From positions 94,083-158,082 of the forward strand of contig VYBN01000003.1 of NCBI GenBank assembly GCA_009844425.1: 64,000 bases of DNA, read 5' to 3'. The translations under genes and the position numbers were made by a program. The notes beneath the pieces are model-generated. The model was not told the origin of the DNA and ran no database searches. It saw only the letters and a program-made list of their open reading frames with translations. Below are positions 1 through 64,000 of the stretch, piece after piece. Every line of letters starts with the position of its first letter. The first letter of the stretch is position 1. Source of the DNA: Gammaproteobacteria bacterium. GTDB taxonomy: Bacteria; Pseudomonadota; Gammaproteobacteria; Steroidobacterales; Foliamicaceae.

Positions 1-2
1 CC

Positions 3-3000
3 CGGCCTGAGCCGTCCCGCCTCGCAGGCGGTGTCCTCCGTTCGGCGCGGCGCGCCCTCCCGGCGCTGCTGCTGTCGCCGATCCTGCTGGCCAGCCTCGC
101 ATCGCCGGCCTTCGCGCAGTCCATCTCTTCAACCCAGATCGCCGAGGGGCGGACGCTCACGTTCACCGTGGCCGGCATCCCCGCAAGCTGGACCGGCACG
201 CCGAGCTGGGAACAGCCATTTAATACTTTGACATCGGGCAAGGCCATAACCCAAGGAGCTTGTAGTCCTAATGCGTTGCTAGTTGGTGGCCAGCATTACA
301 CGGACCTTTGCTACGATCTTTTGTCAGCCAGTTGGGACTCCGCGGCCCGCGTCTTCACCTTCCAGCTTCACGCCTACACGGACATCTTCGCCGAAGGCGA
401 CGAGACCTTCACCCTGAAGCTGGTCGATAGCGACAACGCTTCCCGAGCAGCTGAATTCAACTTCACGGTGAAGGACGGCCCCGGCCCGGTGGTCTCGCTG
501 GATCTGGCCAGCGGCGCCCGCGTGCCGGAGGGCGTTCCGGCGAGGTTCCGGCTGGGCCTGCGCCCGGCGCTGCCGTACGCGGTGCACGTGGCGGTGCTCG
601 TGCGCGAGGAGGGCACGGCGTTCGACAACGGCGCGCCGGACCCGTACCCGGGCCACGTGCTGCCGCGGCACCGCGGCGAGTTCGTGGTCGAGATCCCGGC
701 CAATGCGTCCAACGCCGTCCATTCGGTGCCCACCCGGTCCCAGAGCTTCCTGGAGCGGGACACGACGGTGCACCTGCTGGTGATGAAGCCGACGGCGGGG
801 GTGCGGAGCATCGCGCGCAATCTGCCGGCTTCGCGGGGCGGCGGGGTCGAGCTGGGCAGCTACGTGACGGACGGCGCCAACACGGCCACGGTCACGGTGC
901 TCGACGGCAACGACAGCCCGTCGGCGGTGACGCCCGAGGTGCGCCTGCACGTCCACCCCGAGGACACGGAGGTGGCCGAGGGCGGCACCATCGAGTTCTG
1001 GCTGGCGATGAAGCCGCAGCCGGCCTCGGACCTGGCGGTGAACATCGACATCGCGGCCGGGGTGAAGCCGAACTCGAACGTCGGGGAGTGCGGGCAGTTT
1101 CTGGCTGCCGGCGAGGCGGGCCGGCGCACGGTAACGGTGCCGGGCTACGGCGGGGGGCTGCCGCGGCAGAGTTGGAACTGGGTGCGGTTCACCGTGCCGA
1201 CGGTGGACGACAGCGCGGATGAGCACGATTGCGATGTGGTGGCGACCATACTGGCGGACAGCAGCTACAGGGCGCTGAACGCCTACCAGGACAAGGCGCG
1301 GGTGCGGGTGACGGACAACGACGAGGCGGGGTCGTCGCAGGACTCCGAGGTGGTTCGCCCGGTGGTGACGCTCACGCGCGATGCGGCCTCGGTGACGGAA
1401 GGCGGCGAGGCGTCGTTCACGCTCACGGCGGACCGCCGGCCGCCCGACCCCCTGCCGGTGTGGGTCGATTACAAGGAGACGCGCGGCAGCGGGGAGACGC
1501 GCCGGGTGTCCGGCGGCAGCGCCCAGGTGGTGATCCCGCGGCGGGGGCTGTCGGTCACGTGGACGCTCGCGACCGAAGACGATGAGGTGTGGCTTGGCGG
1601 CGGCGAGGCGACGGCAACGCTGCGCGCGGGCGACGGCTACTTGGTGGGCGAGCCGTCCTCGGCGGCGGTGGCGATCATCGAGGACGACCCGCAGGAAGAA
1701 ATGCAGGGTTCCCCGCCGGACGAAGAGGAGAACTCCAATCAGGACGAAGAAGTGGAGGATTCCAATCAGGACGAAGTGGGCAACCCTCCGCCGGACGAAG
1801 AGGAAGAGGCTCCGCCAGCGTCGGTGGAATCGTGCGTGTCGGACGATCTGTTGGCGACGGCGGAGCGGCTCTACGATCAAAACCGTCACCGGCCGCCGAA
1901 GTATGCGGAGAACTGGTTCAGCGTGCTGGTGGCGTTCGGGGCGAGGGATGCGTCGCAGTGGACGGCGGACGGGCGGACGATTTCGCCGATGACGTCGGCC
2001 TCGGCGAAATCGCGCGGCTGGCGGCGCTTTGCGGCGGCGCTGGAATGCCTGGAGGGCGCAGCGTCGATGCCGCTGCGGATGATGAGCTTTATGGCTCCGG
2101 CGCGGGAGCCCGAAGTTCCGGCGCTGTCGGTGGACGACGCCACGGCGAACGAAAGCGACGGGGCGGTCCGGTTCACGGTGAGGCTCAGCGCGCCCGCCGA
2201 GGGCTTTGCGCGGGTCCGTTACGAGGCCCGGGAATCGGAGCCATCCTCGGCGCGCCGGGCGCTGGACTTTATCGCGGAAAGCGGGTCGGTGCGCTTTGAG
2301 CAGGGCGACACGGAACAAGAGATCGTGATCCGCATCCTCGACGACAGCATCGATGAGGGCGCGGAGACATTCGAGTTGGCGCTGTCGGACCCGGCCGGCG
2401 CGGTCATCGGGGACGGTTTGGCGGTCGGGACGATCGTGAACACGGACCCGATGCCGGGGGCGTGGCTCGGGCGTTTCGGCCGTGCGGTGGCCGGGCAGGC
2501 GCTCGATGGCGTCGCGGACCGCATGGCGGCGCCGCGCGAGCCGGGCGCGCAGGGCGCCATCGCCGGATACGCGCTGAGCTTCGATTCCGAAGCGCGGTCC
2601 GCAACGGACGGCGCCCCGGCTTCCGCCGCAAGCGGCGCCGTGGGCGGCCAGCCGCTGGCGCTCTCCGGCCTTGCGCACAGCTTTGCGCACGGCTTCGGCG
2701 CGCCCGGCGGCCGCTTCGGGGCCGCAGCGGGTCCGGCCGGCGCCCACCGCCTGGGCGGGTCCTACGGCATGACGCTGCAGGATGTGCTGTTGGGTTCGAG
2801 CTTCACGGCCACGGGGGCGGCGGACTCGCGCGGCGGCAGCCTGGCGTTGTGGGGCCGCTCGGCGCAGTCGAGCTTCGCCGGCGGCGAAGGCGGCTTTTCG
2901 CTCAGCGGCGAGACGGCGTCGTCGATGCTGGGCGCGGACTATGCCCGCGGCCGGTGGCTGGCGGGACTGGCGCTGCTGCGAAGCGCCGGCGAGGGCGGCT

Positions 3001-4040
3001 ATCCCGATGCCGGCGCCGATCACAGCCCCCTGTTCCCGGCCTGCCCCGGCGGGATGGAAGAAGAACTTTGCGGCGGAACGGCGCTTGAAGGCGATGGCGC
3101 TGTGAAGGCGTCGCTGACGGCGGCGGTGCCGTATGCGGCCTTTAAGGTCTCGGAGCGCCTGAAGCTGTGGGGCGCGCTGGGCTACGGCGCGGGCGAGGTT
3201 GCCCTCGAACCGGACAGCGGCGTTATCTACGAGGCCGGCATCGGCTGGACGATGGCGGCGCTGGGCCTGCGCGGCGGCCTGACCGCGCCGCCGAAGGCGG
3301 GTTCCGGCCTGTCGCTGGCGCTCACGTCCGACGCGCTGTACGCGGACACCTCATCGGACGGCACGAACGATCTGGCGCCGTCGGCATCCGGCGTGAGCCG
3401 GCTGCGATTGGGACTGGAAGGCCGCTACCGGATCGCGCTTGCCGGGGGCGGCAGCATCACGCCCCGGATCGAAGTGGGCGCGCGCCATGACGGGGGAGAA
3501 GCCGGGACCGGGTTCGGAGTCGAACTCGGCGGAGGCGTCGCCTGGGTCCATCCGCAGGCCGGCATCTCGCTTGAGCTGTCGGGCCGCGCGCTGATCGCGC
3601 ACGGCAATAACGACATCAAGGACCGCGGCTTTGCGGCCTCGCTGGCCTGGGACCCGGCCCCGGCGACCAAGCGCGGACCGTCGCTGACGCTGCGCCAGGA
3701 CTGGGGCGGACGGGCCCGCGGCGGCCTGGACGCGCTGTTCGCCAGCGACGTATTCGCGGGCTGGAACCGCGGCCATGCGGTCCAGGCCGGCTACGCGCCG
3801 GCCCGCTGGACGGCGGAGCTGGGCTACGGGCTGCCGGCCTTCGGAGGGCGGTTCGTGGGCATGCCGCAGCTGAGCTACGGCGCCTCCTACGGCGCGCGCG
3901 AAATGGGCTTCGGCTGGCGGCTGACGCCGGACGCCGCCCACGCGCCGGACCTGTCGTTCGGCTTCAAGGCGGCCCGCAGGGAGAGCGAAGCCGCACCGCC
4001 GGAACACATGATCGGACTCGAACTCACCGCACGCTGGTAA
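3..4040 (+). CDS. Calx-beta repeat protein with C-terminal outer-membrane barrel (5' partial)
   Basis: This is a large surface or secreted protein whose start lies left of the window. The frame is open from base 3 and encodes a signal peptide ending in SPAFA before Q at about base 120, so the GTG at 168 is not the true start. The body carries several Calx-beta-like stretches (for example TEVAEGGTIEFWLAM and DATANESDGAVRF), which are Ca-binding beta-sandwich modules in known families. A low-complexity acidic linker rich in D, E, N and P lies at bases 1700-1815. The last roughly 450 residues alternate Gly/Ala-rich strands and end in LELTARW, an aromatic C-terminus typical of autotransporter-like barrels. 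Substrate and role are unknown; adhesion or surface display is an inference. Bases 215-330 are much more AT-rich than the rest. Confidence 0.8.
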   Translation, partial: RPEPSRLAGGVLRSARRALPALLLSPILLASLASPAFAQSISSTQIAEGRTLTFTVAGIPASWTGTPSWEQPFNTLTSGKAITQGACSPNALLVGGQHYTDLCYDLLSASWDSAARVFTFQLHAYTDIFAEGDETFTLKLVDSDNASRAAEFNFTVKDGPGPVVSLDLASGARVPEGVPARFRLGLRPALPYAVHVAVLVREEGTAFDNGAPDPYPGHVLPRHRGEFVVEIPANASNAVHSVPTRSQSFLERDTTVHLLVMKPTAGVRSIARNLPASRGGGVELGSYVTDGANTATVTVLDGNDSPSAVTPEVRLHVHPEDTEVAEGGTIEFWLAMKPQPASDLAVNIDIAAGVKPNSNVGECGQFLAAGEAGRRTVTVPGYGGGLPRQSWNWVRFTVPTVDDSADEHDCDVVATILADSSYRALNAYQDKARVRVTDNDEAGSSQDSEVVRPVVTLTRDAASVTEGGEASFTLTADRRPPDPLPVWVDYKETRGSGETRRVSGGSAQVVIPRRGLSVTWTLATEDDEVWLGGGEATATLRAGDGYLVGEPSSAAVAIIEDDPQEEMQGSPPDEEENSNQDEEVEDSNQDEVGNPPPDEEEEAPPASVESCVSDDLLATAERLYDQNRHRPPKYAENWFSVLVAFGARDASQWTADGRTISPMTSASAKSRGWRRFAAALECLEGAASMPLRMMSFMAPAREPEVPALSVDDATANESDGAVRFTVRLSAPAEGFARVRYEARESEPSSARRALDFIAESGSVRFEQGDTEQEIVIRILDDSIDEGAETFELALSDPAGAVIGDGLAVGTIVNTDPMPGAWLGRFGRAVAGQALDGVADRMAAPREPGAQGAIAGYALSFDSEARSATDGAPASAASGAVGGQPLALSGLAHSFAHGFGAPGGRFGAAAGPAGAHRLGGSYGMTLQDVLLGSSFTATGAADSRGGSLALWGRSAQSSFAGGEGGFSLSGETASSMLGADYARGRWLAGLALLRSAGEGGYPDAGADHSPLFPACPGGMEEELCGGTALEGDGAVKASLTAAVPYAAFKVSERLKLWGALGYGAGEVALEPDSGVIYEAGIGWTMAALGLRGGLTAPPKAGSGLSLALTSDALYADTSSDGTNDLAPSASGVSRLRLGLEGRYRIALAGGGSITPRIEVGARHDGGEAGTGFGVELGGGVAWVHPQAGISLELSGRALIAHGNNDIKDRGFAASLAWDPAPATKRGPSLTLRQDWGGRARGGLDALFASDVFAGWNRGHAVQAGYAPARWTAELGYGLPAFGGRFVGMPQLSYGASYGAREMGFGWRLTPDAAHAPDLSFGFKAARRESEAAPPEHMIGLELTARW

Positions 4041-4068
4041 ACCGGCCGCGGGCGCCGTGGCCGCCGGG

Positions 4069-4509
4069 CTAGTCTCGGCGGGAGGCGCCGGGCGACATGA
4101 AGCGCGCCCTGGCGGTCGCCACGAGTGCGCCGCTGTCGTCGCGGAAGGCCTTGCCCTCCATTTCCATCATGCGGCCCCGGCGGCGCAGCAGCCGGCCTTC
4201 GAGCTTCAGGCCGACTCCCATCGGCGCCGCGTCCCGGTAGCGAACCTCGCAGCGCGCAGTGTGGGCGCGAAGACCTTGCAGGAAACTCCAGTTGGCCATG
4301 ACGTCGTCCAGCAGCGAGTAGAGGATGCCGCCGTGGAGCATGTCGCTGTAGCCCACATGCGTCGGTCCCGGCGTAAATTCCGCGCGGCAGATCTGCTCGC
4401 CGCCTTCCTCTTCCAGCCGGAAACGCACCCTCAAACCCCCGGGGTTGGAAGGTCCGCAGACAAAGCAATGGTTGGCCGGGTCCCAGAGATCGCCGATGTT
4501 CTTTTCCAC
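4069..4509 (-). CDS. PaaI-family thioesterase (hotdog fold)
   Basis: The 146-residue product is a predicted acyl-CoA thioesterase. Visible features are CFVCGPSNPGGL near the N-terminus and HGGILYSLLDDVMAN, the hotdog helix region where HGG and the acidic residue form the active site in PaaI/YbgC-like enzymes. Length suits a single hotdog domain. I chose the GTG at 4509 because homology begins at once (VEKNIGDLW); a GTG at 4533 in the same frame is also possible, and neither has a clear Shine-Dalgarno. The gene ends 28 bases from the surface-protein gene (convergent) and is divergent from the HIT gene. Substrate is not inferable. Confidence 0.8.
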   Translation of the reverse strand: MEKNIGDLWDPANHCFVCGPSNPGGLRVRFRLEEEGGEQICRAEFTPGPTHVGYSDMLHGGILYSLLDDVMANWSFLQGLRAHTARCEVRYRDAAPMGVGLKLEGRLLRRRGRMMEMEGKAFRDDSGALVATARARFMSPGASRRD

Positions 4510-4569
4510 GGACTGTTTTTGTGCGCCGGACACTACACTAGGGCATGATAGAAACAATCGTGGAATGAT

Positions 4570-5019
4570 ATGCGGGCTCAGGCAATGACTTACGATTCCG
4601 GCAACATCTTCGCGCGCATTCTGGCCGGGGAGGCCAAATCCCACCGCGTTTACGACGACGAGCATGTCCTGGCGATCATGGACGTCATGCCGCGCGCCGA
4701 CGGCCATACGCTGGTGCTGCCCAAGGCGCCGTGCGCGGATTTTCACACGCTTCCCGCGGATGCCGTGCCCGGCGTGTTTGCGGCCACTCAGAAGCTCGCG
4801 GACGCCGTCAAGCAGGCGTTCGGGGCGGACGGCGTTCTGGTCATCGTGCGCAACGGCTCCGCTGCCGGCCAGGTCGTCTTCCACATGCATGTGCATGTCA
4901 TCCCCTGCCATCAGGGCCAGCCCGTGAAGCGGCCGGGACATGCGCTGGCCGATGATGAAGTTCTCGCGGAGCACGCCCTGCTGATTCGCGAGGCGCTGTC
5001 CCGGCAGCCGGCGGAATAG
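4570..5019 (+). CDS. HIT family protein (histidine-triad nucleotide hydrolase)
   Basis: The 149-residue product is a histidine-triad protein acting on nucleoside phosphoramidates or dinucleotides in the cytoplasm. The N-terminus has [10 protein letters not shown], the usual HIT opening (IFxxIxxGE). The triad is HMHVHVI at about residue 105-112, preceded by [25 protein letters not shown] matches the conserved strand. A second in-frame start, ATG at 4585 (MTYDSGNIF), fits the family length better, and the first 5 residues may be untranslated. It is followed 11 bases later by an acyl-CoA dehydrogenase, so the two are probably co-transcribed. Confidence 0.88.
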
Positions 5020-5030
5020 CCGCGGGACCT

Positions 5031-6182
5031 ATGCCTGCAAGTCACCTCAAGTGGCCGTTTTTCGAGCAGCGGCACGGCCACCGGCAGAGCAGGCTGGAAG
5101 CCTGGTGCGGCGAGAAATCCTGGGAGAAGGAGCTCTCCGATTCCGACCTGGACGCGAACTGCCGGGACATCGCCAGGCGTCTGGGCGAGGCCGGGTTCCT
5201 GAGGATCGCGGTGCCGCAGCCGTTCGGCGATGACGCCAGCCTCGACGCCCGCAGTCTGTGCCTGATGCGTGAAACGCTGGCGCGGCACGAGCCCCTGGCC
5301 GATTTTGTCTACGCGATGCAGGTTCTCGGCAGCGCGCCGATAAGCCTGCACGGGAACTCCGGGCAGAAGGAGGCATGGCTGGGCGATGTGGCCGCCGGGC
5401 GGAAGATCGCGGCCTTCGCGCTCTCGGAGAAGGAAGCGGGTTCGGATGTCGCCGCCATGACCATGCGCGCGGAGCGGAGCAAGGGCGACTATGTGCTCAA
5501 CGGCGCCAAGGCCTGGATTTCGAATGCCGGAGTCGCCGATTTCTACGTGGTATTCGCCCGCACCGCCGAAGGCAAGCGTGGAATCAGCGCGTTCGTGGCG
5601 CCTGCCGATACGCCCGGCCTTAAGATTGGCGAGCGCACCCGGGCCATTGCGGCGCACCCGCTGGGCAACCTTGAATTCAACGACTGCCGCCTGCCGGCGG
5701 AATCCATGCTGGGCGCGCCCGGAGACGGGATGCGTGTTGCGCTCGGCACTCTGGACCTGTGCCGTTCCACCGTGGGCGCGGCCGCGCTGGGCATGGCGCG
5801 CCGGGCCTACGGTGAAGCGTTGCAAAGAGCACGCCGGCGCGAGCTGTTCGGCGGGACCCTCGGCGACCTGCAACTCACGCAGGCGGCCCTGGCCGACATG
5901 GCGACGTCCATTGATGCGGCGGCTCTTCTGGTTTACCGGGCCGCCTGGACGCGCGATTCGGGGCAGGAGCGCATAACCCGCGAAGCCTCGATGGCCAAGC
6001 TGTTCGCGACCGAGCAAGCGCAAACGGTGATCGACCGCGCGGTGCAGTTGTTCGGCGGCGAGGGGGTCCGGGCGGGCTCCGTGGTGGAGCGGCTGTACCG
6101 CGAGATACGCGCGCTCAGGATTTACGAGGGCGCAAGCGAGATTCAGCAACTGCTGATCGCGCGCCACGAGCTGAAGGGCTAG
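5031..6182 (+). CDS. Acyl-CoA dehydrogenase family protein
   Basis: This 383-residue FAD enzyme is expected to oxidise an acyl-CoA to the 2,3-enoyl-CoA. Signature one is [14 protein letters not shown], followed by [14 protein letters not shown] in the middle beta domain. The C-terminal helical domain has [12 protein letters not shown] and ends with [10 protein letters not shown], which carries the usual catalytic glutamate region. The ATG at 5031 lies 11 bases after the HIT stop. Chain-length preference cannot be read from the sequence. A long hairpin begins about 50 bases after the stop. Confidence 0.9.
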
Positions 6183-6234
6183 CCCGTATACCTCATCAAC
6201 TTCCCGAATACGGGTCGCGCACCCGCCGCGGCCA

Positions 6235-6334
6235 TCTCATCGCCTCCTTCTTCCGGGAGTGTGTGAGCCATGGATGGCGGAACCAAGCCCCATGGATGGG
6301 TGCATGCGTCTCCCGGAAGAAGGAGGCGATGAGA
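6235..6334. repeat. Long hairpin, conserved-loop family, copy 1
   Basis: A perfect 25-bp inverted repeat (6235-6259 with 6310-6334) encloses a 50-nt loop. The loop carries the family core: CCATGGATGGCGGAAC, a short spacer, then CCATGGATGG and ATGCGT. The left arm is pyrimidine-rich and the right arm purine-rich. The right arm contains AGGAGG at 6321-6326 and the start codon of the next gene (6329), so the folded RNA would hide its translation start. There is no U-run, so it is not a standard intrinsic terminator. Confidence 0.85.
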
Positions 6335-8446
6335 CGGCCAACTCGAAGCGCCTCCGGAACGCAGTCCGCCCTGCCATGGCTGCTTGCGCTTGCCCAATGC
6401 CTGCCGCTGCCGGCCGTCCATGCTCAGGCAAGCGAAGGCGCAAGCGCCGATGTCGAAGAAATCGTGGTGACCGCGCGGCGGCGTCCCGGCGACGTGCAAG
6501 GCGTGGGCCGCAGCCTCAGCGCGCTGGACCTTGAGCGCCTCGGCGGACTGCCCGGACAGATGCACGTGCAGGAGGCGCTGGCGCGGGTGCCGGGCGTGAA
6601 CCTGCAGCGGGGCAACGGACAGGAGTACCTGCCGGCGCTGCGGTCGCCGGTGCTCACCGGGGCCGGCGCCTGCGGCGCGCTGCTAACGGCAGAGGACGGC
6701 ATTCCGCTGACCTCGCCGGGCTTTTGCAACATCAACGAACTTTTCTTCGCCCACCACGAGGCGGCTTCGCGCATAGAGGTGCTGCGTGGGCCGGGAACGG
6801 CCGTGCATGGAGGCAATGCGCTGCACGGTGTCGTTAACGTCATCACCGCGCGCAGCGCAGGGTCTTCGCTTGCCGGCCTGGAGTTGGGGTCGTACGGTCT
6901 GGCGCGATTCCGGCTGAACCGGTTCGGCGAGGCGGACAGCGGCCTCAGGTTGACCGCGGTGCGCGACGGCGGTTTTCGCGACGATGCCGGCTACCGGCAG
7001 TTCAAGCTCAACGCCTTTCGCTCGGGGACCCGGCGAGCCTGGGACTGGACCGGCGGCCTGGCCGTGAGCGGGCTGGACCAGGACACCGCGGGGTACATCA
7101 CCGGACTCGACAGCTATCGCGACCGGCAAACCGCCCGCTCGAATCCGGACCCCGAAGCGTTCCGCAAGGCGCTCAATCTGCGCGCCTGGGCACGCCTTCA
7201 ATATCGGCGTAGTGAAGCCTGGTCGCTGGTGCTGACGCCGTACCTGCGCTACTCGCGGATGCGCTTTCGGATGCATTTCCTGCCCGGCGACCCGTTCGAG
7301 CGCAACGGCCATTCCGGCGCCGGCCTGCAGACGGCCGCCTATATCGACCGACCAGCCTGGCGCCTCATTGCCGGTCTGGACTTCGAGTACGCGCGGGGCG
7401 ATCTGCGCCAGTGGCAGGAGGGCGACGCCGCCGGCAGCGCATTCGTGCGGGCGGTCTTCCCCTCGGGGGACCACTACGACTACGAGGTGGACGCCGGCTG
7501 GCTGGCTCCATTTGCACAGATTGACCTGCGTCTCGGAAGCGATTGGACCGCGAGCCTCGGGGCGCGTTACGAACGCACGCGCTACGACTACCGCACGACG
7601 CTGCCCGCGGGACGCACGCGCGACGACCTGACTCCCTGCGGTTTCGGAGGTTGCCGCTACAGTCGCCCTGCCAATCGCGCCGACAGCTTCGGGACGTTCT
7701 CGCCCAAGGCGAGCATCATCTGGAGCCCTTCGGGCAGCGCACGCGCCTGGCTCAGTCTTTCGCACGGCTTTCGCATGCCGCAGGCCACCGAGCTGTACCG
7801 CCTGCAGGGTGCGCAGGCCACGGCGGATTTGCGTCCGGAACAGCTTCGGGCGGCGGAACTGGGCGCGTCCTTCCGCCTCGAAGCCTTTGCCGCTCAGGTG
7901 GCGCTTTATCACATGCGCAAGCGGGACGTCCTTTTCCGCGATGCGGAGCTGTTCAACCGCGCGGGCGGCGGCACCCGCCACGAGGGGTTCGAGATCGGCT
8001 TCTCCTGGCAGGCGATATCCGGGCTGACGGTGGAACTTACAGGCAGCGTCGCCCGGCACCGCTACGACAGGGATTACCTGCTCGGGGGCGTCAATCTGAA
8101 AGGCCTCGACGTGGACACGGCGCCGCGCCGGTTCGGCGGGACGCGCATTCGCTGGCGGGACGATTCAGACTGGCAGATGGAGCTGGAGTGGCTCTGGACT
8201 TCAGGCTACTTCATGGAGCCCCAAAACCGCCATCGCTATCCGGGTCATGCAATCCTGAACCTGCGCGCGCGAGCGGCGCTGGGGCCAAGAGTCGTCGCCT
8301 ATCTGCGCCTGCTCAACCTGACCGGCCGCGCATACGCGGACCGCGCCGACTATACGGTCTTCAGTAGAGAGCGCTATTTCCCCGGACGGCCCCGATCGGT
8401 GTTTGCCGGCCTGGAATGGCGCTGGGGTGCGCCCATCCCGAAATAG
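6329..8446 (+). CDS. TonB-dependent outer-membrane receptor
   Basis: This 705-residue TonB-dependent transporter imports a ligand across the outer membrane. I chose the ATG at 6329 because it gives a signal peptide (MRRPTRSASGTQSALPWLLA, cleavage near VHA-QA), while the upstream frame is only hairpin sequence. After cleavage come EEIVVTARRR, a TonB-box-like plug start, then plug motifs RIEVLRGPGTAVHGGNA and GVVNVITA. The rest is barrel, ending in FAGLEWRWGAPIPK; the final residue is K rather than the usual F or W. AGGAGG at 6321-6326 is only 2 bases from the start and lies inside the hairpin arm. Ligand unknown. Confidence 0.9.
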   Translation: MRRPTRSASGTQSALPWLLALAQCLPLPAVHAQASEGASADVEEIVVTARRRPGDVQGVGRSLSALDLERLGGLPGQMHVQEALARVPGVNLQRGNGQEYLPALRSPVLTGAGACGALLTAEDGIPLTSPGFCNINELFFAHHEAASRIEVLRGPGTAVHGGNALHGVVNVITARSAGSSLAGLELGSYGLARFRLNRFGEADSGLRLTAVRDGGFRDDAGYRQFKLNAFRSGTRRAWDWTGGLAVSGLDQDTAGYITGLDSYRDRQTARSNPDPEAFRKALNLRAWARLQYRRSEAWSLVLTPYLRYSRMRFRMHFLPGDPFERNGHSGAGLQTAAYIDRPAWRLIAGLDFEYARGDLRQWQEGDAAGSAFVRAVFPSGDHYDYEVDAGWLAPFAQIDLRLGSDWTASLGARYERTRYDYRTTLPAGRTRDDLTPCGFGGCRYSRPANRADSFGTFSPKASIIWSPSGSARAWLSLSHGFRMPQATELYRLQGAQATADLRPEQLRAAELGASFRLEAFAAQVALYHMRKRDVLFRDAELFNRAGGGTRHEGFEIGFSWQAISGLTVELTGSVARHRYDRDYLLGGVNLKGLDVDTAPRRFGGTRIRWRDDSDWQMELEWLWTSGYFMEPQNRHRYPGHAILNLRARAALGPRVVAYLRLLNLTGRAYADRADYTVFSRERYFPGRPRSVFAGLEWRWGAPIPK

Positions 8447-8473
8447 CCAGCGCCTTGGCGGAGCTTCGATCCC

Positions 8474-8572
8474 GCCCTTCGTTCGTCCCCTTCCTCGTTG
8501 GAGTCGCCATCCATGGCTCGGAAGCGCTATCCTGCTTTTACGCTCCCACGAGGAAGGGGACGAACGAAGGGC
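8474..8572. repeat. Long hairpin, conserved-loop family, copy 2 (degenerate loop)
   Basis: A perfect 25-bp inverted repeat (8474-8498 with 8548-8572) lies 28 bases after the receptor stop. The left arm is pyrimidine-rich (TTCGTCCCCTTCC). The loop keeps only part of the shared core (CCATCCATGGCTCGG), so this is a decayed or variant copy. Bases 8573-8631 between this and copy 3 hold nothing recognisable. Confidence 0.75.
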
Positions 8573-8631
8573 TTTAGTCGGCGCGTTTGGCGGGCTTGCG
8601 CCGGCGAGGCCGCAGCAAAGCGTCGGCTAAA

Positions 8632-8740
8632 GGTTTCTCATGCACACCTGTTCCGGGAACGTCGGAGGCAGGGATGCCGACGCCGAGCCCACAGGGATGT
8701 GCTTGCCGGCGGTTCCCGGAACAGGTGTGCATGAGAAACC
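8632..8740. repeat. Long hairpin, conserved-loop family, copy 3
   Basis: A perfect 29-bp inverted repeat (8632-8660 with 8712-8740) encloses a 51-nt loop. The loop retains the core order: GGCAGGGATGCC, CCGAGCCC, CAGGGATG. Together with copy 2 it fills the convergent gap of about 330 bases between a TonB receptor and a small secreted protein. No other feature is visible there. Confidence 0.82.
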
Positions 8741-8776
8741 GAGGGTTTGCGGGATCGAACCGCGCTGTTTTTGCTC

Positions 8777-9127
8777 TTAGCTCCCGTCGTCGGCGATCCA
8801 TTCGCCGCCCTGGAAACCGCAGCCGATTTCCAGCGCAAATGCGTCACCGGTGTAGTAATGCTGCCTGGAGTCTCCCAGGTCGCAGACCCCCACCGTCTCG
8901 CGCTCGGCGTCGCACTCGGCGCCTTCCGCGAAGCTTGCGTCATGGTTGTCGTCCGTCTGGCCCAGCTCCGTGCAGGCGGCTTCCGTCACCGGCGCCTGGC
9001 AAACGTCGAACGGGCCCGCGAACATGTTCTCCTGAACATAGGTGCAGGCGCCTACAGGCTCATCGTCGCCGATCGCGGCGCTCATCAATACCAGAAAAAG
9101 GCCGGGCAGCCAGCGTTTTGTCGTCAT
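8777..9127 (-). CDS. Small secreted cysteine-containing protein, unknown function
   Basis: I do not recognise this 116-residue product. It starts MTTKRWLPGLFLVLMSAAIG, a clear signal peptide without a lipobox cysteine, so it is probably periplasmic or secreted. The mature part is acidic and has six cysteines (in ACTYV, FDVCQ, AACTEL, AECDAE, GVCDL and IGCGF), suggesting disulfide bonds. GAGGGGAG precedes the ATG at good spacing and supports the start. It is divergent from the Tat-exported amidohydrolase gene, so the roughly 97 bases between them should hold both promoters. Confidence 0.65.
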   Translation of the reverse strand: MTTKRWLPGLFLVLMSAAIGDDEPVGACTYVQENMFAGPFDVCQAPVTEAACTELGQTDDNHDASFAEGAECDAERETVGVCDLGDSRQHYYTGDAFALEIGCGFQGGEWIADDGS

Positions 9128-9223
9128 GGGTGTGTTCTCCCCTCTTCAGAACAGCGGCGAATGATAAACCAGCGCTCTGCTATGCTGCGGAGCACGGCAC
9201 TCGTAGGGAGGAATGCTCGGCCT

Positions 9224-10645
9224 ATGTGGATAAAGAAGAACAGCATCGACCGGCCGCAGGATGGCCGCCTGCCCATTCCGACGCAAATCATCTCCAACGA
9301 GGAATATCTGCCGACGCCGCAGACACCCGAACAGCGCAAGGTGGAATGCCTGCTCAAGGAATGGTCCGCTCAGCGCAGCAAGACTCTGGGACTGTCGCGC
9401 CGCGAGTTTCTGGCCGGGAGCTGCGGAATGGCGATGGCCTTCATGGCGATGAACGAAGTGTTCGGTCCCTGGTTCCGCGTGCACGCGTCGGAAACCTACG
9501 ATCCGGAGGCCTATCCCGAGTTGTGGCCCAAGTCCTCGTTCGTTTTCGACGTGCAGACGCATCACGTGCGCACCGATGGGGTGGAGCCCCTGTTTTTCCG
9601 CAAGCTCTCGGCGCCGTTCAACAAGGAGCTGGCCGGGGTGGAGCCGCAAAAGGGCGACCTGCAGTTCCGCAACTTCATAAAGGAAGTGTTTTTCGACAGC
9701 GATACGCAGGTGGCGGTCATTAGCGGCGTGGCCTCCAACCTGTTCAACGTCCTGAACTCCGACGAGATGGTGGAGGGCCGCGAGCGGATCAACGCGATGG
9801 CGGGATCGCAGCGGCTGCTTGCGCATGGGCTGACGGCGCCGTTCTTCCCGAATTTCCTGGAGGAGACGGAGCGCATGGCGCTGGACCTGAAGGTGGATTC
9901 GTGGAAGTTCTATCCCGGCGTGGTGGAGCGCAAGGGCGAATTCCCGTTCTGGATGGACGACGAGGAGCTGATGTATCCCTTCTACGAGAAGATACTCGGC
10001 TACGGCATGGACCTGGTTTGCGTGCACAAGGGCCTGCCGCTGCCGGGCAGCAGCCTGGAGCACAACCATCCGCGCGACATCGAAAAGGCGGCCCGCGACC
10101 ACCCCGACATCAACTTCATCATCTATCACTCCGGCTTCAAGGCGGCGAATTACGAACTGCCGCCCGGCGACGGCTACATACAGGAGGGCGGCTACCTGCC
10201 CTGGACCACCGACCTGGTGCGGATGCGCGAAGCCAATCCCGACATGACCAACGTCTACATGGAACTCGGCACCACGTTCGGCCATACGGTCATCACCCAT
10301 CCCAACGTTTGCGCGCATTTCCTGGGGCAGATCCTCAAGGCATACGGGGCCGATCACGTGATCTGGGGCACGGACGCCATCTGGTGGGGGTCCCCGCAAT
10401 GGCAGATCGAGGCCTTCCGCCGCTTCAGGATGCCCGAGGCTCTGCAGGAGGAGTTCGGCTATCCCGATCTGACGGACGCGGACAAGGACAAGATCCTGGG
10501 ACTGAACGCCGCCCGCCTGTACGGCATCGATCCCGACGCGGCCCGCAAGGCGCTGCCGGCCGACGGACTATCGCAATTGAAGAACTGGTACGGCCACGAA
10601 GGCGGTCAACCGAGCAACACCCAATACGGCTGGATCAAGGCCTGA
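9224..10645 (+). CDS. Tat-exported amidohydrolase family protein
   Basis: This 473-residue protein resembles the amidohydrolase-2 (TIM-barrel) family of metal-dependent hydrolases and decarboxylases. Near residue 57 is LSRREFLAGSCGMAM, a twin-arginine signal with an unusually long N-terminal lead, so it is probably exported folded to the periplasm. Barrel landmarks are FDVQTHHV (strand 1), IIYHSGF and IWGTDAIWWG (late strand Asp). The first strand has Q-T-H where most relatives have H-x-H, so metal binding may differ. AGGGAGGA lies about 11 bases before the ATG at 9224. Substrate unknown. Confidence 0.8.
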   Translation: MWIKKNSIDRPQDGRLPIPTQIISNEEYLPTPQTPEQRKVECLLKEWSAQRSKTLGLSRREFLAGSCGMAMAFMAMNEVFGPWFRVHASETYDPEAYPELWPKSSFVFDVQTHHVRTDGVEPLFFRKLSAPFNKELAGVEPQKGDLQFRNFIKEVFFDSDTQVAVISGVASNLFNVLNSDEMVEGRERINAMAGSQRLLAHGLTAPFFPNFLEETERMALDLKVDSWKFYPGVVERKGEFPFWMDDEELMYPFYEKILGYGMDLVCVHKGLPLPGSSLEHNHPRDIEKAARDHPDINFIIYHSGFKAANYELPPGDGYIQEGGYLPWTTDLVRMREANPDMTNVYMELGTTFGHTVITHPNVCAHFLGQILKAYGADHVIWGTDAIWWGSPQWQIEAFRRFRMPEALQEEFGYPDLTDADKDKILGLNAARLYGIDPDAARKALPADGLSQLKNWYGHEGGQPSNTQYGWIKA

Positions 10646-10672
10646 CCCCCCGCTGCCGTAACGCAAGCTAAA

Positions 10673-10782
10673 GGTCTTCTCCCTCCCCCTTCCTGTGTGG
10701 AGCGTCGGCGGCAGGACAGCCGCCGCCGAGCCCCATGGATGGGTTCATGCGTCTCCACACAGGAAGGGGGAGGGAGAAGACC
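10673..10782. repeat. Long hairpin, conserved-loop family, copy 4
   Basis: A perfect 30-bp inverted repeat (10673-10702 with 10753-10782) encloses a 50-nt loop. The second half of the core is intact (CCGAGCCCCATGGATGGGTT then CATGCGT); the first half is replaced by its own small GGCGGC/GCCGCC stem. It lies between two convergent genes, 28 bases after one stop and 7 bases from the other. Confidence 0.85.
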
Positions 10783-10788
10783 GAAGGG

Positions 10789-12363
10789 CTATCGCCGATC
10801 CGCTGAAACGAGCTTGATGATTTGTCCGCCGCTGTCGTGTTCCAGCAGGAGATAGATTTCACCGGCCGGTCCCACCTCGATATCGCGAAACCGGACCACG
10901 TCCTCAAGCAGCGTTTCCTGACGGACCAGTTGATGGTCTTTCACTCGCATGCGCAACAGGTCGGAGGCCCGCAATGTTCCGACAATGAGGTCGCCGTTCC
11001 ATTCTGGGAACATGTCGCCCTTGTAGAACACGAAGCTTGACAGGGCAGGCGCGGGTGTGAAGTCAACCAAAGGCTGCCGGATGTCCGCCAGGTCGAATTC
11101 GATGCCGAGCACTCTGCCCCAGGCTACCGGCGTACCGGTGTAATTAACGCCGAGAGAGAACAAAGGCCACCCGTAGTTGAGCCCCGGTTCGATCAGGTTG
11201 ATTTCGTCGCCCCCGCGCGGACCCATCTCGGTGCTCCAGATTTCGTTGCTGCCGGGTTTGAACTCCAGGCCCTGGGGATTGCGGTGGCCATAGCTCCAGA
11301 TCGCCGGCTCCGCGCCGGGCGTGCCGACAAAGGGATTGTCGGCGGGCACACGGCCGTCGTCATGCAGGCGCATGATCTTGCCGTAGGGAGTGCTCAGATC
11401 CTGTATGCCGATGTGTTCCATCGGGCCCTTGATCCCCACGCCGAAGAACACATAGCCGCTGTTATCGAAGGCGATGCGGCCGCCCGCGGCGATTTCCGGC
11501 ATCAGCGTGTAGTGTTCATGATGCGTCTGCCATAGGATCTCTTCGTCCACCCAGGCGCCGTTCCGAATGCGCCCGCGCGCAAGTTTGTTCATCGACACGT
11601 CCTGTCCCGATTCCCGGCTGATCTCGTTGCAGCCGGAGCATCGGTCGCCGTAGTGAAGGTAAATCCATCCGTTATTTCCGTAGTCGGGATGCAGGGCCAC
11701 TTCCATCATCCAGCCCAGGCCCATCGGCTGACCGACGAAGTTGAAGGAGTCGTCCCAGGCCTTTGGCGCCCCCCGGATCAGTTCGGATTGCTCGCCTTCA
11801 GCGCTGATGATGCTCAGGCCCTGCCGCTTTTCCGTAAGCAGCAGACTGCCGTCGGGCAATGGTTCGATGGAGAACGGCAGTGGATCAAGCCCGTCGATCA
11901 CCGTTTCGACAACGAAGTCGTGGTGTTCGCTCTCAATGACGCCGGACGGTATGTCCAGCGGGGCGTTGTAGCGGAAATCCTCCAGGTTGGTGCCCTGGCG
12001 CTGTTCGGAAATATAGAGGGCCAAAGCCCGGATCTGCTGATCACGGAGCGACTCAGAAAAACCGGGCATGCCCCGCTCCGGAAATCCTTCCGCCGTGTTC
12101 TTCGCAATATCATCAATTGAATCGCCGTGGAGGAGGTCGGCTCCCGCGAGCGCCGTCCCCTGGGGCGCTCCCTGCAATGCTGCCCCGTGGCAGACGGCGC
12201 ATTCCCGCTGGTACAGCCTGGCGACCAGATCGGGCGGCGCCTCAGCCATATTCAGTTCGCGCAGGTTGACGACCCGGGGCACCCCCTCGGGCTGCGCCTT
12301 TGCGGCGCTGAAGACGCTGCAGGCTGCGGCAGCCAGCGCAAAACATACTACGGTTCTTGACAT
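10789..12363 (-). CDS. Cytochrome c-PQQ-dependent sugar dehydrogenase fusion
   Basis: This is a 524-residue periplasmic oxidoreductase. A signal peptide (MSRTVVCFALAAAACSVFSA) is followed by a small cytochrome c domain with the heme motif CAVCH and a distal-ligand candidate in GMPGFSESL. From about residue 130 on it is a soluble glucose/sorbosone-dehydrogenase beta-propeller: PMGLGWMMEVALHPDY, SYGHRNPQGLEFKPG, MGPRGGDEIN and GLNYGWPLFS are family landmarks. The fusion suggests electrons pass from PQQH2 to the heme. I chose the ATG at 12363, preceded by GAGAGGG; an ATG at 12384 lacks a ribosome-binding site. Sugar substrate unknown. Confidence 0.87.
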   Translation of the reverse strand: MSRTVVCFALAAAACSVFSAAKAQPEGVPRVVNLRELNMAEAPPDLVARLYQRECAVCHGAALQGAPQGTALAGADLLHGDSIDDIAKNTAEGFPERGMPGFSESLRDQQIRALALYISEQRQGTNLEDFRYNAPLDIPSGVIESEHHDFVVETVIDGLDPLPFSIEPLPDGSLLLTEKRQGLSIISAEGEQSELIRGAPKAWDDSFNFVGQPMGLGWMMEVALHPDYGNNGWIYLHYGDRCSGCNEISRESGQDVSMNKLARGRIRNGAWVDEEILWQTHHEHYTLMPEIAAGGRIAFDNSGYVFFGVGIKGPMEHIGIQDLSTPYGKIMRLHDDGRVPADNPFVGTPGAEPAIWSYGHRNPQGLEFKPGSNEIWSTEMGPRGGDEINLIEPGLNYGWPLFSLGVNYTGTPVAWGRVLGIEFDLADIRQPLVDFTPAPALSSFVFYKGDMFPEWNGDLIVGTLRASDLLRMRVKDHQLVRQETLLEDVVRFRDIEVGPAGEIYLLLEHDSGGQIIKLVSADRR

Positions 12364-12621
12364 CCTTGGCCCTCTCTTATTCATGAATTCTTGGCCGCGG
12401 CCCCGCACCCGGTCGCCTCAATTGATTCGCGCCGGCTGCGTTTTGCCAATGCCTGCTTCCAGAGGGAAGCATACGCGCACACGCGCAAGAGTCGCGAATC
12501 GGCGCGGCGACCCGGCGTTGCGATTGAACGAATAAGCTGATATTTTCGGGTAATCTTGGGATGCGGATGCGATATGCTCCGCACCAGGGGATTACATACG
12601 ACCTTGTAAGGGGGGGTTGTT

Positions 12622-15423
12622 ATGAGACCAATTTGCCGTTCAATTGGCACGCTGACGTTGGCTATAGGTATCGGAGTGCTGGTGGCCATGCCAGCGCATG
12701 CACAGGTCGATACGGCCTTCGAGGAAATCGTCGTCACCACACGGAAGAAGGAAGAGAATCTTCAGGACATTCCGATCGCAGTGAACGCCCTGAGCCGCGA
12801 AGACATGGAGCGGGCCGGCGTCAGGGAGTTGAACGAGATCGCGCATCATGATTCCAGCCTGCAGTTCGACAGGGGTTTTTCCGCTGCCGATACGCGGCTG
12901 GTCATACGCGGACTGGCGCCTACTCGGGGACGGCCGAACGCCGCCACCCTGATCGACGGCATCGATATTTCCAGTGAAACGATCGGCGTGGCCGGGGGCA
13001 CCAACCTGATCAATCCGCGCTTGCTGGACATCGAGCGCGTCGAAGTCGTGAAGGGTCCGCAAAGCGCCCTCTACGGCCGAAGCGCTTTCGCCGGAGCCGT
13101 GCAGTACGTCACGCGCGACCCGTCGGATGAGACCGAAGGCGAGTTCGGCCTCGACGGGGCGGAGGAAGGCTATTACACGTTCAAGGGCAGCCTTTCGGGG
13201 CCGCTGGGCGAGAGGGCCGGATACCGTCTGAACGCGCTGTACTGGGAAGAGGGCGGCTTCCACAAGAACTCGATTACCGGCAACGGCATCGGCGGCGGCG
13301 AAGGACTGGGCATCGCCGCCACCCTGAAGTTCGAACCCAACGACTCGTCCAGTTACAAGATGCGCGTGGAATACGCCGACGACGAGTTCGAGGTGGCGCC
13401 GCAGGCCAATATTCCCTTCAACGGCATCAACCGCGTGCCGGCCGCGGCATCCCGGTGCAACGGGGGATACGTCCACGACGACGATTGCGACGGCCCCGCG
13501 AAGATCATCCAGGATCACCTGCTGCGCACCCAGGCGTCGGACCCCGATGATCCCGCCGTGTTCGACGACATGGACCATCCCGGCGTTATCGGCGAACTCC
13601 CCGATGGCGATGAACTGGAGGTCAGACTGACTCCCGACTATCGCAGGGGCATCGGCAATGACGATTTTCCGGGATCGACGCGCGAAGTGCTTCGGTTTTC
13701 GCTGGTTGCCGACTGGTCCGTGGGACCGGGCACGCTGAGCTCGCTCACCGGAGTGGCGGATGCGGATTCGACCGACCAGATGGACCTTGACAAGATAGCC
13801 GAAGCCGGACCGGACGGGATGGACATCAGCATCGCCAGCCAACACTCGAATATCAGCACAAACACGTCGCTTCTGAGCCAGGAGTTGCGCTACGTATCGG
13901 AACTGGAAGGGCGATTCAATTTTGCCCTCGGCGCACAGTTGTGGCAGGAGGACGTGGAGCAGAACGAACGCAACAACACGCTTATTACCGGCGGCACCTA
14001 CTGCAGCCTGCTTCGCCTCAAGCCCGTCCCGTTCCTTCCCGCATTCACGATCGACACGTTTGGCGCGGTTCCTCAATTTGGAATTCCCGCCAACCCCATG
14101 CGCAATACCTGCAAATACAGCAGTTATCCCGCTGCGCTGATCACCCAACAGGTCTATGACCAGACGATGATCACCACGGTGCTGCGCGATACGGATCATC
14201 GTTCCGCTTACCTTTCATTCGATTTCAATGTGACGGAGACGCTTTTGTTTCACGCGGAAGCGCGCTGGACCGACGAAACGACGGACGTGACCGCGCCCAA
14301 TACCTTCAATCCGGCAGCCCGCCGCGCGGAAGGCACCGGGTCGCTGCAGGCCTGCGGAAGTTCCGGCAACTGCATTCCGGGCGTGTCCTGGGGGCCCTAT
14401 CCGCCCAATGGTTTCGGAACCCCGGGGAATTTCGCCACGCCGCTGTCCTTCAGCCGCAGTGACAGCTACGTTACGCCCAAAGTGAGTCTGCAATGGGACC
14501 AGTCGGACGACGCCATGTGGTACTTCTCCTGGGCCGCGGCCAAAAAGCCGGGCGGTTTCAGCACGCTGGGATTCGGCGGATTCGGGGCGGACGCCAACGG
14601 CAACGGCGAGCCCGACGAAATCGAGTTCGAGCCGGAGGAAATGCAGGTATGGGAGCTGGGCATGAAGCGCACGATGCTGGACGGGCGTTTGCGCTTTAAC
14701 GGCGCCTACTTCTTTCAGGACTTTACCGACAAGCAGATAAGCATCCAGAGAGTCATTCGCGGTCAGCTGGGCACGGTAATCAGCAACGCCAGCGGCGCCG
14801 AAGTGCATGGCGTGGAACTGGACGCGAGCTGGCTTATCACCGACAACTGGAGCATCTCGGGCGGCTATACCTGGCTGAATGGGGAGTACACCGATTACAA
14901 GGTGATTACCACGAGTTCGGCGGACCCCGCCCGCATCGGCAACTGCAACCTGGTTGAAGCGGGAGGCCGCATGGTTTGCGAGGTGGACCGCACCGGCTTC
15001 GACCTGGAGCGCACGCCGGATCATGCCTGGCAATTCACGCTGGCCTACCAGGGACCTTCCAGGATCCGGCAGGGATGGGATACTTTCGCGTCCTTCAGCG
15101 CCCTTTACCAGAGCGAGCGGTTCATCGAGGATTACAACAAGAAGATTCTCAAGGCATATTGGCGCGCCAACCTGAATTTCGGCCTGGCTACGGACGAGTG
15201 GGAATTCGCGGTGTACGTGAAGAACGTTTTCGATGACGACACGATCACGTGGGCCGGCGGCGGACCAGGCATGCCGGTCAGCGACTGGCGGTTCGCTCTC
15301 CTGGTGGATACTACGCGGCCGGGACCGCCTGCGATTCTGCCTGCACCGCGAATCGCTTCCACCGTGTATGGCTACCTGCCGGATCCGCGCCAGATCGGCG
15401 TACGCCTGAACTGGCGCTTCTAG
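12622..15423 (+). CDS. TonB-dependent outer-membrane receptor
   Basis: This 933-residue receptor begins with a signal peptide ending MPAHA-Q and continues FEEIVVTTRKKEENLQDIPI, the plug start shared by receptors of the large FecA/CirA-like group common in marine heterotrophs. LDIERVEVVKGPQSALYGR and FAGAVQYVTRDP are plug motifs, and the barrel ends in GVRLNWRF with terminal Phe. AAGGGGGGG lies just upstream of the ATG. It is divergent from the PQQ dehydrogenase; the roughly 258 bases between them hold no further gene and should carry both promoters. Ligand unknown. Confidence 0.92.
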   Translation: MRPICRSIGTLTLAIGIGVLVAMPAHAQVDTAFEEIVVTTRKKEENLQDIPIAVNALSREDMERAGVRELNEIAHHDSSLQFDRGFSAADTRLVIRGLAPTRGRPNAATLIDGIDISSETIGVAGGTNLINPRLLDIERVEVVKGPQSALYGRSAFAGAVQYVTRDPSDETEGEFGLDGAEEGYYTFKGSLSGPLGERAGYRLNALYWEEGGFHKNSITGNGIGGGEGLGIAATLKFEPNDSSSYKMRVEYADDEFEVAPQANIPFNGINRVPAAASRCNGGYVHDDDCDGPAKIIQDHLLRTQASDPDDPAVFDDMDHPGVIGELPDGDELEVRLTPDYRRGIGNDDFPGSTREVLRFSLVADWSVGPGTLSSLTGVADADSTDQMDLDKIAEAGPDGMDISIASQHSNISTNTSLLSQELRYVSELEGRFNFALGAQLWQEDVEQNERNNTLITGGTYCSLLRLKPVPFLPAFTIDTFGAVPQFGIPANPMRNTCKYSSYPAALITQQVYDQTMITTVLRDTDHRSAYLSFDFNVTETLLFHAEARWTDETTDVTAPNTFNPAARRAEGTGSLQACGSSGNCIPGVSWGPYPPNGFGTPGNFATPLSFSRSDSYVTPKVSLQWDQSDDAMWYFSWAAAKKPGGFSTLGFGGFGADANGNGEPDEIEFEPEEMQVWELGMKRTMLDGRLRFNGAYFFQDFTDKQISIQRVIRGQLGTVISNASGAEVHGVELDASWLITDNWSISGGYTWLNGEYTDYKVITTSSADPARIGNCNLVEAGGRMVCEVDRTGFDLERTPDHAWQFTLAYQGPSRIRQGWDTFASFSALYQSERFIEDYNKKILKAYWRANLNFGLATDEWEFAVYVKNVFDDDTITWAGGGPGMPVSDWRFALLVDTTRPGPPAILPAPRIASTVYGYLPDPRQIGVRLNWRF

Positions 15424-15472
15424 CGCGTAACCGAGAGTACCTGCGAGCAAAGGTGTTCCTGGCACCATGGGA

Positions 15473-15578
15473 GCCTATCTTTGCCCCCTTCCACCGGGGG
15501 CTTGTGAGCCAGGGATGGCGGAACAGAGCTCCATGGATGGATTGATGCGTCCCCCGGTGGAAGGGGGCAAAGATAGGC
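15473..15578. repeat. Long hairpin, conserved-loop family, copy 5
   Basis: A perfect 28-bp inverted repeat (15473-15500 with 15551-15578) encloses a 50-nt loop with the full core: GAGCCAGGGATGGCGGAACA, then GAGCTCCATGGATGGATT and ATGCGT. It lies 50 bases after the TonB receptor stop and about 70 bases before rpoH. Confidence 0.87.
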
Positions 15579-15645
15579 GGGATCAGGGCTACGGCCTTGA
15601 AAGTCATCGGGTCCGCCCCCAGAAAATGGTAAAATCCATTGTGCA

Positions 15646-16527
15646 ATGGCCAAGGATTCGATGAACACCGCAATTGCCGCGACCAACCGCGACCTGATCC
15701 TGGCGGGCCCGCTGGGCAGTCTGGATGCGTACATTCAAGCGGTTGGATCGGTCCCCTCGCTCAGCGAGGAGGAAGAGCGGGAGCTGGCGACCCGGCTGCG
15801 CGAGGACGGCGATCTGGATGCCGCCCGGCAGTTGATCCTGGCGCACCTGAGGTTCGTCGTGCATATCGCCAGCCGCTACCAGGGTTACGGCCTGCCGATG
15901 GCCGACCTGATCCAGGAAGGCAACGTGGGCCTGATGAAGGCGGTCAAGCGTTTCGATCCCGAAGTGGGTGTTCGCCTGGTGACTTTCGCCGTTCACTGGA
16001 TTCGGGCCGAAATTCACGAGTTCATCCTGCGCAACTGGCGCCTGGTCAAGGTGGCCACCACCAAGGCCCAGCGCAAGCTTTTCTTCAATCTGCGCAAGCT
16101 CAAGAAGAGGCTGGGCTGGATGTCCCCCGACGAGCAGGAAGCCGTGGCCGAGTATCTCGGGGTCAAGCCCGAGGAAGTGGCGGAGATGGAGATGCGCCTG
16201 GCCGGTCAGGACATCACCTTCGATCCGCCAACGTCCGACAGCGACGAGCAGACGTATTCGCCGGCGCAATATCTGCCGAGCTCCGACCCGGACCCCGCGG
16301 TCGAGCTGGAAGAGGCCGACTCCATGGAGCGCGCAAGCGAACAACTGGCGCAGGCGCTCGCGGGTCTTGACGAGCGCTCGCGGGACATCATCACTTCCCG
16401 CCGGCTGGTCGAGAAGAAGGCCACCCTGCACGAACTGGCCGGCCGCTACGGCGTGTCCGCCGAACGAATCCGGCAGATCGAAAACCAGGCACTGAAGCAG
16501 CTAAGCTCGGCGATAACCGCGCCCTAA
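15646..16527 (+). CDS. rpoH: RNA polymerase sigma-32 (heat-shock sigma factor)
   Basis: This 293-residue protein (E. coli RpoH is 284) directs RNA polymerase to heat-shock promoters. Region 2 reads [20 protein letters not shown], then [18 protein letters not shown]. The RpoH-specific box [17 protein letters not shown] sits between regions 2 and 3 and separates it from RpoD and RpoS. Region 4 has the helix-turn-helix ending [19 protein letters not shown] at 15646 or 15661 could be used. Here it follows a TonB receptor rather than ftsX as in enterobacteria. Confidence 0.95.
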
Positions 16528-16670
16528 GGGCCCCGTTAATCATGTTTCCCCCGTGGGTATCTCCTGGACAGGAGATGGCCCGCGTGCCCGCTCCCATTGG
16601 CCACCGGAGCGGATATTCGAATTTTTCTTTACACTAGGCGCTCTGCGCTACAACCCGGGGAGGCGCAGCC

Positions 16671-17849
16671 ATGCATCGCAAACAATTCCGTTCCAACTCC
16701 CGATCCGTTTTCGGGGCCCTTCCGATTGCGGTAACTCTTGCCTTTGCCGCGTGCGGGCTTTCACCGGCCCTCATGGCCCAACCGGCCGGCGGTCCGCCTG
16801 CCCAGGCAGCGACTCCGGATACCATCGAGTGGCAGACCGACGAGATGCTGCCGTATTACGAGATACCGAACATCCCGGTATCCGCCGAGGCCTACTTCGC
16901 GCCGGACAGTTATCACCTGATCGCCCAGACCCGCGATCCCGATGCGGTGCAGGGCGCCAGCGGCCGGCACGGCAACCTCACCTATACCTACACGATCGAG
17001 GGCACGGAGCTGACCCGGATCAACGACAAGGGTCAGGACGCGTGTTCGTACTTCTTTCCGGATCAGCAGCGCGTGATCTTCACCTCCACCCGCGACAACC
17101 TGCATCTTCCGGTCGGAAACTGGTCGGATGAGGACGAGTACCCCACCGGCGGCGAACTCTACATTGCCAATGTCGACGGCAGCGACCGCCGCCGGCTGAC
17201 CCACAACGAGTGGTACGAGGCGGAAGTCGTCGTTTCGCCAACCGGCGAGTGGATTGCTTTCGGGCGCAACATCGACGGCCGGCAGGACCTGTGGCGCATA
17301 CGCCCCGACGGCACGGACGAACAGCGCATCACGGACACCGACGACTGGCAGGAAGGCTCTCCGTATTTCATGCCCGACGGCGAGCACCTGATGTTCCGCT
17401 CCTGGCGGGATTCGGACTACAAGAGGATCAGGCCCACGCCAATGATCGTCATGACAATCAACATCGACGGTTCCGACTGGCGCGGCTACACCTTTGACGG
17501 TGACATGAACTGGGCGCCCAATCCGGCGCCGGACGGACGCCACTACGTGTTTGTGCGGGTTACGGAACAGGATGCCGGCCCGCTGGGCAACTGGGACATA
17601 TTCCTCGGCGACCTGGCCGGCGGCGAACCCGTGCGTCTGACCACCTTTCCGGGATTCGACGGTTTGCCCGGCATGGCCCCGAACGGAAAATTGCTGGCGT
17701 GGGCGCGGGCCAGGGGAGGAGGCTTCATGGCGGGGATCAAGACCCACATCATGGACGTGTCTTCGCTGGAAATCGGTCCCGAGAACTACGAGCCGCTGAA
17801 TCCCGAATGGGGCCGGCCGATGTCCGACGATCCGCCGGCGACCCGATAA
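16671..17849 (+). CDS. Periplasmic TolB-like beta-propeller protein (PD40 repeats)
   Basis: The 392-residue exported protein starts with a long signal sequence (hydrophobic PIAVTLAFAACGLSPALMA). If the Cys of AACG is a lipobox it could be a lipoprotein, but the fit is poor. The body has WD40-like PD40 blades: GELYIANVDGSDRRRLT, VVSPTGEWIAFGR, DLWRIRPDGTDEQRIT and LMFRSWRD. These resemble the TolB propeller, which binds partner proteins, but the TolB N-terminal domain and Tol-Pal genes are absent, so it is not called TolB. GGGGAGG precedes the ATG. The 143 bases between rpoH and this gene show nothing clear. Confidence 0.8.
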   Translation: MHRKQFRSNSRSVFGALPIAVTLAFAACGLSPALMAQPAGGPPAQAATPDTIEWQTDEMLPYYEIPNIPVSAEAYFAPDSYHLIAQTRDPDAVQGASGRHGNLTYTYTIEGTELTRINDKGQDACSYFFPDQQRVIFTSTRDNLHLPVGNWSDEDEYPTGGELYIANVDGSDRRRLTHNEWYEAEVVVSPTGEWIAFGRNIDGRQDLWRIRPDGTDEQRITDTDDWQEGSPYFMPDGEHLMFRSWRDSDYKRIRPTPMIVMTINIDGSDWRGYTFDGDMNWAPNPAPDGRHYVFVRVTEQDAGPLGNWDIFLGDLAGGEPVRLTTFPGFDGLPGMAPNGKLLAWARARGGGFMAGIKTHIMDVSSLEIGPENYEPLNPEWGRPMSDDPPATR

Positions 17850-17892
17850 CTGACTCAATCTCGGGTTCCCATGCTGCTGTGTCGCGGCGGTA

Positions 17893-17997
17893 GCCTTTCC
17901 TTGCCCCCTACTTCAGGGAGTATTGGAGCCATGGATGGCGGAGCAAGCTACAGGGACGTATTTATGCGTCTCCCGGAAGTAGGGGGCAAGGAAAGGC
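17893..17997. repeat. Long hairpin, conserved-loop family, copy 6
   Basis: A 28-bp inverted repeat with one mismatch (17893-17920 with 17970-17997) encloses a 49-nt loop. The core reads GAGCCATGGATGGCGGAGCA, then AGCTACAGGGACGTATTTAT and GCGT. It lies 44 bases after one stop and 86 bases before the next start. Confidence 0.85.
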
Positions 17998-18082
17998 GGA
18001 ATCGAAGCGCCGACCGAAAACTGGCGAGAATGCGGGCGGATGCGCTCGTATATCATGCCGGCGGAAACGTGGGGGTGCCGTC

Positions 18083-19798
18083 GTGGAACTGATGAATTTC
18101 TTCAACGCCCTGAATGCCGTGATCTGGCACAACTGGATGCTGTACGCGGTATTGGGAACAGGTGTCCTGTTTACCATCTGGAGCGGCTTTTGCCAGTACC
18201 GCGCGCTGACCCATGGAGTGGCCATAACGCGCGGGAAATACGACGACAAGGACGATCCGGGCGCTATTTCCCATTTCCAGGCGCTGTCCGCGGCCCTGTC
18301 CGCCACGGTTGGTCTCGGCAACATCGGCGGAGTGGCGCTTGCCATCAGCCTGGGCGGACCGGGCGCGGTGTTCTGGATGTGGGTAGTGGGGCTGTTCGGC
18401 ATGGCGGTCAAGCTGACCGAAGTGACGCTGACCATGCTCTATCGCGACACCAGCGATCCCGCGAATCCGCACGGCGGGCCGATGATGGTTGTGGACCAGG
18501 GGTTGCCCGCCCGGTGGCCGAAGCTGAGGCCGGCCGGCAAGGTGTTCGCGGTGATCTTCAGTATTTCCGTTGTGATTTCGGCGATCACCGGGGGCAACCT
18601 GTTCCAGGCCTGGAACGTCGGCGACGTGACCGAGAGCTATTTCGGGGTCCCGGCGTGGATGTGCGGTCTTGCGCTGGCCGTCGCAGCGGGCCTTGTGATC
18701 ATCGGCGGCATTCAGCGCATTGGGCAGGTCGCCTCGCGCCTGGTGCCGTTCATGGTGGTGCTGTACTTCTTCGGCTGCATCGTCGTGCTGGTACTGAGTT
18801 ACGAGCAGATCCCCGAATCGTTCGCGCTGATCTTCCGCGGCGCCTTCTCGTCGCTGGAGGGCACCGGCGCATTCATTGGCGGCACGGCCGGCGCCGCGTT
18901 CATTTTCGGGATGAAGCGCGCGCTGTTCTCGAGCGAGGCCGGCCAGGGCTCCTCGCCGATCGCGCACTCGGCGGCGCGCACCGACGAGCCGGTGCGCGAA
19001 GGCATCGTTGCCGCGCTCGAGCCGTTCATCGACACGCTGGTGGTATGCACGCTGACCGCGCTGGTGATCCTGAGCACCGGGCAATGGAAGCGCGGTCCGG
19101 AAGCCGAGTTCCCCGCCGGGCCCGACGTAGTGGCAGCGGAAACCGCCGGGTCCTGGACGATTGCGGAAAGCGTCGCGCCGGATCGCGCTGGCGGCGATTG
19201 GGCAGGCGGCGAGTCGGTGTTCGTGGTGGCGGTAGCGGATTTCCGCCCGGACACCGACAACAACCTTCACAAGTTGTCGGGCGAGATCGTGCTTGCCGGC
19301 GACAGGGAGGCCACGATCCGCTGGCAGTCCATCGAAAGCTCCGTTGCCCCGGTCCTGCGCGACAGCGGCCTGTACGTGTCCTACGAGGGCGCGACCATGA
19401 CCGCCCAGGCGCTGGATTCGGCCATTCCCGGCTTAGGCAAGTGGCTGGTCAGCCTGGCCGTGTGGCTGTTCGCCTTCTCCACCATCATTTCCTGGAGCTA
19501 CTACGCCGAGCAGGCGGTGTGGTTCCTGGGCGCGCGCAAGGTCGGGCTGATGGTTTACAAGATCTGCTACTGCCTGCTGGCGCTGGTCGCCACGCTGGGA
19601 TGGCTGCGCACGGACGCCGAGCTGGACACCGTCACCACGCTGGGGACCGGGCTGATGCTGGTCGTGAACATGCCGATCATGTGGCTGTTCGGCTGGCAGG
19701 CGATGCGCGCCTACAAGGAGTACGTCCGCAGGTTCACCAGCGGGCGCATGGACCGCGGCCAGGGCGCCCCGACGCTGGAAGACCTGATCCGAGGCTGA
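18083..19798 (+). CDS. AGCS-family sodium:alanine/glycine symporter with extra soluble insertion
   Basis: This 571-residue inner-membrane protein imports small neutral amino acids with Na+. Family landmarks are ATVGLGNIGGVALAISLGGP, then GAVFWMWVVGLFGMAVKLTE, and GQGSSPIAHSAA, FSTIISWSYYAEQA in the C-terminal half. Between LVILSTGQW (about residue 333) and SAIPGLGKWL (about 446) is a hydrophilic stretch of roughly 100 residues with beta-rich character (ESVFVVAVADFRPD). Typical members have only a short loop here. Start is GTG 18083; ATG 18092 is an alternative. The amino acid transported cannot be specified. Confidence 0.88.
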   Translation: MELMNFFNALNAVIWHNWMLYAVLGTGVLFTIWSGFCQYRALTHGVAITRGKYDDKDDPGAISHFQALSAALSATVGLGNIGGVALAISLGGPGAVFWMWVVGLFGMAVKLTEVTLTMLYRDTSDPANPHGGPMMVVDQGLPARWPKLRPAGKVFAVIFSISVVISAITGGNLFQAWNVGDVTESYFGVPAWMCGLALAVAAGLVIIGGIQRIGQVASRLVPFMVVLYFFGCIVVLVLSYEQIPESFALIFRGAFSSLEGTGAFIGGTAGAAFIFGMKRALFSSEAGQGSSPIAHSAARTDEPVREGIVAALEPFIDTLVVCTLTALVILSTGQWKRGPEAEFPAGPDVVAAETAGSWTIAESVAPDRAGGDWAGGESVFVVAVADFRPDTDNNLHKLSGEIVLAGDREATIRWQSIESSVAPVLRDSGLYVSYEGATMTAQALDSAIPGLGKWLVSLAVWLFAFSTIISWSYYAEQAVWFLGARKVGLMVYKICYCLLALVATLGWLRTDAELDTVTTLGTGLMLVVNMPIMWLFGWQAMRAYKEYVRRFTSGRMDRGQGAPTLEDLIRG

Positions 19799-19818
19799 CC
19801 CGCCCTTCCTGCTTCCTC

Positions 19819-20036
19819 GCCCTTCCTTCGCCCCCTCCTCGCTGGAGGCGCCATCGCTTCTTCCTCAGCGCTTGCGCTGGCATCCCTGCCGCGCAGTTTT
19901 GCCGGAATAGCGGCCGGGGCTGACTCCATGTCAGCCCGTTCGCATCTGGCAAAGGCATGCTTTGCCTCGCCGCTGCGCGGCGACCGATGCTCACCCTGCT
20001 CCAACGCTCCTGCGAGGAGGGGGACGAACGAAGGGC
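19819..20036. repeat. Long hairpin with expanded loop, reverse-orientation relative of the family (copy 7)
   Basis: Outer arms 19819-19842 and 20012-20036 pair with one mismatch and one bulge; the right arm is nearly the same sequence as that of copy 2. The interior is about 170 nt instead of 50. Read on the minus strand it contains GGCAGGGATGCCAGCGC, the start of the family core, plus extra palindromic pieces. It fills the 253-base convergent gap between the symporter and the MFS exporter. Confidence 0.65.
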
Positions 20037-20051
20037 TTCAGCTGGCGAAAG

Positions 20052-21242
20052 CTAGGCGCCGGCCCGGCGCACGGCGCGCCTGAGGCTGCCGGCGCGGATG
20101 GCCACGCAGCCCAGCGTCAGCACGGAGAAGGCCAGCACGCAATAGACCATGGGATAGGGCGAATCGGTAAGGACCGAGCCCACGACCTGCATCCCCAGGG
20201 CGCCGAATGCGTGCTGCAGGGCCGCGGTGATCGCGGATGCTGTGCCGGCGTGCCGGCCGGCGCTGGTCAGCGAGCCGGCCTGCGAATTGGGCATGAAGAC
20301 GCCGGATCCGAACGCCCAGGGCGCCATGCCGATGAACAGCACGGTCAGGCTGGCGCCGAAGACATATAGCAGCGCAAGCAGCAGGAAGGTCGTGACGGTG
20401 GTGATCGTCATGCCCAGCATCATGGAGCCGTTCACGCCCAGCTGCGGCCCGAGCCAGATGGAACTCATCGTGCCCAGGAAGTAGAAGGAGCTGAGCGCCA
20501 TGGTCCAGACGCCGTAGGTGGAGGCGCTGTGCCCGAGCATCGTCTCTATGACGTGCGGCGCCCCGGCGCCGAAGCAGTAATACGCCCCCACGATCATGCC
20601 GGTGGCGAAGGAGTAGCGCAGAAAACGGGGGTTGGTGAGCAGGGTTCGGAAGGCCCGCCTGCCCCCGCCCGGGCGTGCGCCGTGCGTTTCCTCGATCCGC
20701 CAGAACAGGCCGATTAGCAGGATGAAGAAGATGGTCAGGAACACGAAAATGCTCCGCCAGCCCAGGGTGTCGGTCATGTAGCCGCTCAGCGCGGGCGCCA
20801 CCATGGGCCCGATCATCATCGCCATGGTCAGGATGGCCAGCATGCGCGGCAGCCGTTTTTGGCCGAAGGCGTCCTTCAGCATGACCCGCGCCAGCGTGAT
20901 GCATCCGGCCGCGCCCAGGCCCTGCATGCAGCGGCCGGCTATCAGGGTTTCGATGTTCGGGGCGAATACGCACACCACGCTTCCCGCGCCCATCATCAGC
21001 AGGGCGGCGAGCAGCGGCGGGCGGCGGCCGAAGCGGTCGGCCAGCGGGCCGTAAATGAGCACCCCCGGAGCGATCAGCAGGGTGGCCAGGGAAGTCGTGA
21101 CTTGGACCATTGCGCGGGATACTCCGAACTCGACTTCGAGCACGGGAAGGGCCGGGAAAAGAATGGTCAGCGACATCGGCCCGCTCATCGTGATGAGCGC
21201 CAGCACGAACACCAGCATGCGTTCGGATCGCGTCAGCAGCAT
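20052..21242 (-). CDS. MFS drug-resistance transporter, Bcr/CflA-like
   Basis: This 396-residue inner-membrane exporter has twelve hydrophobic segments. The motif A loop reads GPLADRFGRRPPLL between helices 2 and 3, and the first helix has MSLTILFPALPVLEVEFGVS, as in Bcr/CflA proton antiporters. QGLGAAGCITLARVML matches the fourth-helix motif of that branch. It ends 15 bases from a long hairpin and starts 49 bases after the prs stop, so it may be co-transcribed downstream of prs. Substrate unknown. Confidence 0.85.
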   Translation of the reverse strand: MLLTRSERMLVFVLALITMSGPMSLTILFPALPVLEVEFGVSRAMVQVTTSLATLLIAPGVLIYGPLADRFGRRPPLLAALLMMGAGSVVCVFAPNIETLIAGRCMQGLGAAGCITLARVMLKDAFGQKRLPRMLAILTMAMMIGPMVAPALSGYMTDTLGWRSIFVFLTIFFILLIGLFWRIEETHGARPGGGRRAFRTLLTNPRFLRYSFATGMIVGAYYCFGAGAPHVIETMLGHSASTYGVWTMALSSFYFLGTMSSIWLGPQLGVNGSMMLGMTITTVTTFLLLALLYVFGASLTVLFIGMAPWAFGSGVFMPNSQAGSLTSAGRHAGTASAITAALQHAFGALGMQVVGSVLTDSPYPMVYCVLAFSVLTLGCVAIRAGSLRRAVRRAGA

Positions 21243-21290
21243 GCGCGTCAGCCGGCGTTCGACCGGCGGCCGTGGACCGGCCGCATGGTC

Positions 21291-22262
21291 CTAGTCCAGG
21301 TACAGGGAACTGACCGATTCATCCAGGCTGATTCTGCGCATGGTTTCGGCCAGTAGTTCCGCCACGCTGAGCTGGCGTATCTTGCCGGAGGCGGCGGCTT
21401 CCCCGGTAAGCGGGATGGTGTCGGTGACCACCAGTTCGGTCAGGTCCGAACCGGTGATCCGTTCCAGCGCCTTTCCGCTGAGCACCGGGTGGGTGATGTA
21501 GGCGACCACTTCCTTCGCCCCTTCGTCCAGCAGGCTGCCGGCCGCCTGGCAGAGGGTGCCGGCGGTATCGATCATGTCGTCGATCAGCACGCACACCTTG
21601 CCCCGTACCTCGCCGATGATGTTCATGGCTTCGGCCACGTTGGGCTTGGGCCTGCGCTTGTCGATGATGGCCAGGTCCGTGTTGTCCAGCCGGCGCGCCA
21701 GCGCCCGGGCGCGAACGACGCCGCCGACGTCCGGAGACACCACGACAACGTCCTCCTCCAGCCGCTTCCAAGCGTCGGCCAGCAATACCGGGGAGGCATA
21801 GACGTTGTCCACCGCGATGGAGAAGAAGCCCTGTATCTGGTCCGCGTGCAGGTCCACCGTCACCAGGTGGTCGATGCCGGCGGCGCAGACCATTTCCGCG
21901 ACCGCCTTTGCCGAGATCGGCGCCCGTGTGGCCCTGGAGCGGCGGTCCTGCCGGGAATAGCCGAAGTACGGCACAACGGCCGTGATTCTGTACGCGGACG
22001 CGCGCCGGCAGGCGTCCGCGAGCAGGATCAGTTCCATCAGGTTATCGTTGACCGGCGGACAGGTGGACTGCACGATAAACACGTCCCGCCCACGGATGTT
22101 GTCCAGCACCTCCACACTGATCTCGCCGTCGCTGAAGCGCTGCACCTGCGCCCGGCCAAGGCGCACGCCCAGCGCCCTTGCGATGGCGCCCGCCAGCGAG
22201 GGCGTGGCGTTGCCGGAAAGAATCGTGATTCGTGGAAGTTCGACGCTACGTTGCTCCGCCAT
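21291..22262 (-). CDS. prs: Ribose-phosphate pyrophosphokinase
   Basis: This 323-residue class I PRPP synthetase transfers pyrophosphate from ATP to ribose 5-phosphate. Landmarks are [30 protein letters not shown] (ATP loop), [11 protein letters not shown] (metal and ribose region), [16 protein letters not shown] and the PRPP loop [13 protein letters not shown]. It lies 29 bases downstream of tRNA-Gln on the same strand, a linkage seen in many gammaproteobacteria; the usual ispE and lolB neighbours are missing. Confidence 0.96.
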
Positions 22263-22291
22263 GAAGAATCTCGCCGTTGCTGACCCCGGGT

Positions 22292-22366
22292 TGGCTGGGG
22301 CGGCAGGATTCGAACCTGCGAATCACGGGATCAAAACCCGTTGCCTTACCACTTGGCTACGCCCCA
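22292..22366 (-). tRNA. tRNA-Gln (anticodon TTG)
   Basis: The 75-nt minus-strand gene folds as a cloverleaf: acceptor TGGGGCG with CGCCCCA, discriminator G and encoded CCA. The anticodon stem ACGGG/CCCGT holds loop TTTTGAT, giving TTG. The T-arm has GGTTCGAATCC. It immediately precedes prs and is probably on its transcript. Confidence 0.95.
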
Positions 22367-22446
22367 ATGCGCCAAGGCAGTTATTGTCTTGCCGCCCGCC
22401 CGCGGCTGTCAATGCACGCATCGGCAGCGCCGCCTGTGATAAATTC

Positions 22447-23115
22447 ATGGCGCACGTGTTCTATCAGTATCTTCCGGCAAGAGTCTGGCAAGCGCCTCTG
22501 TCCGGGCGCGAAGGCGTCTCGCCTTCGCCGAGGACGGGACGCTCTCGCTCCCCGGCTCGCGTTCGCAAGTATCTGCTAGACACGACACTTGCCCTGCTCG
22601 CATGCATGGTCCTGGCCGTTCCCGCGCGGGCGCAGGTTACCGTTGATGCTTACCGCGACTATTTCCTGTACGGCCCATTCGGTGAAGTATGCACGATGTG
22701 CGAAGTCATTGTTCTGTGCCGGGCGGGTGAGATTCCTCCGCGTGAAGAACTCGCGCCGCCCGAGGGAGACTTCACGCTTTATCACATACAGAAGCGCACT
22801 TTCTGGTCCCAGATGGGAACCATCTGGGAGTGGTTTGTTTCCAACATAAGGCAGGATGGACTCGCGGCCCGAGGGCATACCCGGCCGGTGCATGTGTATC
22901 GCGTAACGGGAGGATCGTGGTCCCCCAGGGAGATTGTCGAGGCCCGCCTTGTGCTCGATCCCGGCGTGCTTGAGCTCGGCGAGCGCAACATCGACCGCGT
23001 TACCCGCGCCTGGGTCGGCGCGGATACGGATGCCGGTCTCGGCTTTTGCTCGCGCCTGCCACTGTGGGATGCGCTGGAGAGTATCGACGCCAACGCGCCG
23101 GAGGCCGGGCGGTGA
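22447..23115 (+). CDS. Secreted or membrane-anchored protein, unknown function, N-terminus altered by a repeat
   Basis: I do not recognise this protein of about 222 residues. The ATG at 22447 opens a frame whose first 40 residues run through a palindromic repeat (22509-22552). After that comes a hydrophobic segment (YLLDTTLALLACMVLAVPA) ending ARA-Q, which looks like the original signal peptide. No start codon exists between the repeat and that segment. The mature part has CTMCEVIVLCRAG and later a charged region. The stop overlaps the next gene's GTG (GTGA), so the two are coupled. The annotated start is tentative. Confidence 0.6.
   Translation: MAHVFYQYLPARVWQAPLSGREGVSPSPRTGRSRSPARVRKYLLDTTLALLACMVLAVPARAQVTVDAYRDYFLYGPFGEVCTMCEVIVLCRAGEIPPREELAPPEGDFTLYHIQKRTFWSQMGTIWEWFVSNIRQDGLAARGHTRPVHVYRVTGGSWSPREIVEARLVLDPGVLELGERNIDRVTRAWVGADTDAGLGFCSRLPLWDALESIDANAPEAGR
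22509..22552. repeat. GC-rich palindromic repeat, second family, inside a coding frame
   Basis: CGAAGGCG-TCT-CGCCTTCG (22509-22527) is a perfect 8-bp stem, followed by CGAGGACGGGACGCTCTCGC. The latter resembles the copies at 35171 and 44967, where CGTCCCGCCCTC and CTCGCTCC recur. The element lies within the first codons of the hypothetical gene at 22447. Confidence 0.55.
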
Positions 23116-23630
23116 AACTGGCCGTGCGCGAGTTCCGGCGGGTGTGGGAGTGGACGTGGATCAAGGCCCACCCGGGGCGCTTCGGCGGCATCCTGGTCCA
23201 TCTGCTGTTTCGAACCCTGTTTGCCCTCTTCTGGCTGTTTGCGGGCTTCAACAAGGTCGAGAACGACTGGATGACCAGCGATTACCTGAGGGAAGTCTTT
23301 CTGGAGCGTCTGACGGAGATGCCGCCCGATGCCTTCGCGTCCCTGTTCCTGCAGAATTTCGCGATCCCGCTGTACGTCCTGGTGGCGTGGGTGATCACCC
23401 TCGGCGAACTCTATTCGGCCATCGGGCTGCTGCTGGGAGTGACAACGCGCATCGCCGCGGGCGTGAGCCTCTTCATCCTTTGCGGCTTTGCGGTGGGCGG
23501 ATACTACGACGCGTCGCTGATTCCGTTCTTCATTCTGGTCGCCGTTTTCCTCTGGTGGCCGTCCGGCCTCTGGCTCGGAATCGACCGCCCGCTGGCGAAG
23601 CGTTATCCCGGCAGCCGCTGGTTCCGCTAG
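23112..23630 (+). CDS. DoxX-like integral membrane protein
   Basis: The 172-residue inner-membrane protein has about four hydrophobic segments: LLFRTLFALFWLFAGFNKVE, IPLYVLVAWVITLGELYSA, GLLLGVTTRIAAGVSLFILC and SLIPFFILVAVFLWW. The GFNKV motif and GELYSAIGLLLG pattern resemble DoxX/DoxD-type proteins, whose biochemical role is poorly defined. GTG 23112 is chosen because it overlaps the upstream stop by four bases, which indicates translational coupling. Function beyond the fold is not inferable. Confidence 0.75.
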   Translation: MKLAVREFRRVWEWTWIKAHPGRFGGILVHLLFRTLFALFWLFAGFNKVENDWMTSDYLREVFLERLTEMPPDAFASLFLQNFAIPLYVLVAWVITLGELYSAIGLLLGVTTRIAAGVSLFILCGFAVGGYYDASLIPFFILVAVFLWWPSGLWLGIDRPLAKRYPGSRWFR

Positions 23631-23643
23631 GGAAGCGGGCCTC

Positions 23644-23719
<76 letters not shown>

Positions 23720-23787
23720 TTGGGAAAGTGCGCGGATTATAGCGTCGCGCCGGCGTTTGCGAGAGTCGCGCGCGAGGCGTTGCGGGG

Positions 23788-24060
23788 TTAGTCCGACGGC
23801 GGCCGGTACCCTTCCGGTTTGCTCGAACCGCCGCCGAAGAAAAACCCTTCCATTTGCTCCTCCAGGAACTTGCGCGCGGCGGGCTCGATCGGGGTGAGGC
23901 GGTATTCGTTGATGAGCATGGTCTGGTGTGACAACCACTGCCTCCAGGCCTGTTGCGAGACGTTCTCGAAGATGCGCTGGCCCAGCTCTCCCGGGTAGGG
24001 CGGGCGGGGCAAGCCTTCCGCTTCCGTGCCCAGGAGGACGCACTGTACGGTTCGGGTCAT
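23788..24060 (-). CDS. yggX: Probable Fe(II)-trafficking protein YggX
   Basis: This 90-residue cytoplasmic protein is linked in enterobacteria to iron handling and protection of Fe-S clusters from oxidation. It opens with [16 protein letters not shown], containing the near-N-terminal Cys, and has [19 protein letters not shown] and [10 protein letters not shown], the family blocks. It follows mutY by 33 bases; the mutY-yggX pair is a conserved gene order, and MutY is itself an Fe-S enzyme. Confidence 0.95.
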
Positions 24061-24093
24061 CGCCGAGGATTGTGCAAAACGCGCACCGGCGCG

Positions 24094-25152
24094 TCAACGT
24101 GGATCGACAGCGCCAACTTCCAGAGACTCCACCAGGCGTCGAATGGGCGCCGGCATGCCAAGCTCCTGCACGCCGTCGTGCCAGCGCCATTGATCGCCGT
24201 CACGAATTCCGGCGGGCATTGTGCTTACGGTCAGATGGATCGGCCGGATATCCAGTTCGAAGTGGCTGAAGCCGTGCCGGATCGGCGCAAGTTCGGCATG
24301 GCTTTGCGGGGAACAGCCGAGGACCCTGGCGCACCAGTCCCTGGCGCTTTCCCTGTCGTCGAGCGTGGGCAGGCTCCACAATGCGGCCCAGATGCCTGTG
24401 GGGGGGCGTCGGTGCAACAGCACGGCGCCGTCCGGTCGCTGCACTACGAGCATGGACCTGCGTTTAAGAGGGCGGTTCGCCTTGGGTTTCGAGGCGGGAA
24501 TTTTGGCGGTCAGATCATGCTTCCTTGCCCGGCAGCATTCGGCAAGCGGACACGCACCGCAGTGGGGGTTGCGCCTGAGGCATACGGTGGCGCCCAGGTC
24601 CATGATCGCCTGCGTGTAGTCACGCACCCTTTCCGACGGTGTATTGGTCTCGGCCAGTTTCCATAGCGTCCTGCTGACCGAGGCCTTGCCGGGCCAGCCC
24701 TCGACGCCGTGCACGCGCGCCAGAACGCGCCGCGCGTTGCCGTCCAGGATGGCCCTGCGCTGCCCGTGCGCCAGCGCAAGAATGGCGCCGGCCGTGGAGC
24801 GGCCTATGCCGGGCAGCGCCACCAGCGAGTCGAAATCGCTGGGGAGCTCGCCCCCGTGTTGAGCCACCACGATCCTGCCCGCCTTCAGCATGTTGTGTGC
24901 GCGCGTGTAGTAGCCCAGTCCCGCCCAGATCGCCAGTACATCGTCATCGTGCGCCGCGGCCAAAGATTGCACGTCCGGGAAGGACGCCATGAACCGCTCG
25001 AAGTAAGGCATTACCGTTTCCACGCGGGTCTGCTGAAGCATGATTTCCGACACCCAGATGCGGTACGGGCTGCGGTCCTTCTGCCAGGGAAGGTGTTTTC
25101 TCCCGTGCTTATCCCACCATGCGAGCAGTTGCTGCGCGATCATCCGCCGCAT
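24094..25152 (-). CDS. mutY: A/G-specific adenine glycosylase
   Basis: This 352-residue base-excision repair enzyme removes adenine paired with 8-oxoguanine. The helix-hairpin-helix region is LPGIGRSTAGAILALAHGQR, ILDGNARRVLAR carries the catalytic Asp region, and the [4Fe-4S] loop follows C-x6-C-x2-C-x5-C (CLRRNPHCGACPLAECC). A C-terminal Nudix-like domain recognises the oxidised base. Two starts are possible (25152 and ATG 25143). Its 5' end overlaps the ABC transporter gene by 44 bases, so it is probably read through from that operon. Confidence 0.96.
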   Translation of the reverse strand: MRRMIAQQLLAWWDKHGRKHLPWQKDRSPYRIWVSEIMLQQTRVETVMPYFERFMASFPDVQSLAAAHDDDVLAIWAGLGYYTRAHNMLKAGRIVVAQHGGELPSDFDSLVALPGIGRSTAGAILALAHGQRRAILDGNARRVLARVHGVEGWPGKASVSRTLWKLAETNTPSERVRDYTQAIMDLGATVCLRRNPHCGACPLAECCRARKHDLTAKIPASKPKANRPLKRRSMLVVQRPDGAVLLHRRPPTGIWAALWSLPTLDDRESARDWCARVLGCSPQSHAELAPIRHGFSHFELDIRPIHLTVSTMPAGIRDGDQWRWHDGVQELGMPAPIRRLVESLEVGAVDPR

Positions 25153-27259
25153 TGTAGGGCCGGGTCGCGGGCGCGGTTGCGAACAGGTCGATCACCTGGT
25201 CGGCGTATCGCAGGATGGCCGGACGATGCGCGGCGCATACCACCGTGATCCCGAGGTCCCGGAGCGTACGCACCACCCGCTCCTCGGTCGCAGGATCGAG
25301 ATGGCTGGTCGCTTCGTCCAGGATCATCGCGCGCGGGCGCCGGTAGAGGGCCCGGGCCAGCAGGATCCTCTGCACCTGCCCGCCCGACAGGTTCGAGCCC
25401 ATGTCGCCGATCCGGCTGGCCATGCCCATCGGGAACTGTCGAATTTCCTCATCCACGGCCGCCAGACGGGCCACTTCGTCGATCAGTTCAGTGTTCGGCG
25501 CCGGATCGAAGAAACTGATGTTCTCGGCGATGCTGCCGCGAAACAGAACGTCGCCCTGCAGCACCAGGCCCAGTTGCCGGCGATAGTCGCGCCGGTGCAG
25601 TCTTTCCACGTCCGTTCCGTCCGCGAGAAGCCTTCCTTCCGTGGCCGTTTCCAGGCCCGCGAAGAGCTTGAGGAGGGTGCTCTTGCCGCTGCCGGATGGT
25701 CCCGTCAGCACCACCAGCTGCCCCGGCTCAATACGGCAGGAAAATCCCCGCAGGACGAACTGCTCGTTGCTGCTGTAGGCGAATCCCAGGCCCCGCGCTT
25801 CGAACGCGCCGCCAAGCCGTCGAACCGGCAGCCCGTCCTCCGGTTCGGCCTCGTGCTCCACGATGTCCCCCAGCCGTTCGGCGTGCAGTCGAAGCATGTA
25901 AGCCTGCTGGAAAAGTGAGATGAGCGAGCCGAGCGCCCCGCTGAATCGGCCCCGCAAGGTCATGAAGGCAAACAGCGCGCCAAGCGTGATCTGACCGTTG
26001 AACAGCGCCAGTACACCTACGCCCAGAAATGCGATCTGTTCGGCCTCGCCAAGTGCGCCCAGACCGGCGCCGGAGTACATGCCTATGCGTGCGCTGCGCA
26101 CATCCAGGTTCAGCTTGTCCACCAGGTGTGTTTGCCACACGGTCAGGCGTTCGTTCTCGCCGGCCAGCGCCTTTACCGTCTCGCTTCCGCGAAGCGATTC
26201 CAGCATCGCCGAACTCTGTCTGGCGCCCGCTACCAGCCCGTCCCGCGCCAGACGCCTTTGAGTGGGAAGCACGCTCCACACCAGCCCGGTGCGAAGCGCC
26301 AGACCGATAAGACTGATCATCATCAGGACGGGACTGTAGATCAGCATCACCACGCCGGTAAGGGCGACCTTCAGCAGATCGATAATGCCCGTAACCACCG
26401 AGCCCGTCGCGAACTGGATGATCGGCGACAGCGACTGCATGCGTGAAACCACGTCGCCGACATGCCGTTCCCGGAAGAAGCGCACCGGCAGGCTGAACAG
26501 CCGGCGCGTGAGGTTGCGCGAGGTCTGCAGTGAGATCGATGTCGACAGCCATATTCCGATCCAGCCCTGAAGCAACTGCAGTGGAATCCCTATTGCCGCC
26601 AGCAGGGCCATGGCGATCAGCATGGAGCGCAGCAGTTCCGAATCCTGGGACGTGGTTACCTCGTCGATCAGGATTTGCGAAAGTATGGGAGGCGCCAGAC
26701 TGAGTATCTGCATCGCCAGCGCGATCATCGTCAGGCCCGCCAATGTGCGCGCGAGACGGTCGAACGACCGGGCTATGGACTTGAGCGGCAGTACGCCCCG
26801 CAGGTCCGCGGACTTGAAATCGGCATGCGGCGTCAGTTCGAGCGCCACGCCCGTGAAATGCGGGTCCAATTGTGCAAGACGCCGCCAGCGGCGATCGCCC
26901 GCCGGATCCAGGATCAGGGCGCGTTGCTTGCGGACCTTCTCCAGGACGACATAGTGATTCAGGTCCCAGTGCAGGACGCAGGGAACCTTGAGTTGCCGAA
27001 GCTCTTCCAGCTCCAGCTTGAGAGGTCGTCCGCTCAAGCCCAATATCTCGGCCGTTTCCATCAGCGCCTGCAGCGTGTGCCCGCGTCCCGCCCCTCCGGT
27101 TCGGGCGCGGGCCGCGGCCAGGTCCAGACGCAGTCCATGAAAATCGGCGATCATCGCCAGACAGGCCAGACCGCACTCGGACTGCTGGTGCTGGGGAATA
27201 TGCCGCAGCCGCCTGGCGCGGCCGATAGCGACGTCAAATGCCTGCTGGAAGGTTCGCAA
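25109..27259 (-). CDS. C39-peptidase ABC transporter (colicin V/RaxB-type bacteriocin exporter)
   Basis: This 716-residue inner-membrane exporter cleaves double-glycine leaders and drives export. The N-terminal C39 peptidase has HQQSECGLACLAMI (catalytic Cys29), WDLNHYVVL (His) and ILDPA (Asp), so it looks active. A transmembrane domain follows (about residues 155-440), then the ATPase: GPSGSGKSTLL (Walker A), LSGGQVQRILLARAL (signature) and AMILDEATSHLD (Walker B and Glu). It overlaps the HlyD gene by 26 bases. Together with HlyD and an external TolC it would form a type I secretion channel. Likely cargoes are the two peptides encoded upstream. Confidence 0.93.
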   Translation of the reverse strand: MRTFQQAFDVAIGRARRLRHIPQHQQSECGLACLAMIADFHGLRLDLAAARARTGGAGRGHTLQALMETAEILGLSGRPLKLELEELRQLKVPCVLHWDLNHYVVLEKVRKQRALILDPAGDRRWRRLAQLDPHFTGVALELTPHADFKSADLRGVLPLKSIARSFDRLARTLAGLTMIALAMQILSLAPPILSQILIDEVTTSQDSELLRSMLIAMALLAAIGIPLQLLQGWIGIWLSTSISLQTSRNLTRRLFSLPVRFFRERHVGDVVSRMQSLSPIIQFATGSVVTGIIDLLKVALTGVVMLIYSPVLMMISLIGLALRTGLVWSVLPTQRRLARDGLVAGARQSSAMLESLRGSETVKALAGENERLTVWQTHLVDKLNLDVRSARIGMYSGAGLGALGEAEQIAFLGVGVLALFNGQITLGALFAFMTLRGRFSGALGSLISLFQQAYMLRLHAERLGDIVEHEAEPEDGLPVRRLGGAFEARGLGFAYSSNEQFVLRGFSCRIEPGQLVVLTGPSGSGKSTLLKLFAGLETATEGRLLADGTDVERLHRRDYRRQLGLVLQGDVLFRGSIAENISFFDPAPNTELIDEVARLAAVDEEIRQFPMGMASRIGDMGSNLSGGQVQRILLARALYRRPRAMILDEATSHLDPATEERVVRTLRDLGITVVCAAHRPAILRYADQVIDLFATAPATRPYNAADDRAATARMVG

Positions 27260-28559
27260 GCGCAGGCTCCTCGAGATTCATCGAGATGTCGCTGGCGCCG
27301 CGAACAAGCGGATCCAGGAGCCAGCGCATCAGTGTGCGGCGGGTTTCAATGATGGTGGCGTCCACGCTGAGCCCGGGGCGCAGAGGCCAGCGGCGGTCCC
27401 TTGCCTGCATATCCTGTTGCTTGAGAGTCACGCGCGCCTCGTAGGCGGGAGCCAGCAGATTCGGAACCAGTCGAATTGCGTGCGCCTCAAGCGGGCTGGA
27501 TGTTATTTCCGTCAAGGTGCCCCGCAATACGCCGAATTGCCGCGACGGAAAGGCCGGGAGTTTCAGCACGGCTTCCTGACCAGCCTCGGCTCGTCCGGCC
27601 GCCACTGATGAGAGGTACAGCCGAGCTTCCATCGCCGCGCCGGGCGGATGTATCGTGGCCAACGCATCCCCCACTGTGACCGGCTTGCCGGCGCTGACCA
27701 GCACGTCGGCCAGTTGTCCCCGCATGGGCGCGACAACCGCCCGGCGGGACAATCCGTCGAGTTCCACGGCCCGTTCCGTAAGGCGTTCCGACTCAATCTC
27801 CAGGTTCAGATACAGCGCCTGGAAGGACTGGCGTTCTGCAACCATTTCCTGGGCGATTCGGTCGATCGCGGACTGTGTTTCAATCTGCTGCGAACGGAGT
27901 TGATCCAGCAGGGCCATGGCCTGCAGCCACCGCAGTTCCGCAGGGTCCACGTCGCGTTTTGCGGCGTGTCCCTGGGAAGCCAGCGCCTTGAGCCGCCGAT
28001 AGTCGGCGTCTGCGAGTTCAGCCTGACGGGCCGCGTTCTGAATTCGTGTCCTGAGCAACTCCAGCGTGGATGTCAGCGCGGCCCGTTCGAGATTCATGGA
28101 ATGCAATCTCGCGTCGAAGGCTTTTCGCTCCTTGTCCCTGCGCTGCAGCAGCAACTGTCTTTGTTGCGCTGTCGATACGAACCTGGCCCGGTAGCTGCCG
28201 ATTCCGTCGGCAAGCGTGCGGTCCACGGCCAGCATTATCAGCGTGCTGCCGGCCGACACTATGTCGCCCGGCTTTACCAGGATCTCCTCAACCACGCCGC
28301 CTTGCTCGGCGGATATCGTTGTGAGGCCGCCAACAGGCAGAAGCACGCCGGGAGCATGCAATCGGCTGGGCACCCTTATCACGAAGGCCAGCGCCATCAG
28401 CGCCGCGAGGCAAGTACATGCGATCAGGACCGCAAAGGGGGTAGAGGCCGGCCCGGCCAACAGCACTTTCCCGAGGAAGCGGTGCCGCTGATTGGACAGA
28501 GCGTTCTCGCGGAACAGACCGGAGTCGTCGTCGGAACGCCTTGGAGGATGGTTGCCCAC
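27234..28559 (-). CDS. HlyD-family adaptor (CvaA/RaxA-like) of peptide exporter
   Basis: This 441-residue periplasmic adaptor links the ABC transporter to an outer-membrane TolC channel. After LFRENALSNQRHRFLGKVLL, a CvaA/RaxA-type N-terminus, one transmembrane segment follows (TPFAVLIACTCLAALMALAF). Then come a lipoyl half (GGVVEEILVKPGDIVSAGS), a long coiled coil rich in Arg, Gln and Leu, the second lipoyl half (VVAPMRGQLADVLVSAG) and the beta-barrel. I chose GTG 28559, which has GAGG 8 bases upstream and lies 34 bases after the preceding peptide gene. The frame is open further upstream, but that stretch overlaps the peptide gene. Confidence 0.88.
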   Translation of the reverse strand: MGNHPPRRSDDDSGLFRENALSNQRHRFLGKVLLAGPASTPFAVLIACTCLAALMALAFVIRVPSRLHAPGVLLPVGGLTTISAEQGGVVEEILVKPGDIVSAGSTLIMLAVDRTLADGIGSYRARFVSTAQQRQLLLQRRDKERKAFDARLHSMNLERAALTSTLELLRTRIQNAARQAELADADYRRLKALASQGHAAKRDVDPAELRWLQAMALLDQLRSQQIETQSAIDRIAQEMVAERQSFQALYLNLEIESERLTERAVELDGLSRRAVVAPMRGQLADVLVSAGKPVTVGDALATIHPPGAAMEARLYLSSVAAGRAEAGQEAVLKLPAFPSRQFGVLRGTLTEITSSPLEAHAIRLVPNLLAPAYEARVTLKQQDMQARDRRWPLRPGLSVDATIIETRRTLMRWLLDPLVRGASDISMNLEEPALANLPAGI

Positions 28560-28593
28560 CGGGCCGGCCTCTACAGTGACTGCCTGTTTGGTT

Positions 28594-28836
28594 TCAGAAG
28601 ATTTCCGGCCATTCGTCGCTGCACGGCAGCCAGCGCAGCGGAACCGGCGTGGGTGAATGCTGAGCCACTGTGTCCGGCGGACTCGCCGGCTCGGTTGCCG
28701 CCGGACTTTCAAGCGACAGTGTCCAGTGATTGGGGGGCTCGTTCCAGCGCGGAATATCGTGCCGCACAAGGGTGCGAAATTCCTCCGAGCCCCCACCCGC
28801 CGGCAGGCGAATTTCCCGTAACGTCAACTCTCTCAT
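28594..28836 (-). CDS. Double-glycine leader peptide, proline-rich (candidate exported peptide)
   Basis: The 80-residue product begins MRELTLREIRLPAGGG. This follows the leader pattern of colicin V (MRTLTLNELDSVSGG): MR-LTL, an acidic residue near position 8 and Gly-Gly at 14-15. Cleavage after Gly15 would release a 65-residue, proline-rich, acidic peptide with one Cys and four Trp, without a hydrophobic glycine zipper. GGAGG lies five bases before the ATG. It is the second of two small genes directly upstream of hlyD and the C39 transporter. It could be a bacteriocin, a signal or a partner peptide; no relative is recognised. Confidence 0.7.
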   Translation of the reverse strand: MRELTLREIRLPAGGGSEEFRTLVRHDIPRWNEPPNHWTLSLESPAATEPASPPDTVAQHSPTPVPLRWLPCSDEWPEIF

Positions 28837-28868
28837 ATCAACCTCCGTGTCGTTGTCCGTTGCGTATG

Positions 28869-29255
28869 TCAGTAGCTTGCGCCGTCCGCCACATACTCGT
28901 GGGGAGCGTAGACTGTGGGAAAGTAGCCTTGGTGCTGCTGATTCGGGAAAACTCTGCTGGCATTCCAGGCGCCGTACTGGTTGTCGTGCCAGTCTTGGAC
29001 CTCCTGATCGACCGGGTCTTGCGGTTCGTCGTTCGCCCATTTGCACAAGGGCTCCGCCACAATCTGCGCGACGAGTGAGCCTACGCCGGCGCCGGCAACC
29101 GCGCCAGGAAGGCAGCCCACGCCCCCCGCCGAGCTACCGGCTACCGCGCCAATGACAGCGCCAGTGGCTATGGCTGCTTTCGTTACATCCTTAACACATT
29201 GTTCTACGTCCCCGCCGGCGACGGCGGTGCATTCGTGGTCGAGTAGTAGTCTCAT
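28869..29255 (-). CDS. Colicin V-like microcin precursor with double-glycine leader
   Basis: The 128-residue product begins MRLLLDHECTAVAGG, a double-glycine leader with Glu8 and hydrophobic residues at the usual positions. The predicted mature peptide of 113 residues opens DVEQCVKDV. From about residue 27 it has a hydrophobic glycine-zipper stretch (AIATGAVIGAVAGSSAGGVG, then AGAGVGSLVAQIV), the organisation of colicin V and other class II microcins that insert in membranes. Mature cysteines are at 20, 48 and 71. The C-terminal half is hydrophilic and aromatic. AAGGAGGT lies just before the ATG, an excellent ribosome-binding site. No immunity gene is apparent. Confidence 0.75.
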   Translation of the reverse strand: MRLLLDHECTAVAGGDVEQCVKDVTKAAIATGAVIGAVAGSSAGGVGCLPGAVAGAGVGSLVAQIVAEPLCKWANDEPQDPVDQEVQDWHDNQYGAWNASRVFPNQQHQGYFPTVYAPHEYVADGASY

Positions 29256-29284
29256 GGATTACCTCCTTGTATGGATTGAAAGAT

Positions 29285-29305
29285 GCGGCGCAACCCTTGC
29301 GCCGC
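29285..29305. promoter_or_regulatory. Short perfect palindrome upstream of the peptide operon
   Basis: GCGGCGCAA-CCC-TTGCGCCGC is a 9-bp perfect inverted repeat with a 3-base loop, 30-50 bases upstream of the microcin-like start codon. It could be an operator or a leader-RNA hairpin. I see no convincing -35/-10 pair in the 197-base gap between this operon and tRNA-Gly, so promoter placement is open. Confidence 0.45.
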
Positions 29306-29452
29306 TGCGGTCAGAAGAATGGAATTCCCGTGAAGGAATGAAAAGCGGCAAATCGTCCGCGTATCGCGAGTATTTCCTTTCTGCGGGGTTTATGGCCGGG
29401 TGCAGCCAAAACGAGAACCGCCGGCGTGCCTGTTGAATGCGACCTGGGGAAC

Positions 29453-29526
29453 TGGAGCGGACGATGGGAATCGAACCCACATCATCAGCTTGGGAAGCTG
29501 AGGTTCTGCCTTTGAACTACGCCCGC
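29453..29526 (-). tRNA. tRNA-Gly (anticodon CCC)
   Basis: The 74-nt minus-strand cloverleaf has acceptor GCGGGCG with CGTCCGC (one G-T pair), discriminator T and encoded CCA. The anticodon stem TCAGC/GCTGA holds loop TTCCCAA, giving CCC. The T-arm has GGTTCGATTCC. It sits between trmB and the peptide-export operon. Confidence 0.94.
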
Positions 29527-29623
29527 GCCGCGGCCTAGTTTATGCTGGATTCCGAAAGCGTCCAAGAGGTTGCGGACGGCCATTGCGGTGGGTTGAAGCG
29601 AATTGAATTCAGAGGATTCAGAG

Positions 29624-30289
29624 ATGAGGCAAAAGGCGCCGCCGCGCAGTTTCGTGCGCCGTTCGGGGCGCATTACCCGGGCGCAGAAGCGGGCGCTGGA
29701 GGAACTGTGGCCGGCCTACGGGCTGGATGAATCAGCGGACCCGATCTTGTTGGAGCAGGTGTTCGGACGCCGGGCGCCGACGGTCCTGGAGATCGGTTTC
29801 GGCAACGGGGAGACGCTGGTGCGCTCGGCGCGGGAATCGCCGGATGTCAATTACCTCGGGATCGAGGTCCATCTCCCGGGCCTGGGACGCTGCATGCTGC
29901 TGGCGGAGAAGGCCGGGATACGGAACCTGCGCCTGATCCAGGGAGACGCCGTGGAAGTGCTCGGGCAACGGATGCCGTCCGCCTGCCTCGCGATGGTGTG
30001 CCTGTATTTTCCCGACCCCTGGCCGCGCAAACGGCACCACAAGCGCCGGCTGGTGCAGCCCGGGTTCGTCAGGCTGATTGAGCGCGTGCTTGAGCCGCGG
30101 GGCGTTTTCCATGTGGCGACCGACTGGGCGCCGTACGCCGAGCATATCGAGCACGTGATGAGCGGCAACGCCGCCTTCGAACGATTGAGCCGCCCGCCGT
30201 CGCGCTACACCACGCGGTTCGAGACGCGCGGCAGCGCCCTGGGCCATGAAATCTGGGAAGCCGCCTACTGCGTGCGGCGGGAACGCTAG
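29624..30289 (+). CDS. trmB: tRNA (guanine-N7)-methyltransferase
   Basis: This 221-residue SAM-dependent enzyme makes m7G46 in tRNA variable loops. Motif I is VLEIGFGNGETLV, YLGIEVHLPGLG follows, and the family signature is YFPDPWPRKRHHKRRLV. RYTTRFETRGSALGHEIWE is the C-terminal TrmB block. ATG 29624 is chosen, with GAGG 8 bases upstream; an upstream TTG (29603) is less likely. It reads away from mutY, as in E. coli, but with about 4.5 kb between them here. Its stop overlaps the ampG end by four bases. Confidence 0.95.
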   Translation: MRQKAPPRSFVRRSGRITRAQKRALEELWPAYGLDESADPILLEQVFGRRAPTVLEIGFGNGETLVRSARESPDVNYLGIEVHLPGLGRCMLLAEKAGIRNLRLIQGDAVEVLGQRMPSACLAMVCLYFPDPWPRKRHHKRRLVQPGFVRLIERVLEPRGVFHVATDWAPYAEHIEHVMSGNAAFERLSRPPSRYTTRFETRGSALGHEIWEAAYCVRRER

Positions 30290-31587
30290 TTCGGCCCGAT
30301 CGACTCCGAGGACTGGAAGAACTTGAGTCGCGTGACGTAGATCGCCAGCAGGATGGCTGGAACGCCGGCCAGGCACACGAGCACGTAGAAGTTCACCCAG
30401 CCGACCTCCAGCGAGAGGAAGCCGGACCAGCCGGCCATGAACTTGCCGGGCAGCGCCATGAGGGAACTGAGCAGCGCGTATTGGGTCGCCGTGTACTTGC
30501 GCGAGGTCAGCGCGGACAGGAAGGCGATGAACGCGGTCCCCGACAGGCCCACGCTGAAGTTGTCTCCGGTGATGACGCCGGCCAGCAGCCAGAGGTTCGT
30601 CTCGCCCGCGGTGGCCAGCGCCGCGAAGGCCAGGTTGGTGATCGCCAGCAGGATCGCTGAACCAATTAACGGCGCCTTCAGCCCGAACCTTCCCACCGCC
30701 AGCCCGCCGGCCAGGATTCCGGCCAGCGTCGCCAGGGTCCCGTACAGCTTGGCGACCGCCGCGATTTCGCTCTTCGTGTAGCCCATGTCCAGGTAGAACG
30801 GCATGGCCATGCTGCCCATCAGGTAGTCGCTGACCCGGAACAGCGCCACGAAGGCCAGTATTGACAGCGCAAACAGCTTGTAACGCTGGAAGATGTCCCG
30901 GAACGGTTCGACGATGTGGGAACGGACCCAGTCCGCGACGCTTTCCCTTCGCCGAACCGGGTTTTCGTGCTCGGGTTCCGCGATCAGCAGCACCGCCACG
31001 ACTCCCACGCCCATGCACGCGGCCATCGCCTGGTAGGTCAGCGACCAGTCGTAGGCGTCGGCCAGGAACAGCGCTCCGGCGCCGGACACGAGCATTCCAA
31101 TGCGGTAGCCGTACTGGTAGCTGGCGGCCATCGCCGCCTGGCGGTCCACTTCCACCGCCTCGATCCGCCACGCGTCTATGGCGATGTCCTGGGTGGCCGA
31201 GGAAAAGGAGGCCAGCAGCGCGAACAGGGCCACCGGAAGCACGTTCTCGAGCGGGTCGGTCGTGGCGAGCAGCAGCAGCCCGGCGATGATTCCCATTTGC
31301 GCCAGCAGCATCCAGGAGCGCCGCCGCCCGAGCATGCGGTGCAGCAGCGGAAGCCGGATGCCGTCCACCGCTGGGGCCCAGAGGAACTTGAGCGAATAGG
31401 TCAGGCTGACCCAGGCAAGCATGCCCACGGTCCCGCGGTACACGCCGACATCGGCCAGCCAGGCCGTAAGGGTGCTGAACACCAGCAGCAGGGGCAGGCC
31501 GGCGGCAAAGCCGAGGAACAGCATGGCCAGGACCCGGGCGTGCAGGAACGCCCCCAGGCCGCCGTAGCTGTCAACGCGCACGTTCAT
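30286..31587 (-). CDS. ampG: AmpG-type muropeptide permease (MFS)
   Basis: This 433-residue inner-membrane transporter would import anhydro-muropeptides for cell-wall recycling. The N-terminus LAMLFLGFAAGLPLLLVFST and FLWAPAVDGIRLPLLHRMLG match the AmpG opening. ASFSSATQDIAIDAWRIE is the conserved loop containing the DIAxDAxR motif. LMGSMAMPFYLDMGYTKSEI fits the second half. No beta-lactamase or recycling gene lies nearby. Confidence 0.9.
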   Translation of the reverse strand: MNVRVDSYGGLGAFLHARVLAMLFLGFAAGLPLLLVFSTLTAWLADVGVYRGTVGMLAWVSLTYSLKFLWAPAVDGIRLPLLHRMLGRRRSWMLLAQMGIIAGLLLLATTDPLENVLPVALFALLASFSSATQDIAIDAWRIEAVEVDRQAAMAASYQYGYRIGMLVSGAGALFLADAYDWSLTYQAMAACMGVGVVAVLLIAEPEHENPVRRRESVADWVRSHIVEPFRDIFQRYKLFALSILAFVALFRVSDYLMGSMAMPFYLDMGYTKSEIAAVAKLYGTLATLAGILAGGLAVGRFGLKAPLIGSAILLAITNLAFAALATAGETNLWLLAGVITGDNFSVGLSGTAFIAFLSALTSRKYTATQYALLSSLMALPGKFMAGWSGFLSLEVGWVNFYVLVCLAGVPAILLAIYVTRLKFFQSSESIGPN

Positions 31588-31616
31588 TCGGCTGGCCGGC
31601 TAGCCGCACAACCATA

Positions 31617-31724
31617 GCGCTTCTTCACCCCTCGTCTTACGGGAGCGTGTGAGCCAGGGATGGCGGAACCGAGCTCCATGGATGGATTTATGCGTCTCCC
31701 GGAAGACGGGGGGTGAAGAAGCGC
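31617..31724. repeat. Long hairpin, conserved-loop family, copy 8
   Basis: A 29-bp inverted repeat with two mismatches (31617-31645 with 31696-31724) encloses a 50-nt loop that matches copy 5 almost base for base: GAGCCAGGGATGGCGGAACC, GAGCTCCATGGATGGATTTA, TGCGT. It lies 36 bases beyond the xthA stop (minus strand) and before the ampG start. Confidence 0.86.
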
Positions 31725-31760
31725 GAGATCAAAGCGAAGCTCCAATTCAGGCTTGCGAAT

Positions 31761-32528
31761 TCAGTCGGCATAGTCGAGGATCAGCGGCGCGTGGTCGGAG
31801 AAACGCTTGCGCTTGTAGATCGAGGCGGCGGTGGCCCGCCGGGCTAGCTCCGGCGTGGCAACGTGGTAGTCAATGCGCCACCCCACGTTCTTCGCCCAGG
31901 CCTGCCCGCGGTTCGACCACCAGGTGTACTGGTCCGGCTCGGGGTTGATCCGCCGAAAGCAGTCCACGAATCCGAGTTCGCCGAAAAGCAGGTCCATCCA
32001 GGCGCGTTCCTCCGGCAGGAAACCCGAGTTCTTTCGGTTGCCGCGCCAGTTCTTGAGGTCGATCTCGCGGTGCGCGATGTTGAAATCGCCGCAAAGGAGG
32101 TACTGCCGTCCGCTGTCGCGCGCCGCCGCCAGCAGCGGCGTGAATTCATCGAGAAACCGCCACTTGGCTTCTTGGCGTTCTTCCGACGATGAACCCGAGG
32201 GCAGGTACAGCGACACTACGCTCAAGCTTCCGAAACGGGCCTCAAGGTAGCGCCCTTCGGCGTCGAACTCCGCCGAACCGTAGCCCCGCAGCACTTCATC
32301 CGGCTCCCGCCGCGAATACAAACCCACGCCCGAATAGCCCTTTTTCTCCGCGCACTCGTAAAAACAATGCCAGTTGCGCGGCCAGAATTCGCGGCCCTGA
32401 AGCTGGTCCTCCTGCGCCTTGAGTTCCTGCAGGCAAACGAAGTCGGCTTTCTGGCGCCGCAGCCATTGGTAGAAGCCCTTGCGCGCCGCCGCGCGGATGC
32501 CGTTGGCGTTAAGGGTGATTACGCGCAT
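31761..32528 (-). CDS. xthA: Exodeoxyribonuclease III
   Basis: This 255-residue AP endonuclease/3' exonuclease acts in base-excision repair. Motifs run in the expected order: LNANGIRAA, LQELKAQ (metal Glu), YSGVGLYS, CGDFNIAH (catalytic Asp/Asn), WWSNRGQAW, WRIDYH and FSDHAPLILDY (catalytic Asp-His). Length is close to the family norm of about 260-270. It lies at the end of a leftward gene run, 12 bases after the SDR gene. Confidence 0.95.
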   Translation of the reverse strand: MRVITLNANGIRAAARKGFYQWLRRQKADFVCLQELKAQEDQLQGREFWPRNWHCFYECAEKKGYSGVGLYSRREPDEVLRGYGSAEFDAEGRYLEARFGSLSVVSLYLPSGSSSEERQEAKWRFLDEFTPLLAAARDSGRQYLLCGDFNIAHREIDLKNWRGNRKNSGFLPEERAWMDLLFGELGFVDCFRRINPEPDQYTWWSNRGQAWAKNVGWRIDYHVATPELARRATAASIYKRKRFSDHAPLILDYAD

Positions 32529-32540
32529 CGCGGTCCCGCG

Positions 32541-33302
32541 TTACCAGCGCAGTCCCCCGTCCAGGTCGATCACACGACCCGAAATGTAGTCGTTCTCCAG
32601 GATGAACTGCGCCGTCTGGGCCACTTCATCCGGGTCGCCCAGGCGCTTCGCCGGCACCATCGCGGCCAGGCGGTCGCGGGCCTCGGGCTTCATCGCCGCC
32701 ACCATCTCGGTGTTGATCAGGCCGGGCGCTATCGCGGCGGTGCGAATGCCGTGACGCGCCAGCTCCCGCGCCCAGAGGACGGTCAGCGCGGCTACGCCGG
32801 CCTTGGTGGCGGAGTAGTTCGACTGGCCGAAATTGCCGACCCGCGAAAGGCTGGAGATGTTGATGATCACGCCGCCGGCTCCGAACCGCGCCATGTGCCC
32901 GGCGGCTTCGCGGGCGCACAGGAAGGCGCCGGTCAGGTTCACGTCGAGGACCGCCTGCCAGTCTTCAACCGACATCTTGCCCAGCAGTTCGCCGTCCTTG
33001 TACTTGATCAGCAGGCCGTCGCGGGTAATGCCCGCGTTGTTGATCAGCACGTCGAGCGCGCCGCAGTCCGAGGCCACGGCCTCCATGAACGCCTCCACGT
33101 CGCTTTCGACGGACACGTTGGCGGCGTAACGGCGCACCTCGGCGCCGGCCGCGCGGCAGTCGGCCGCCGTGCCGTCCAGGCTGTCCCGGTTCAGATCGCA
33201 CAGTGCCAGGTTCGCGCCCTGCGCCGCCAGCCGGCGCGCCATGGCCGCGCCCAGACCGCGCGCGGCTCCGGTAATGACTATCGTTTTGCCCTTGATTTCC
33301 AC
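32541..33302 (-). CDS. SDR-family oxidoreductase, FabG-like
   Basis: The 253-residue NAD(P)-dependent reductase or dehydrogenase has TGAARGLGAAMA (cofactor glycines), NNAGITRDGLL, the catalytic Ser region INISSLSRVGNFGQ and YSATKAG (Tyr-x3-Lys). The C-terminus SGRVIDLDGGLRW is typical of the FabG/acetoacetyl-CoA reductase branch. I chose GTG 33302, with AAGGAG eight bases upstream. Neighbouring acyl-CoA genes suggest a 3-hydroxyacyl substrate, but this is inference. Confidence 0.88.
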   Translation of the reverse strand: MEIKGKTIVITGAARGLGAAMARRLAAQGANLALCDLNRDSLDGTAADCRAAGAEVRRYAANVSVESDVEAFMEAVASDCGALDVLINNAGITRDGLLIKYKDGELLGKMSVEDWQAVLDVNLTGAFLCAREAAGHMARFGAGGVIINISSLSRVGNFGQSNYSATKAGVAALTVLWARELARHGIRTAAIAPGLINTEMVAAMKPEARDRLAAMVPAKRLGDPDEVAQTAQFILENDYISGRVIDLDGGLRW

Positions 33303-33334
33303 GCAAATGACTCCTTGAGGAAAGCCGCGCAATC

Positions 33335-34357
33335 CTACTCCATTGCGGCCGCGTCTTCCGCACGCGGCCTGTGGCCGGCCACCGCCCAGCCCATCAGCGC
33401 CTCTTCCCGGTACACCAGCGGGAACCAGCCGTCGACAATCAGCCCCGCCGAACGCAGGCGGTCCAGAAGACGGTCGAACTCGCCGGCGTCGGGCGTCGCC
33501 GCCAGAAGGTCCTCCATGCGCAGGCAGTAGGCGTCGCTCGCCTCCCGCAGCCGCCGGATCGTCGCCCGTCTCTCGGCCGGTCGAAGTCCGGGAGCAAAAA
33601 CGGCCTGCAGCCCGTTCAGGACAAATCCGATGCCGTTGCCCGGATCGCTGAATTGCCCAGCCTGCTGCTGGACGCGCGCGACTGCCGCGTTCAGCTTGCG
33701 GCGCAGGTTTTCCGTTCTGGCGTCATGTTTGAGCAGTCGCTTCTCGAAGCCCGATTCCGCCGATGCCATGGCGTCGACGACCCGACGCGCACGGGTCAGC
33801 AACTGTTCCCGCCTGAGGCACAGGCGATGCTGTTCCAGTCCTTCCCGGGCCTCCCTGACCACCACCGAATTTGCGTGATGGGTGACGAGCGCAATGCGCC
33901 CGCCCGGCTTGAGTATGCGCATCGCTTCCCGCGCACTGGCGGAGGGGTCCCCGTACTCGAAGCCGTACTGCGAAGTCACCAGGTCGGCGCACCCGCTATC
34001 CAGCCCGGTGCTCTCGTTCGGCGCTCCGCCGCGAAACCGGACGCTCTTCAGCCACTCCCGCGCCGCGTCGGCCTCCTTGAGGTCCTTCTCGGGCCGAATT
34101 CCGGCCCTGTCCAGCGCGTCGACACGGAACTGCCGGTCGTTCGCGGTGGAATATTCCGCCGCCAGGAGGGCCACGGCGCCGTTTCCGGTGGCGAGGTCGA
34201 CAATCCGCGCGCCTTCGCGCAGCGTCGCGAACTGGCGTTCCCAGAACTCCCGAATCTCGCCGTCGTAGTTCGGATTGCCGCTGCGTTCGAAAGTGGTTAC
34301 GCTGCCGTGGCGCCAGAATTGCTCCCACTCGCCGTCGGTGAGAAGCCTGCGCGGCAT
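33335..34357 (-). CDS. Class I SAM-dependent methyltransferase
   Basis: The 340-residue protein has a Rossmann methyltransferase domain in the first half: ARIVDLATGNGAVALLAAEY (motif I), DALDRAGI (motif II), LVTSQYGFEYGDPSASAREA and AMRILKPGGRIALVTHH (motifs IV-V). The rest is helical and charged (residues about 180-340), without a recognised domain. One base separates it from the enoyl-CoA hydratase stop, so the two are co-translated. Target unknown. Confidence 0.8.
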   Translation of the reverse strand: MPRRLLTDGEWEQFWRHGSVTTFERSGNPNYDGEIREFWERQFATLREGARIVDLATGNGAVALLAAEYSTANDRQFRVDALDRAGIRPEKDLKEADAAREWLKSVRFRGGAPNESTGLDSGCADLVTSQYGFEYGDPSASAREAMRILKPGGRIALVTHHANSVVVREAREGLEQHRLCLRREQLLTRARRVVDAMASAESGFEKRLLKHDARTENLRRKLNAAVARVQQQAGQFSDPGNGIGFVLNGLQAVFAPGLRPAERRATIRRLREASDAYCLRMEDLLAATPDAGEFDRLLDRLRSAGLIVDGWFPLVYREEALMGWAVAGHRPRAEDAAAME

Positions 34358-34358
34358 G

Positions 34359-35159
34359 TTATTCGCCGGTGAAGCGGGGCGGTCGTTTTTCCAGGAAGGC
34401 GGCTATGCCTTCCGCGGCGTCGGCGGTGTTGCCGCATGCTTCCTGCGCTTCGGCCTCCGCCAGGAAAAGGTCTTCGAAGGACTGCGTGTTCGCAGTGCGC
34501 ATGAGGCGCTTGGTCGCGGTCAGCGCCAGCGGGGCCTTCAGCGCCAGTTCCGCGGCCCAGTTCTCGGCGGTTGCAAGGGCCTCGCCGGGCGGCGCCAGAC
34601 GGTTTGCCAGGTTCAGTTCCCTGGCGCGCGCCGCCGGCATGCGATCGCCGCCCACGGCGAACTCGAAGGCCGCCCGGTGCCCGACGGCCTGCGTAAGCGT
34701 CCAGGTGGATCCGCCGTCCGGGACCAGGCCGATGTTGGTGAAAGGGCAAAGCAGGAATGCGTTCTCCTCCATGATCACCAGGTCGCAGGCCATTGCCAGC
34801 GACATCCCGATGCCCGCGGCGCCTCCCTGCACGGCCGCGATCACGGGCTGCGGCGCCTGCACGATCGCGTCGAACATCGGCTTGTACTCATGAATGAGAA
34901 TGTCGCGAATCGACTCGGTACCGACCGTGCCCCGCTTCAGGTTCGCGCCGGCGCTGAAGAACCTGCCGCTGCCGCCAAGGACGATCGCCCTGACGGAGCG
35001 GTCCTCTCCCGCTTCCTCAAGCGCTGCCGCCAATCCGGCCCGCAACTCGGGCGTAAAGCTGTTGAGATTGTCCGGCTGGTGCATCAGCACCGTGGCCACG
35101 GCGCCTTCACGCCGCGTCAGGACAACGGAGTCCGGCTTGTGTGTTTCCTTACTGCCCAA
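34359..35159 (-). CDS. Enoyl-CoA hydratase/isomerase family protein
   Basis: The 266-residue crotonase-fold enzyme has the oxyanion-hole motifs RFFSAGANLKRG and GGAAGIGMSLAMACDLVI. The position around GLVPDGGSTW carries Asp where hydratases have the second Glu region, which leans towards isomerase-type or other crotonase chemistry. Substrate is a CoA thioester. It starts 75 bases downstream of the GST gene, with a palindromic repeat in between. Confidence 0.87.
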   Translation of the reverse strand: MGSKETHKPDSVVLTRREGAVATVLMHQPDNLNSFTPELRAGLAAALEEAGEDRSVRAIVLGGSGRFFSAGANLKRGTVGTESIRDILIHEYKPMFDAIVQAPQPVIAAVQGGAAGIGMSLAMACDLVIMEENAFLLCPFTNIGLVPDGGSTWTLTQAVGHRAAFEFAVGGDRMPAARARELNLANRLAPPGEALATAENWAAELALKAPLALTATKRLMRTANTQSFEDLFLAEAEAQEACGNTADAAEGIAAFLEKRPPRFTGE

Positions 35160-35170
35160 ACTGATGGGTG

Positions 35171-35226
35171 CTCCACGACTGAATGCGTGGAGGGCGGGAC
35201 GCCGCGAGAGTCATGCTCTCGCTCCC
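35171..35226. repeat. GC-rich palindromic repeat, second family
   Basis: It has two nested stems: CTCCACG...CGTGGAG (35171-35192) and CGAGAG-TCATG-CTCTCG (35205-35221), joined by GGCGGGACGCCG. On the minus strand the string GGGAGCGAGAGCATG then CTCTCGCGGCGTCCCGCCCT nearly equals the copy at 44967. It lies immediately 3' of the GST stop codon. Confidence 0.65.
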
Positions 35227-35233
35227 GGCACTG

Positions 35234-35845
35234 CTAGGGCGCGCCCCGGGAGCGTTGATAGGCCGGCCGGTCCCTGCACGCCGAAACCCACTTGTTCACC
35301 TTCGGCCACCCCTCGAGACTGAATTGCAGCATCACAAGCATGTCCAGCACGGAAACGCAGATCAGGTCCGCCGCCGTGAACTGCTCGCCCAGCAGATGGG
35401 ATCGTTTGGCCAGTTGCTTCTCCAGCACGTCCAGCGGTTCCGCCAGCGCCTGTTCCGCTCCCTTGACGGCCGCCTCGCTGTGGTCGTCTCCGGTGTGCAC
35501 GAATTTCTGCATGAAGAGCGTAACGATGTGCGGTTCCAGTTCGGTCATCGCAAAGAAAGACCATTGAAGCACATGGGCCCTTTGCGCCTGGGTGGCGGGC
35601 CACAATTCGCGGTCGTCGTACTTGGCGGCCAGGTACAGGTTGATGGCGGTGGATTCGAACAGCTTGAGCGAGCCGTCCTCCAGCGCGGGCGCCTTGCCCG
35701 TGAGGGTGATCTTGCCGAGCGACTTCCTGCGTTCCTCGCGCGACTGGCCGTCGAGCGGCACATGCTCGTACGGTATTGCCAGTTCCTCAAGCATCCACAA
35801 GCAGCGCGCAGCGCGCGATTGCTGCGGACCGTGTAGGCGAATCAT
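35234..35845 (-). CDS. Glutathione S-transferase family protein
   Basis: The 203-residue cytoplasmic protein has an N-terminal thioredoxin-like domain (MIRLHGPQQSRAARCLWMLE, TGKAPALEDG, FESTAINLYLA with the Glu-Ser glutathione contact) and an all-helical C-terminal domain (LLGEQFTAADLICVSVLDML, the conserved Asp-containing cap). I chose ATG 35845, preceded by AAGGAGAG. It follows the membrane-protein gene by 41 bases in the leftward run. Substrate unknown. Confidence 0.9.
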   Translation of the reverse strand: MIRLHGPQQSRAARCLWMLEELAIPYEHVPLDGQSREERRKSLGKITLTGKAPALEDGSLKLFESTAINLYLAAKYDDRELWPATQAQRAHVLQWSFFAMTELEPHIVTLFMQKFVHTGDDHSEAAVKGAEQALAEPLDVLEKQLAKRSHLLGEQFTAADLICVSVLDMLVMLQFSLEGWPKVNKWVSACRDRPAYQRSRGAP

Positions 35846-35886
35846 CTGATCTCTCCTTGGAGTATTAGTCGTATGTAAAGCACTGA

Positions 35887-36555
35887 TTACGGGCCGAACA
35901 CCGTGCCCGAGAACGCGGCCACGATCGTCATCGCGTAAATAAACAGTACCCATCCGTAAACGGGTTGCAACTGCCTATGGTATTGCTGCTCCAGCTCCGG
36001 CGTCGAGCCCGACTGGACTATGGTCGCGAAAGTGACCGTCGCCGGGGCAAAACCGCGGTCCAGGGGTACCACGGCGAATCCGATCAGGCCCACCGCGACC
36101 AGTTTGACGGTCAGCCAGGCGGGGGCGGCGACTGCCTCGACGGTAATCGTGGCGATCGCGAATACAAGCGCGCCGGCGCACAACAGCAGGCTGAACGGCA
36201 TGTTGGTTTTCTCGAAGAGTTTCTCGGCGGCGGTCCCCGGGTTCAGAAAGCCGCGCCACATGATCAGCACCCAGGCCAGCCCGATCAGCCAGACAATCGA
36301 AAGCACCCATACGGGGACGTTCAGCAAACCGATGCCGTGGATCAACTGCAGGCCGCTGGGGAATATCAGCGCGTTGCAGGTGCGCGGCAGGCGGTCGAGC
36401 ACCAGGCCCAGCTTGAGGACGCTGGAGCGCGTCTCCATGCTCAGCGACGAGTTCTCCGACATCTTCGCCGCCAGGAACACGCCCAGATCGGTGCCCAGCC
36501 AGAATACCCACAGCGATATGTGAAAAAAGACCAGTATCTTGTGTTCCAGCATCAT
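35887..36555 (-). CDS. Integral membrane protein, unknown function
   Basis: I do not recognise this 222-residue protein with confidence. It has about five hydrophobic segments: ILVFFHISLWVFWLGTDLGV near the N-terminus, then GIGLLNVPVWVLSIVWLIGL, FSLLLCAGALVFAIATITVE, LTVKLVAVGLIGFAVVPLD and a C-terminal VYGWVLFIYAMTIVAAF. The first-segment His and the general layout recall CopD-like or DUF2269-like heme or copper membrane proteins; that is a guess. It overlaps the upstream 101-residue gene by four bases. Confidence 0.7.
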   Translation of the reverse strand: MMLEHKILVFFHISLWVFWLGTDLGVFLAAKMSENSSLSMETRSSVLKLGLVLDRLPRTCNALIFPSGLQLIHGIGLLNVPVWVLSIVWLIGLAWVLIMWRGFLNPGTAAEKLFEKTNMPFSLLLCAGALVFAIATITVEAVAAPAWLTVKLVAVGLIGFAVVPLDRGFAPATVTFATIVQSGSTPELEQQYHRQLQPVYGWVLFIYAMTIVAAFSGTVFGP

Positions 36556-36857
36556 TGCTTCCGCTCCTCGCCCAACTCCTCAAACGGCGCCAGCACCTTG
36601 CGGATCATTTCCGCGTTGGCCACCGCCCAGGCGCCGGCCTGCTCCGCATCCGGCTCGAAGTCCTCGATTTCCTCGCGGGTCAGCAGGCCCTTGCCCAGAA
36701 TCAGCGTCTCCAGGCTCATCAGGCGCTCGCGCACGACCCAGTGCTCGGCCATCAGCTTGAGCAGACTGGCGAGCAGCGCGTCGGTCGCCGGGTCCTGAAA
36801 AAAGTACTTGCGCCCGCCCTTGATTCGGCGGCTCAGTCGTTCGCCGGCGGCGTCCAC
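36552..36857 (-). CDS. Small cytoplasmic protein, unknown function
   Basis: The 101-residue, charged and mainly helical product (LLKLMAEHWVVRERLMSLET, LTREEIEDFEPDAEQ) has no signal peptide or membrane segment and no family I recognise. It starts two bases after the methyltransferase stop and overlaps the membrane-protein start by four bases. The three genes are therefore one translational unit and probably act together. Confidence 0.65.
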   Translation of the reverse strand: MDAAGERLSRRIKGGRKYFFQDPATDALLASLLKLMAEHWVVRERLMSLETLILGKGLLTREEIEDFEPDAEQAGAWAVANAEMIRKVLAPFEELGEERKQ

Positions 36858-36859
36858 GC

Positions 36860-38056
36860 TCAGGCCTGCTTAACGGACCCGAAGCCGTACCAGAAGATCA
36901 CGTCGGAGAGCCGCCCCGTGTCCTCGCCGAACTCGGGATCGGCCAGGGCCATTGCGATGAAATCTTCCTCGTCGGTATAGGTGTAGCGCGGCATTACGCC
37001 TTCGAAGTATCCGTCGGCGGGAAAGCCGGCGGCGACCGTCAGTTCCTTGGGGTTCTGGTCCCGGAAGTCCTTGTAGAACGGCTCGTTGTTGTAATAGCTG
37101 TCCCAGTCCAGGTAGAACTGATCGTAGGCCGCCATGCGGTCGTTCGGCGGCAACTCCATGTTGAGCAACACGCCGCCCGGGCGCAGCACGCGATGCGCTT
37201 CGGCAAGGTACTGCCGGATCGCCTTGTTCGGCAGTTCGTGCAGGAACATGGAACTGAACACCACGTCCATGGAGTTGTCGGGAAAGCGGATGTCCTCGGC
37301 GCTCTGCTGGTGGAAATGCGCTTTGACGCCCATCGCCTCGGCGCGCGCGTGGGCATAGCGCAGGCAGGGCGCGGCCACGTCGATCCCATGCACCTCGGCG
37401 TCCGGAAAGACCTGCTTCCAGGGCAGGGTGTTATGGCCGATGGTGCAGCCCGCATCGAGGATCCGGCGGGGCCGGCGGTCGGCGAAACGGTTCTTGTAGA
37501 AGTTCGCCATCGACCAGCCGATGTCGTTCAGTTCCCTGCCCATGGCGCCAAACGCGAACACGTTCAGTCCCTGGTCATACAGTGCGCCTGCCGCGAGATC
37601 CTCTCCCCCGTACTCCTTGTAGTAGCAACCCGGCATGAGGTGCACGTCCACCGCTTCCACGTAGCGCGGAATCTCAAGACCCGGATCCAGTTCCAGGGTG
37701 CCTCCGGCTTTGGGCTTGTCCGCAAGGCTCTTGCCTGTGCCATTGAGTTGCTCGCGCTGTGTCTCGATGCTGTCCATCACCACGTCCCAGACCATTTGCT
37801 GGGCGGTGCATCGTGCGGAGGAATACGCCTTGAAGATTTCCCGACCACGAATGGCGCGATGCACGTCGGCGCCGTCCAGAACCTTGTCGCCGGCCTCCTT
37901 TTCCAGGTTTGTCGCAACGGTGGATTCGAAGTCCGTGCGCATGGTTGCGGCTAGATCGTTCAGTACGAAACCGCGCAGACCGGAAACAAACCTCTCACGC
38001 GCCCGCGTGTCGCGATTCCGGTCCAGGGCCAGGGCATGGGTGATCGGTTGTGTCAT
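36860..38056 (-). CDS. Class I SAM-dependent methyltransferase with unusual N-terminal domain
   Basis: The 398-residue protein has a methyltransferase core from about residue 165: RILDAGCTIGHNTLPWKQVF (motif I), VHGIDVAAPCLRYAHARAE, FPDNSMDVVFSSMFLHELPN (motif IV) and AHRVLRPGGVLLNMELPP. The first roughly 140 residues form a separate helical region (RARERFVSGLRGFVLNDLAA) that I do not recognise. ATG 38056 has GGGGGGA upstream. It heads a three-gene unit with a small protein and a membrane protein. Target unknown. Confidence 0.8.
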   Translation of the reverse strand: MTQPITHALALDRNRDTRARERFVSGLRGFVLNDLAATMRTDFESTVATNLEKEAGDKVLDGADVHRAIRGREIFKAYSSARCTAQQMVWDVVMDSIETQREQLNGTGKSLADKPKAGGTLELDPGLEIPRYVEAVDVHLMPGCYYKEYGGEDLAAGALYDQGLNVFAFGAMGRELNDIGWSMANFYKNRFADRRPRRILDAGCTIGHNTLPWKQVFPDAEVHGIDVAAPCLRYAHARAEAMGVKAHFHQQSAEDIRFPDNSMDVVFSSMFLHELPNKAIRQYLAEAHRVLRPGGVLLNMELPPNDRMAAYDQFYLDWDSYYNNEPFYKDFRDQNPKELTVAAGFPADGYFEGVMPRYTYTDEEDFIAMALADPEFGEDTGRLSDVIFWYGFGSVKQA

Positions 38057-38167
38057 GGCTTTCCCCCCAGAGTCGTAGCATCCGATTGTTGCGGATTCGG
38101 CAGGAAAATGCAAAGCGAATACAATCTCGCGCCGTGCCTGCGCCTTTTACTTGCAATGAACATGGGG

Positions 38168-38205
38168 GGGAGGGCGTCCCGCCCTCCACTAAGGCGGGAC
38201 GCCTT
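38168..38205. repeat. GC-rich palindromic repeat, second family (short copy)
   Basis: GGAGGGCG-TCC-CGCCCTCC is an 8-bp perfect stem, followed by AAGGCGGGACGCCTT, a 5-bp stem. The shared words are GGGCGTCCCGCCCTC and GGCGGGACGCC. It lies in the 175-base divergent gap before the CoA-transferase. No clear promoter was identified beside it. Confidence 0.55.
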
Positions 38206-38231
38206 CTCTCCTTACCTGGAACTGAACGCTG

Positions 38232-39428
38232 ATGGCGGGACCTCTGGACGGGATTCGCGTGCTGGAGCTCACCAGCGTCGTTCTGGGCCCCTGGGCCTGC
38301 CAGTTGCTGGCCGACATGGGCGCCAACGTCATCAAGGTGGAACCGCCTTACGGAGACTCCAACCGGACCCTGGGCGCTTCCCATAACCCCGGCATGGCCG
38401 CGCTCTACCTGACCTGCAACCGCAACAAGCGGGGCCTGGTCCTGGACCTCAAGAAACCTGCCGGAAGGGATGCTGTGCTGCGCCTGGCGCGCGACGCGGA
38501 CGTGCTGGTCCACAACAACCGTCCCGGCGTGATGACGCGCCTGGGGCTTGAATACGAGGACTTGCGTGCGGTCAACCCGCGGATCATCTACTGCGGGACC
38601 TACGGCTACAGCAAGGACGGGCCCTATGCCCAGCGCGGCGCGCTGGACGATTCGATCCAGTCGGTCAGCGGCTTTGCCATGCTGCACGCGATGGTGCAGG
38701 GCGAACCGCGCTACGCGCCCAGCGTGGTGGCCGACAAGACCACGGCGATCACGGTGGTTTACGGCGTGCTGGCGGCGCTGTTTCATCGCGAACGGACCGG
38801 CGAGGGGCAGGAGCTGGAAGTGCCGATGTTCGAGACCATGGTGTCATTCGTCATGGCCGAGCACCTTTGGGGCCAGGTGTTCGATCCGCCGCTGTCCACG
38901 GCCGGCTACAAGCGGCTGATGAGCAAGCACCGCAAGCCGTACAAGACGCTGGACGGTTACGTTGCCATGCTGCCGTACCTGGACCGCCACTGGGAACTCT
39001 TCTGCACCCGGGCAGGGCGGCCCGAGCTGATCGAGGACGAGCGTTTCCGCACGCTGTCGGACCGTGTGAGCAATATCGACGATACCTACGCGGAAACGGG
39101 ACGTATTCTGGCCACCCGCACGACCGCCGAGTGGATGGAAATGTTCGAAGGCAGCAGCGTGCCGGTCAACGCCGTGAACTCGCTCGACGATCTGCAGAAC
39201 GACGAACACCTTCGGGCCGTCGGTTTCTGGAGCGAAATGGACCACCCCACCGAAGGCAAACTACGGATGCCGGGATTCCCGGTGAATTTCTCGGCCACCC
39301 CGGCCGATATCCGCCGCCACCCTCCCCAACTGGGCGAGCACAGCGTGGAGGTGCTGACCGAGGCCGGCTATTCAGACGAGCAGATTCAGGAGATGCTCGC
39401 CAGCGGCGTAACGCTGGCTCCCGAATAA
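38232..39428 (+). CDS. CaiB/BaiF family (class III) CoA-transferase
   Basis: The 398-residue enzyme transfers CoA between carboxylic acids. The N-terminus GPLDGIRVLELTSVVLGPWA, then CQLLADMGANVIKVEPP, NRNKRGLVLDLK and VLVHNNRPGVMTRLG are family blocks. The catalytic Asp region is GALDDSIQSVSGF. EVPMFETMVSFV and the C-terminal helical part complete the usual length. No Shine-Dalgarno is obvious before ATG 38232. Donor and acceptor acids cannot be inferred; fatty or aromatic acid catabolism fits the neighbourhood. Confidence 0.9.
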   Translation: MAGPLDGIRVLELTSVVLGPWACQLLADMGANVIKVEPPYGDSNRTLGASHNPGMAALYLTCNRNKRGLVLDLKKPAGRDAVLRLARDADVLVHNNRPGVMTRLGLEYEDLRAVNPRIIYCGTYGYSKDGPYAQRGALDDSIQSVSGFAMLHAMVQGEPRYAPSVVADKTTAITVVYGVLAALFHRERTGEGQELEVPMFETMVSFVMAEHLWGQVFDPPLSTAGYKRLMSKHRKPYKTLDGYVAMLPYLDRHWELFCTRAGRPELIEDERFRTLSDRVSNIDDTYAETGRILATRTTAEWMEMFEGSSVPVNAVNSLDDLQNDEHLRAVGFWSEMDHPTEGKLRMPGFPVNFSATPADIRRHPPQLGEHSVEVLTEAGYSDEQIQEMLASGVTLAPE

Positions 39429-39439
39429 GGAAGTCGAAA

Positions 39440-39470
39440 AAACCTGCCACGCACCGGGCGTGGCAGGTTT
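39440..39470 (-). terminator. Intrinsic terminator for the TonB receptor (possibly bidirectional)
   Basis: AAACCTGCCACGC and GCGTGGCAGGTTT form a perfect 13-bp stem with a 5-base loop. Read on the minus strand it is followed by TTTTTT, so it should stop transcription of the receptor gene ending at 39493. On the plus strand the T-run is interrupted (TTTGCATATGTTTT), giving weaker termination for the CoA-transferase. Confidence 0.85.
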
Positions 39471-39492
39471 GCATATGTTTTGCGGCTTCGGG

Positions 39493-41748
39493 CTAGAAGT
39501 CCTTGCGGAAGTTCACGGTCCAGGTGCGCGGGTCCTGCAGATAGAGGCCCACGAAGAAGGACGTGCCCTGTTCGCGGTCGGCGCAGTTCTGGCATTCGGC
39601 GCTGATCGACCAGTCCTGTTCCAGGTTCCGCAGCGTGACGGAGGCGGTCAGAACCGAGTAGCCATCGCTGAGCGCGGTCGGCGCGCCGCTGGAGCCGATG
39701 CTGTGCTTGCCGATCTTGTAGATGAAGGCGCTCGGCCGTAGCTCCCACCCCGGGGCGACCGCGATGTCGTAGGCCGCACCGGCCGTCAGCGTGTAGTCCG
39801 GCGAGCGCACCGGGTCTGCAATCTGCCCCAGGTGATTCACTACGCCCGCCGCGCAGAAGGGGCTCGCTGCAAAGGAAACCCCGTCCGCCAGATCCGAGTT
39901 ACAGAGCGCCTGCTGTTCGATGATCGAAGGATTGAGCTCGGCATACTCCGCATCCTGCGTCCCGAAGTTCACGAACACGGTCAGACCGTCGATCAGCGCG
40001 GCGGTGAGTTCCACCTCCACGCCCTGGTTTTCGAGCGATGCGTAGTTGCGCGTGTTGAAGGTCGGCGCGCCGGTCACGGGATCGTAGACCGCGGACGGCA
40101 ACTGGAAGTCGGTGACGTCCGTGCTGAAGACGGTGGCGTTGAAACGCAGCCGTCCTCCCATCCAGTCGGAGCGCATGCCTGCTTCGTACGACCAGACCTT
40201 CTCTGGACCGAATACCTCGATGGCCCCCGGGTTGGTGCCGCGCGCGTTCCAGCCGCCGGACTTGAACCCTCGCGTGGCCGACGCGTAGAGCATCAGGTCG
40301 TCGCTGACCGCATACTCAAGCGCGATTCGCGGAGTGGTGATCTTGGCGTTCTGCTCCAGCGGATATCCCAGCGCGGCGATATCGGCGGAACCGAAACCCC
40401 AGGGCCAGTTGGGGTTCGGCGTGTAGCCGACGTCCTTGGTTTCGTCGGTCCAGCGGGCGCCGCCGGTGAGCGTGATCTGCTCGTTGACGTGATAGTCCAC
40501 CTGCAGATAGATCGCCAGCGCGTCGGTGTCGTTCTCGAGAAGCCGGTCGGCCAGCAGCAGCGGCTGGAACCCGTTGAAGGCGCCGCCGATGCCCAGCAGG
40601 TCAGCGAAGTCCACGGCGTTTTCCTCCTGGATGTAGAACACGCCCGCCACGTAGTCCAGCGCGCCGTTGCCGGTGGAGCCGGTCAGCTTGATTTCCTGCG
40701 TGAACTGGTCGTGTTCTCCCTCGTTGGCGATGGTAAAGCCGCCGTAGGGCCGGCCGAGGTTGAGGAAGTCCAGCGTGAAATCGTGATCGAGATAGCGCTG
40801 GCCGGTGATGATGTTCAGGGTGCCGTATGCGGTGTCCACTTCGATGTTCGAATACAGCGAAAGCGAGTTGACCCAGTTGCCCAGCGGCTTGCCGGCTTTC
40901 GCGCCATGAATGGGCGTGGGCCAGGGCGGGGGCTGGTCGGAGCGCAGGCCGGTAAGGGTGTAGCGCTCGTCCTCGTCCGGATCGTTGAGGTTCAGCAGGT
41001 TGGCGTGCTCGTTGTCCACGTAGGCCACGGCCGCGTCCCAGGTAACGGTTTCGCCCAGCCAGCGCAACGCGGCGCGCACGCCCACGTTCTTCTCGTAGTT
41101 GATGCCGTCTTCGCCCGTGGTGCGGTTCTCGACGAATCCGTCGTCATCGATGGCGTAGGCCGAAAGCTTGAGCAGGAGGTTTTCCTGCACCGGCAGGTCC
41201 ACGCTGCCCCGGAAGCGCACCTGGCTGAACCGGCCGAAGCCCAGTTCGACGTAACCGCCGAATTCCTCGGCCGGTTTCTTCAGGATTACGTTCACTGCGC
41301 CGCCGGTCGTGTTGCGGCCGAACAGCGTGCCCTGCGGCCCGCGCAGCACCTCGATGCGGTCAATATCGAACAGCGCGAAGTTGTTGGCGTTCTGCCGGCT
41401 GATGAAGATGTCGTCCACGTAGCTGCCAACCGGGGGATCGAAGGTGGGGATCGATTCGGTGTTGTTCAGCGCGCGAAGCGAATACACGTTGGCCGAGCCC
41501 AGTCCCGTGTTGTTGCTGCCGATCAGGTTGGGCACCAGCCGGGTCATGTCCAGCAGCTCGGTCACCTGAAGTTCGCGGAGCTGCAGGTCGGAATACGCGC
41601 TGACCGCGATCGGCACGTCCTGCACGCTTTCCGCCCGGCGCTGGGCGGTCACGATGACCTCTTCGATCATCTGGTCGTCCTGGGCGAATGCCGGCGCGAG
41701 AAGCGCGCAGCCGACAACGGCGGATGTGAGTTTGTAAATCGATTTCAT
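39493..41748 (-). CDS. TonB-dependent outer-membrane receptor
   Basis: The 751-residue receptor has a signal peptide (MKSIYKLTSAVVGCALLAPA, cleavage FA-Q). EEVIVTAQRRAESVQDVPIA follows as the TonB-box and plug start. Plug motifs are DIDRIEVLRGPQGTLFGRN and TTGGAVNVILKKP. The barrel includes LMLYASATRGFKSGGWNARG and ends in NFRKDF with terminal Phe. ATG 41748 is chosen for the signal peptide, with GGGGA upstream; ATG 41772 is in frame. A good promoter lies 95 bases upstream and an intrinsic terminator just downstream, so it is a single-gene unit. Ligand unknown. Confidence 0.93.
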   Translation of the reverse strand: MKSIYKLTSAVVGCALLAPAFAQDDQMIEEVIVTAQRRAESVQDVPIAVSAYSDLQLRELQVTELLDMTRLVPNLIGSNNTGLGSANVYSLRALNNTESIPTFDPPVGSYVDDIFISRQNANNFALFDIDRIEVLRGPQGTLFGRNTTGGAVNVILKKPAEEFGGYVELGFGRFSQVRFRGSVDLPVQENLLLKLSAYAIDDDGFVENRTTGEDGINYEKNVGVRAALRWLGETVTWDAAVAYVDNEHANLLNLNDPDEDERYTLTGLRSDQPPPWPTPIHGAKAGKPLGNWVNSLSLYSNIEVDTAYGTLNIITGQRYLDHDFTLDFLNLGRPYGGFTIANEGEHDQFTQEIKLTGSTGNGALDYVAGVFYIQEENAVDFADLLGIGGAFNGFQPLLLADRLLENDTDALAIYLQVDYHVNEQITLTGGARWTDETKDVGYTPNPNWPWGFGSADIAALGYPLEQNAKITTPRIALEYAVSDDLMLYASATRGFKSGGWNARGTNPGAIEVFGPEKVWSYEAGMRSDWMGGRLRFNATVFSTDVTDFQLPSAVYDPVTGAPTFNTRNYASLENQGVEVELTAALIDGLTVFVNFGTQDAEYAELNPSIIEQQALCNSDLADGVSFAASPFCAAGVVNHLGQIADPVRSPDYTLTAGAAYDIAVAPGWELRPSAFIYKIGKHSIGSSGAPTALSDGYSVLTASVTLRNLEQDWSISAECQNCADREQGTSFFVGLYLQDPRTWTVNFRKDF

Positions 41749-41843
41749 AGGGAGATGTCCCCTGCATTTCATAAGGAATTGGCGCCAAACGCGCGAAAGC
41801 CCGCGAATTCCGTCCCCTAAGGCTAGTGGCGGGCCAGCGCGGG

Positions 41844-41872
41844 ATTATATACAAGCGGCGATTTCCTGTCTT
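41844..41872 (-). promoter_or_regulatory. Sigma-70 promoter for the TonB receptor
   Basis: On the minus strand AAGACA (41867-41872) and a perfect TATAAT (41844-41849) are 17 bases apart. The transcript would have a 5' leader of about 90 bases before the receptor ATG at 41748. The rest of the 313-base divergent gap up to 42061 holds GC-rich palindromes around 41873-41990 but no further gene. Confidence 0.7.
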
Positions 41873-42061
41873 TCCGGGGCCTTCAGCGCCCCGGAACGGG
41901 GAGCAGGCAAGCGAGGTTTGCATTGCCGGGGCCTTTGTGCCAGTATTCTGCGCCTGCTGCGGGGCAGCGGGGTCCCCGGGGGGAAATACCCTGATCCTGT
42001 GTCCCGGCAGCGCGCGCGGCGAAGTGTTGGCCGCAGTCCGGAAAACATGGGAGGCCATCAC

Positions 42062-42322
42062 GTGGCGAAGAATCTGATCGAATACGAGAAATCCGCCGAG
42101 GCGAAGCAGTGGATCAGCGACGAGAGCGCGGAGCAGGAGAAGCGCTACCAGCAAATCGTCCAGGACATGGATGACCTGTCCGACGAACGCGATGTGTGGG
42201 TGGAAAAATTCTTCCATCGCATCCAGACGCGCGGCTTCAACGTTCACTACGACAATCGCCGTCAGATCCCCGATGACGAACTTCCCACCCGTCCCGACAG
42301 GCCTTTCAAGGTCGTATTTTAG
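42062..42322 (+). CDS. Small charged cytoplasmic protein, unknown function
   Basis: The 86-residue, highly charged product (KNLIEYEKSAEAKQWISDES, DMDDLSDERDVWVEKFFHRI) has no signal peptide or membrane segment and no family I recognise. I chose GTG 42062, with GGGAGG eight bases upstream; ATG 42047 is the alternative. It ends 20 bases before the cupin gene, so the two are probably translated from one message. Confidence 0.6.
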   Translation: MAKNLIEYEKSAEAKQWISDESAEQEKRYQQIVQDMDDLSDERDVWVEKFFHRIQTRGFNVHYDNRRQIPDDELPTRPDRPFKVVF

Positions 42323-42342
42323 AGATAAGGGAGCAAATCAAA

Positions 42343-43248
42343 ATGGGCCGTCCACATATTGAACCCTACGTAGAAACCGACGTTCCCTTCCGGCGCATGA
42401 CCCTGCCCGGTTTCGGCAAGGGCATGCACTACAAGGTGCTGAGCCTCGACAGCGACACGGGCGCCTGCTCGCTGGTCGTGAAATTCGAGTCCGGTTATTC
42501 CCTGCCCCCGGGCATGAGCTACACCGAAATGGAGCTCTACGTTGTCGAAGGCAGTCTCCAGGTTGGAGACAAGACCTTCGAGACCGGCCACTACCTGTGG
42601 CTGCCGCCCGGCGTTTCATTGCCCGCCCTCAGCTCTCCGAACGGCGCGCGCTGCCTGATGTTCTACAACTACGGCGAGCCGAGTTTCGTGGAGTCCGACG
42701 AGGACCATCCGCGCGCCGAACGCCACAAGATGGTGAGCGTCAACGCACTGGAAGACATCGTCTGGGGTCCGGCCAACGTGTCGCCGTCGGTGGCGCCCGG
42801 CTGCTTCGTCAAGGTCCTCAAGTTCGATCCGCTAACCCACGGGTTCACGTTCATGTACTGCATGACGCCGAACTTCTGGCAGGACAACATCTCGTACCAC
42901 GACTGCATGGAAGAGGGCTATCACGTCTGGGGCACTTCCTGGATGATGCAGTTCGGCTACCTGCCCACCGGCGGCTATTTCTGGCGCCCGCCCTGGATCA
43001 ACCACGGCGCGTTTCAGAGCACGTACGGCTGTCTCGCGATCGGGCGGACGGACTCGCAGTTGCACAATTACTTCCACTTCAATCCGTGGACCACGCCCGA
43101 GGAGAACCAGGAGCGGGCGGCGGCCCAGCTGTATCGGCAGAAGCGGAACCTGTACGAGTGGGTCCGCGCCCAGGACGGCCACAACCACCCGCACGACTTC
43201 GAGCACCCGCACTACCGCGACCACGTTCACCACGACGACCACGACTGA
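42343..43248 (+). CDS. Double-cupin protein with histidine-rich tail
   Basis: The 301-residue cytoplasmic protein has a first cupin barrel around residues 45-110 (ELYVVEGSLQVGDKTFETGH, YLWLPPGVSLPAL) and a second around 165-250 (WMMQFGYLPTGGYFWRPPW, INHGAFQSTYG). The layout resembles DUF4437-type cupins. The C-terminus is very His- and Asp-rich (HPHYRDHVHHDDHD), likely metal-binding. AAGGGAG precedes the ATG. Enzymatic role, if any, is unknown; dioxygenase or isomerase chemistry is typical for cupins. Confidence 0.75.
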   Translation: MGRPHIEPYVETDVPFRRMTLPGFGKGMHYKVLSLDSDTGACSLVVKFESGYSLPPGMSYTEMELYVVEGSLQVGDKTFETGHYLWLPPGVSLPALSSPNGARCLMFYNYGEPSFVESDEDHPRAERHKMVSVNALEDIVWGPANVSPSVAPGCFVKVLKFDPLTHGFTFMYCMTPNFWQDNISYHDCMEEGYHVWGTSWMMQFGYLPTGGYFWRPPWINHGAFQSTYGCLAIGRTDSQLHNYFHFNPWTTPEENQERAAAQLYRQKRNLYEWVRAQDGHNHPHDFEHPHYRDHVHHDDHD

Positions 43249-43287
43249 TACCGGCCGAGCCCGGCGCGGTTCCGGGCTGAATCGGTC

Positions 43288-44052
43288 ATGAAGTCGGTCC
43301 TGAGACCGGCAATCCTGCTGTGGTTTGCAGCATTTCTGACGCTGCTGGCGCAGCCTGTCCGGGCCGATGAGCGTCCCGGCAATCCCGCGAAACCGACCCA
43401 TTGCGTCGTGCTGCTGCACGGCATAGGGGGATTCGCGCTGCTCCTCAAGCCCATGGAATTGAGCCTGGAGGAGCAGGGCTATTTCGTGGCCAACGTGACC
43501 TATCCCTCGCTGTCGGACTCGATCGAATCACTGGCAGTCGAAGCGGTGGAGGAGGGCCTTCAGAGGTGCTCGGCGCAGGGCCTGTCGCGGATTCACTTCG
43601 TGACCCACTCGATGGGAGGAATACTGGTCCGTCAGTACCTTTCGCAAGAGTCGATAGCGGGACTTGAGAGGGTGGTGATGCTGGCTCCTCCCAACCAGGG
43701 CAGCCGGTTTGCCGACTATCTGGGCGACAGCCCGCTGGGGAAGGTGTATGAACCGGACGCACTGGCGCAACTGGGAACCGGCGAAGAGTCGGTACCGCGC
43801 CGCCTGGACGCCCCCGATTTCGAACTGGGCATCATTGCGGGCACCCGCAACCTGAGAAAGCTTATCCCGGGCGCGCCCTCGGATCCCAGTGACGGCGTGG
43901 TCACCGTGGACGAGACGAAAGCGCCCGGAATGAAGGATTTCCTGCTGGCGCCGGCAACGCACACGACCATCATCTGGAGCGGCGAGGTTCAGCGCCAGAC
44001 GGCGCACTTCCTGCGCACCGGCCGATTCGACCACTCCTCTCCGGAGGACTGA
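43288..44052 (+). CDS. Secreted alpha/beta-hydrolase (lipase/esterase-like)
   Basis: The 254-residue protein has a signal peptide (AILLWFAAFLTLLAQPVRA-D). VVLLHGIGGFALLLKP is the oxyanion-hole HG motif, THSMGGILVRQYL the nucleophile elbow (Ser), PSDGVVTVDE the Asp region and APATHTTII the catalytic His. This arrangement fits small triacylglycerol-lipase-type esterases. It follows the cupin gene by 39 bases on the same strand. Substrate unknown. Confidence 0.85.
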   Translation: MKSVLRPAILLWFAAFLTLLAQPVRADERPGNPAKPTHCVVLLHGIGGFALLLKPMELSLEEQGYFVANVTYPSLSDSIESLAVEAVEEGLQRCSAQGLSRIHFVTHSMGGILVRQYLSQESIAGLERVVMLAPPNQGSRFADYLGDSPLGKVYEPDALAQLGTGEESVPRRLDAPDFELGIIAGTRNLRKLIPGAPSDPSDGVVTVDETKAPGMKDFLLAPATHTTIIWSGEVQRQTAHFLRTGRFDHSSPED

Positions 44053-44080
44053 CGGAAACGCAGCCCGCGGCGGGCGACGG

Positions 44081-44917
44081 TCAGCCGATCGGGGCGAGCA
44101 GCTCCGGGGCGGTGACCAGTTGCCGTACGCCGTGCGACTTGGTTTCGTTGAACACGTTGCCCTGCTCGGCCCAGCGGTGCAGGGAGTTGATGTCGAGCCT
44201 GGCGCACTGAGGCCGCACGCTCCAGGTGACCCGCACGGGCGAACAATTGCTCTGATCGTACGAAGGGCCGGTAGTGGAGCCGCGGAACAGCACCGGCTGG
44301 CCGGTCGTGGCGGGAATCATCATTGCCTGGTGCAGGCCATCGATCATGTTTCCGCCATAGGCCATTGTCGTGAAATCCAGCGCCTGCGGATCGTTCACCA
44401 CCAGGAACACTTGCGCTTCGACGCGCAGGAGCGGGTCGGCGCAACCGTCGGGCACGCAGGAGCCCAGGCCTTCTCCGGGTGTCGCGGCGCATGAGGTATG
44501 CACCCAATGCACTTCGATGGTGTCGCCGGGCTTCACGCCCTTGTAGGCGCCCTCGGCGGGAGCCAGCTCCGCATCGCTGAGTTCGGCCGACGCGTTGCAG
44601 GCGTATCCGCCATCGTCCGCATCGCTCACAAACACGCTGAACCCGGGACCCTTGTGCTCCGCGTTGGTGTGCGTATGGAGGTTGCACAGGTTCATTTCGC
44701 CCGCTTCCGGAGCCAGCGGGAAGGACTCCGTGTTCAGTCCGAAGACGCTGCTGATGTCGCGCGGCGTCTGCGGTCCCATATCGAGGCAAAGCGCCGCTTC
44801 GCCTACGGCTTCGGTGCCGGCGGCAGGCGCCGGATCGGCGGATTCGGACACCGGTTCGCCGGCGCAGCCGGCAACCAGCATGGCAATGGCCAGGCTCACG
44901 GGCAAGGGTGCACGCAT
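44081..44917 (-). CDS. Delta-class carbonic anhydrase-like lipoprotein
   Basis: The 278-residue protein begins MRAPLPVSLAIAMLVAGC, a lipoprotein signal with lipobox LVAGC, so it is anchored to a membrane facing the periplasm. EMNLCNLHTHTNAEHKGPGF and DTIEVHWVHTSC carry closely spaced His and Cys residues as in delta-class carbonic anhydrases, where histidines bind zinc. GLGSCVPDGC and LRVEAQVFLVVND also fit my recollection of bacterial members. If right, it would interconvert CO2 and bicarbonate in the periplasm. GGGAGA precedes the ATG. The family call is from memory of motifs, not a search. Confidence 0.68.
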   Translation of the reverse strand: MRAPLPVSLAIAMLVAGCAGEPVSESADPAPAAGTEAVGEAALCLDMGPQTPRDISSVFGLNTESFPLAPEAGEMNLCNLHTHTNAEHKGPGFSVFVSDADDGGYACNASAELSDAELAPAEGAYKGVKPGDTIEVHWVHTSCAATPGEGLGSCVPDGCADPLLRVEAQVFLVVNDPQALDFTTMAYGGNMIDGLHQAMMIPATTGQPVLFRGSTTGPSYDQSNCSPVRVTWSVRPQCARLDINSLHRWAEQGNVFNETKSHGVRQLVTAPELLAPIG

Positions 44918-44966
44918 GAAGATGTCTCCCAAAGTCACTTTGAAGGGCAGTATAGTCCGACGCCCC

Positions 44967-45031
44967 TGGGAGCGAGGGCATGTCCCTCGCGGCGTCCCGC
45001 CCTCGTGGAGGACGAGACGTCCTCGCTCCAC
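44967..45031. repeat. GC-rich palindromic repeat, second family
   Basis: It contains CGAGGG-CATGT-CCCTCG, then GGCGTCCCGCCCTC, then GTGGAG...CTCCAC around AGGACG/CGTCCT. Outer ends TGGGAGCGAGG and CCTCGCTCCA also pair. Over its first 38 bases it matches the minus-strand sequence of the copy at 35171 with few differences. It ends ten bases from the stop of the VOC remnant. Confidence 0.65.
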
Positions 45032-45040
45032 GGAATCCGG

Positions 45041-45151
45041 CTATCCGGGTCGCTGGTTGACTTCGAGGATGAATCCGTCGGGATCGAATATCGTCATTGA
45101 CCGCTCCACGCTTCGAACCACCAGCGTGGTCCGCTTGACTACCGTGCTCAT
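45041..45151 (-). pseudogene. VOC/glyoxalase-family gene reduced to 36 codons by internal deletion
   Basis: The frame encodes MSTVVKRTTLVVRSVERS joined directly to MTIFDPDGFILEVNQRPG. The first part matches the opening strand of VOC (glyoxalase/bleomycin-resistance) proteins and the second the typical C-terminal DPDGxxxE block. The roughly 100 residues normally between them are absent, and the join is in frame. The ATG overlaps the dihydroorotase stop (ATGA) and has AGGGAG upstream, so it is still translatable. A repeat element lies just downstream. It cannot fold as a VOC domain. Confidence 0.72.
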
Positions 45152-46515
45152 GAATTCTCCCTTGAATTGCAGACCAGCGCCCGCCCCGACGGCGGGCCGG
45201 ACAGTTTGCCGTCGCTCCACGCGATTGTGCCGTTTACAAACGTCGTGTCGACGCGGGCGTCGAAGCGGTGGCCTTCCAGCGGCGACCAGCCGCACTTGTA
45301 GAGCAGGCTCTTGCTGTCCACTTGCTGTCCGCCCTGCGGATCAACCAGCACGCAATCCGCGTAATGGCCTTCGCGCAGAAAGCCGCGATCGGCGATACCG
45401 TACAGGCGAGCTGGAGCGTGACAGGCTGCCTCGACCGCACGCTCGACCGTGAAATGGCTGGCGCGGGCCAGGTCCAGCAGCATGAGCAGCGAATGCTGGA
45501 CCAGCGGGAGGCCGGCGGGCGCGCTCAGGTAGTCGCCCGACTTCTCCTGAGCGGTGTGCGGCGCATGATCGGTAGCGATCACGCTGATGCGGCCGTCGGC
45601 AAGCGCTTGCCGCAGCGCATCGCGGTCAGTGGCGGACTTGATCGAGGGATTGCACTTGATCCGGTGTCCCAGGCGCTCGTAGTCCCCCTGGTCAAACCAC
45701 AGGTGATGCACGCAGACTTCCGCCGTTACGCTGCCGGCGCTGCGGAGATCTTCCTCAGGATCGAACTGATCGAGTTCCTTCGCCGTGGTCAGGTGCAGCA
45801 CGTGCAGCTTTGCGCCGTGCTTGCGGGCCAGCGACACGGCCAGGCTGGAAGAGCGGTAGCAGCATTCCGCATCGCGGATATCGGCATGCGCGGCCGCCGG
45901 AATCTCTCCGCCGTAGGTTTCTTTCGCCCGGGCCAGTTGTTCTTCGATACGCGTGCGGTCCTCGCAATGGGTCGCGATCAGTACCGGGCAGTTCGCGAAG
46001 ATGCGCTCGAGCGCCGCGGGGTTCTCCACCAGCAGGTCTCCGGTGGAGGGCCCCATGAAGACCTTTACGCCGCAGGCCTCGCTGGCCTTCAGCGCCTGGA
46101 TTTCCTCAATATTGCTTTCGGTGGCTCCCAGGTAGAAGGCGTGGTTTCCCCAGGCGCGGCCATTGGCGGCGGCGTACTTGGCGGCGAGTCTTTCCCGGGT
46201 GACGGTGGCGGGCGAAACGTTGGGCATGTCCATGAAGCTCGTTACGCCGCCGGCCACGGCCGCCGCCGATTCACTGGCGATGTTGCCCTTGTGCACGTGC
46301 CCCGGCTCGCGGAAATGCACCTGGTCGTCGATCAGTCCGGGCAGCAGCCACAGGCCCGTGGCATCGATCTCCACGGCGCCCGTCCGCACCCTCGGCGAGC
46401 CGCCGATCTGCTCGATGCGCTCGCCCCGGATCAGAACGTCCAGCTCGGACCGCCTTCCTTCGTTGATCAGGGTCGCGCCCCGAATCACGGTGTCGCCGCG
46501 CCCCTGCGCGGCCAT
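45148..46515 (-). CDS. Dihydroorotase-family amidohydrolase
   Basis: The 455-residue cyclic amidohydrolase has LPGLIDDQVHFREPGHVHKG (metal HxH plus Arg), GVTSFMDMPN, ATHCEDRTRI, LHVLHLTT and ATDHAPHT (last metal Asp). The carbamylated-Lys position would lie in CGVKVFMGPSTGD. This is the type I dihydroorotase/allantoinase branch. Adjacency to a nitrilase-fold gene could point to hydantoin or ureide catabolism instead of pyrimidine synthesis. ATG 46515 is 5 bases after the upstream stop. Confidence 0.85.
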   Translation of the reverse strand: MAAQGRGDTVIRGATLINEGRRSELDVLIRGERIEQIGGSPRVRTGAVEIDATGLWLLPGLIDDQVHFREPGHVHKGNIASESAAAVAGGVTSFMDMPNVSPATVTRERLAAKYAAANGRAWGNHAFYLGATESNIEEIQALKASEACGVKVFMGPSTGDLLVENPAALERIFANCPVLIATHCEDRTRIEEQLARAKETYGGEIPAAAHADIRDAECCYRSSSLAVSLARKHGAKLHVLHLTTAKELDQFDPEEDLRSAGSVTAEVCVHHLWFDQGDYERLGHRIKCNPSIKSATDRDALRQALADGRISVIATDHAPHTAQEKSGDYLSAPAGLPLVQHSLLMLLDLARASHFTVERAVEAACHAPARLYGIADRGFLREGHYADCVLVDPQGGQQVDSKSLLYKCGWSPLEGHRFDARVDTTFVNGTIAWSDGKLSGPPSGRALVCNSRENS

Positions 46516-46520
46516 CGAAC

Positions 46521-47582
46521 TCAAAGCAGACCGTCCTTGGCGAGCCGCTCGATGTCCGCGGCCAGGCCGGCGCGCAGTTCGCCGACTTCCGGCGTTCGAA
46601 CGCCCCCGTCCGCATCGAGCAGGCTTCTGCCGGTGCGCATGACCCGCTCCGCGTAGGTAGAGGCAAATGCCTGCATCGGCATTCTCACCAGCGTGTTGGT
46701 CATGCCTCCCATGCGCCTGCGGGCGCGCAGGGCCGCCAGGTCCAGGCAGGCATGCGCGACCATGCTTTCGCCGCCGGGGGCCGCTTCGGCCAGTACATGA
46801 CCCTCGAAGTCCACCACCTTGGACATGCCCGTGGTGGAATGCGAGGGGATCGCCAGGTTTTCCAGCCAGGCCGAATTGGCGCTCACAACGTAGGCGATGT
46901 TCTCCACCGCCCGCGAGCGCCTTGCCAGTTCCTTGCCGGTATTGCGGTTGCTGCCCGCCTCGCTGGTCGGATGCACGAATACCTCCGCGCCGCGCACGGC
47001 GTGGGCGCGGGCGATCTCCGGATAGAGGATTTCCTCGGAGGCGATCGCGGCGATGCGACCCAGCGGCGTGTCGGCCACCGGAAATACGCCGTCCTCGCCG
47101 TACAGGTCCAGGTAGGCATCCCACACGTCGAAGGGCGTGGGGGCATTCAGCGAAATCATGCGCCTATAGCGCAATATGACGTCGCCGGACGGATCGATGA
47201 GAAAGCAGGTCTGGAAGAACAACTCCGGAAAGGCCGGGTCGGTTTCGTAGCAATTGCCCGCCAGGTAAATGGAATGGCGAACGGCAATCTTCGACAGTTC
47301 CTCGTATTCCTCGCCTTTCGGGTCCAGCGCCGCATTGTGCCGCCACTGTTCGATCGGCGCGCCCAGCGGGAAGCCGGTCAACGAATACTCGGGCAGTACG
47401 ACGAGCCGCGGAGCCTCTCCAATGTATTGGAGCGTGAAGGCGCAGCCTCCGGCAACCGAGCGCGCGGTGCGCTTGAGGTTCGTGCGCATCAACTCGCGCG
47501 CCTCCTCCCGGGTCTCGCACTCGCTGACCGTCAGCGAGCCGGTCTGCAAGGCAAGGGCGGTGTATCGATCCAGATCAGCCAT
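46521..47582 (-). CDS. Nitrilase-fold protein with altered catalytic residues
   Basis: The 353-residue protein resembles carbon-nitrogen hydrolases (beta-ureidopropionase/N-carbamoyl amidase type). The Glu is present in VVLPEYSLTGFPLG. The Lys motif, usually YRK, reads YRRM. The nucleophile motif, usually CYDxxFPE, reads ASEEILYPE with Ser in the Cys position. Two of three catalytic residues are thus changed, so hydrolysis is doubtful. VHPTSEAGSNRNTG and RAVENIAYVVSAN are conserved fold elements. ATG 47582 was chosen. It is 5 bases upstream of the dihydroorotase-like gene. Confidence 0.8.
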   Translation of the reverse strand: MADLDRYTALALQTGSLTVSECETREEARELMRTNLKRTARSVAGGCAFTLQYIGEAPRLVVLPEYSLTGFPLGAPIEQWRHNAALDPKGEEYEELSKIAVRHSIYLAGNCYETDPAFPELFFQTCFLIDPSGDVILRYRRMISLNAPTPFDVWDAYLDLYGEDGVFPVADTPLGRIAAIASEEILYPEIARAHAVRGAEVFVHPTSEAGSNRNTGKELARRSRAVENIAYVVSANSAWLENLAIPSHSTTGMSKVVDFEGHVLAEAAPGGESMVAHACLDLAALRARRRMGGMTNTLVRMPMQAFASTYAERVMRTGRSLLDADGGVRTPEVGELRAGLAADIERLAKDGLL

Positions 47583-47635
47583 GGCCCAATTATCGCCGTT
47601 CAAGGCCACTCATGTAAGTGAGCATGTCACGCTAT

Positions 47636-47656
47636 GCGGAAACGCCTTGTTTCCGC
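47636..47656. other. Short perfect hairpin, possible weak terminator
   Basis: GCGGAAAC-GCCTT-GTTTCCGC has an 8-bp stem and a 5-base loop, 12 bases beyond the cyclotransferase stop and about 54 bases before the nitrilase-fold gene start. No T-run follows on either strand, so termination would need another factor. Confidence 0.45.
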
Positions 47657-47667
47657 GCCTAGCCCGC

Positions 47668-48243
47668 TCACGTAAGAAGCTTCCGATAGTCCCGATGTCC
47701 GGCCAAGGCGAGTACGCGTATCGCCTCGCAGCGCGATGAACGATCTACCATGGGATCGGGTATCCAGTTCTCGCTCCTCAACGCCGCAACATGTTCGACG
47801 TCGAGTTCGTGACCAAGAGCTCCGGCGATGACGAGCGCTAGATACCAGTCGTACGCATCGAGACTCGGCTCGGGTAACTTGGCAAGGTAGGTTACGGCCC
47901 GGACCTTTCGGCCGTCGGATCGGAAGACCGGAAATGCTTTACGTCGATCGTAGCCGTTCGGAAACCCTTCCGCGCGGTCGAGCGCATCGCTCTGCGCGCT
48001 CGGAATCTCGAACAGCACACCAGGCGTTCGCCGGCCTGGGGCGTGGCGGAGCGTTGCCTTCCCGGATCCGTCGCAGCTTAACTTGCTGAATTCGATCATT
48101 CGGTCATTCGCATAAGCAATGCCGACAGGATCAGCACCGTCACAGCGTCGCTTCAGGCGCGCCGTCAACATGTTCGAGCCGTAAGCGAAGTAGAGAAAGG
48201 TCAGATCCAGGCTCCTTCGTTTCGAGTGAGTCGTTTTCCGCAT
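47668..48243 (-). CDS. Gamma-glutamylcyclotransferase-like protein
   Basis: The protein of about 191 residues belongs to the GGCT/AIG2-like fold, which cyclises gamma-glutamyl groups to 5-oxoproline. FLYFAYGSNMLTARLKRRC is the substrate-binding YGSN motif, GVLFEIP follows, and LDRAEGFPNGYDRRK carries the expected catalytic Glu. Several starts are possible; ATG 48243 gives a short lead to YGSN, and ATG 48300 would add 19 residues. Codon use is less GC-rich than leftward genes, matching the restriction island to the right. Confidence 0.82.
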   Translation of the reverse strand: MRKTTHSKRRSLDLTFLYFAYGSNMLTARLKRRCDGADPVGIAYANDRMIEFSKLSCDGSGKATLRHAPGRRTPGVLFEIPSAQSDALDRAEGFPNGYDRRKAFPVFRSDGRKVRAVTYLAKLPEPSLDAYDWYLALVIAGALGHELDVEHVAALRSENWIPDPMVDRSSRCEAIRVLALAGHRDYRKLLT

Positions 48244-48395
48244 TCTTGCACATTGATCCTGGCCTGATGGTTGCATCGAAATGAAGAATAAAATTCGCAC
48301 TTCGGATTATCAGAGGGCAAAAGCATAGCCAGCATCACGATCCGCCGACCTTCAACTGGGCTTGACTCGATGACCATGCCGCTGGACGCGAAGGT

Positions 48396-48412
48396 ATGAC
48401 TTTCGAAGTCAT
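48396..48412. promoter_or_regulatory. Palindrome upstream of hsdR (possible operator)
   Basis: ATGACTT-TCG-AAGTCAT is a 7-bp inverted repeat with a 3-base centre, 19 bases before the hsdR ATG. The GACT...AGTC half-sites resemble operators of restriction-modification controller proteins, but no controller gene is visible here. It could also be a leader-RNA hairpin limiting translation. Confidence 0.4.
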
Positions 48413-48430
48413 CAATCCTTGTACAGTTGG

Positions 48431-50572
48431 ATGAGCGGAACGACCGAAGCGTTCGCGCGCGTTAAGATCGACGCGCTTCTCAAGGACGCGGGCTGGAACC
48501 TAACCGACGGATCGAGTGTTCTGTTCGAGCACGCGCTGCCGGACGGCACACTGGCTGACTATGTGCTCTGCGACCGGCAGGGTCGACCCATGGCGGCGCT
48601 CGAAGCCAAGCGCGCGAGTACCGATCCCATTACGGCACAAGATCAGGGCCGACACTACGCCGAGCAACTCGGCGTGCCCTATGTCTTCCTGTCGAATGGA
48701 GAGGAAGTGCGGTTCCTGGATCGGGAGATCGATGCCCACGCTCGCCAGATCGCTGGCTTCTACGCGCAGGACGATCTGGAGCGGAGGATTGCCGCGCGTC
48801 GAATCCGACGCGATCTCTCCACGGTCGCGATTGACAAAAAGATCATTGATCGCGACTACCAGATCGAATGTATCGAAGCGCTGTCCGCCGAAGTCTCCAA
48901 TGGGCGGCGCAAGCTGCTGGTCGAAATGGCCACCGGAACCGGCAAGACGCGCACAGCGGCGGCTTTCATCAAGCGGTTATTCGAGGCGGGCATAGTCACC
49001 CGCGTCCTATTCCTTGTTGACCGGATCGCTCTAGCCCGTCAGGCTGAGGACGCCTTCATCGACCATCTCGGGGACTATCCGTGTCACGTTCTGCGGCCCG
49101 GCCGCGGTTTCGACCGTGCCAAGCGCATCACGATAGCCACGCTGCAAACCATGATTGCGGAATACCGCGATCTCTCGCCAGGCTACTTTGACCTTGTCAT
49201 CACCGACGAATGCCATCGCTCGATCTACGGTAAATGGAGCGGTGTGCTACGGCACTTCGACGGCCTCCAGCTCGGCCTGACAGCCACGCCCTGCACGTTG
49301 GACGCAGACCAGCTCCCCGATCCAGAGGACGGCCTTTTCGTGCGCGATACGCTACGTTTCTTCGAACTCAGCAAGCCGACCTTCCAATACCTGTTGCGCC
49401 GGGCCATCAAGCAGGGCCACCTGGTGCCCTACCGCATCTACAAGGCGATTACGGTGAAGACCGCTGCCGAAGACGGCTTTACGGTTCGCCGTGATGAACT
49501 CGACTGGAGCGCTATGGACAAGCGCGCGCGAGAGGAGTTCGACGACCTTTTCTCGGATTCGGATTCGATCACGGTGGATCCGAGGGCGCTGGAACGCAAG
49601 TTCACTATTCCCGAACGCAACCGCGCCTTGGTGCGCGAGTTCCGCGACGCACACGAGAAGGGCTTCATGGGCAGGGACGGCGTCCGACGCTGGCCAGCCT
49701 TGGGAAAGACCATCGTGTTCGCGGTGACCCGGCGGCATGCCGAGACGCTTGCGGAGATGTTCGATAGCCACTTCGCGGACTTGAAGCCGCACCCTACCGC
49801 GCGCTACGCCGACTTCGTAGTGAGCGACGTCGGCGGCGGACCGGCGCCCGACGCAAGCGCCGTCATAAAGCGCTTCAAGGAAGAGGATTTTCCGAGAATA
49901 CTCGTCAGCGTTAACATGCTGGATACGGGTTTCGACTGCCCGGAAGTAGTGAGCCTCGTTATGGCGCGATTCACGCGCAGTGCCATCCTCTACCGGCAGA
50001 TGCGCGGACGAGGAACGCGCAAGGCGCCGCACATCGGCAAGAAGAGCTTCACGATCTTCGATTTCGTCGGCGTGACTGATTTCCACGGGGACGACGATGG
50101 CGATATCGGGGGTGGGCCGATTCGCGACGTTGACCGACCAACAAGCCCTCCCACACCTCGGATGCTATTGACTCTCGATGTGGACGATCACATCGACCCG
50201 GAGAGCCGCGAGTGGCTCACGCTAGACGCGAACGGTCGTATCGTGCGCACACCAGAACACGAGGCGCGCGCCGCCGAGATCCGCGTGCGCTTCGAGGCAT
50301 GGCGAGGAGATCGCGAATTCAATACGGAGCAGGCTCGCTGGGCAGGGCTGATCGGAAGCCGAGTCGGGGCCGATGCGATGAAGATGGATGCCTTCGGCGC
50401 GTGGGATTTCGACGAACACCCGTTCGCCGCCCTGGGCGGCTACGATCAGGCCCGGCGCGTATTCGGCGGCGAGCAGTCCCTCGAGAGGCTGATCGCCGGT
50501 TTCAACGCGGCGGTGTTCGGCCAAGGGCAGGCAGGGAGCGGCCTCAAGAGTAGCGCCGCTAGGGAGCAATAA
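48431..50572 (+). CDS. hsdR: Type I restriction enzyme, R subunit
   Basis: The 713-residue subunit cleaves DNA after ATP-driven translocation. The nuclease domain has ADYVLCD...AALEAKRA (PD-(D/E)xK) near residues 35-62. The helicase motor has EMATGTGKTRTAAA (motif I), VITDECHRS (DEAH-like motif II), LGLTATP (III), MLDTGFDCP (V) and YRQMRGRGTRKA (VI). ATG 48431 is taken; a TTG at 48419 is in frame. It is followed four bases later by hsdM. It is shorter than EcoKI HsdR and compact like EcoR124-type relatives. Confidence 0.93.
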   Translation: MSGTTEAFARVKIDALLKDAGWNLTDGSSVLFEHALPDGTLADYVLCDRQGRPMAALEAKRASTDPITAQDQGRHYAEQLGVPYVFLSNGEEVRFLDREIDAHARQIAGFYAQDDLERRIAARRIRRDLSTVAIDKKIIDRDYQIECIEALSAEVSNGRRKLLVEMATGTGKTRTAAAFIKRLFEAGIVTRVLFLVDRIALARQAEDAFIDHLGDYPCHVLRPGRGFDRAKRITIATLQTMIAEYRDLSPGYFDLVITDECHRSIYGKWSGVLRHFDGLQLGLTATPCTLDADQLPDPEDGLFVRDTLRFFELSKPTFQYLLRRAIKQGHLVPYRIYKAITVKTAAEDGFTVRRDELDWSAMDKRAREEFDDLFSDSDSITVDPRALERKFTIPERNRALVREFRDAHEKGFMGRDGVRRWPALGKTIVFAVTRRHAETLAEMFDSHFADLKPHPTARYADFVVSDVGGGPAPDASAVIKRFKEEDFPRILVSVNMLDTGFDCPEVVSLVMARFTRSAILYRQMRGRGTRKAPHIGKKSFTIFDFVGVTDFHGDDDGDIGGGPIRDVDRPTSPPTPRMLLTLDVDDHIDPESREWLTLDANGRIVRTPEHEARAAEIRVRFEAWRGDREFNTEQARWAGLIGSRVGADAMKMDAFGAWDFDEHPFAALGGYDQARRVFGGEQSLERLIAGFNAAVFGQGQAGSGLKSSAAREQ

Positions 50573-50576
50573 CGGC

Positions 50577-52208
50577 ATGCCCATGACGCCTGAACTTCGG
50601 CACGGCATCGACCGCATCCGCGACTATCTGTTCGGTGGCGGTTATCCAAACCCGGCCCAAAACGCCGAACAACTCAGCTTTCTGATCTATTTCTACATGT
50701 ACGAAGCGGCAGACGCAGCCCGAGTGCGTGCGGCGCAAAGACCAGGTGCGACCGAATATGACAGCGCGTACGAAGGCGAATGGACCCTGTGCGACCCGCG
50801 CAACGCCCGTGAACCTGGCGCGGCGACTGTGTCACGCGAGCTTCTGCGCTGGTCGTCCTGGGCACACGCTCTGAACGGTGAACGGCTGGTTAACTGGGTG
50901 CGCGAGGAGGTCTTTGCCTTCCATGCCGGAATCGCAGCAGACGGTGTCACCAATTTCATGGACGGAGCTCGGCTGGTCATCGACGAACCGACTGTGCTAA
51001 CCCAAGTGGTCAGCCAGTTAAACGACCTGCATCTTGATCGAGTGGATGCGGACACCAAGGGCGACCTGTTCGAGCATGTGCTACGCCAGATTCGGCAGGC
51101 AGGCGAACTCGGCCAGTTCCGCACGCCACGCCATGTTATTCGCGCACTGGTGCGGCTGGTCGATCCCAGGATCGGCGAAACGATCTACGACCCGGCAGCA
51201 GGCACGGCGGGCTTCCTGGTCGGCGCGTGGGACCATATCCGGCTCGCCAACTCCTCGCCCGACGGAATCGAGGAAATCGATGCGGAGGGCAAGAACGTCC
51301 AGCGGGGCCTCGGCGACACGCTGAGCCGCGATGCCGTAAAGCAGTTGCACGAAGCCACTTTCTACGGAGCCGATGTGGACCCGCAAATGGTCCGCCTCGC
51401 CGCCATGAACCTGACCCTGCGCGGACTGGACCGGGTGAGAATCCTGCGCCGCGACGCGCTAACCCGCTCTCTCGACCGCGCGGCCAAGTCGGAACTCGGC
51501 TTCCCGGCGCGCGGCTTCGACGTCATCCTCGCCAACCCGCCGTTCTCCGGCAGGCTGGACAGAGACCGCATTGTCGAGGACGTGAAGATCGGACGCACAG
51601 CGCAGACCGAACTCCTGTTCCTGCAATACATGCTCAATCACCTGAAGGAAGGCGGGCGTTGCGGCGTAGTCGTGCCGGAGGGCGTGCTTTTCGGCTCCAG
51701 CGGCGCGCATAAGGAACTAAGGCGCAAACTGATAGAGAACAACACCGTAGAAGCGGTGCTGTCACTGCCGGGAGGCGTGTTCAATCCCTATTCGGGAGTC
51801 AAGACCTCAGTGCTGGTCTTCCGCAAGGGCGGTGCGACCGAGCGCGTGATGTTCCTCCACGCCGACAACGACGGCTTCAAGCTCGATGCCAACCACGACC
51901 AGCCGATCAAAGAAGATGACTTGCCCGGCCTGATCGAGGCGTTCCATGACCGCAAAGCACGATGGGCGGCATGGCGGGAAAGCGACTTGGATAAGGATTG
52001 GACCGAGAAATGGTGGTTCGCGGAAGCCGACGTAATCCGAGCCTCCGACTTTAACCTGAGCGCCAATCGGCATCGGCCGCAGAATATCGCAAATACCGAG
52101 CACCGAGATCCGCTGGAAATCTTGAAGGAGTTGCGGAGTATCGAAACGGAAATTCTGGGCGAGATTGACTTGCTGGTGGATGCCGTGCAGAAGGCTGTGC
52201 CGGAATGA
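50577..52208 (+). CDS. hsdM: Type I modification methylase, M subunit
   Basis: This 543-residue N6-adenine methyltransferase carries the usual N-terminal helical domain (AEQLSFLIYFYMYEAADAAR), motif I DPAAGTAGFLVGA, motif IV ILANPPFSGR (NPPF) and VVVPEGVLFGSSGAHKELRR. LPGGVFNPYSGVKTSVLVF is typical of HsdM. Its ATGA overlap with hsdS indicates translational coupling. With hsdS it would methylate a bipartite target. Confidence 0.95.
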   Translation: MPMTPELRHGIDRIRDYLFGGGYPNPAQNAEQLSFLIYFYMYEAADAARVRAAQRPGATEYDSAYEGEWTLCDPRNAREPGAATVSRELLRWSSWAHALNGERLVNWVREEVFAFHAGIAADGVTNFMDGARLVIDEPTVLTQVVSQLNDLHLDRVDADTKGDLFEHVLRQIRQAGELGQFRTPRHVIRALVRLVDPRIGETIYDPAAGTAGFLVGAWDHIRLANSSPDGIEEIDAEGKNVQRGLGDTLSRDAVKQLHEATFYGADVDPQMVRLAAMNLTLRGLDRVRILRRDALTRSLDRAAKSELGFPARGFDVILANPPFSGRLDRDRIVEDVKIGRTAQTELLFLQYMLNHLKEGGRCGVVVPEGVLFGSSGAHKELRRKLIENNTVEAVLSLPGGVFNPYSGVKTSVLVFRKGGATERVMFLHADNDGFKLDANHDQPIKEDDLPGLIEAFHDRKARWAAWRESDLDKDWTEKWWFAEADVIRASDFNLSANRHRPQNIANTEHRDPLEILKELRSIETEILGEIDLLVDAVQKAVPE

Positions 52209-53383
52209 GTGCGTATCCTGTTTTTCGTCTTGGTGATATTGCCAGCGTTGTAGCAGGAGACCCTGCACCCCAAGAACCGGGAGCCTTCGCACCTGACGGC
52301 CCGTTATTTGTACGGATGCAGGATGTAGGGCTGCATCACGTCAACCCAGCATTGGCCGATTCTATGGACCACCTTTCCCCGGCTTGGTTGGCTGGAAACC
52401 GCCTCCGACTCTTTCCCAAGGACAGCATCCTGATCCCGAAAAGCGGAGCATCTGTCAACCTGAACCATCGCGCCAAGCTCGCCAAAGATGCCCATGTTGT
52501 GAGCCATCTCGCCGTGGTGATGCCCGACAAAAGCAGGATTGATCCAGATTACTTGTTCTGGTGGTCGGTCCGTTACGACCCGCGCGCCCAAGCCCAGGTT
52601 ACGAGTCTGCCTTCCCTAAAGCTCTCAACACTCAAGGAGGCAAATGTTCCCCTCCCACCGCTTGATGAGCAGAGGCGCATCGTCGCCATCCTGAACCGGG
52701 CGGCGAAGATCGAGCGGCTTAAGAAGCGGGTGCAAGAGCGGTTGCGGGAATTCATCCCGGCGCTGTTCGTCAAAGTGTTCGGAGATCCGGCGATCAATCC
52801 GATGAAGTGGACGGAACGTAGGATAGGACAAGTTTGTATGCGGACCGAGACCCGCGACCCCAGAAAATCACCCTCAACCCAATTCCGCTATGTCGACATC
52901 TCCGGCATCGACGCTGTTCAGAAGAGAATCGTCGCCACCCGTTTGCTCTTTGGCATAGATGCACCAAGTCGAGCAAGAAAGGAAATCCGGAAAAATGACA
53001 TCATCGTATCGACCGTAAGGCCAAACCTGAACGCCGTCGCAGTCGTGCCGGATGAGTTGGATCGTGAAATTGCGTCGACTGGCTTTTGCGTACTGAGGCC
53101 GAACCCTGAACTGATTGAGCCGCTCTATCTGTATTGCCATGTCACTTCGGCTTTTTTCGTTGAAACAATTTCGCAGCAGGTCAGGGGAGCGAGCTACCCA
53201 GCGGTATCTGATAAAGACATAAAGGACGTGGGTATAGCTGTGCCCCCACTCAAGGAACAGCGGCGATACACCCAAATGATCGAATCGGTGCTTTACACAT
53301 CTAAACTTGGAATGCGCGGAGTACGTGTTGCGGAAAAATTAACCGCATCTCTCATGTCCCACCTTCTGCGAGTGGCCGCATGA
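52205..53383 (+). CDS. hsdS: Type I specificity subunit
   Basis: The 392-residue DNA-recognition subunit has two target-recognition domains. The first ends with VPLPPLDEQRRIVAILNRAA, the conserved helical spacer. The second starts at MKWTERRIGQVCMRTETRDP and ends GIAVPPLKEQRRYTQMIES plus a final helix. The two-domain length is normal. Base composition here is visibly more AT-rich than flanking chromosome. It overlaps hsdM by four bases at its start and the vsr fragment by four at its end. Target sequence not predictable. Confidence 0.9.
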   Translation: MSAYPVFRLGDIASVVAGDPAPQEPGAFAPDGPLFVRMQDVGLHHVNPALADSMDHLSPAWLAGNRLRLFPKDSILIPKSGASVNLNHRAKLAKDAHVVSHLAVVMPDKSRIDPDYLFWWSVRYDPRAQAQVTSLPSLKLSTLKEANVPLPPLDEQRRIVAILNRAAKIERLKKRVQERLREFIPALFVKVFGDPAINPMKWTERRIGQVCMRTETRDPRKSPSTQFRYVDISGIDAVQKRIVATRLLFGIDAPSRARKEIRKNDIIVSTVRPNLNAVAVVPDELDREIASTGFCVLRPNPELIEPLYLYCHVTSAFFVETISQQVRGASYPAVSDKDIKDVGIAVPPLKEQRRYTQMIESVLYTSKLGMRGVRVAEKLTASLMSHLLRVAA

Positions 53384-53512
53384 CCGACATCGTGGACACG
53401 AAGACAAGAAGCAAGATGATGGCGAGTATTCGTGGACGCGATACGGCTCCAGAATTGATCGTCCGCTGTATCGCCCACCGGATGGGTTTGCGCTTCTGCC
53501 TACAGCGCAAGG
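53380..53512 (+). pseudogene. vsr: Vsr mismatch endonuclease, 5' fragment
   Basis: The frame starting ATG 53380 encodes MTDIVDTKTRSKMMASIRGR, then DTAPELIVRCIAHRMGLRFC and LQRKE, the N-terminal helix and strand of very-short-patch repair endonucleases. After about 44 residues the similarity stops, and the frame continues 65 codons into unrelated sequence. The catalytic Asp and His motifs of Vsr lie further on and are missing. It overlaps the hsdS stop (ATGA), as vsr genes often sit beside methylases. Confidence 0.75.
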
Positions 53513-53675
53513 AGCAAAGGCCCTTCCCTTGCCTGTGCCGCCGCCTGACGTGCAGCGATCATTCGCGACGATTGCCGATGCTGCGCGAAACATTGGCAAT
53601 CTCGCCGCATTTGAGCCTTGTAACGCTGCGCTTTCCGAGTCCATCATGTCCCGCTTGCTGGGAACAGAACCATGA
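53513..53675 (+). pseudogene. hsdS 3' fragment fused behind the vsr fragment
   Basis: In another frame the sequence reads ALPLPVPPPDVQRSFATIAD, then AARNIGNLAAFEPCNAALSE and SIMSRLLGTEP before TGA at 53673-53675. This is the C-terminal tail pattern of an HsdS subunit (PLPPP-QRxFA, long helix, SLxxRLL). No start codon or recognition domain precedes it. It is distinct from the tail of the intact hsdS and so comes from a second specificity gene. Confidence 0.65.
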
Positions 53676-53815
53676 CCAACGCACCGAATTTCGCAGCTAT
53701 AGGCAATGAGACCGACCGCGCCAGGGATCGGGAGGCTGCTGAGGCGCTCAAGGCAATGGAAGAGGCGCAGGCACCCCAATGCAATTTCAAAGCAGCCTCC
53801 GGGCCGGGCATTTGA
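53672..53815 (+). CDS. Small ORF following the hsdS fragment, unknown
   Basis: ATG 53672 overlaps the fragment's TGA and opens 47 codons rich in Ala, Glu and Arg (NETDRARDREAAEALKAMEE). It ends inside the next gene's 5' end. It may be a real small gene or itself the start of a truncated one; the ATGA overlap is the main support. Confidence 0.35.
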   Translation: MTNAPNFAAIGNETDRARDREAAEALKAMEEAQAPQCNFKAASGPGI

Positions 53816-54129
53816 AGATCCTGTTTGACCATGGCGTTCCGAAGGGTCTTCGCGAATGCCTGCATGAACACGATATCGACACGGCGGCGGAACGGGGCTG
53901 GGATAGGCTGGCGAATGGCGCGCTCATGGATCGGGCCGAAGCCAACGGGTACGATCTCTTTCTCACCAATGACAAGAGAATTCCATGGGAACATGATCTC
54001 AGCAAACGCGCCATCAAGGTCGTTGGCAACTGTGTTCCGTTTGCGGAATGTTGCCCATACAATCAAGCAATAGAGCCTGCGGCGGGGAATCGCCGGGTGC
54101 CGGACAATCAGATGGAGATTTCAGCGTGA
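53779..54129 (+). CDS. DUF5615-like PIN-type protein (putative toxin)
   Basis: The 116-residue protein has LKILFDHGVPKGLRECLHEH, DIDTAAERGWDRLANGALMD and GYDLFLTNDKRI, which match DUF5615-type PIN-like proteins with Asp near the N-terminus and in the TNDK strand. The C-terminus fits the family tail only loosely. The first ten residues may be extra; a TTG at 53812 starts directly at LKILFD. Its TGA overlaps the next GTG (GTGA). No DUF433 partner is present. Confidence 0.6.
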   Translation: MQFQSSLRAGHLKILFDHGVPKGLRECLHEHDIDTAAERGWDRLANGALMDRAEANGYDLFLTNDKRIPWEHDLSKRAIKVVGNCVPFAECCPYNQAIEPAAGNRRVPDNQMEISA

Positions 54130-54353
54130 CTACCGCAATACAACTCACGGACGAGGCCGAGCAGCGGATCGACTTTCTTGTGGCGCAAACCGGGCGCAGC
54201 AAAGCCTACTATCTCCGTGAAATCATTGATCGAGGCTTGGAAGATATGGAAGACTACTATCTTGCAGCGGAAGTGCTCCAACGCGTGCGAAGCGGAGCGG
54301 AGCCCACCTATTCGGTGAGGGAAGTGAGACGGACTCTTGGCTTGGACGATTGA
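54126..54353 (+). CDS. Ribbon-helix-helix antitoxin (RelB/StbD-like)
   Basis: The 75-residue protein has a ribbon-helix-helix N-terminus (TTAIQLTDEAEQRIDFLVAQ, TGRSKAYYLREIIDRGLED) followed by a toxin-binding tail (VREVRRTLGLDD). GTG 54126 overlaps the previous stop by four bases, and the 3' end overlaps the toxin gene by 17 bases, the normal antitoxin-toxin arrangement. It probably represses its own operon. Confidence 0.85.
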   Translation: MTTAIQLTDEAEQRIDFLVAQTGRSKAYYLREIIDRGLEDMEDYYLAAEVLQRVRSGAEPTYSVREVRRTLGLDD

Positions 54354-54603
54354 GTACACGGCAACCGCGCTCAACCAATTACAAAAACTCGACAAACAGG
54401 CGGCGCACCGCATTCTTGCGTACATGAGCAATCGTGTCGCACGACTGACGCAACCCCGGGACATGGGGAAGTCATTGACTGGTCCGCTGGCCCGGCTTTG
54501 GCGATATCGGGTAGGGGACTATCGCGTGATCTGCGACATTCAAACCAGCGCGTTGCGTGTTCTGGTGATAAGAGTGGCTCGTCGGGACAAGGCTTATCGC
54601 TGA
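54337..54603 (+). CDS. RelE/ParE-family toxin
   Basis: The 88-residue toxin has WTIEYTATALNQLQKLDKQA, LTGPLARLWRYRVGDYRVIC and LRVLVIRVARRDKAYR, the RelE core strands with the basic C-terminal end needed for mRNA cleavage on the ribosome. It starts at TTG 54337 inside the antitoxin gene, the only start near the family N-terminus. It closes the restriction-modification island. Confidence 0.88.
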   Translation: MAWTIEYTATALNQLQKLDKQAAHRILAYMSNRVARLTQPRDMGKSLTGPLARLWRYRVGDYRVICDIQTSALRVLVIRVARRDKAYR

Positions 54604-54667
54604 TGAACCGGGGTTGTGGAGAATTTCGTTTAGATCGGTCAGTGTGAGGCCCCGGGCTTTTGGGTAT

Positions 54668-54690
54668 AAGTTGCGGGCAACTTGTATAAT
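54668..54690 (+). promoter_or_regulatory. Promoter with operator-like palindrome for the 2-oxoacid oxidoreductase operon
   Basis: A perfect TATAAT at 54685-54690 lies about 42 bases before the ATG at 54732. AAGTTGC-GG-GCAACTT (54668-54683) occupies the spacer just upstream of it. No good -35 is visible at 17 bases (GGGTAT), so an activator or repressor acting at the palindrome is plausible. Confidence 0.55.
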
Positions 54691-54731
54691 TCCTGATTCG
54701 AGCATCCGGCCGTTCCTCCCGCGGGGCTTGC

Positions 54732-56618
54732 ATGCAGCCCACCGACACACGTAACCCAGACTATTTCCATCGCGTTGTCGATTGCCAGTGGGGCTGCCCG
54801 GCGCACACCGACATACCCGAGTACATCCGGCTGATCGCGCAGGGACGCTACGCCGATGCCTACATGCTCAACCGCAAGTCCAACGTGTTTCCCGCGATCC
54901 TGGGCCGGGTTTGCGACCGTCCCTGCGAGCCGGTCTGCCGGCGCGGCCGGGTGGAGGAAAAGCCGGTGGCGATCTGCCGGCTCAAGCGCGTGGCGGCGGA
55001 CCTGCGCGGCGACATCGACCATCGGCTGCCCACCGCGCCGAAGGAGAAGAACGGCAAGCGCGTGGCCCTGATCGGCGCCGGCTGCGCCTCGCTGACGGTG
55101 GCCAACGACCTGGCGCCGCTGGGCTACGAGTTGGTGATCTACGAGTCGCTGGACAAACCGGGCGGCCTGATGCGCACCAACATCCCGGCGTTCCGGCTGC
55201 CGGTCGAGGTCCTGGACGAGGAAATGGACCAGATCCTGCGCATGGACGTCGACCTTCGTCTGGGTCAGGGCATCGAGAGCATGCGGGATCTGCTGGACAA
55301 TGGCGGGTACGACGCGGTTTTCGTGGGCACCGGGGCGCCCAAGGGCAAGGAGCTGAACCTGCCCGGACGGCACGATACCCAATCCGTGCATATCGGCATC
55401 GAGTGGCTGGAAAGCGTGGCTTTCGGCCACCTCGACTCGATCGGAGAGCGGGTGCTCATCATCGGCGTCGGCAACACGGCCATGGACTGCTGCCGCACCT
55501 CGCTGCGCCTCGGCGCGAGTGACGTAAAGGTCATGGCGCGCAAGCCGCGGGGCTTTTTCAAGGCCTCCGACTGGGAACTCGAAGACGCCGAAGAAGAAAA
55601 AGTGGAAATCGTCGTGAACCACTCGCCCAAGGAGTTCGTGGTCGAGGACGGGAAGCTCAAGGGCATGGTCTTCGACCTGATGGAATACGACATCGTTGAC
55701 GGAAGGATCATGGAAAGCCGCATCACCGGCCAGGAGTTCTTCCCTTGCGACGACGTGATCCTGGCGATCGGCCAGGAAACCGCCTTCCCCTGGGTGGAGC
55801 GGGACATCGGCATCGATTTCGACCGCTGGGACGTTCCGATCGTCGATCGCGTCACTTATGAATCCACGCGCGAAGGCGTTTTCTTCGGCGGCGACGCGGC
55901 CTTCGGTCCCGAGAACATCATCTGGGCGGTGGAGCACGGCCACCAGGCGGCGATTTCGATCCACAAGTACTGCCACGGCGAGCCGATTACCGAGCGCATG
56001 CCTCCCGGCATGAACCTGCTGGCCGCCAAGATGGGCATCCACGAATGGAGCTATTCCAACGATTACGAGGCCGCACCCAGACGGGCCATGCAGCACATGA
56101 GCCTGGAGAAGAGGTTCCGCAAACTGGATATCGAGGTGGAGCTGGGCTTTACGCCGGAGCAGGCCGCGCGCGAAGCGCAGCGTTGCCTGAACTGCGATAT
56201 ACAGACGGTATTCGAGGCCCCGCTTTGCATCGAATGCGACGCCTGCGTGGACATCTGCCCGGTGCATTGCCTGACGATTGCGCCGAACGGGGAGGAAGAC
56301 GACCTGCGGGAACGCCTTACCGTCCCGGCGCAAAACCTCGAACAGCCGCTTTACGTCTCGGCCGAACTACCTCAGACCGGTCGGGTGATGGTCAAGGACG
56401 AGGACCTGTGCGTACATTGCGGTCTGTGCGCGGAACGCTGTCCGACGGCGGCCTGGGACATGCAGAAATCCGAATTGCTGACGCCGTACGTGCACCACGA
56501 AGCCGCCGGCCAGCCGCCCCGGGGTTCGCTCGGCAAGCCAGGCGGCTCGCAGCGGAACCCCGCGTCGCACCGAGACCGGCGAGACGCCCGCCTGGCAAGG
56601 CGCGAAGAGCGCGCATAG
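54732..56618 (+). CDS. GltD-like FAD/NAD(P) oxidoreductase with C-terminal ferredoxin domain
   Basis: The 628-residue flavoprotein would move electrons between NAD(P)H and the 2-oxoacid oxidoreductase encoded next. The N-terminal Fe-S helical domain has CQWGCPAHTDIPEY and VCDRPCEPVCRRG, as in glutamate synthase small subunits. FAD and NAD(P) sites are ALIGAGCASLTVANDLA and VLIIGVGNTAMDCC; GVFFGGDAAFGPENI is the second FAD contact. Two 4Fe-4S motifs follow near residues 498-575: CIECDACVDICPVHC and CVHCGLCAERCP. The last 25 or so residues are encoded by a long palindrome arm and look non-native. Confidence 0.86.
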   Translation: MQPTDTRNPDYFHRVVDCQWGCPAHTDIPEYIRLIAQGRYADAYMLNRKSNVFPAILGRVCDRPCEPVCRRGRVEEKPVAICRLKRVAADLRGDIDHRLPTAPKEKNGKRVALIGAGCASLTVANDLAPLGYELVIYESLDKPGGLMRTNIPAFRLPVEVLDEEMDQILRMDVDLRLGQGIESMRDLLDNGGYDAVFVGTGAPKGKELNLPGRHDTQSVHIGIEWLESVAFGHLDSIGERVLIIGVGNTAMDCCRTSLRLGASDVKVMARKPRGFFKASDWELEDAEEEKVEIVVNHSPKEFVVEDGKLKGMVFDLMEYDIVDGRIMESRITGQEFFPCDDVILAIGQETAFPWVERDIGIDFDRWDVPIVDRVTYESTREGVFFGGDAAFGPENIIWAVEHGHQAAISIHKYCHGEPITERMPPGMNLLAAKMGIHEWSYSNDYEAAPRRAMQHMSLEKRFRKLDIEVELGFTPEQAAREAQRCLNCDIQTVFEAPLCIECDACVDICPVHCLTIAPNGEEDDLRERLTVPAQNLEQPLYVSAELPQTGRVMVKDEDLCVHCGLCAERCPTAAWDMQKSELLTPYVHHEAAGQPPRGSLGKPGGSQRNPASHRDRRDARLARREERA

Positions 56619-56702
56619 CGGGCCTATGCAAGCGATGAGCAACGCAGTCCAGGCGGGATGGATCGCCGGTCGAATGCAGCGGGGCTTCCGCTGCGGGCCG
56701 CC
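56541..56702. repeat. Long imperfect palindrome spanning a gene end
   Basis: Successive paired blocks run inward: GGCGGCTCGCAGCGG with CCGCTGCGGGCCGCC (one mismatch), CAGCGGAACCCCGC with GCGGGGCTTCCGCTG, GACCGGCGA with TCGCCGGTC, and CCCGCCTGG with CCAGGCGGG. The loop is about 53 nt (56596-56648) and contains the stop codon of the flavoprotein gene (56616-56618). Loop sequence is not clearly that of the main hairpin family. The remaining bases to the next ATG at 56771 hold nothing else. Confidence 0.7.
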
Positions 56703-56770
56703 TTGGGCCGGGGCCGAGACGAAGGAAGCGCCGGTTCGCATGGCGGCCTAGTGCACTGGTAGAACGGCTC

Positions 56771-58570
56771 ATGCCGGCAGACAACGATTTCACGATACGC
56801 ATCGCCAACGTAAACGGCACCGGCTCGGCCAGCGCCAATTCGTTGCTGATGAAGACCCTGTTCAGGATGGGCATCCCGGTCGCGGGCAAGAACTATTTCC
56901 CGTCCAACATCCAGGGCCTGCCCACCTGGTACGAAGTGCGCGCCAGCCATCGCGGCTACCTGGCGCGCTCCGGCAGCGTGGATATTGCGGTGGCCATGAA
57001 CGCCGAGACGTATCAGCGCGACCTTCGCGAACTGACCTCCGGCGGTTACCTGCTCTACGACTCCACCTGGCCGCGCCGCGAGGTGCTGCGCCGCGAGGAT
57101 GTGCACATCCTGGGCGTTCCGCTGGCGCGCATGTGCAACGAGAGCTTCGACAACGCGCGCGCGCGCATCCTGATGAAGAACATCGCCTACGTGGGCGTAC
57201 TGGCCGCGTTGCTGGAACTCGATCTCGACATCATCCGGGAGCTGCTGCGGCAGACGTTCGCCCGCAAGAAGCCGCTGCTGGAGGCCAATCAGATCGCGAT
57301 CGGCCTGGGTTACGACTACGCCCGCGAGCACCTGCACTGCCCATTGCCGTTCGTGGCCCGCTCAATGGAGGGGCCGGGCTCGCAAATCATCATCGACGGC
57401 AATACGGCGGCGGCGCTCGGCAGCGTTTATGCCGGCGCCACGTTCGGCGCCTGGTACCCGATTACGCCGTCCACTTCGCTGATGGACGCGTTTCGCAGCT
57501 TTTGCGCGCGCTTCCGCACCGCCGAAGACGGCTCCCGCGATTACTGCGTGATCCAGGCGGAAGACGAACTGGCCGCGATCGGCATGGTGCTGGGCGCCGG
57601 ATGGAACGGCGCGCGCGCCTTTACGCCCACCTCGGGCCCGGGTATCTCGCTGATGTCGGAGTTCCTGGGTTACGGCTACTACGCCGAGATTCCGGCAGTC
57701 CTGTTCGACGTGCAGCGGGTGGGTCCGTCCACCGGCATGCCGACCCGCACGCAGCAGGGCGACATCCTGTCCTGCGCCTACGCCTCGCACGGCGACACGC
57801 GCCATGTTCTGCTCTTCCCCTCCACCCCGAAAGAGTGCTTTGAAATGGCGGCAACGGCCTTTGACCTGGCGGAGAGGCTGCAGACGCCGGTGATCGTGCT
57901 TTCGGACCTGGACCTGGGCATGAACGACTGGATGAGCGAGGAGCTGACCTGGGACGACGAGTACCGGCCCGACCGCGGCAAGGTATTGCGCGCCGAACAG
58001 CTTGAGGAAATGGAGGCCTTCCACCGCTACCTGGACGTGGACGGCGACGGCGTGCCGTACCGCACGCTGCCGGGCGAGCATCCCAGGGGGGCTTTCTTTA
58101 CCCGCGGGTCCGGGCACAACATGTACGGCGGCTATACCGAGAACGCCGGCGAGTACCAGGAGGTCCTGGATCGCCTGCGAAGGAAATGGGATCATGCGGC
58201 CACAATCGTGCCGCGGGCCGAAATACGCACGGCTCCCGGCGCGCAGGCCGGAATGATCACCCTGGGCACCGGCCATTCCGCCTGCCGCGAGGCTTTGGAC
58301 ATTCTGGCCGGACGTGGCGTGGCGCTGGACTACATGAAGATCAATGCGTTCCCGTTCGGCGCGGAAGTCGAGACTTTCCTGAGGGATCACAAGCGCATCT
58401 ACGTCGTGGAGCAGAACCGCGACGCGCAGTTGCGCACGCTGCTGATCAACGAGGCCGGCGGCCGCGCCGAGCAGCTCGTGGAAGTATTGCACTACAACGG
58501 CATGCCGATCCCCGCGACCTCGATCGTCAGCGCGGTGGAGGCGGACATGCTGAGGGACCGGGCGGCCTAG
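56771..58570 (+). CDS. 2-oxoacid:acceptor oxidoreductase, fused gamma-alpha subunit
   Basis: The 599-residue subunit joins a gamma domain (about residues 1-200; IRIANVNGTGSASANSLLMK, GKNYFPSNIQGLPTWYEVR) to an alpha domain (FGAWYPITPSTSLMDAF, EDELAAIGMVLGAGWNGARA, FTPTSGPGISLMSEFLGYGY). This is the KorA-type arrangement of enzymes that decarboxylate 2-oxoglutarate or similar acids with CoA and ferredoxin. MPTRTQQGDIL is a conserved active-site region. The 152-base gap before it is mostly palindrome. 2-oxoglutarate is the likeliest substrate by family. Confidence 0.9.
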   Translation: MPADNDFTIRIANVNGTGSASANSLLMKTLFRMGIPVAGKNYFPSNIQGLPTWYEVRASHRGYLARSGSVDIAVAMNAETYQRDLRELTSGGYLLYDSTWPRREVLRREDVHILGVPLARMCNESFDNARARILMKNIAYVGVLAALLELDLDIIRELLRQTFARKKPLLEANQIAIGLGYDYAREHLHCPLPFVARSMEGPGSQIIIDGNTAAALGSVYAGATFGAWYPITPSTSLMDAFRSFCARFRTAEDGSRDYCVIQAEDELAAIGMVLGAGWNGARAFTPTSGPGISLMSEFLGYGYYAEIPAVLFDVQRVGPSTGMPTRTQQGDILSCAYASHGDTRHVLLFPSTPKECFEMAATAFDLAERLQTPVIVLSDLDLGMNDWMSEELTWDDEYRPDRGKVLRAEQLEEMEAFHRYLDVDGDGVPYRTLPGEHPRGAFFTRGSGHNMYGGYTENAGEYQEVLDRLRRKWDHAATIVPRAEIRTAPGAQAGMITLGTGHSACREALDILAGRGVALDYMKINAFPFGAEVETFLRDHKRIYVVEQNRDAQLRTLLINEAGGRAEQLVEVLHYNGMPIPATSIVSAVEADMLRDRAA

Positions 58571-58594
58571 GCGCCGCCGGACGAGGAACACGGC

Positions 58595-59650
58595 ATGAGC
58601 TACATCGCCCGTCCCAAGGTCAGCCACCCGGCCCTGGCCCGCAACGAACTGGGCCTGACCATGCGCGACTACGAGGGCGGCATGTCCACGCTTTGCGCGG
58701 GCTGCGGGCACGACTCGATTACCGGCGCGCTGATCCAGGCGGTCTTTGAACTGTCCATACCGCCGCATCGCATGGGTAAGCTCAGCGGGATCGGATGTTC
58801 GTCGAAGACGCCGGCGTACTTTGCAGCCTCCTCCCACGGATTCAACTCGGTCCACGGGCGCATGCCTTCGGTTTCCACCGGCGCCGCCGCGGTCAATGGC
58901 CGGCTCCAGTACATCGGAATTTCGGGCGACGGCGACTCGCTGTCCATCGGGATCGGACAGTTCGTTCACGCCATGCGCCGCAACCTCAACATGCTGTACC
59001 TGATCGAGGACAACGGCGTCTACGGGCTTACCAAGGGACAGTTTTCCGCCTCCGCCGACACCGGCAGCACCGCCAAGCGCGGCGAGGTTAACGAACAGCA
59101 GGCCATCGATCCCTGCCTGCTGGCGATTGCCTCGGGTTGCGGTTTCGTGGCCCGCGGGTTTTCCGGAGACCGCGCACAGCTGGCGCCGCTGCTCAAGGCC
59201 GGACTGTCGCATCGCGGGTTTGCGATGATCGACGTGATTTCACCCTGCGTAACGTTCAACGACCACGAGGGCTCGACCAAGAGCTACCGCTTTACGCGCG
59301 AGAATGCGTATCCGATCGGCCACACGGACTTCATTCCGCCGGAAGTCGAGATCAAGGCCGAGCTCGGCGTGGGCGAGGCGCAGCGGGTCCAGCTGCACGG
59401 CGGAGGCAGCATCCTACTGCGCAAACTGGACCACGAGTACGACGCAAGCGACCGGAGTGCGGCCCTGGCTTATCTCAGCCGCCGCCAGGGCAATGGAGAG
59501 GTGGCCACCGGCCTGCTGTTCGTGGAGGAAGGCGGCGCGGACATGCATGAACTCGCGCGATTGGGCGAGACGCCGCTGGCGGATTTGCCTTACGATCGGC
59601 TTTGCCCAGGCTCAGGCGCCCTGGCCGACTTGCAGGACCGGCTGCGTTAG
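58595..59650 (+). CDS. 2-oxoacid:acceptor oxidoreductase, beta subunit
   Basis: The 351-residue thiamine-diphosphate subunit has CAGCGHDSITGALIQA and GIGCSSKTP (Fe-S cysteines), GDGDSLSIGIGQFVHAMRRN and EDNGVYGLTKGQFS (ThDP/Mg motif, GDGD to N). VISPCVTFNDHEG supplies a further conserved Cys. It starts 24 bases after the alpha subunit. Together the two make a CoA-acylating, ferredoxin-reducing enzyme, and the upstream flavoprotein probably re-oxidises or reduces the acceptor. Confidence 0.92.
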   Translation: MSYIARPKVSHPALARNELGLTMRDYEGGMSTLCAGCGHDSITGALIQAVFELSIPPHRMGKLSGIGCSSKTPAYFAASSHGFNSVHGRMPSVSTGAAAVNGRLQYIGISGDGDSLSIGIGQFVHAMRRNLNMLYLIEDNGVYGLTKGQFSASADTGSTAKRGEVNEQQAIDPCLLAIASGCGFVARGFSGDRAQLAPLLKAGLSHRGFAMIDVISPCVTFNDHEGSTKSYRFTRENAYPIGHTDFIPPEVEIKAELGVGEAQRVQLHGGGSILLRKLDHEYDASDRSAALAYLSRRQGNGEVATGLLFVEEGGADMHELARLGETPLADLPYDRLCPGSGALADLQDRLR

Positions 59651-59675
59651 TCCGCATATCTCGCCTGATTCCGCT

Positions 59676-59810
59676 TTCTCTGTGCTCCCTTCTTCCGGGG
59701 TGGATTCATGCAATCCACCATGAATACGTCCCTGTAGCTTGCTCGTTCGCGCCGGGACAACGGCGCTCACCCCTGCCTCCAATACTCCCGGAAGAAGGGA
59801 GCAAAGAGAA
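59676..59810. repeat. Long hairpin, conserved-loop family, reverse orientation (copy 9)
   Basis: A 24-bp inverted repeat with one mismatch (59676-59699 with 59787-59810) surrounds an 87-nt loop. Read on the minus strand the loop contains GAGTATTGGAGGCAGGGGTG and GAGCAAGCTACAGGGACGTA; the second string is identical to part of copy 6. About 37 extra bases and a second small stem (TGGATTCATG/CATGAATCCA-like) are inserted. It fills the convergent gap after the beta subunit. Confidence 0.75.
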
Positions 59811-59812
59811 GG

Positions 59813-60301
59813 CTACGGCTGGTGGGCGACCGGGGGTTTATCGGGCAGGGGTGGACAGCGCACCCAGACATCCAGCGCGACGGACGTCTGTGAGCTCGTT
59901 TGCTTCCCTGTAGAAGCCCGGCATACCAGGGCGCCCTGTGCGGTGAATTTCGACTTCAGCCGCAGCACCGGTCCGGGAGCGTCGCCGGGCTCGGGACAGA
60001 AGAGTTCCGGCCTCAGGCCGCGCAGCTGCCGGGCAGGAACCCGAATGGAAAACACTCTGCGCCCGGTGTCGTCCTCCGCCGAGAAAGCGGCGCGCACCGT
60101 CGTGTCGGAGATGGAAACCTGCAGATGTCCTCCCGTGGTGTCGGGGGGACAATCGAAGGCGGCGGTCACCGAGAACGAGTGCTCTTCGGCCGTTTCGCCC
60201 GACACCCAAAGAGGCGCGTTTGCGGGCGGTTCGCTGTCCGGGGCGGGGAGGTAGGGACCTTGCAGGAGTGAGAGCAGTGCGGTGGCCAGTACGGGTGTCA
60301 T
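59813..60301 (-). CDS. Secreted protein, unknown function
   Basis: The 162-residue product has a short signal-like N-terminus (MTPVLATALLSLLQGPYLPA) and a beta-rich mature part (SFSVTAAFDCPPDTTGGHLQ, VRAAFSAEDDTGRRVFSIRV) with four cysteines that could form two disulfides. I recognise no family. It lies 16 bases downstream of the erpA start-side gap on the same strand group and may share the erpA/bactofilin transcript's opposite end; it reads leftward after none of them overlaps it. Confidence 0.55.
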   Translation of the reverse strand: MTPVLATALLSLLQGPYLPAPDSEPPANAPLWVSGETAEEHSFSVTAAFDCPPDTTGGHLQVSISDTTVRAAFSAEDDTGRRVFSIRVPARQLRGLRPELFCPEPGDAPGPVLRLKSKFTAQGALVCRASTGKQTSSQTSVALDVWVRCPPLPDKPPVAHQP

Positions 60302-60317
60302 CGCACCGCAGCGGAGC

Positions 60318-60680
60318 TCAGGCGGAAAAGCTGGAACCGCATCCGCATGTGCTCTGGGCGTTCGGATTGCGGATAACGAAGCGTGCGCCGCTCAAGTCGT
60401 CCTTGAAGTCGATCTCGGCGCCTTCCAGGTACTGCAGGCTGGTGGGGTCCACCAGGAGGGTCACGCCCAGCTGCTCCACCGAAGCGTCGCCTTCCTCGCG
60501 CCGGTCGTCGAAGGTAAACCCGTACTGAAAGCCTGAGCAGCCTCCACCTGAGATATAGACGCGCAGCATCAGCGCCGAGTTGTCTTCTTCCTGCAGCAGC
60601 TGGCCCACCTTGCGGGCCGCGGCCTCGGTAAAGACCAGCGGAGCGCTCTCCTGTTTTTCGCCGTAAATCTGCGGTTCCAT
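60318..60680 (-). CDS. erpA: Iron-sulfur cluster insertion protein ErpA
   Basis: The 120-residue A-type carrier delivers Fe-S clusters to apoproteins. It has the three conserved cysteines: [18 protein letters not shown] near residue 48 and [11 protein letters not shown] at the C-terminus. [20 protein letters not shown] is the usual opening. Length and the CGCGSSF end match ErpA rather than IscA. It follows the bactofilin gene by nine bases. Confidence 0.95.
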
Positions 60681-60689
60681 ATCAGCCTC

Positions 60690-61109
60690 TCAGGTGAGGG
60701 ATGGTTGAATCTGACTGGCCGGCGCCGAGCCGGGTTCGGTCTCCGCCACGCTGCTGTTCGAATCCGCGGAGCCCGTCAGCAACTGGCCCTGCACGACGGC
60801 GCCTTTTTCCATCTCTATCTGCCCGTACTCAATCGAGCCCTCGATACGCGCGGCCGATGTCAGCGTAACCGTTCCGCCGCAGCTCAGGTCGCCCAGGACC
60901 GTGCCCTGGATCAGCATGCGCGCGGCCCTGGCGTTGCCCTCTATGCGACCGGTCGGGGCCACGGAGAGTTCGCTTTTCTTTCCCCGCGCGGACACGTCCC
61001 CCTTGACGGTACCGCCCACATGGCAGCCACGATCGAAAACCAGGTTGCCGGCAACGGTGGCGTCCGCTCCGATCAACGTCGTAACCGTCTTTTTCAACCG
61101 TTTCTTCAT
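60690..61109 (-). CDS. Bactofilin (polymer-forming cytoskeletal protein)
   Basis: The 139-residue bactofilin assembles without nucleotide into filaments at the inner membrane. Its right-handed beta-helix core shows regular hydrophobic and glycine turns: TLIGADATVAGNLVFDRGCH, VGGTVKGDVSA, TGRIEGNARAARMLIQGTVL, ARIEGSIEYGQIEMEKGA. Short disordered ends flank it. ATG 61109 overlaps the DUF6776 stop by four bases (ATGA); ATG 61133 is in frame upstream. The pairing with a membrane-anchored coiled-coil protein is a recurrent gene order. Confidence 0.92.
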   Translation of the reverse strand: MKKRLKKTVTTLIGADATVAGNLVFDRGCHVGGTVKGDVSARGKKSELSVAPTGRIEGNARAARMLIQGTVLGDLSCGGTVTLTSAARIEGSIEYGQIEMEKGAVVQGQLLTGSADSNSSVAETEPGSAPASQIQPSLT

Positions 61110-61783
61110 GTCCTTGGCGCCAGTGGCGCCCATGGAAATTCACGTTCAAAGCTGTGCTGTTCATCCGGACTGGGCGTTACGCGTACCCGGATCTTGCTGG
61201 GCTCGAATCTCGCGGGCAAGGTCACGTTCGCACGCAGCTCGGTGCTGCTTTGAAAATTGAATTCTATCCGACTGGCGCTGAGCCGACTGATTTCGTGCAG
61301 TTCGAGTTCGTGGCCCGAGCCGTCCAGGGTGCCGGCGAAGGCCAGTTCCAGATGTCCGCGGCAGCGCTGGTTGTCCGACAGCAGCGCCTGCGTCAGGCCC
61401 ACGCTGAGACTGTAATCCCGGGCGTCCCCGTCCGGCTCCACGTTTACGGAGTGAATTCGCAGCCCTGCGCGGGCTTCCTGGGGCGTAATAATTTCCTGCA
61501 ATCCATAGATGGTCATGCGCTGATTCATCACCTGGCCCTGCAGGTCGCTGACCTGGGATCGAAGGGCCGCCGCCGCTTCCTCGTCGATCATCTGGTTGAG
61601 CTCGTGGTTGCGCAGTTCCAGGTTTTCCATGCGTGCCTGCATGCCGGCCATGTGGCCGCTGCTGAGGCTGCGCTGCAGCCACCAGCCCGCGAAACCTCCG
61701 GCCGCGAAGACCAGGGCGATGATGAGAGATAGCGCGACGGAATAGCGCCCGCGCCATATCAGGACTTTGTTGCGGCCGAGCAA
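61106..61783 (-). CDS. DUF6776-like membrane-anchored coiled-coil protein
   Basis: The 225-residue protein has one N-terminal transmembrane segment (YSVALSLIIALVFAAGGFAG), a coiled coil (MQARMENLELRNHELNQMID through SDLQGQVMNQRM) and a C-terminal beta domain (LRIHSVNVEPDGDARDYSLS). It resembles DUF6776 proteins found next to bactofilin genes, and a role in placing or regulating the filament is an inference. It overlaps the bactofilin gene by four bases. Confidence 0.8.
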   Translation of the reverse strand: MLGRNKVLIWRGRYSVALSLIIALVFAAGGFAGWWLQRSLSSGHMAGMQARMENLELRNHELNQMIDEEAAAALRSQVSDLQGQVMNQRMTIYGLQEIITPQEARAGLRIHSVNVEPDGDARDYSLSVGLTQALLSDNQRCRGHLELAFAGTLDGSGHELELHEISRLSASRIEFNFQSSTELRANVTLPARFEPSKIRVRVTPSPDEQHSFEREFPWAPLAPRT

Positions 61784-61816
61784 AACCGTTCCCGGAAATC
61801 CAACCTGCCGTTTACT

Positions 61817-62326
61817 TTACCGCATGTTCACCGTCGCCGGCAGGCCGACGCGCTCCCCGAATTCCTCCAGAACCTGCCGGTAAACGGAGCGCTTGAAGAA
61901 CACGACTTCTTCGGCAGGAAGCCAGTAATCCACCCAGTTCCAATCGTCGAATTCGGGTTCTTCGGCGAGGTCGGGACGAACGCTTTCCTCCGCGCAGTTG
62001 AGCCTCAGCAGCCACCAGAGCTGTTTCTGTCCGATGCAGCGCGGCGCGCGCGAACGCCGGTACCTGGGCGGCAGCTTGTAACTCACCCACCGGCCCATGC
62101 GCGCCACTTCCCGTACCTGCGACGGGTCCAGCCCCAGTTCTTCCTTCAGTTCGCGGTACATGGCGTCCCGGGGCGGTTCCCCCTGCCGAACGCCACCCTG
62201 GGGAAACTGCCAGCCGCGACGGTCGCTGCGGCGCGCGAGCAAAACCCTGTCGCGACCGTCCCATATGACGATGCCGACGCCCCGCCGATAGCCGTTGTGG
62301 TCGATGATGTCCTGCTCAGGCGCCAC
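61817..62326 (-). CDS. rppH: RNA pyrophosphohydrolase
   Basis: This 169-residue Nudix enzyme removes pyrophosphate from mRNA 5' ends to start decay. YRRGVGIVIWDGRDRVLLAR opens the fold, GWQFPQGGVRQGE and AMYRELKEELGL form the Nudix box, and IGQKQLWWLLRL with FDDWNWVDYW complete the RppH signature. It stands alone, 33 bases upstream of the DUF6776 gene and divergent from a methyltransferase gene 72 bases away. Confidence 0.95.
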   Translation of the reverse strand: MAPEQDIIDHNGYRRGVGIVIWDGRDRVLLARRSDRRGWQFPQGGVRQGEPPRDAMYRELKEELGLDPSQVREVARMGRWVSYKLPPRYRRSRAPRCIGQKQLWWLLRLNCAEESVRPDLAEEPEFDDWNWVDYWLPAEEVVFFKRSVYRQVLEEFGERVGLPATVNMR

Positions 62327-62398
62327 GCATTCCTCCCCTTTACGCGAAAGAATACCCTGCTTGCATTACGATGCGTAACTCCCGGACAGCACACCAAC

Positions 62399-63073
62399 AT
62401 GAGTCACTCGGTAAAGCAGCATCTCCGCCTGGAAATCGAGGTCTACGACCGGACCATCCGCACCTGGATTCCCGGCTACGAGCAGGCGCTGAAACGGGCC
62501 GCCGGGGAAGTCGCCCGCGTGCAACCGCGCCGGGTGCTGGACCTGGGCGCCGGGACGGGCGCGCTTTCCGAAGCCATACTGAAACAGTCTGCTACGGCTA
62601 CGGTCGAACTGCTCGACCTGGACGAGGAAATGCTCGCCCAGGCCCGTGTGCGGCTGAAGAGCTTCGGTGAAAGGGCTCGTTTTCGCCGCCAATCGTTTCT
62701 TGATCCCCTGCCCGAATGCGATGCGGTCGCGGCGTCGCTGGCGCTGCACCATGTGCCCGCCATGACGGAAAAGAAGCAACTCTACCGGCGGATTCTCGAA
62801 GCGCTGGTCCCGGGCGGCTTGCTGGTCAATGCCGACGTCACGATGCCGGCCGGCGAGCCCCGGCGCAGCGAAGACTACGCGAAGTGGGCGGCGCATCTTG
62901 TCTCATGCGGCATCGGGAAGCACCGCGCCTACGAGCACTTCCGGGAGTGGGCCGGCGAGGATACGTATTTTCCGCTGGAAATGGAACTTGAGGCGATGAC
63001 CGAGGCGGGCTTTGACGCCGCCTGCGCCTGGCGGGACATTCCCAACACGCTGATCATCGGACGCAAGCCCTGA
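62399..63073 (+). CDS. Class I SAM-dependent methyltransferase
   Basis: The 224-residue methyltransferase has RRVLDLGAGTGALSEAILKQ (motif I), VELLDLDEEMLAQAR (motif II), FLDPLPECDAVAASLALHHV (motif IV) and ILEALVPGGLLVNADVTMPA. It is a single Rossmann domain close to UbiE/Methyltransf_25 proteins. ATG 62399 starts MSHSVKQHLRLEIEVYDRTI; an upstream in-frame ATG at 62297 overlaps the rppH start and is unlikely. Substrate unknown. Confidence 0.82.
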   Translation: MSHSVKQHLRLEIEVYDRTIRTWIPGYEQALKRAAGEVARVQPRRVLDLGAGTGALSEAILKQSATATVELLDLDEEMLAQARVRLKSFGERARFRRQSFLDPLPECDAVAASLALHHVPAMTEKKQLYRRILEALVPGGLLVNADVTMPAGEPRRSEDYAKWAAHLVSCGIGKHRAYEHFREWAGEDTYFPLEMELEAMTEAGFDAACAWRDIPNTLIIGRKP

Positions 63074-63080
63074 TGTCGCG

Positions 63081-64000
63081 TCAATCCCCCTCCGCGCTCC
63101 TTACGTTGTGCATGATGTCGCGGTCGGCCAGGTTTCCCGACGGCGGCCTTCTGACGCTCTCGATCCGCGACGGGATCATGCGCCTGGGATAGTAGTTGTT
63201 CTCGATGTCCGCATCGGCGGTTTCCCACTTCGGGTCCACCACGATGCTGCTGATCTTCTCCGGCGACACGAGCAGTTTCTTCAGGCCGTGCGGAGTGCGC
63301 CGCCAGGTCTCGGCCGGCAGGTTGATCAGCTCCCGGCCGCCGCTCGCGTACGTGACCTCGAGAAGGATGGGCATGACCAGCCCGCCGATATTGGAAAACT
63401 CGAGGATGTAGTAGTTGAGGTCCTCGTCCACCGCCCTTTCCAGGGTGGCGCGTTCCCAGTCCTCGAGCCCGGCCAGGAATTCCTCGTAGCGCGTGCGTTC
63501 CACCTCGGTTACCGTGAACTCGTCGTTCTCATCGTAGAAGTCGCGCACGTCCGGGTTTCTTTCGACCCAGGTGCGCCTCCCCTCGGCCCGGTTCTTCTCG
63601 ACGAATACGGACGGTGGTTCGGAATCCTTGACCTCGCGAAGCCGGGCGTAGTCCACGTCCGGATCTTCGGTGTCCAGGCGCATTTCATAAACCCGGTCGA
63701 GCGAGATGTCGACGTGGTCGGTGGTGTAAAACCAGCCGCGCCAGAACCAGTCCAGGTCCACGCCCGAAGCCTCTTCCATCGTGCGGAAGAAATCGGCCGG
63801 CGTCGGCCGCTTGAATTTCCAGCGGCGGGCGTATTCCTTGAGGGCGAAGTCGAACAGCTCGCGGCCCAGAATCGTCTCCCGCAGGATATTGAGCGCGGCC
63901 GTCGGTTTGCCGTAGGCATTGGGGCCCACCTGCAGCAGGCTGTCGGCCTGGGTCATTATCGGCACCTGGTCGGTCGAGGTCATGTAGCCGGTCATGTCGC
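63081..64000 (-). CDS. M1-family metallopeptidase, C-terminal part (cut by window edge)
   Basis: The visible roughly 306 residues are the C-terminal portion of an M1-type peptidase; the start and the HExxH zinc motif lie beyond the right edge. [60 protein letters not shown] and [12 protein letters not shown] match the post-catalytic helical region of such enzymes. Later come [11 protein letters not shown]-type beta strands and a charged C-terminus. It ends eight bases from the methyltransferase stop (convergent). Confidence 0.85.

Follow-up and report, generated by a model that had tools for sequence, protein, structure and literature searches.

Putative YPAL-like palindromic repeats with arms that change in concert, one of them at the start of a TonB-dependent receptor gene

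Introduction

Palindromic elements of Rickettsia are short and can donate coding sequence, and they are assumed here, as are the ERIC/RU-1 elements, to be unrelated in sequence to the repeat family described below. ERIC/RU-1 elements are likewise short, palindromic and able to donate coding sequence, as set out in part of PMC2759123. REP, BIME and REPIN elements, in the sections of PMC3733652 that deal with them, resemble the present family in being palindromic, high in copy number, placed in convergent and co-directional gaps and downstream of coding sequence, and REPs with a GTAG tag go with RAYTs. REPs differ in having stems of 5-13 bp and a GTAG or CGTC tag, whereas the stems here are long and variable (PMC3733652, same sections). 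YPAL elements are described in portions of PMC2229807 as mobile, with variable target duplications and with empty and filled sites; like the family here they are intergenic, occur as empty and filled sites and contain internal inverted repeats.

A second group of comparable systems consists of hairpins maintained by template switching. Switching between the arms of inverted repeats homogenises the arms and inverts the spacers, according to part of PMC8604942. The table of PMC8794818 has 69 entries in which only the loop is inverted and 6 in which compensatory change accompanies the inversion. Its authors hold that no observation could support template switching more strongly than this combination, and they call it extremely rare. 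Compensatory changes with loop or spacer inversion are also what we find here. The systems treated in those portions of PMC8794818 and PMC8604942 are rRNA genes and yeast coding repeats, while ours is a dispersed repeat with 20-30-bp arms and 50-nt loops. No earlier account of a repeat family of this sort with arms changing in concert or loops inverted came to light in the literature searched. Such cases bear on the question of how long perfect stems stay paired while their sequence changes.

The hairpin at the receptor start

The window, that is the whole stretch of 64,000 nt analysed, contains at 6235-6259 and 6310-6334 a perfect 25-bp inverted repeat found by inverted-repeat search. The stem grows to 30 bp with one mismatch (6230-6259 and 6310-6339) around a 50-nt loop, and AGGAGG (6321-6326) and the ATG at 6329 both lie within the right arm, 2 nt apart. 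The positions of AGGAGG and the ATG, the perfect 25-bp stem at the receptor start and the two neighbouring genes had been given by the original prediction, made from the sequence alone, and all were recovered. The in-frame starts within the loop and the 8 family copies in the window, both described below, go beyond it. The following features belong to this locus.

5031-6182, + strand: acyl-CoA dehydrogenase gene, upstream neighbour
6183-6352, + strand: stretch replacing the short junction of relatives, element and flanks included (syntenic alignments; right end approximate)
6230-6259, + strand: left arm of the palindromic element (inverted-repeat search; perfect core 6235-6259)
6260-6309, + strand: 50-nt conserved loop (in a 25-copy alignment most loop columns are invariant or nearly so)
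6310-6339, + strand: right arm, holding AGGAGG (6321-6326) and ATG (6329-6331); its 25-bp core is identical in a sibling copy, C19:61552-61651
6329-8446, + strand: ORF of the TonB-dependent receptor, most likely starting at ATG 6329

The receptor ORF matches PF00593 (1.3e-34) and PF07715 (5.3e-9). With up to three mismatches allowed, the arm sequence was found at two sites in the whole window, both of them arms of this hairpin (0 of 100 shuffles), and the single-strand DNA fold of 6230-6339 gave z = -10.3 against 200 shuffles. The hairpin is not a chance structure. A scan of the window with Rfam at gathering level returned three tRNAs only.

The same junction is free of the hairpin in all five same-genus genomes with close synteny (G006, G007, G001, G003 and G005). 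In these, the first in-frame start of the receptor, either GTG or ATG, lies near the dehydrogenase stop and 27-39 nt upstream of conserved LPW codons (LPC in G005). G004 and G008 have some 1.1-1.2 kb at the junction instead, without a 12-bp inverted-repeat seed, and G002 has no match listed there. Judged by sequence comparison, the hairpin here is an insertion, apparently a recent copy of a dispersed repeat. The junction differs throughout, and no clean target-site duplication of the 3-26 bp expected of a YPAL-like element is visible by eye at the receptor site. The right arm and the sequence flanking it encode the receptor N-terminus, MRRPTRSASG. Since the sibling copy C19:61546 has the same AAGGAGGCGATGAGA arm, with AGGAGG and ATG in it, both the ribosome-binding site and the start codon were, by sequence comparison, brought ready-made by the element; 20 of 159 family copies have AGGAGG in their right arm. 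The earlier suggestion that the Shine-Dalgarno sequence was moved by hairpin insertion is thus borne out as to insertion, given the five relatives without the hairpin, and not as to the shift.

The repeat family in the genome and the genus

In the genome itself, blastn scored 40 of 121 candidates and gave at least 52 rows, falling at about 40 places, the final dozen rows being mostly arm matches on the opposite strand. A covariance model built from 25 copies gave at least 146 matches, a lower bound (150 of 1416 candidates scored), which correspond to 140 distinct places when reverse-strand repeats and one weak fragment are removed. A hairpin finder run on the window and fetched stretches gave 177 hairpins, of which 159 were kept as family and 18 were excluded for a loop that looked too long or lacked the family loop motifs; both model and finder are biased toward paired stems. 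The family was found in all eight other genomes of the genus, with at least 28 to 64 matches in each (65 candidates scored), and 4 of 49 other genomes of the order had matches to the family model. A strict pattern of the own loop type, used in a scan of genome contigs, gave 33 stretches; 32 of these come from records titled Gammaproteobacteria. The family hairpin is visible in 31 of the 33, the exceptions being L129, which is interrupted by its end, and L131 (an Acidimicrobiaceae record), which is a different sequence without a hairpin.

The window holds 8 family copies, the receptor hairpin included; the other seven are as follows.

8474-8572, - strand: family copy with 39-nt loop (in the G003 orthologue the arms are different but paired)
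8632-8740, + strand: family copy with 51-nt loop
10673-10782, + strand: family copy with 50-nt loop
15473-15578, + strand: family copy with 50-nt loop
17893-17997, + strand: family copy with 49-nt loop
31617-31724, + strand: family copy with 50-nt loop (orthologue in G006)
59676-59810, - strand: family copy with enlarged 87-nt loop

Family hairpins span about 95-135 bp, conserved flanks adding some 10-15 nt per side, and most of their loops measure 38 to 55 nt; the inner stem beneath the loop is fairly well conserved. The flanks of 122 copies have A at -1 in 95% (partly by construction, as the orientation rule used A), C at -5 in 79% and G at +1 in 94%. An extra GC-rich hairpin lies within the loop in L202 (15096-15228), L213 (2561-2692), L163 (15238-15369), L190 (10909-11041) and the window copy at 59676-59810, and one site, R42 (L223 and L163), has orthologues with and without it.

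Concerted change of the arms

About 20 outer stem pairs differ between copies. Among 155 copies with stems of at least 26 bp there are 151 distinct outer 15-mers, and clustering at 13/15 identity leaves 92 singletons, the biggest cluster having 16 members. Pairing is Watson-Crick at 4531 of 4646 stem pairs (97.5%). The 30 best blastn loci, in whose choice pairing played no part, have stems of 27-32 bp with no mismatch in 21, one in 8 and two in 1, and in the 25-copy alignment 24 of 29 stem pairs have changed on both sides. Arm identity between two copies is a poor guide to their loop identity: the latter averages 0.80-0.84 at arm identities from below 0.3 up to 0.8, and 0.87-0.91 above 0.8 (78 of the 159 copies, those with 49-51-nt loops ending in a common motif).

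Orthologous copies were compared by reducing 60 hairpins of relatives to 37 flank-matched sites, 35 with a hairpin in the own genome and 22 passing a threshold of 0.66 in left-arm identity; as L202 and L212 each enter two of these 22 pairs, the counts below are not independent. In the outer stem, 65 of 428 pairs had changed on both sides while being Watson-Crick in both genomes, and 6 had changed on one side. In the inner stem, two-sided changes were fewer than one-sided ones (5 vs 14 of 220). The adjacent flanks diverge by 8.0% and the loops by 8.8%, loop changes being uneven (0-3 in 11 of 22 pairs, 10-11 in 3), which suggests that some loops have been swapped for another loop type. By rough estimate, two independent hits at 8% would affect well under 1% of pairs, and the doubles observed are far commoner. 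Counted per pair, outer pairs with both sides changed are about twice as frequent as changes per flank site; this is expected if mutations in either arm are soon copied or erased, or faster.

The loop is inverted in 6 of the 22 orthologue pairs, at 5 own loci, with two of the six pairs sharing L212. Doubly changed arm pairs occur in four of these six. R55 is doubtful, its own stretch L206 having two adjacent hairpins, with 4 one-sided changes and just 106 flank bases compared; without it the figures are 5 of 21 and three. Compensated arm changes and loop inversion, the combination looked for as a mark of template switching, are thus both present among the orthologues. Of the 126 copies of the own genome that can be oriented, 122 have a loop orientation that matches the flank motif; inversion is therefore not free everywhere, and this agreement sits uneasily with the 6 of 22 inverted orthologues. 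Since the own loci L052, L169 and L213 are without the flank motif and L212 has its final A only (the doubtful L206 has the motif), inversion may be commoner in the motif-less class.

If stems were selected for pairing as RNA, G·U mismatches should be favoured over A·C. The 2500 pairs on co-directional transcripts have 9 G·U and 18 A·C, so there is no G·U excess. Together with the doubly changed pairs and the inverted loops, this favours upkeep of arm pairing by self-templating at the DNA level, probably template switching, rather than by selection on RNA. When pairs are read in loop-sense orientation, G·U does lead, with 35 G·U and 15 A·C for all pairs, and 19 and 13 for outer pairs.

The reading that we prefer, with a probability of roughly 0.7, is a recent YPAL-like insertion at the receptor start, in a family whose arms are kept complementary by DNA-level copying. 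A YPAL-like miniature palindromic element, abundant in the genus and located mostly just past stop codons, lies between the two genes at the place of the native receptor start of relatives, and sequence comparison shows that its right arm by chance provides a new purine-rich ribosome site and an ATG; ATG 6329 would now be used. The arms, taken as inherited at insertion, would drift in sequence and yet stay complementary, because any change in one of them is copied at the DNA level into its partner. The likely process is template switching by the polymerase within the hairpin, which would also invert the loop; the pattern itself is seen in the orthologues. For the receptor, the outcome would probably be weaker translation and lost coupling to the dehydrogenase. 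What is ordinary here is that a mobile palindromic repeat captured a gene start, and what is unusual is that the arms evolve in concert while the core loop stays.

Recombination, whether arm with arm or copy with copy, could also equalise arms and flip loops, and the arm-arm form is the main alternative to copying by template switching. A different idea, that arms are captured from the target by snap-back at insertion, was prompted by R41, at whose own site a right-arm-like sequence is kept without a hairpin; it was rejected because the receptor copy shares its arm core with the sibling at C19:61546, and because hairpin loss at J3 in G001 resembles, by eye, a deletion between short direct repeats.

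DNA-level copying, extended to the whole genus, leads to a broader picture, to which we tentatively give a little short of even odds: the genus holds some 150 palindromes of about 30 bp, with arms mutually rewritten and loops flipping over species divergence, while the core loop and self-complementarity persist and the core may be read by an enzyme or RNA-binding protein. If this is true, the family records template switching across the genome, its stem sequence unconstrained and nothing persisting but self-complementarity and the core loop. The 6 inverted loops in 22 pairs, with about 150 loci per genome, may be set against the 6 rare cases in the table of PMC8794818. When the stem of a bacterial repeat covaries strongly, this need not imply RNA structure, which is a caution for covariation-based RNA discovery.

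Genomic placement and a possible RNA role

According to our own hexamer gene calls, 14 of the 159 hairpins overlap a gene call. Another 143 have two called neighbours, which are convergent for 52, divergent for 5 and co-directional for 86, and the median distance is 25 nt on the stop-codon side (n = 190) and 56 nt on the start side (n = 96). Gaps of at least 40 bp in the window and L159-L215, a non-random sample as the stretches were chosen around elements, were convergent, divergent and co-directional in 34, 3 and 53 cases with an element and in 25, 44 and 81 cases without one.

Such placement is what may be expected if the stems are kept as working RNA, either bidirectional terminators or 3'-end stabilisers of mRNA. 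The median of 25 nt from the stop codon and the ratio of convergent to divergent gaps (34/3 with an element against 25/44 without) agree with this, REPs are placed alike in the relevant part of PMC3733652, and some relatives have, by eye, other hairpins at the same 3' sites. A 3' location, however, may also reflect tolerance or target choice, and co-directional transcripts are without the G·U excess over A·C. Neither is there a terminator T-run past the right arm, and in the other direction the run is no longer than T, TT or TTT, with T at 95%, 47% and 23% of the successive positions. That the stems are kept for their work as RNA is in our view rather unlikely, although RNA function may exist alongside the DNA-level upkeep that we favour.

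At two sites of the window (15426-15612 and 17840-18084) and the syntenic stretches L151-L158, some relatives have, by eye, shorter hairpins such as GGGAGAGAAGGC...GCCTTCTCTCCC. These occupy the same gene 3' ends, as if palindrome families replace one another.

The paired start of the receptor

The hairpin was originally proposed to insulate or switch receptor expression: RNA reading through from the dehydrogenase would hide the Shine-Dalgarno sequence and ATG, while a promoter in the loop would give a translatable RNA. The element does sit exactly at the receptor start, and in the predicted RNA fold both sites lie inside the stem, as was claimed. Yet the hairpin is absent in five of five closely syntenic relatives, a sibling copy elsewhere has the same arm with both sites, and the loop itself offers in-frame starts for the receptor, GTG 6263 and ATG 6296, either of which could, from its position, escape the stem. 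A translational switch is thus improbable, and a conserved role of this kind finds no support: the repeat is dispersed through intergenic DNA, mostly close to the 3' ends of genes, and its presence at the receptor is not conserved; comparison of the locus among relatives speaks for insertion and against conservation with the receptor. Sequestration of the start is, on the predicted fold, plausible but incidental, and the paired start may lower receptor translation.

The loop core

ANGGAN is the CsrA/Rsm consensus, and the loop at the receptor has two small hairpins that display it.

6267-6278, + strand: loop sub-hairpin 1, GCC[ATGGAT]GGC
6289-6300, + strand: loop sub-hairpin 2, CCC[ATGGAT]GGG

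Hairpins of the type C[ANGGAN]G with at least 3 bp number two per loop in 112 of 159 copies, one in 44 and none in 3, and on the opposite strand they are absent from all 159 loops. The two outer pairs of sub-hairpin 2 covary (TC/GA 42, CC/GG 28, TA/TA 18, GT/AC 4, CA/TG 2, unpaired 2; the 96 of 159 loops that fit the search expression).

The presence of ANGGA within hairpin loops, two of them per loop in most copies and on one strand only, together with CsrA in nine of nine genomes of the genus, could indicate a decoy that binds CsrA/RsmA. This is very doubtful, since the loop strand is random to transcription (39 sense and 47 antisense among the 86 co-directional copies) and the loop is inverted in 6 of 22 orthologues. 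The core with its two ANGGAN hairpins, common to part of Gammaproteobacteria, may be read by a mobilising enzyme or an RNA-binding protein. PMC9788540, where the CsrA motif is given as ANGGA, was considered as an earlier description of the repeat and set aside, as the relevant part covers two CsrA-related sRNAs instead.

Wider relatives and likeness to YPAL

The order relatives found with the model of own copies have loops that read GGAGCCTACATGGATGTATTCACGGCG. Of 369 sampled Gammaproteobacteria genomes, 22 contain a pattern made for the loops of order relatives, three of them in 252, 48 and 31 copies, and the reversed control pattern had no match in these 369 genomes. The strict form of the order-relative pattern had 0 matches in the own genome (G000), and the loop core had no match in plasmids and E. 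coli genomes. At 30 wider loci with 32 copies, 24 copies (two of which repeat others) have stems of 21-31 bp with 0-6 mismatches and 8 are without a long stem in our scan. Another 20 stretches hold 21 copies; 3 of these have no such stem, and the other 18 have stems of 16-31 bp with 1-5 mismatches, their arms being shared in part. Since stems are less perfect in the other Gammaproteobacteria looked at, the concerted behaviour of the arms may be special to the genus.

The RU-2 sequence printed in PMC2759123 has a 27-nt stretch that fits GAGCCTNCANGGANGNANTYACGGCGT by eye and is preceded by a hairpin with a GGA loop. The family shares with YPAL a long inverted repeat around a core and empty and filled sites, and the core is joined to it by a chain from the own model through the loops of order relatives to the printed RU-2, the last step by eye. 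As this is a chain of similarity and not a direct strict match, the window element is best taken as YPAL-like and not as YPAL, a naming that also follows from its length, about 95-135 bp vs about 168 bp. Another difference is that stems here are nearly perfect and almost copy-specific, whereas YPAL is listed with 7 contiguous pairs in the relevant part of PMC2229807.

No transposase for the element was found, and the flank composition of 122 copies contains no GTAG or CGTC end tag. That the element is a REP moved by a RAYT transposase is hardly credible, in spite of its high copy number, palindromic form and intergenic place downstream of genes, as its arms are not conserved and Y1_Tnp (PF01797), the RAYT-type Y1 transposase domain, occurs in 0 of 9 genomes of the genus, yet in 23 of 58 genomes searched.

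Hairpins or their products are substrates of SbcD and ExoI in E. coli. In the genus, SbcD is above cut-off in 0 of 9 genomes (with partial weaker matches in G004, G005 and G008), ExoI in 0 of 9 and ExoVII in 9 of 9. Loss of hairpin nucleases was rejected as a genus-specific cause and would be permissive at most, because SbcD and ExoI are rare across the order too. Among 58 genomes of the order, SbcD is above the curated cut-off in 1 and the C-terminal domain of ExoI in 4.

Other palindromic sequences

Several other inverted repeats were seen in the fetched stretches. Ten pairs of long-distance inverted repeats among the matches listed are candidate traces of an autonomous partner. Perfect 57-bp inverted repeats 3.6 kb apart in L174 (7974-8030 and 11618-11674) are like an insertion-sequence pair or transposon. 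Inverted repeats of 22-35 bp, 157-200 bp apart, lie in L160 (8553-8821), L176 (8756-9022), L203 (4258-4519), L183 (13099-13319) and L193 (2374-2616); they end in GCATCAG or TTTCAG, have internal hairpins in L160, L176 and L203, and look like another family of miniature elements. A further dispersed hairpin in L203 (7255-7346 and 11519-11610) and L160 (6195-6296) has a conserved 32-nt loop and differing paired arms, and is thus another case of a conserved loop on a variable stem.
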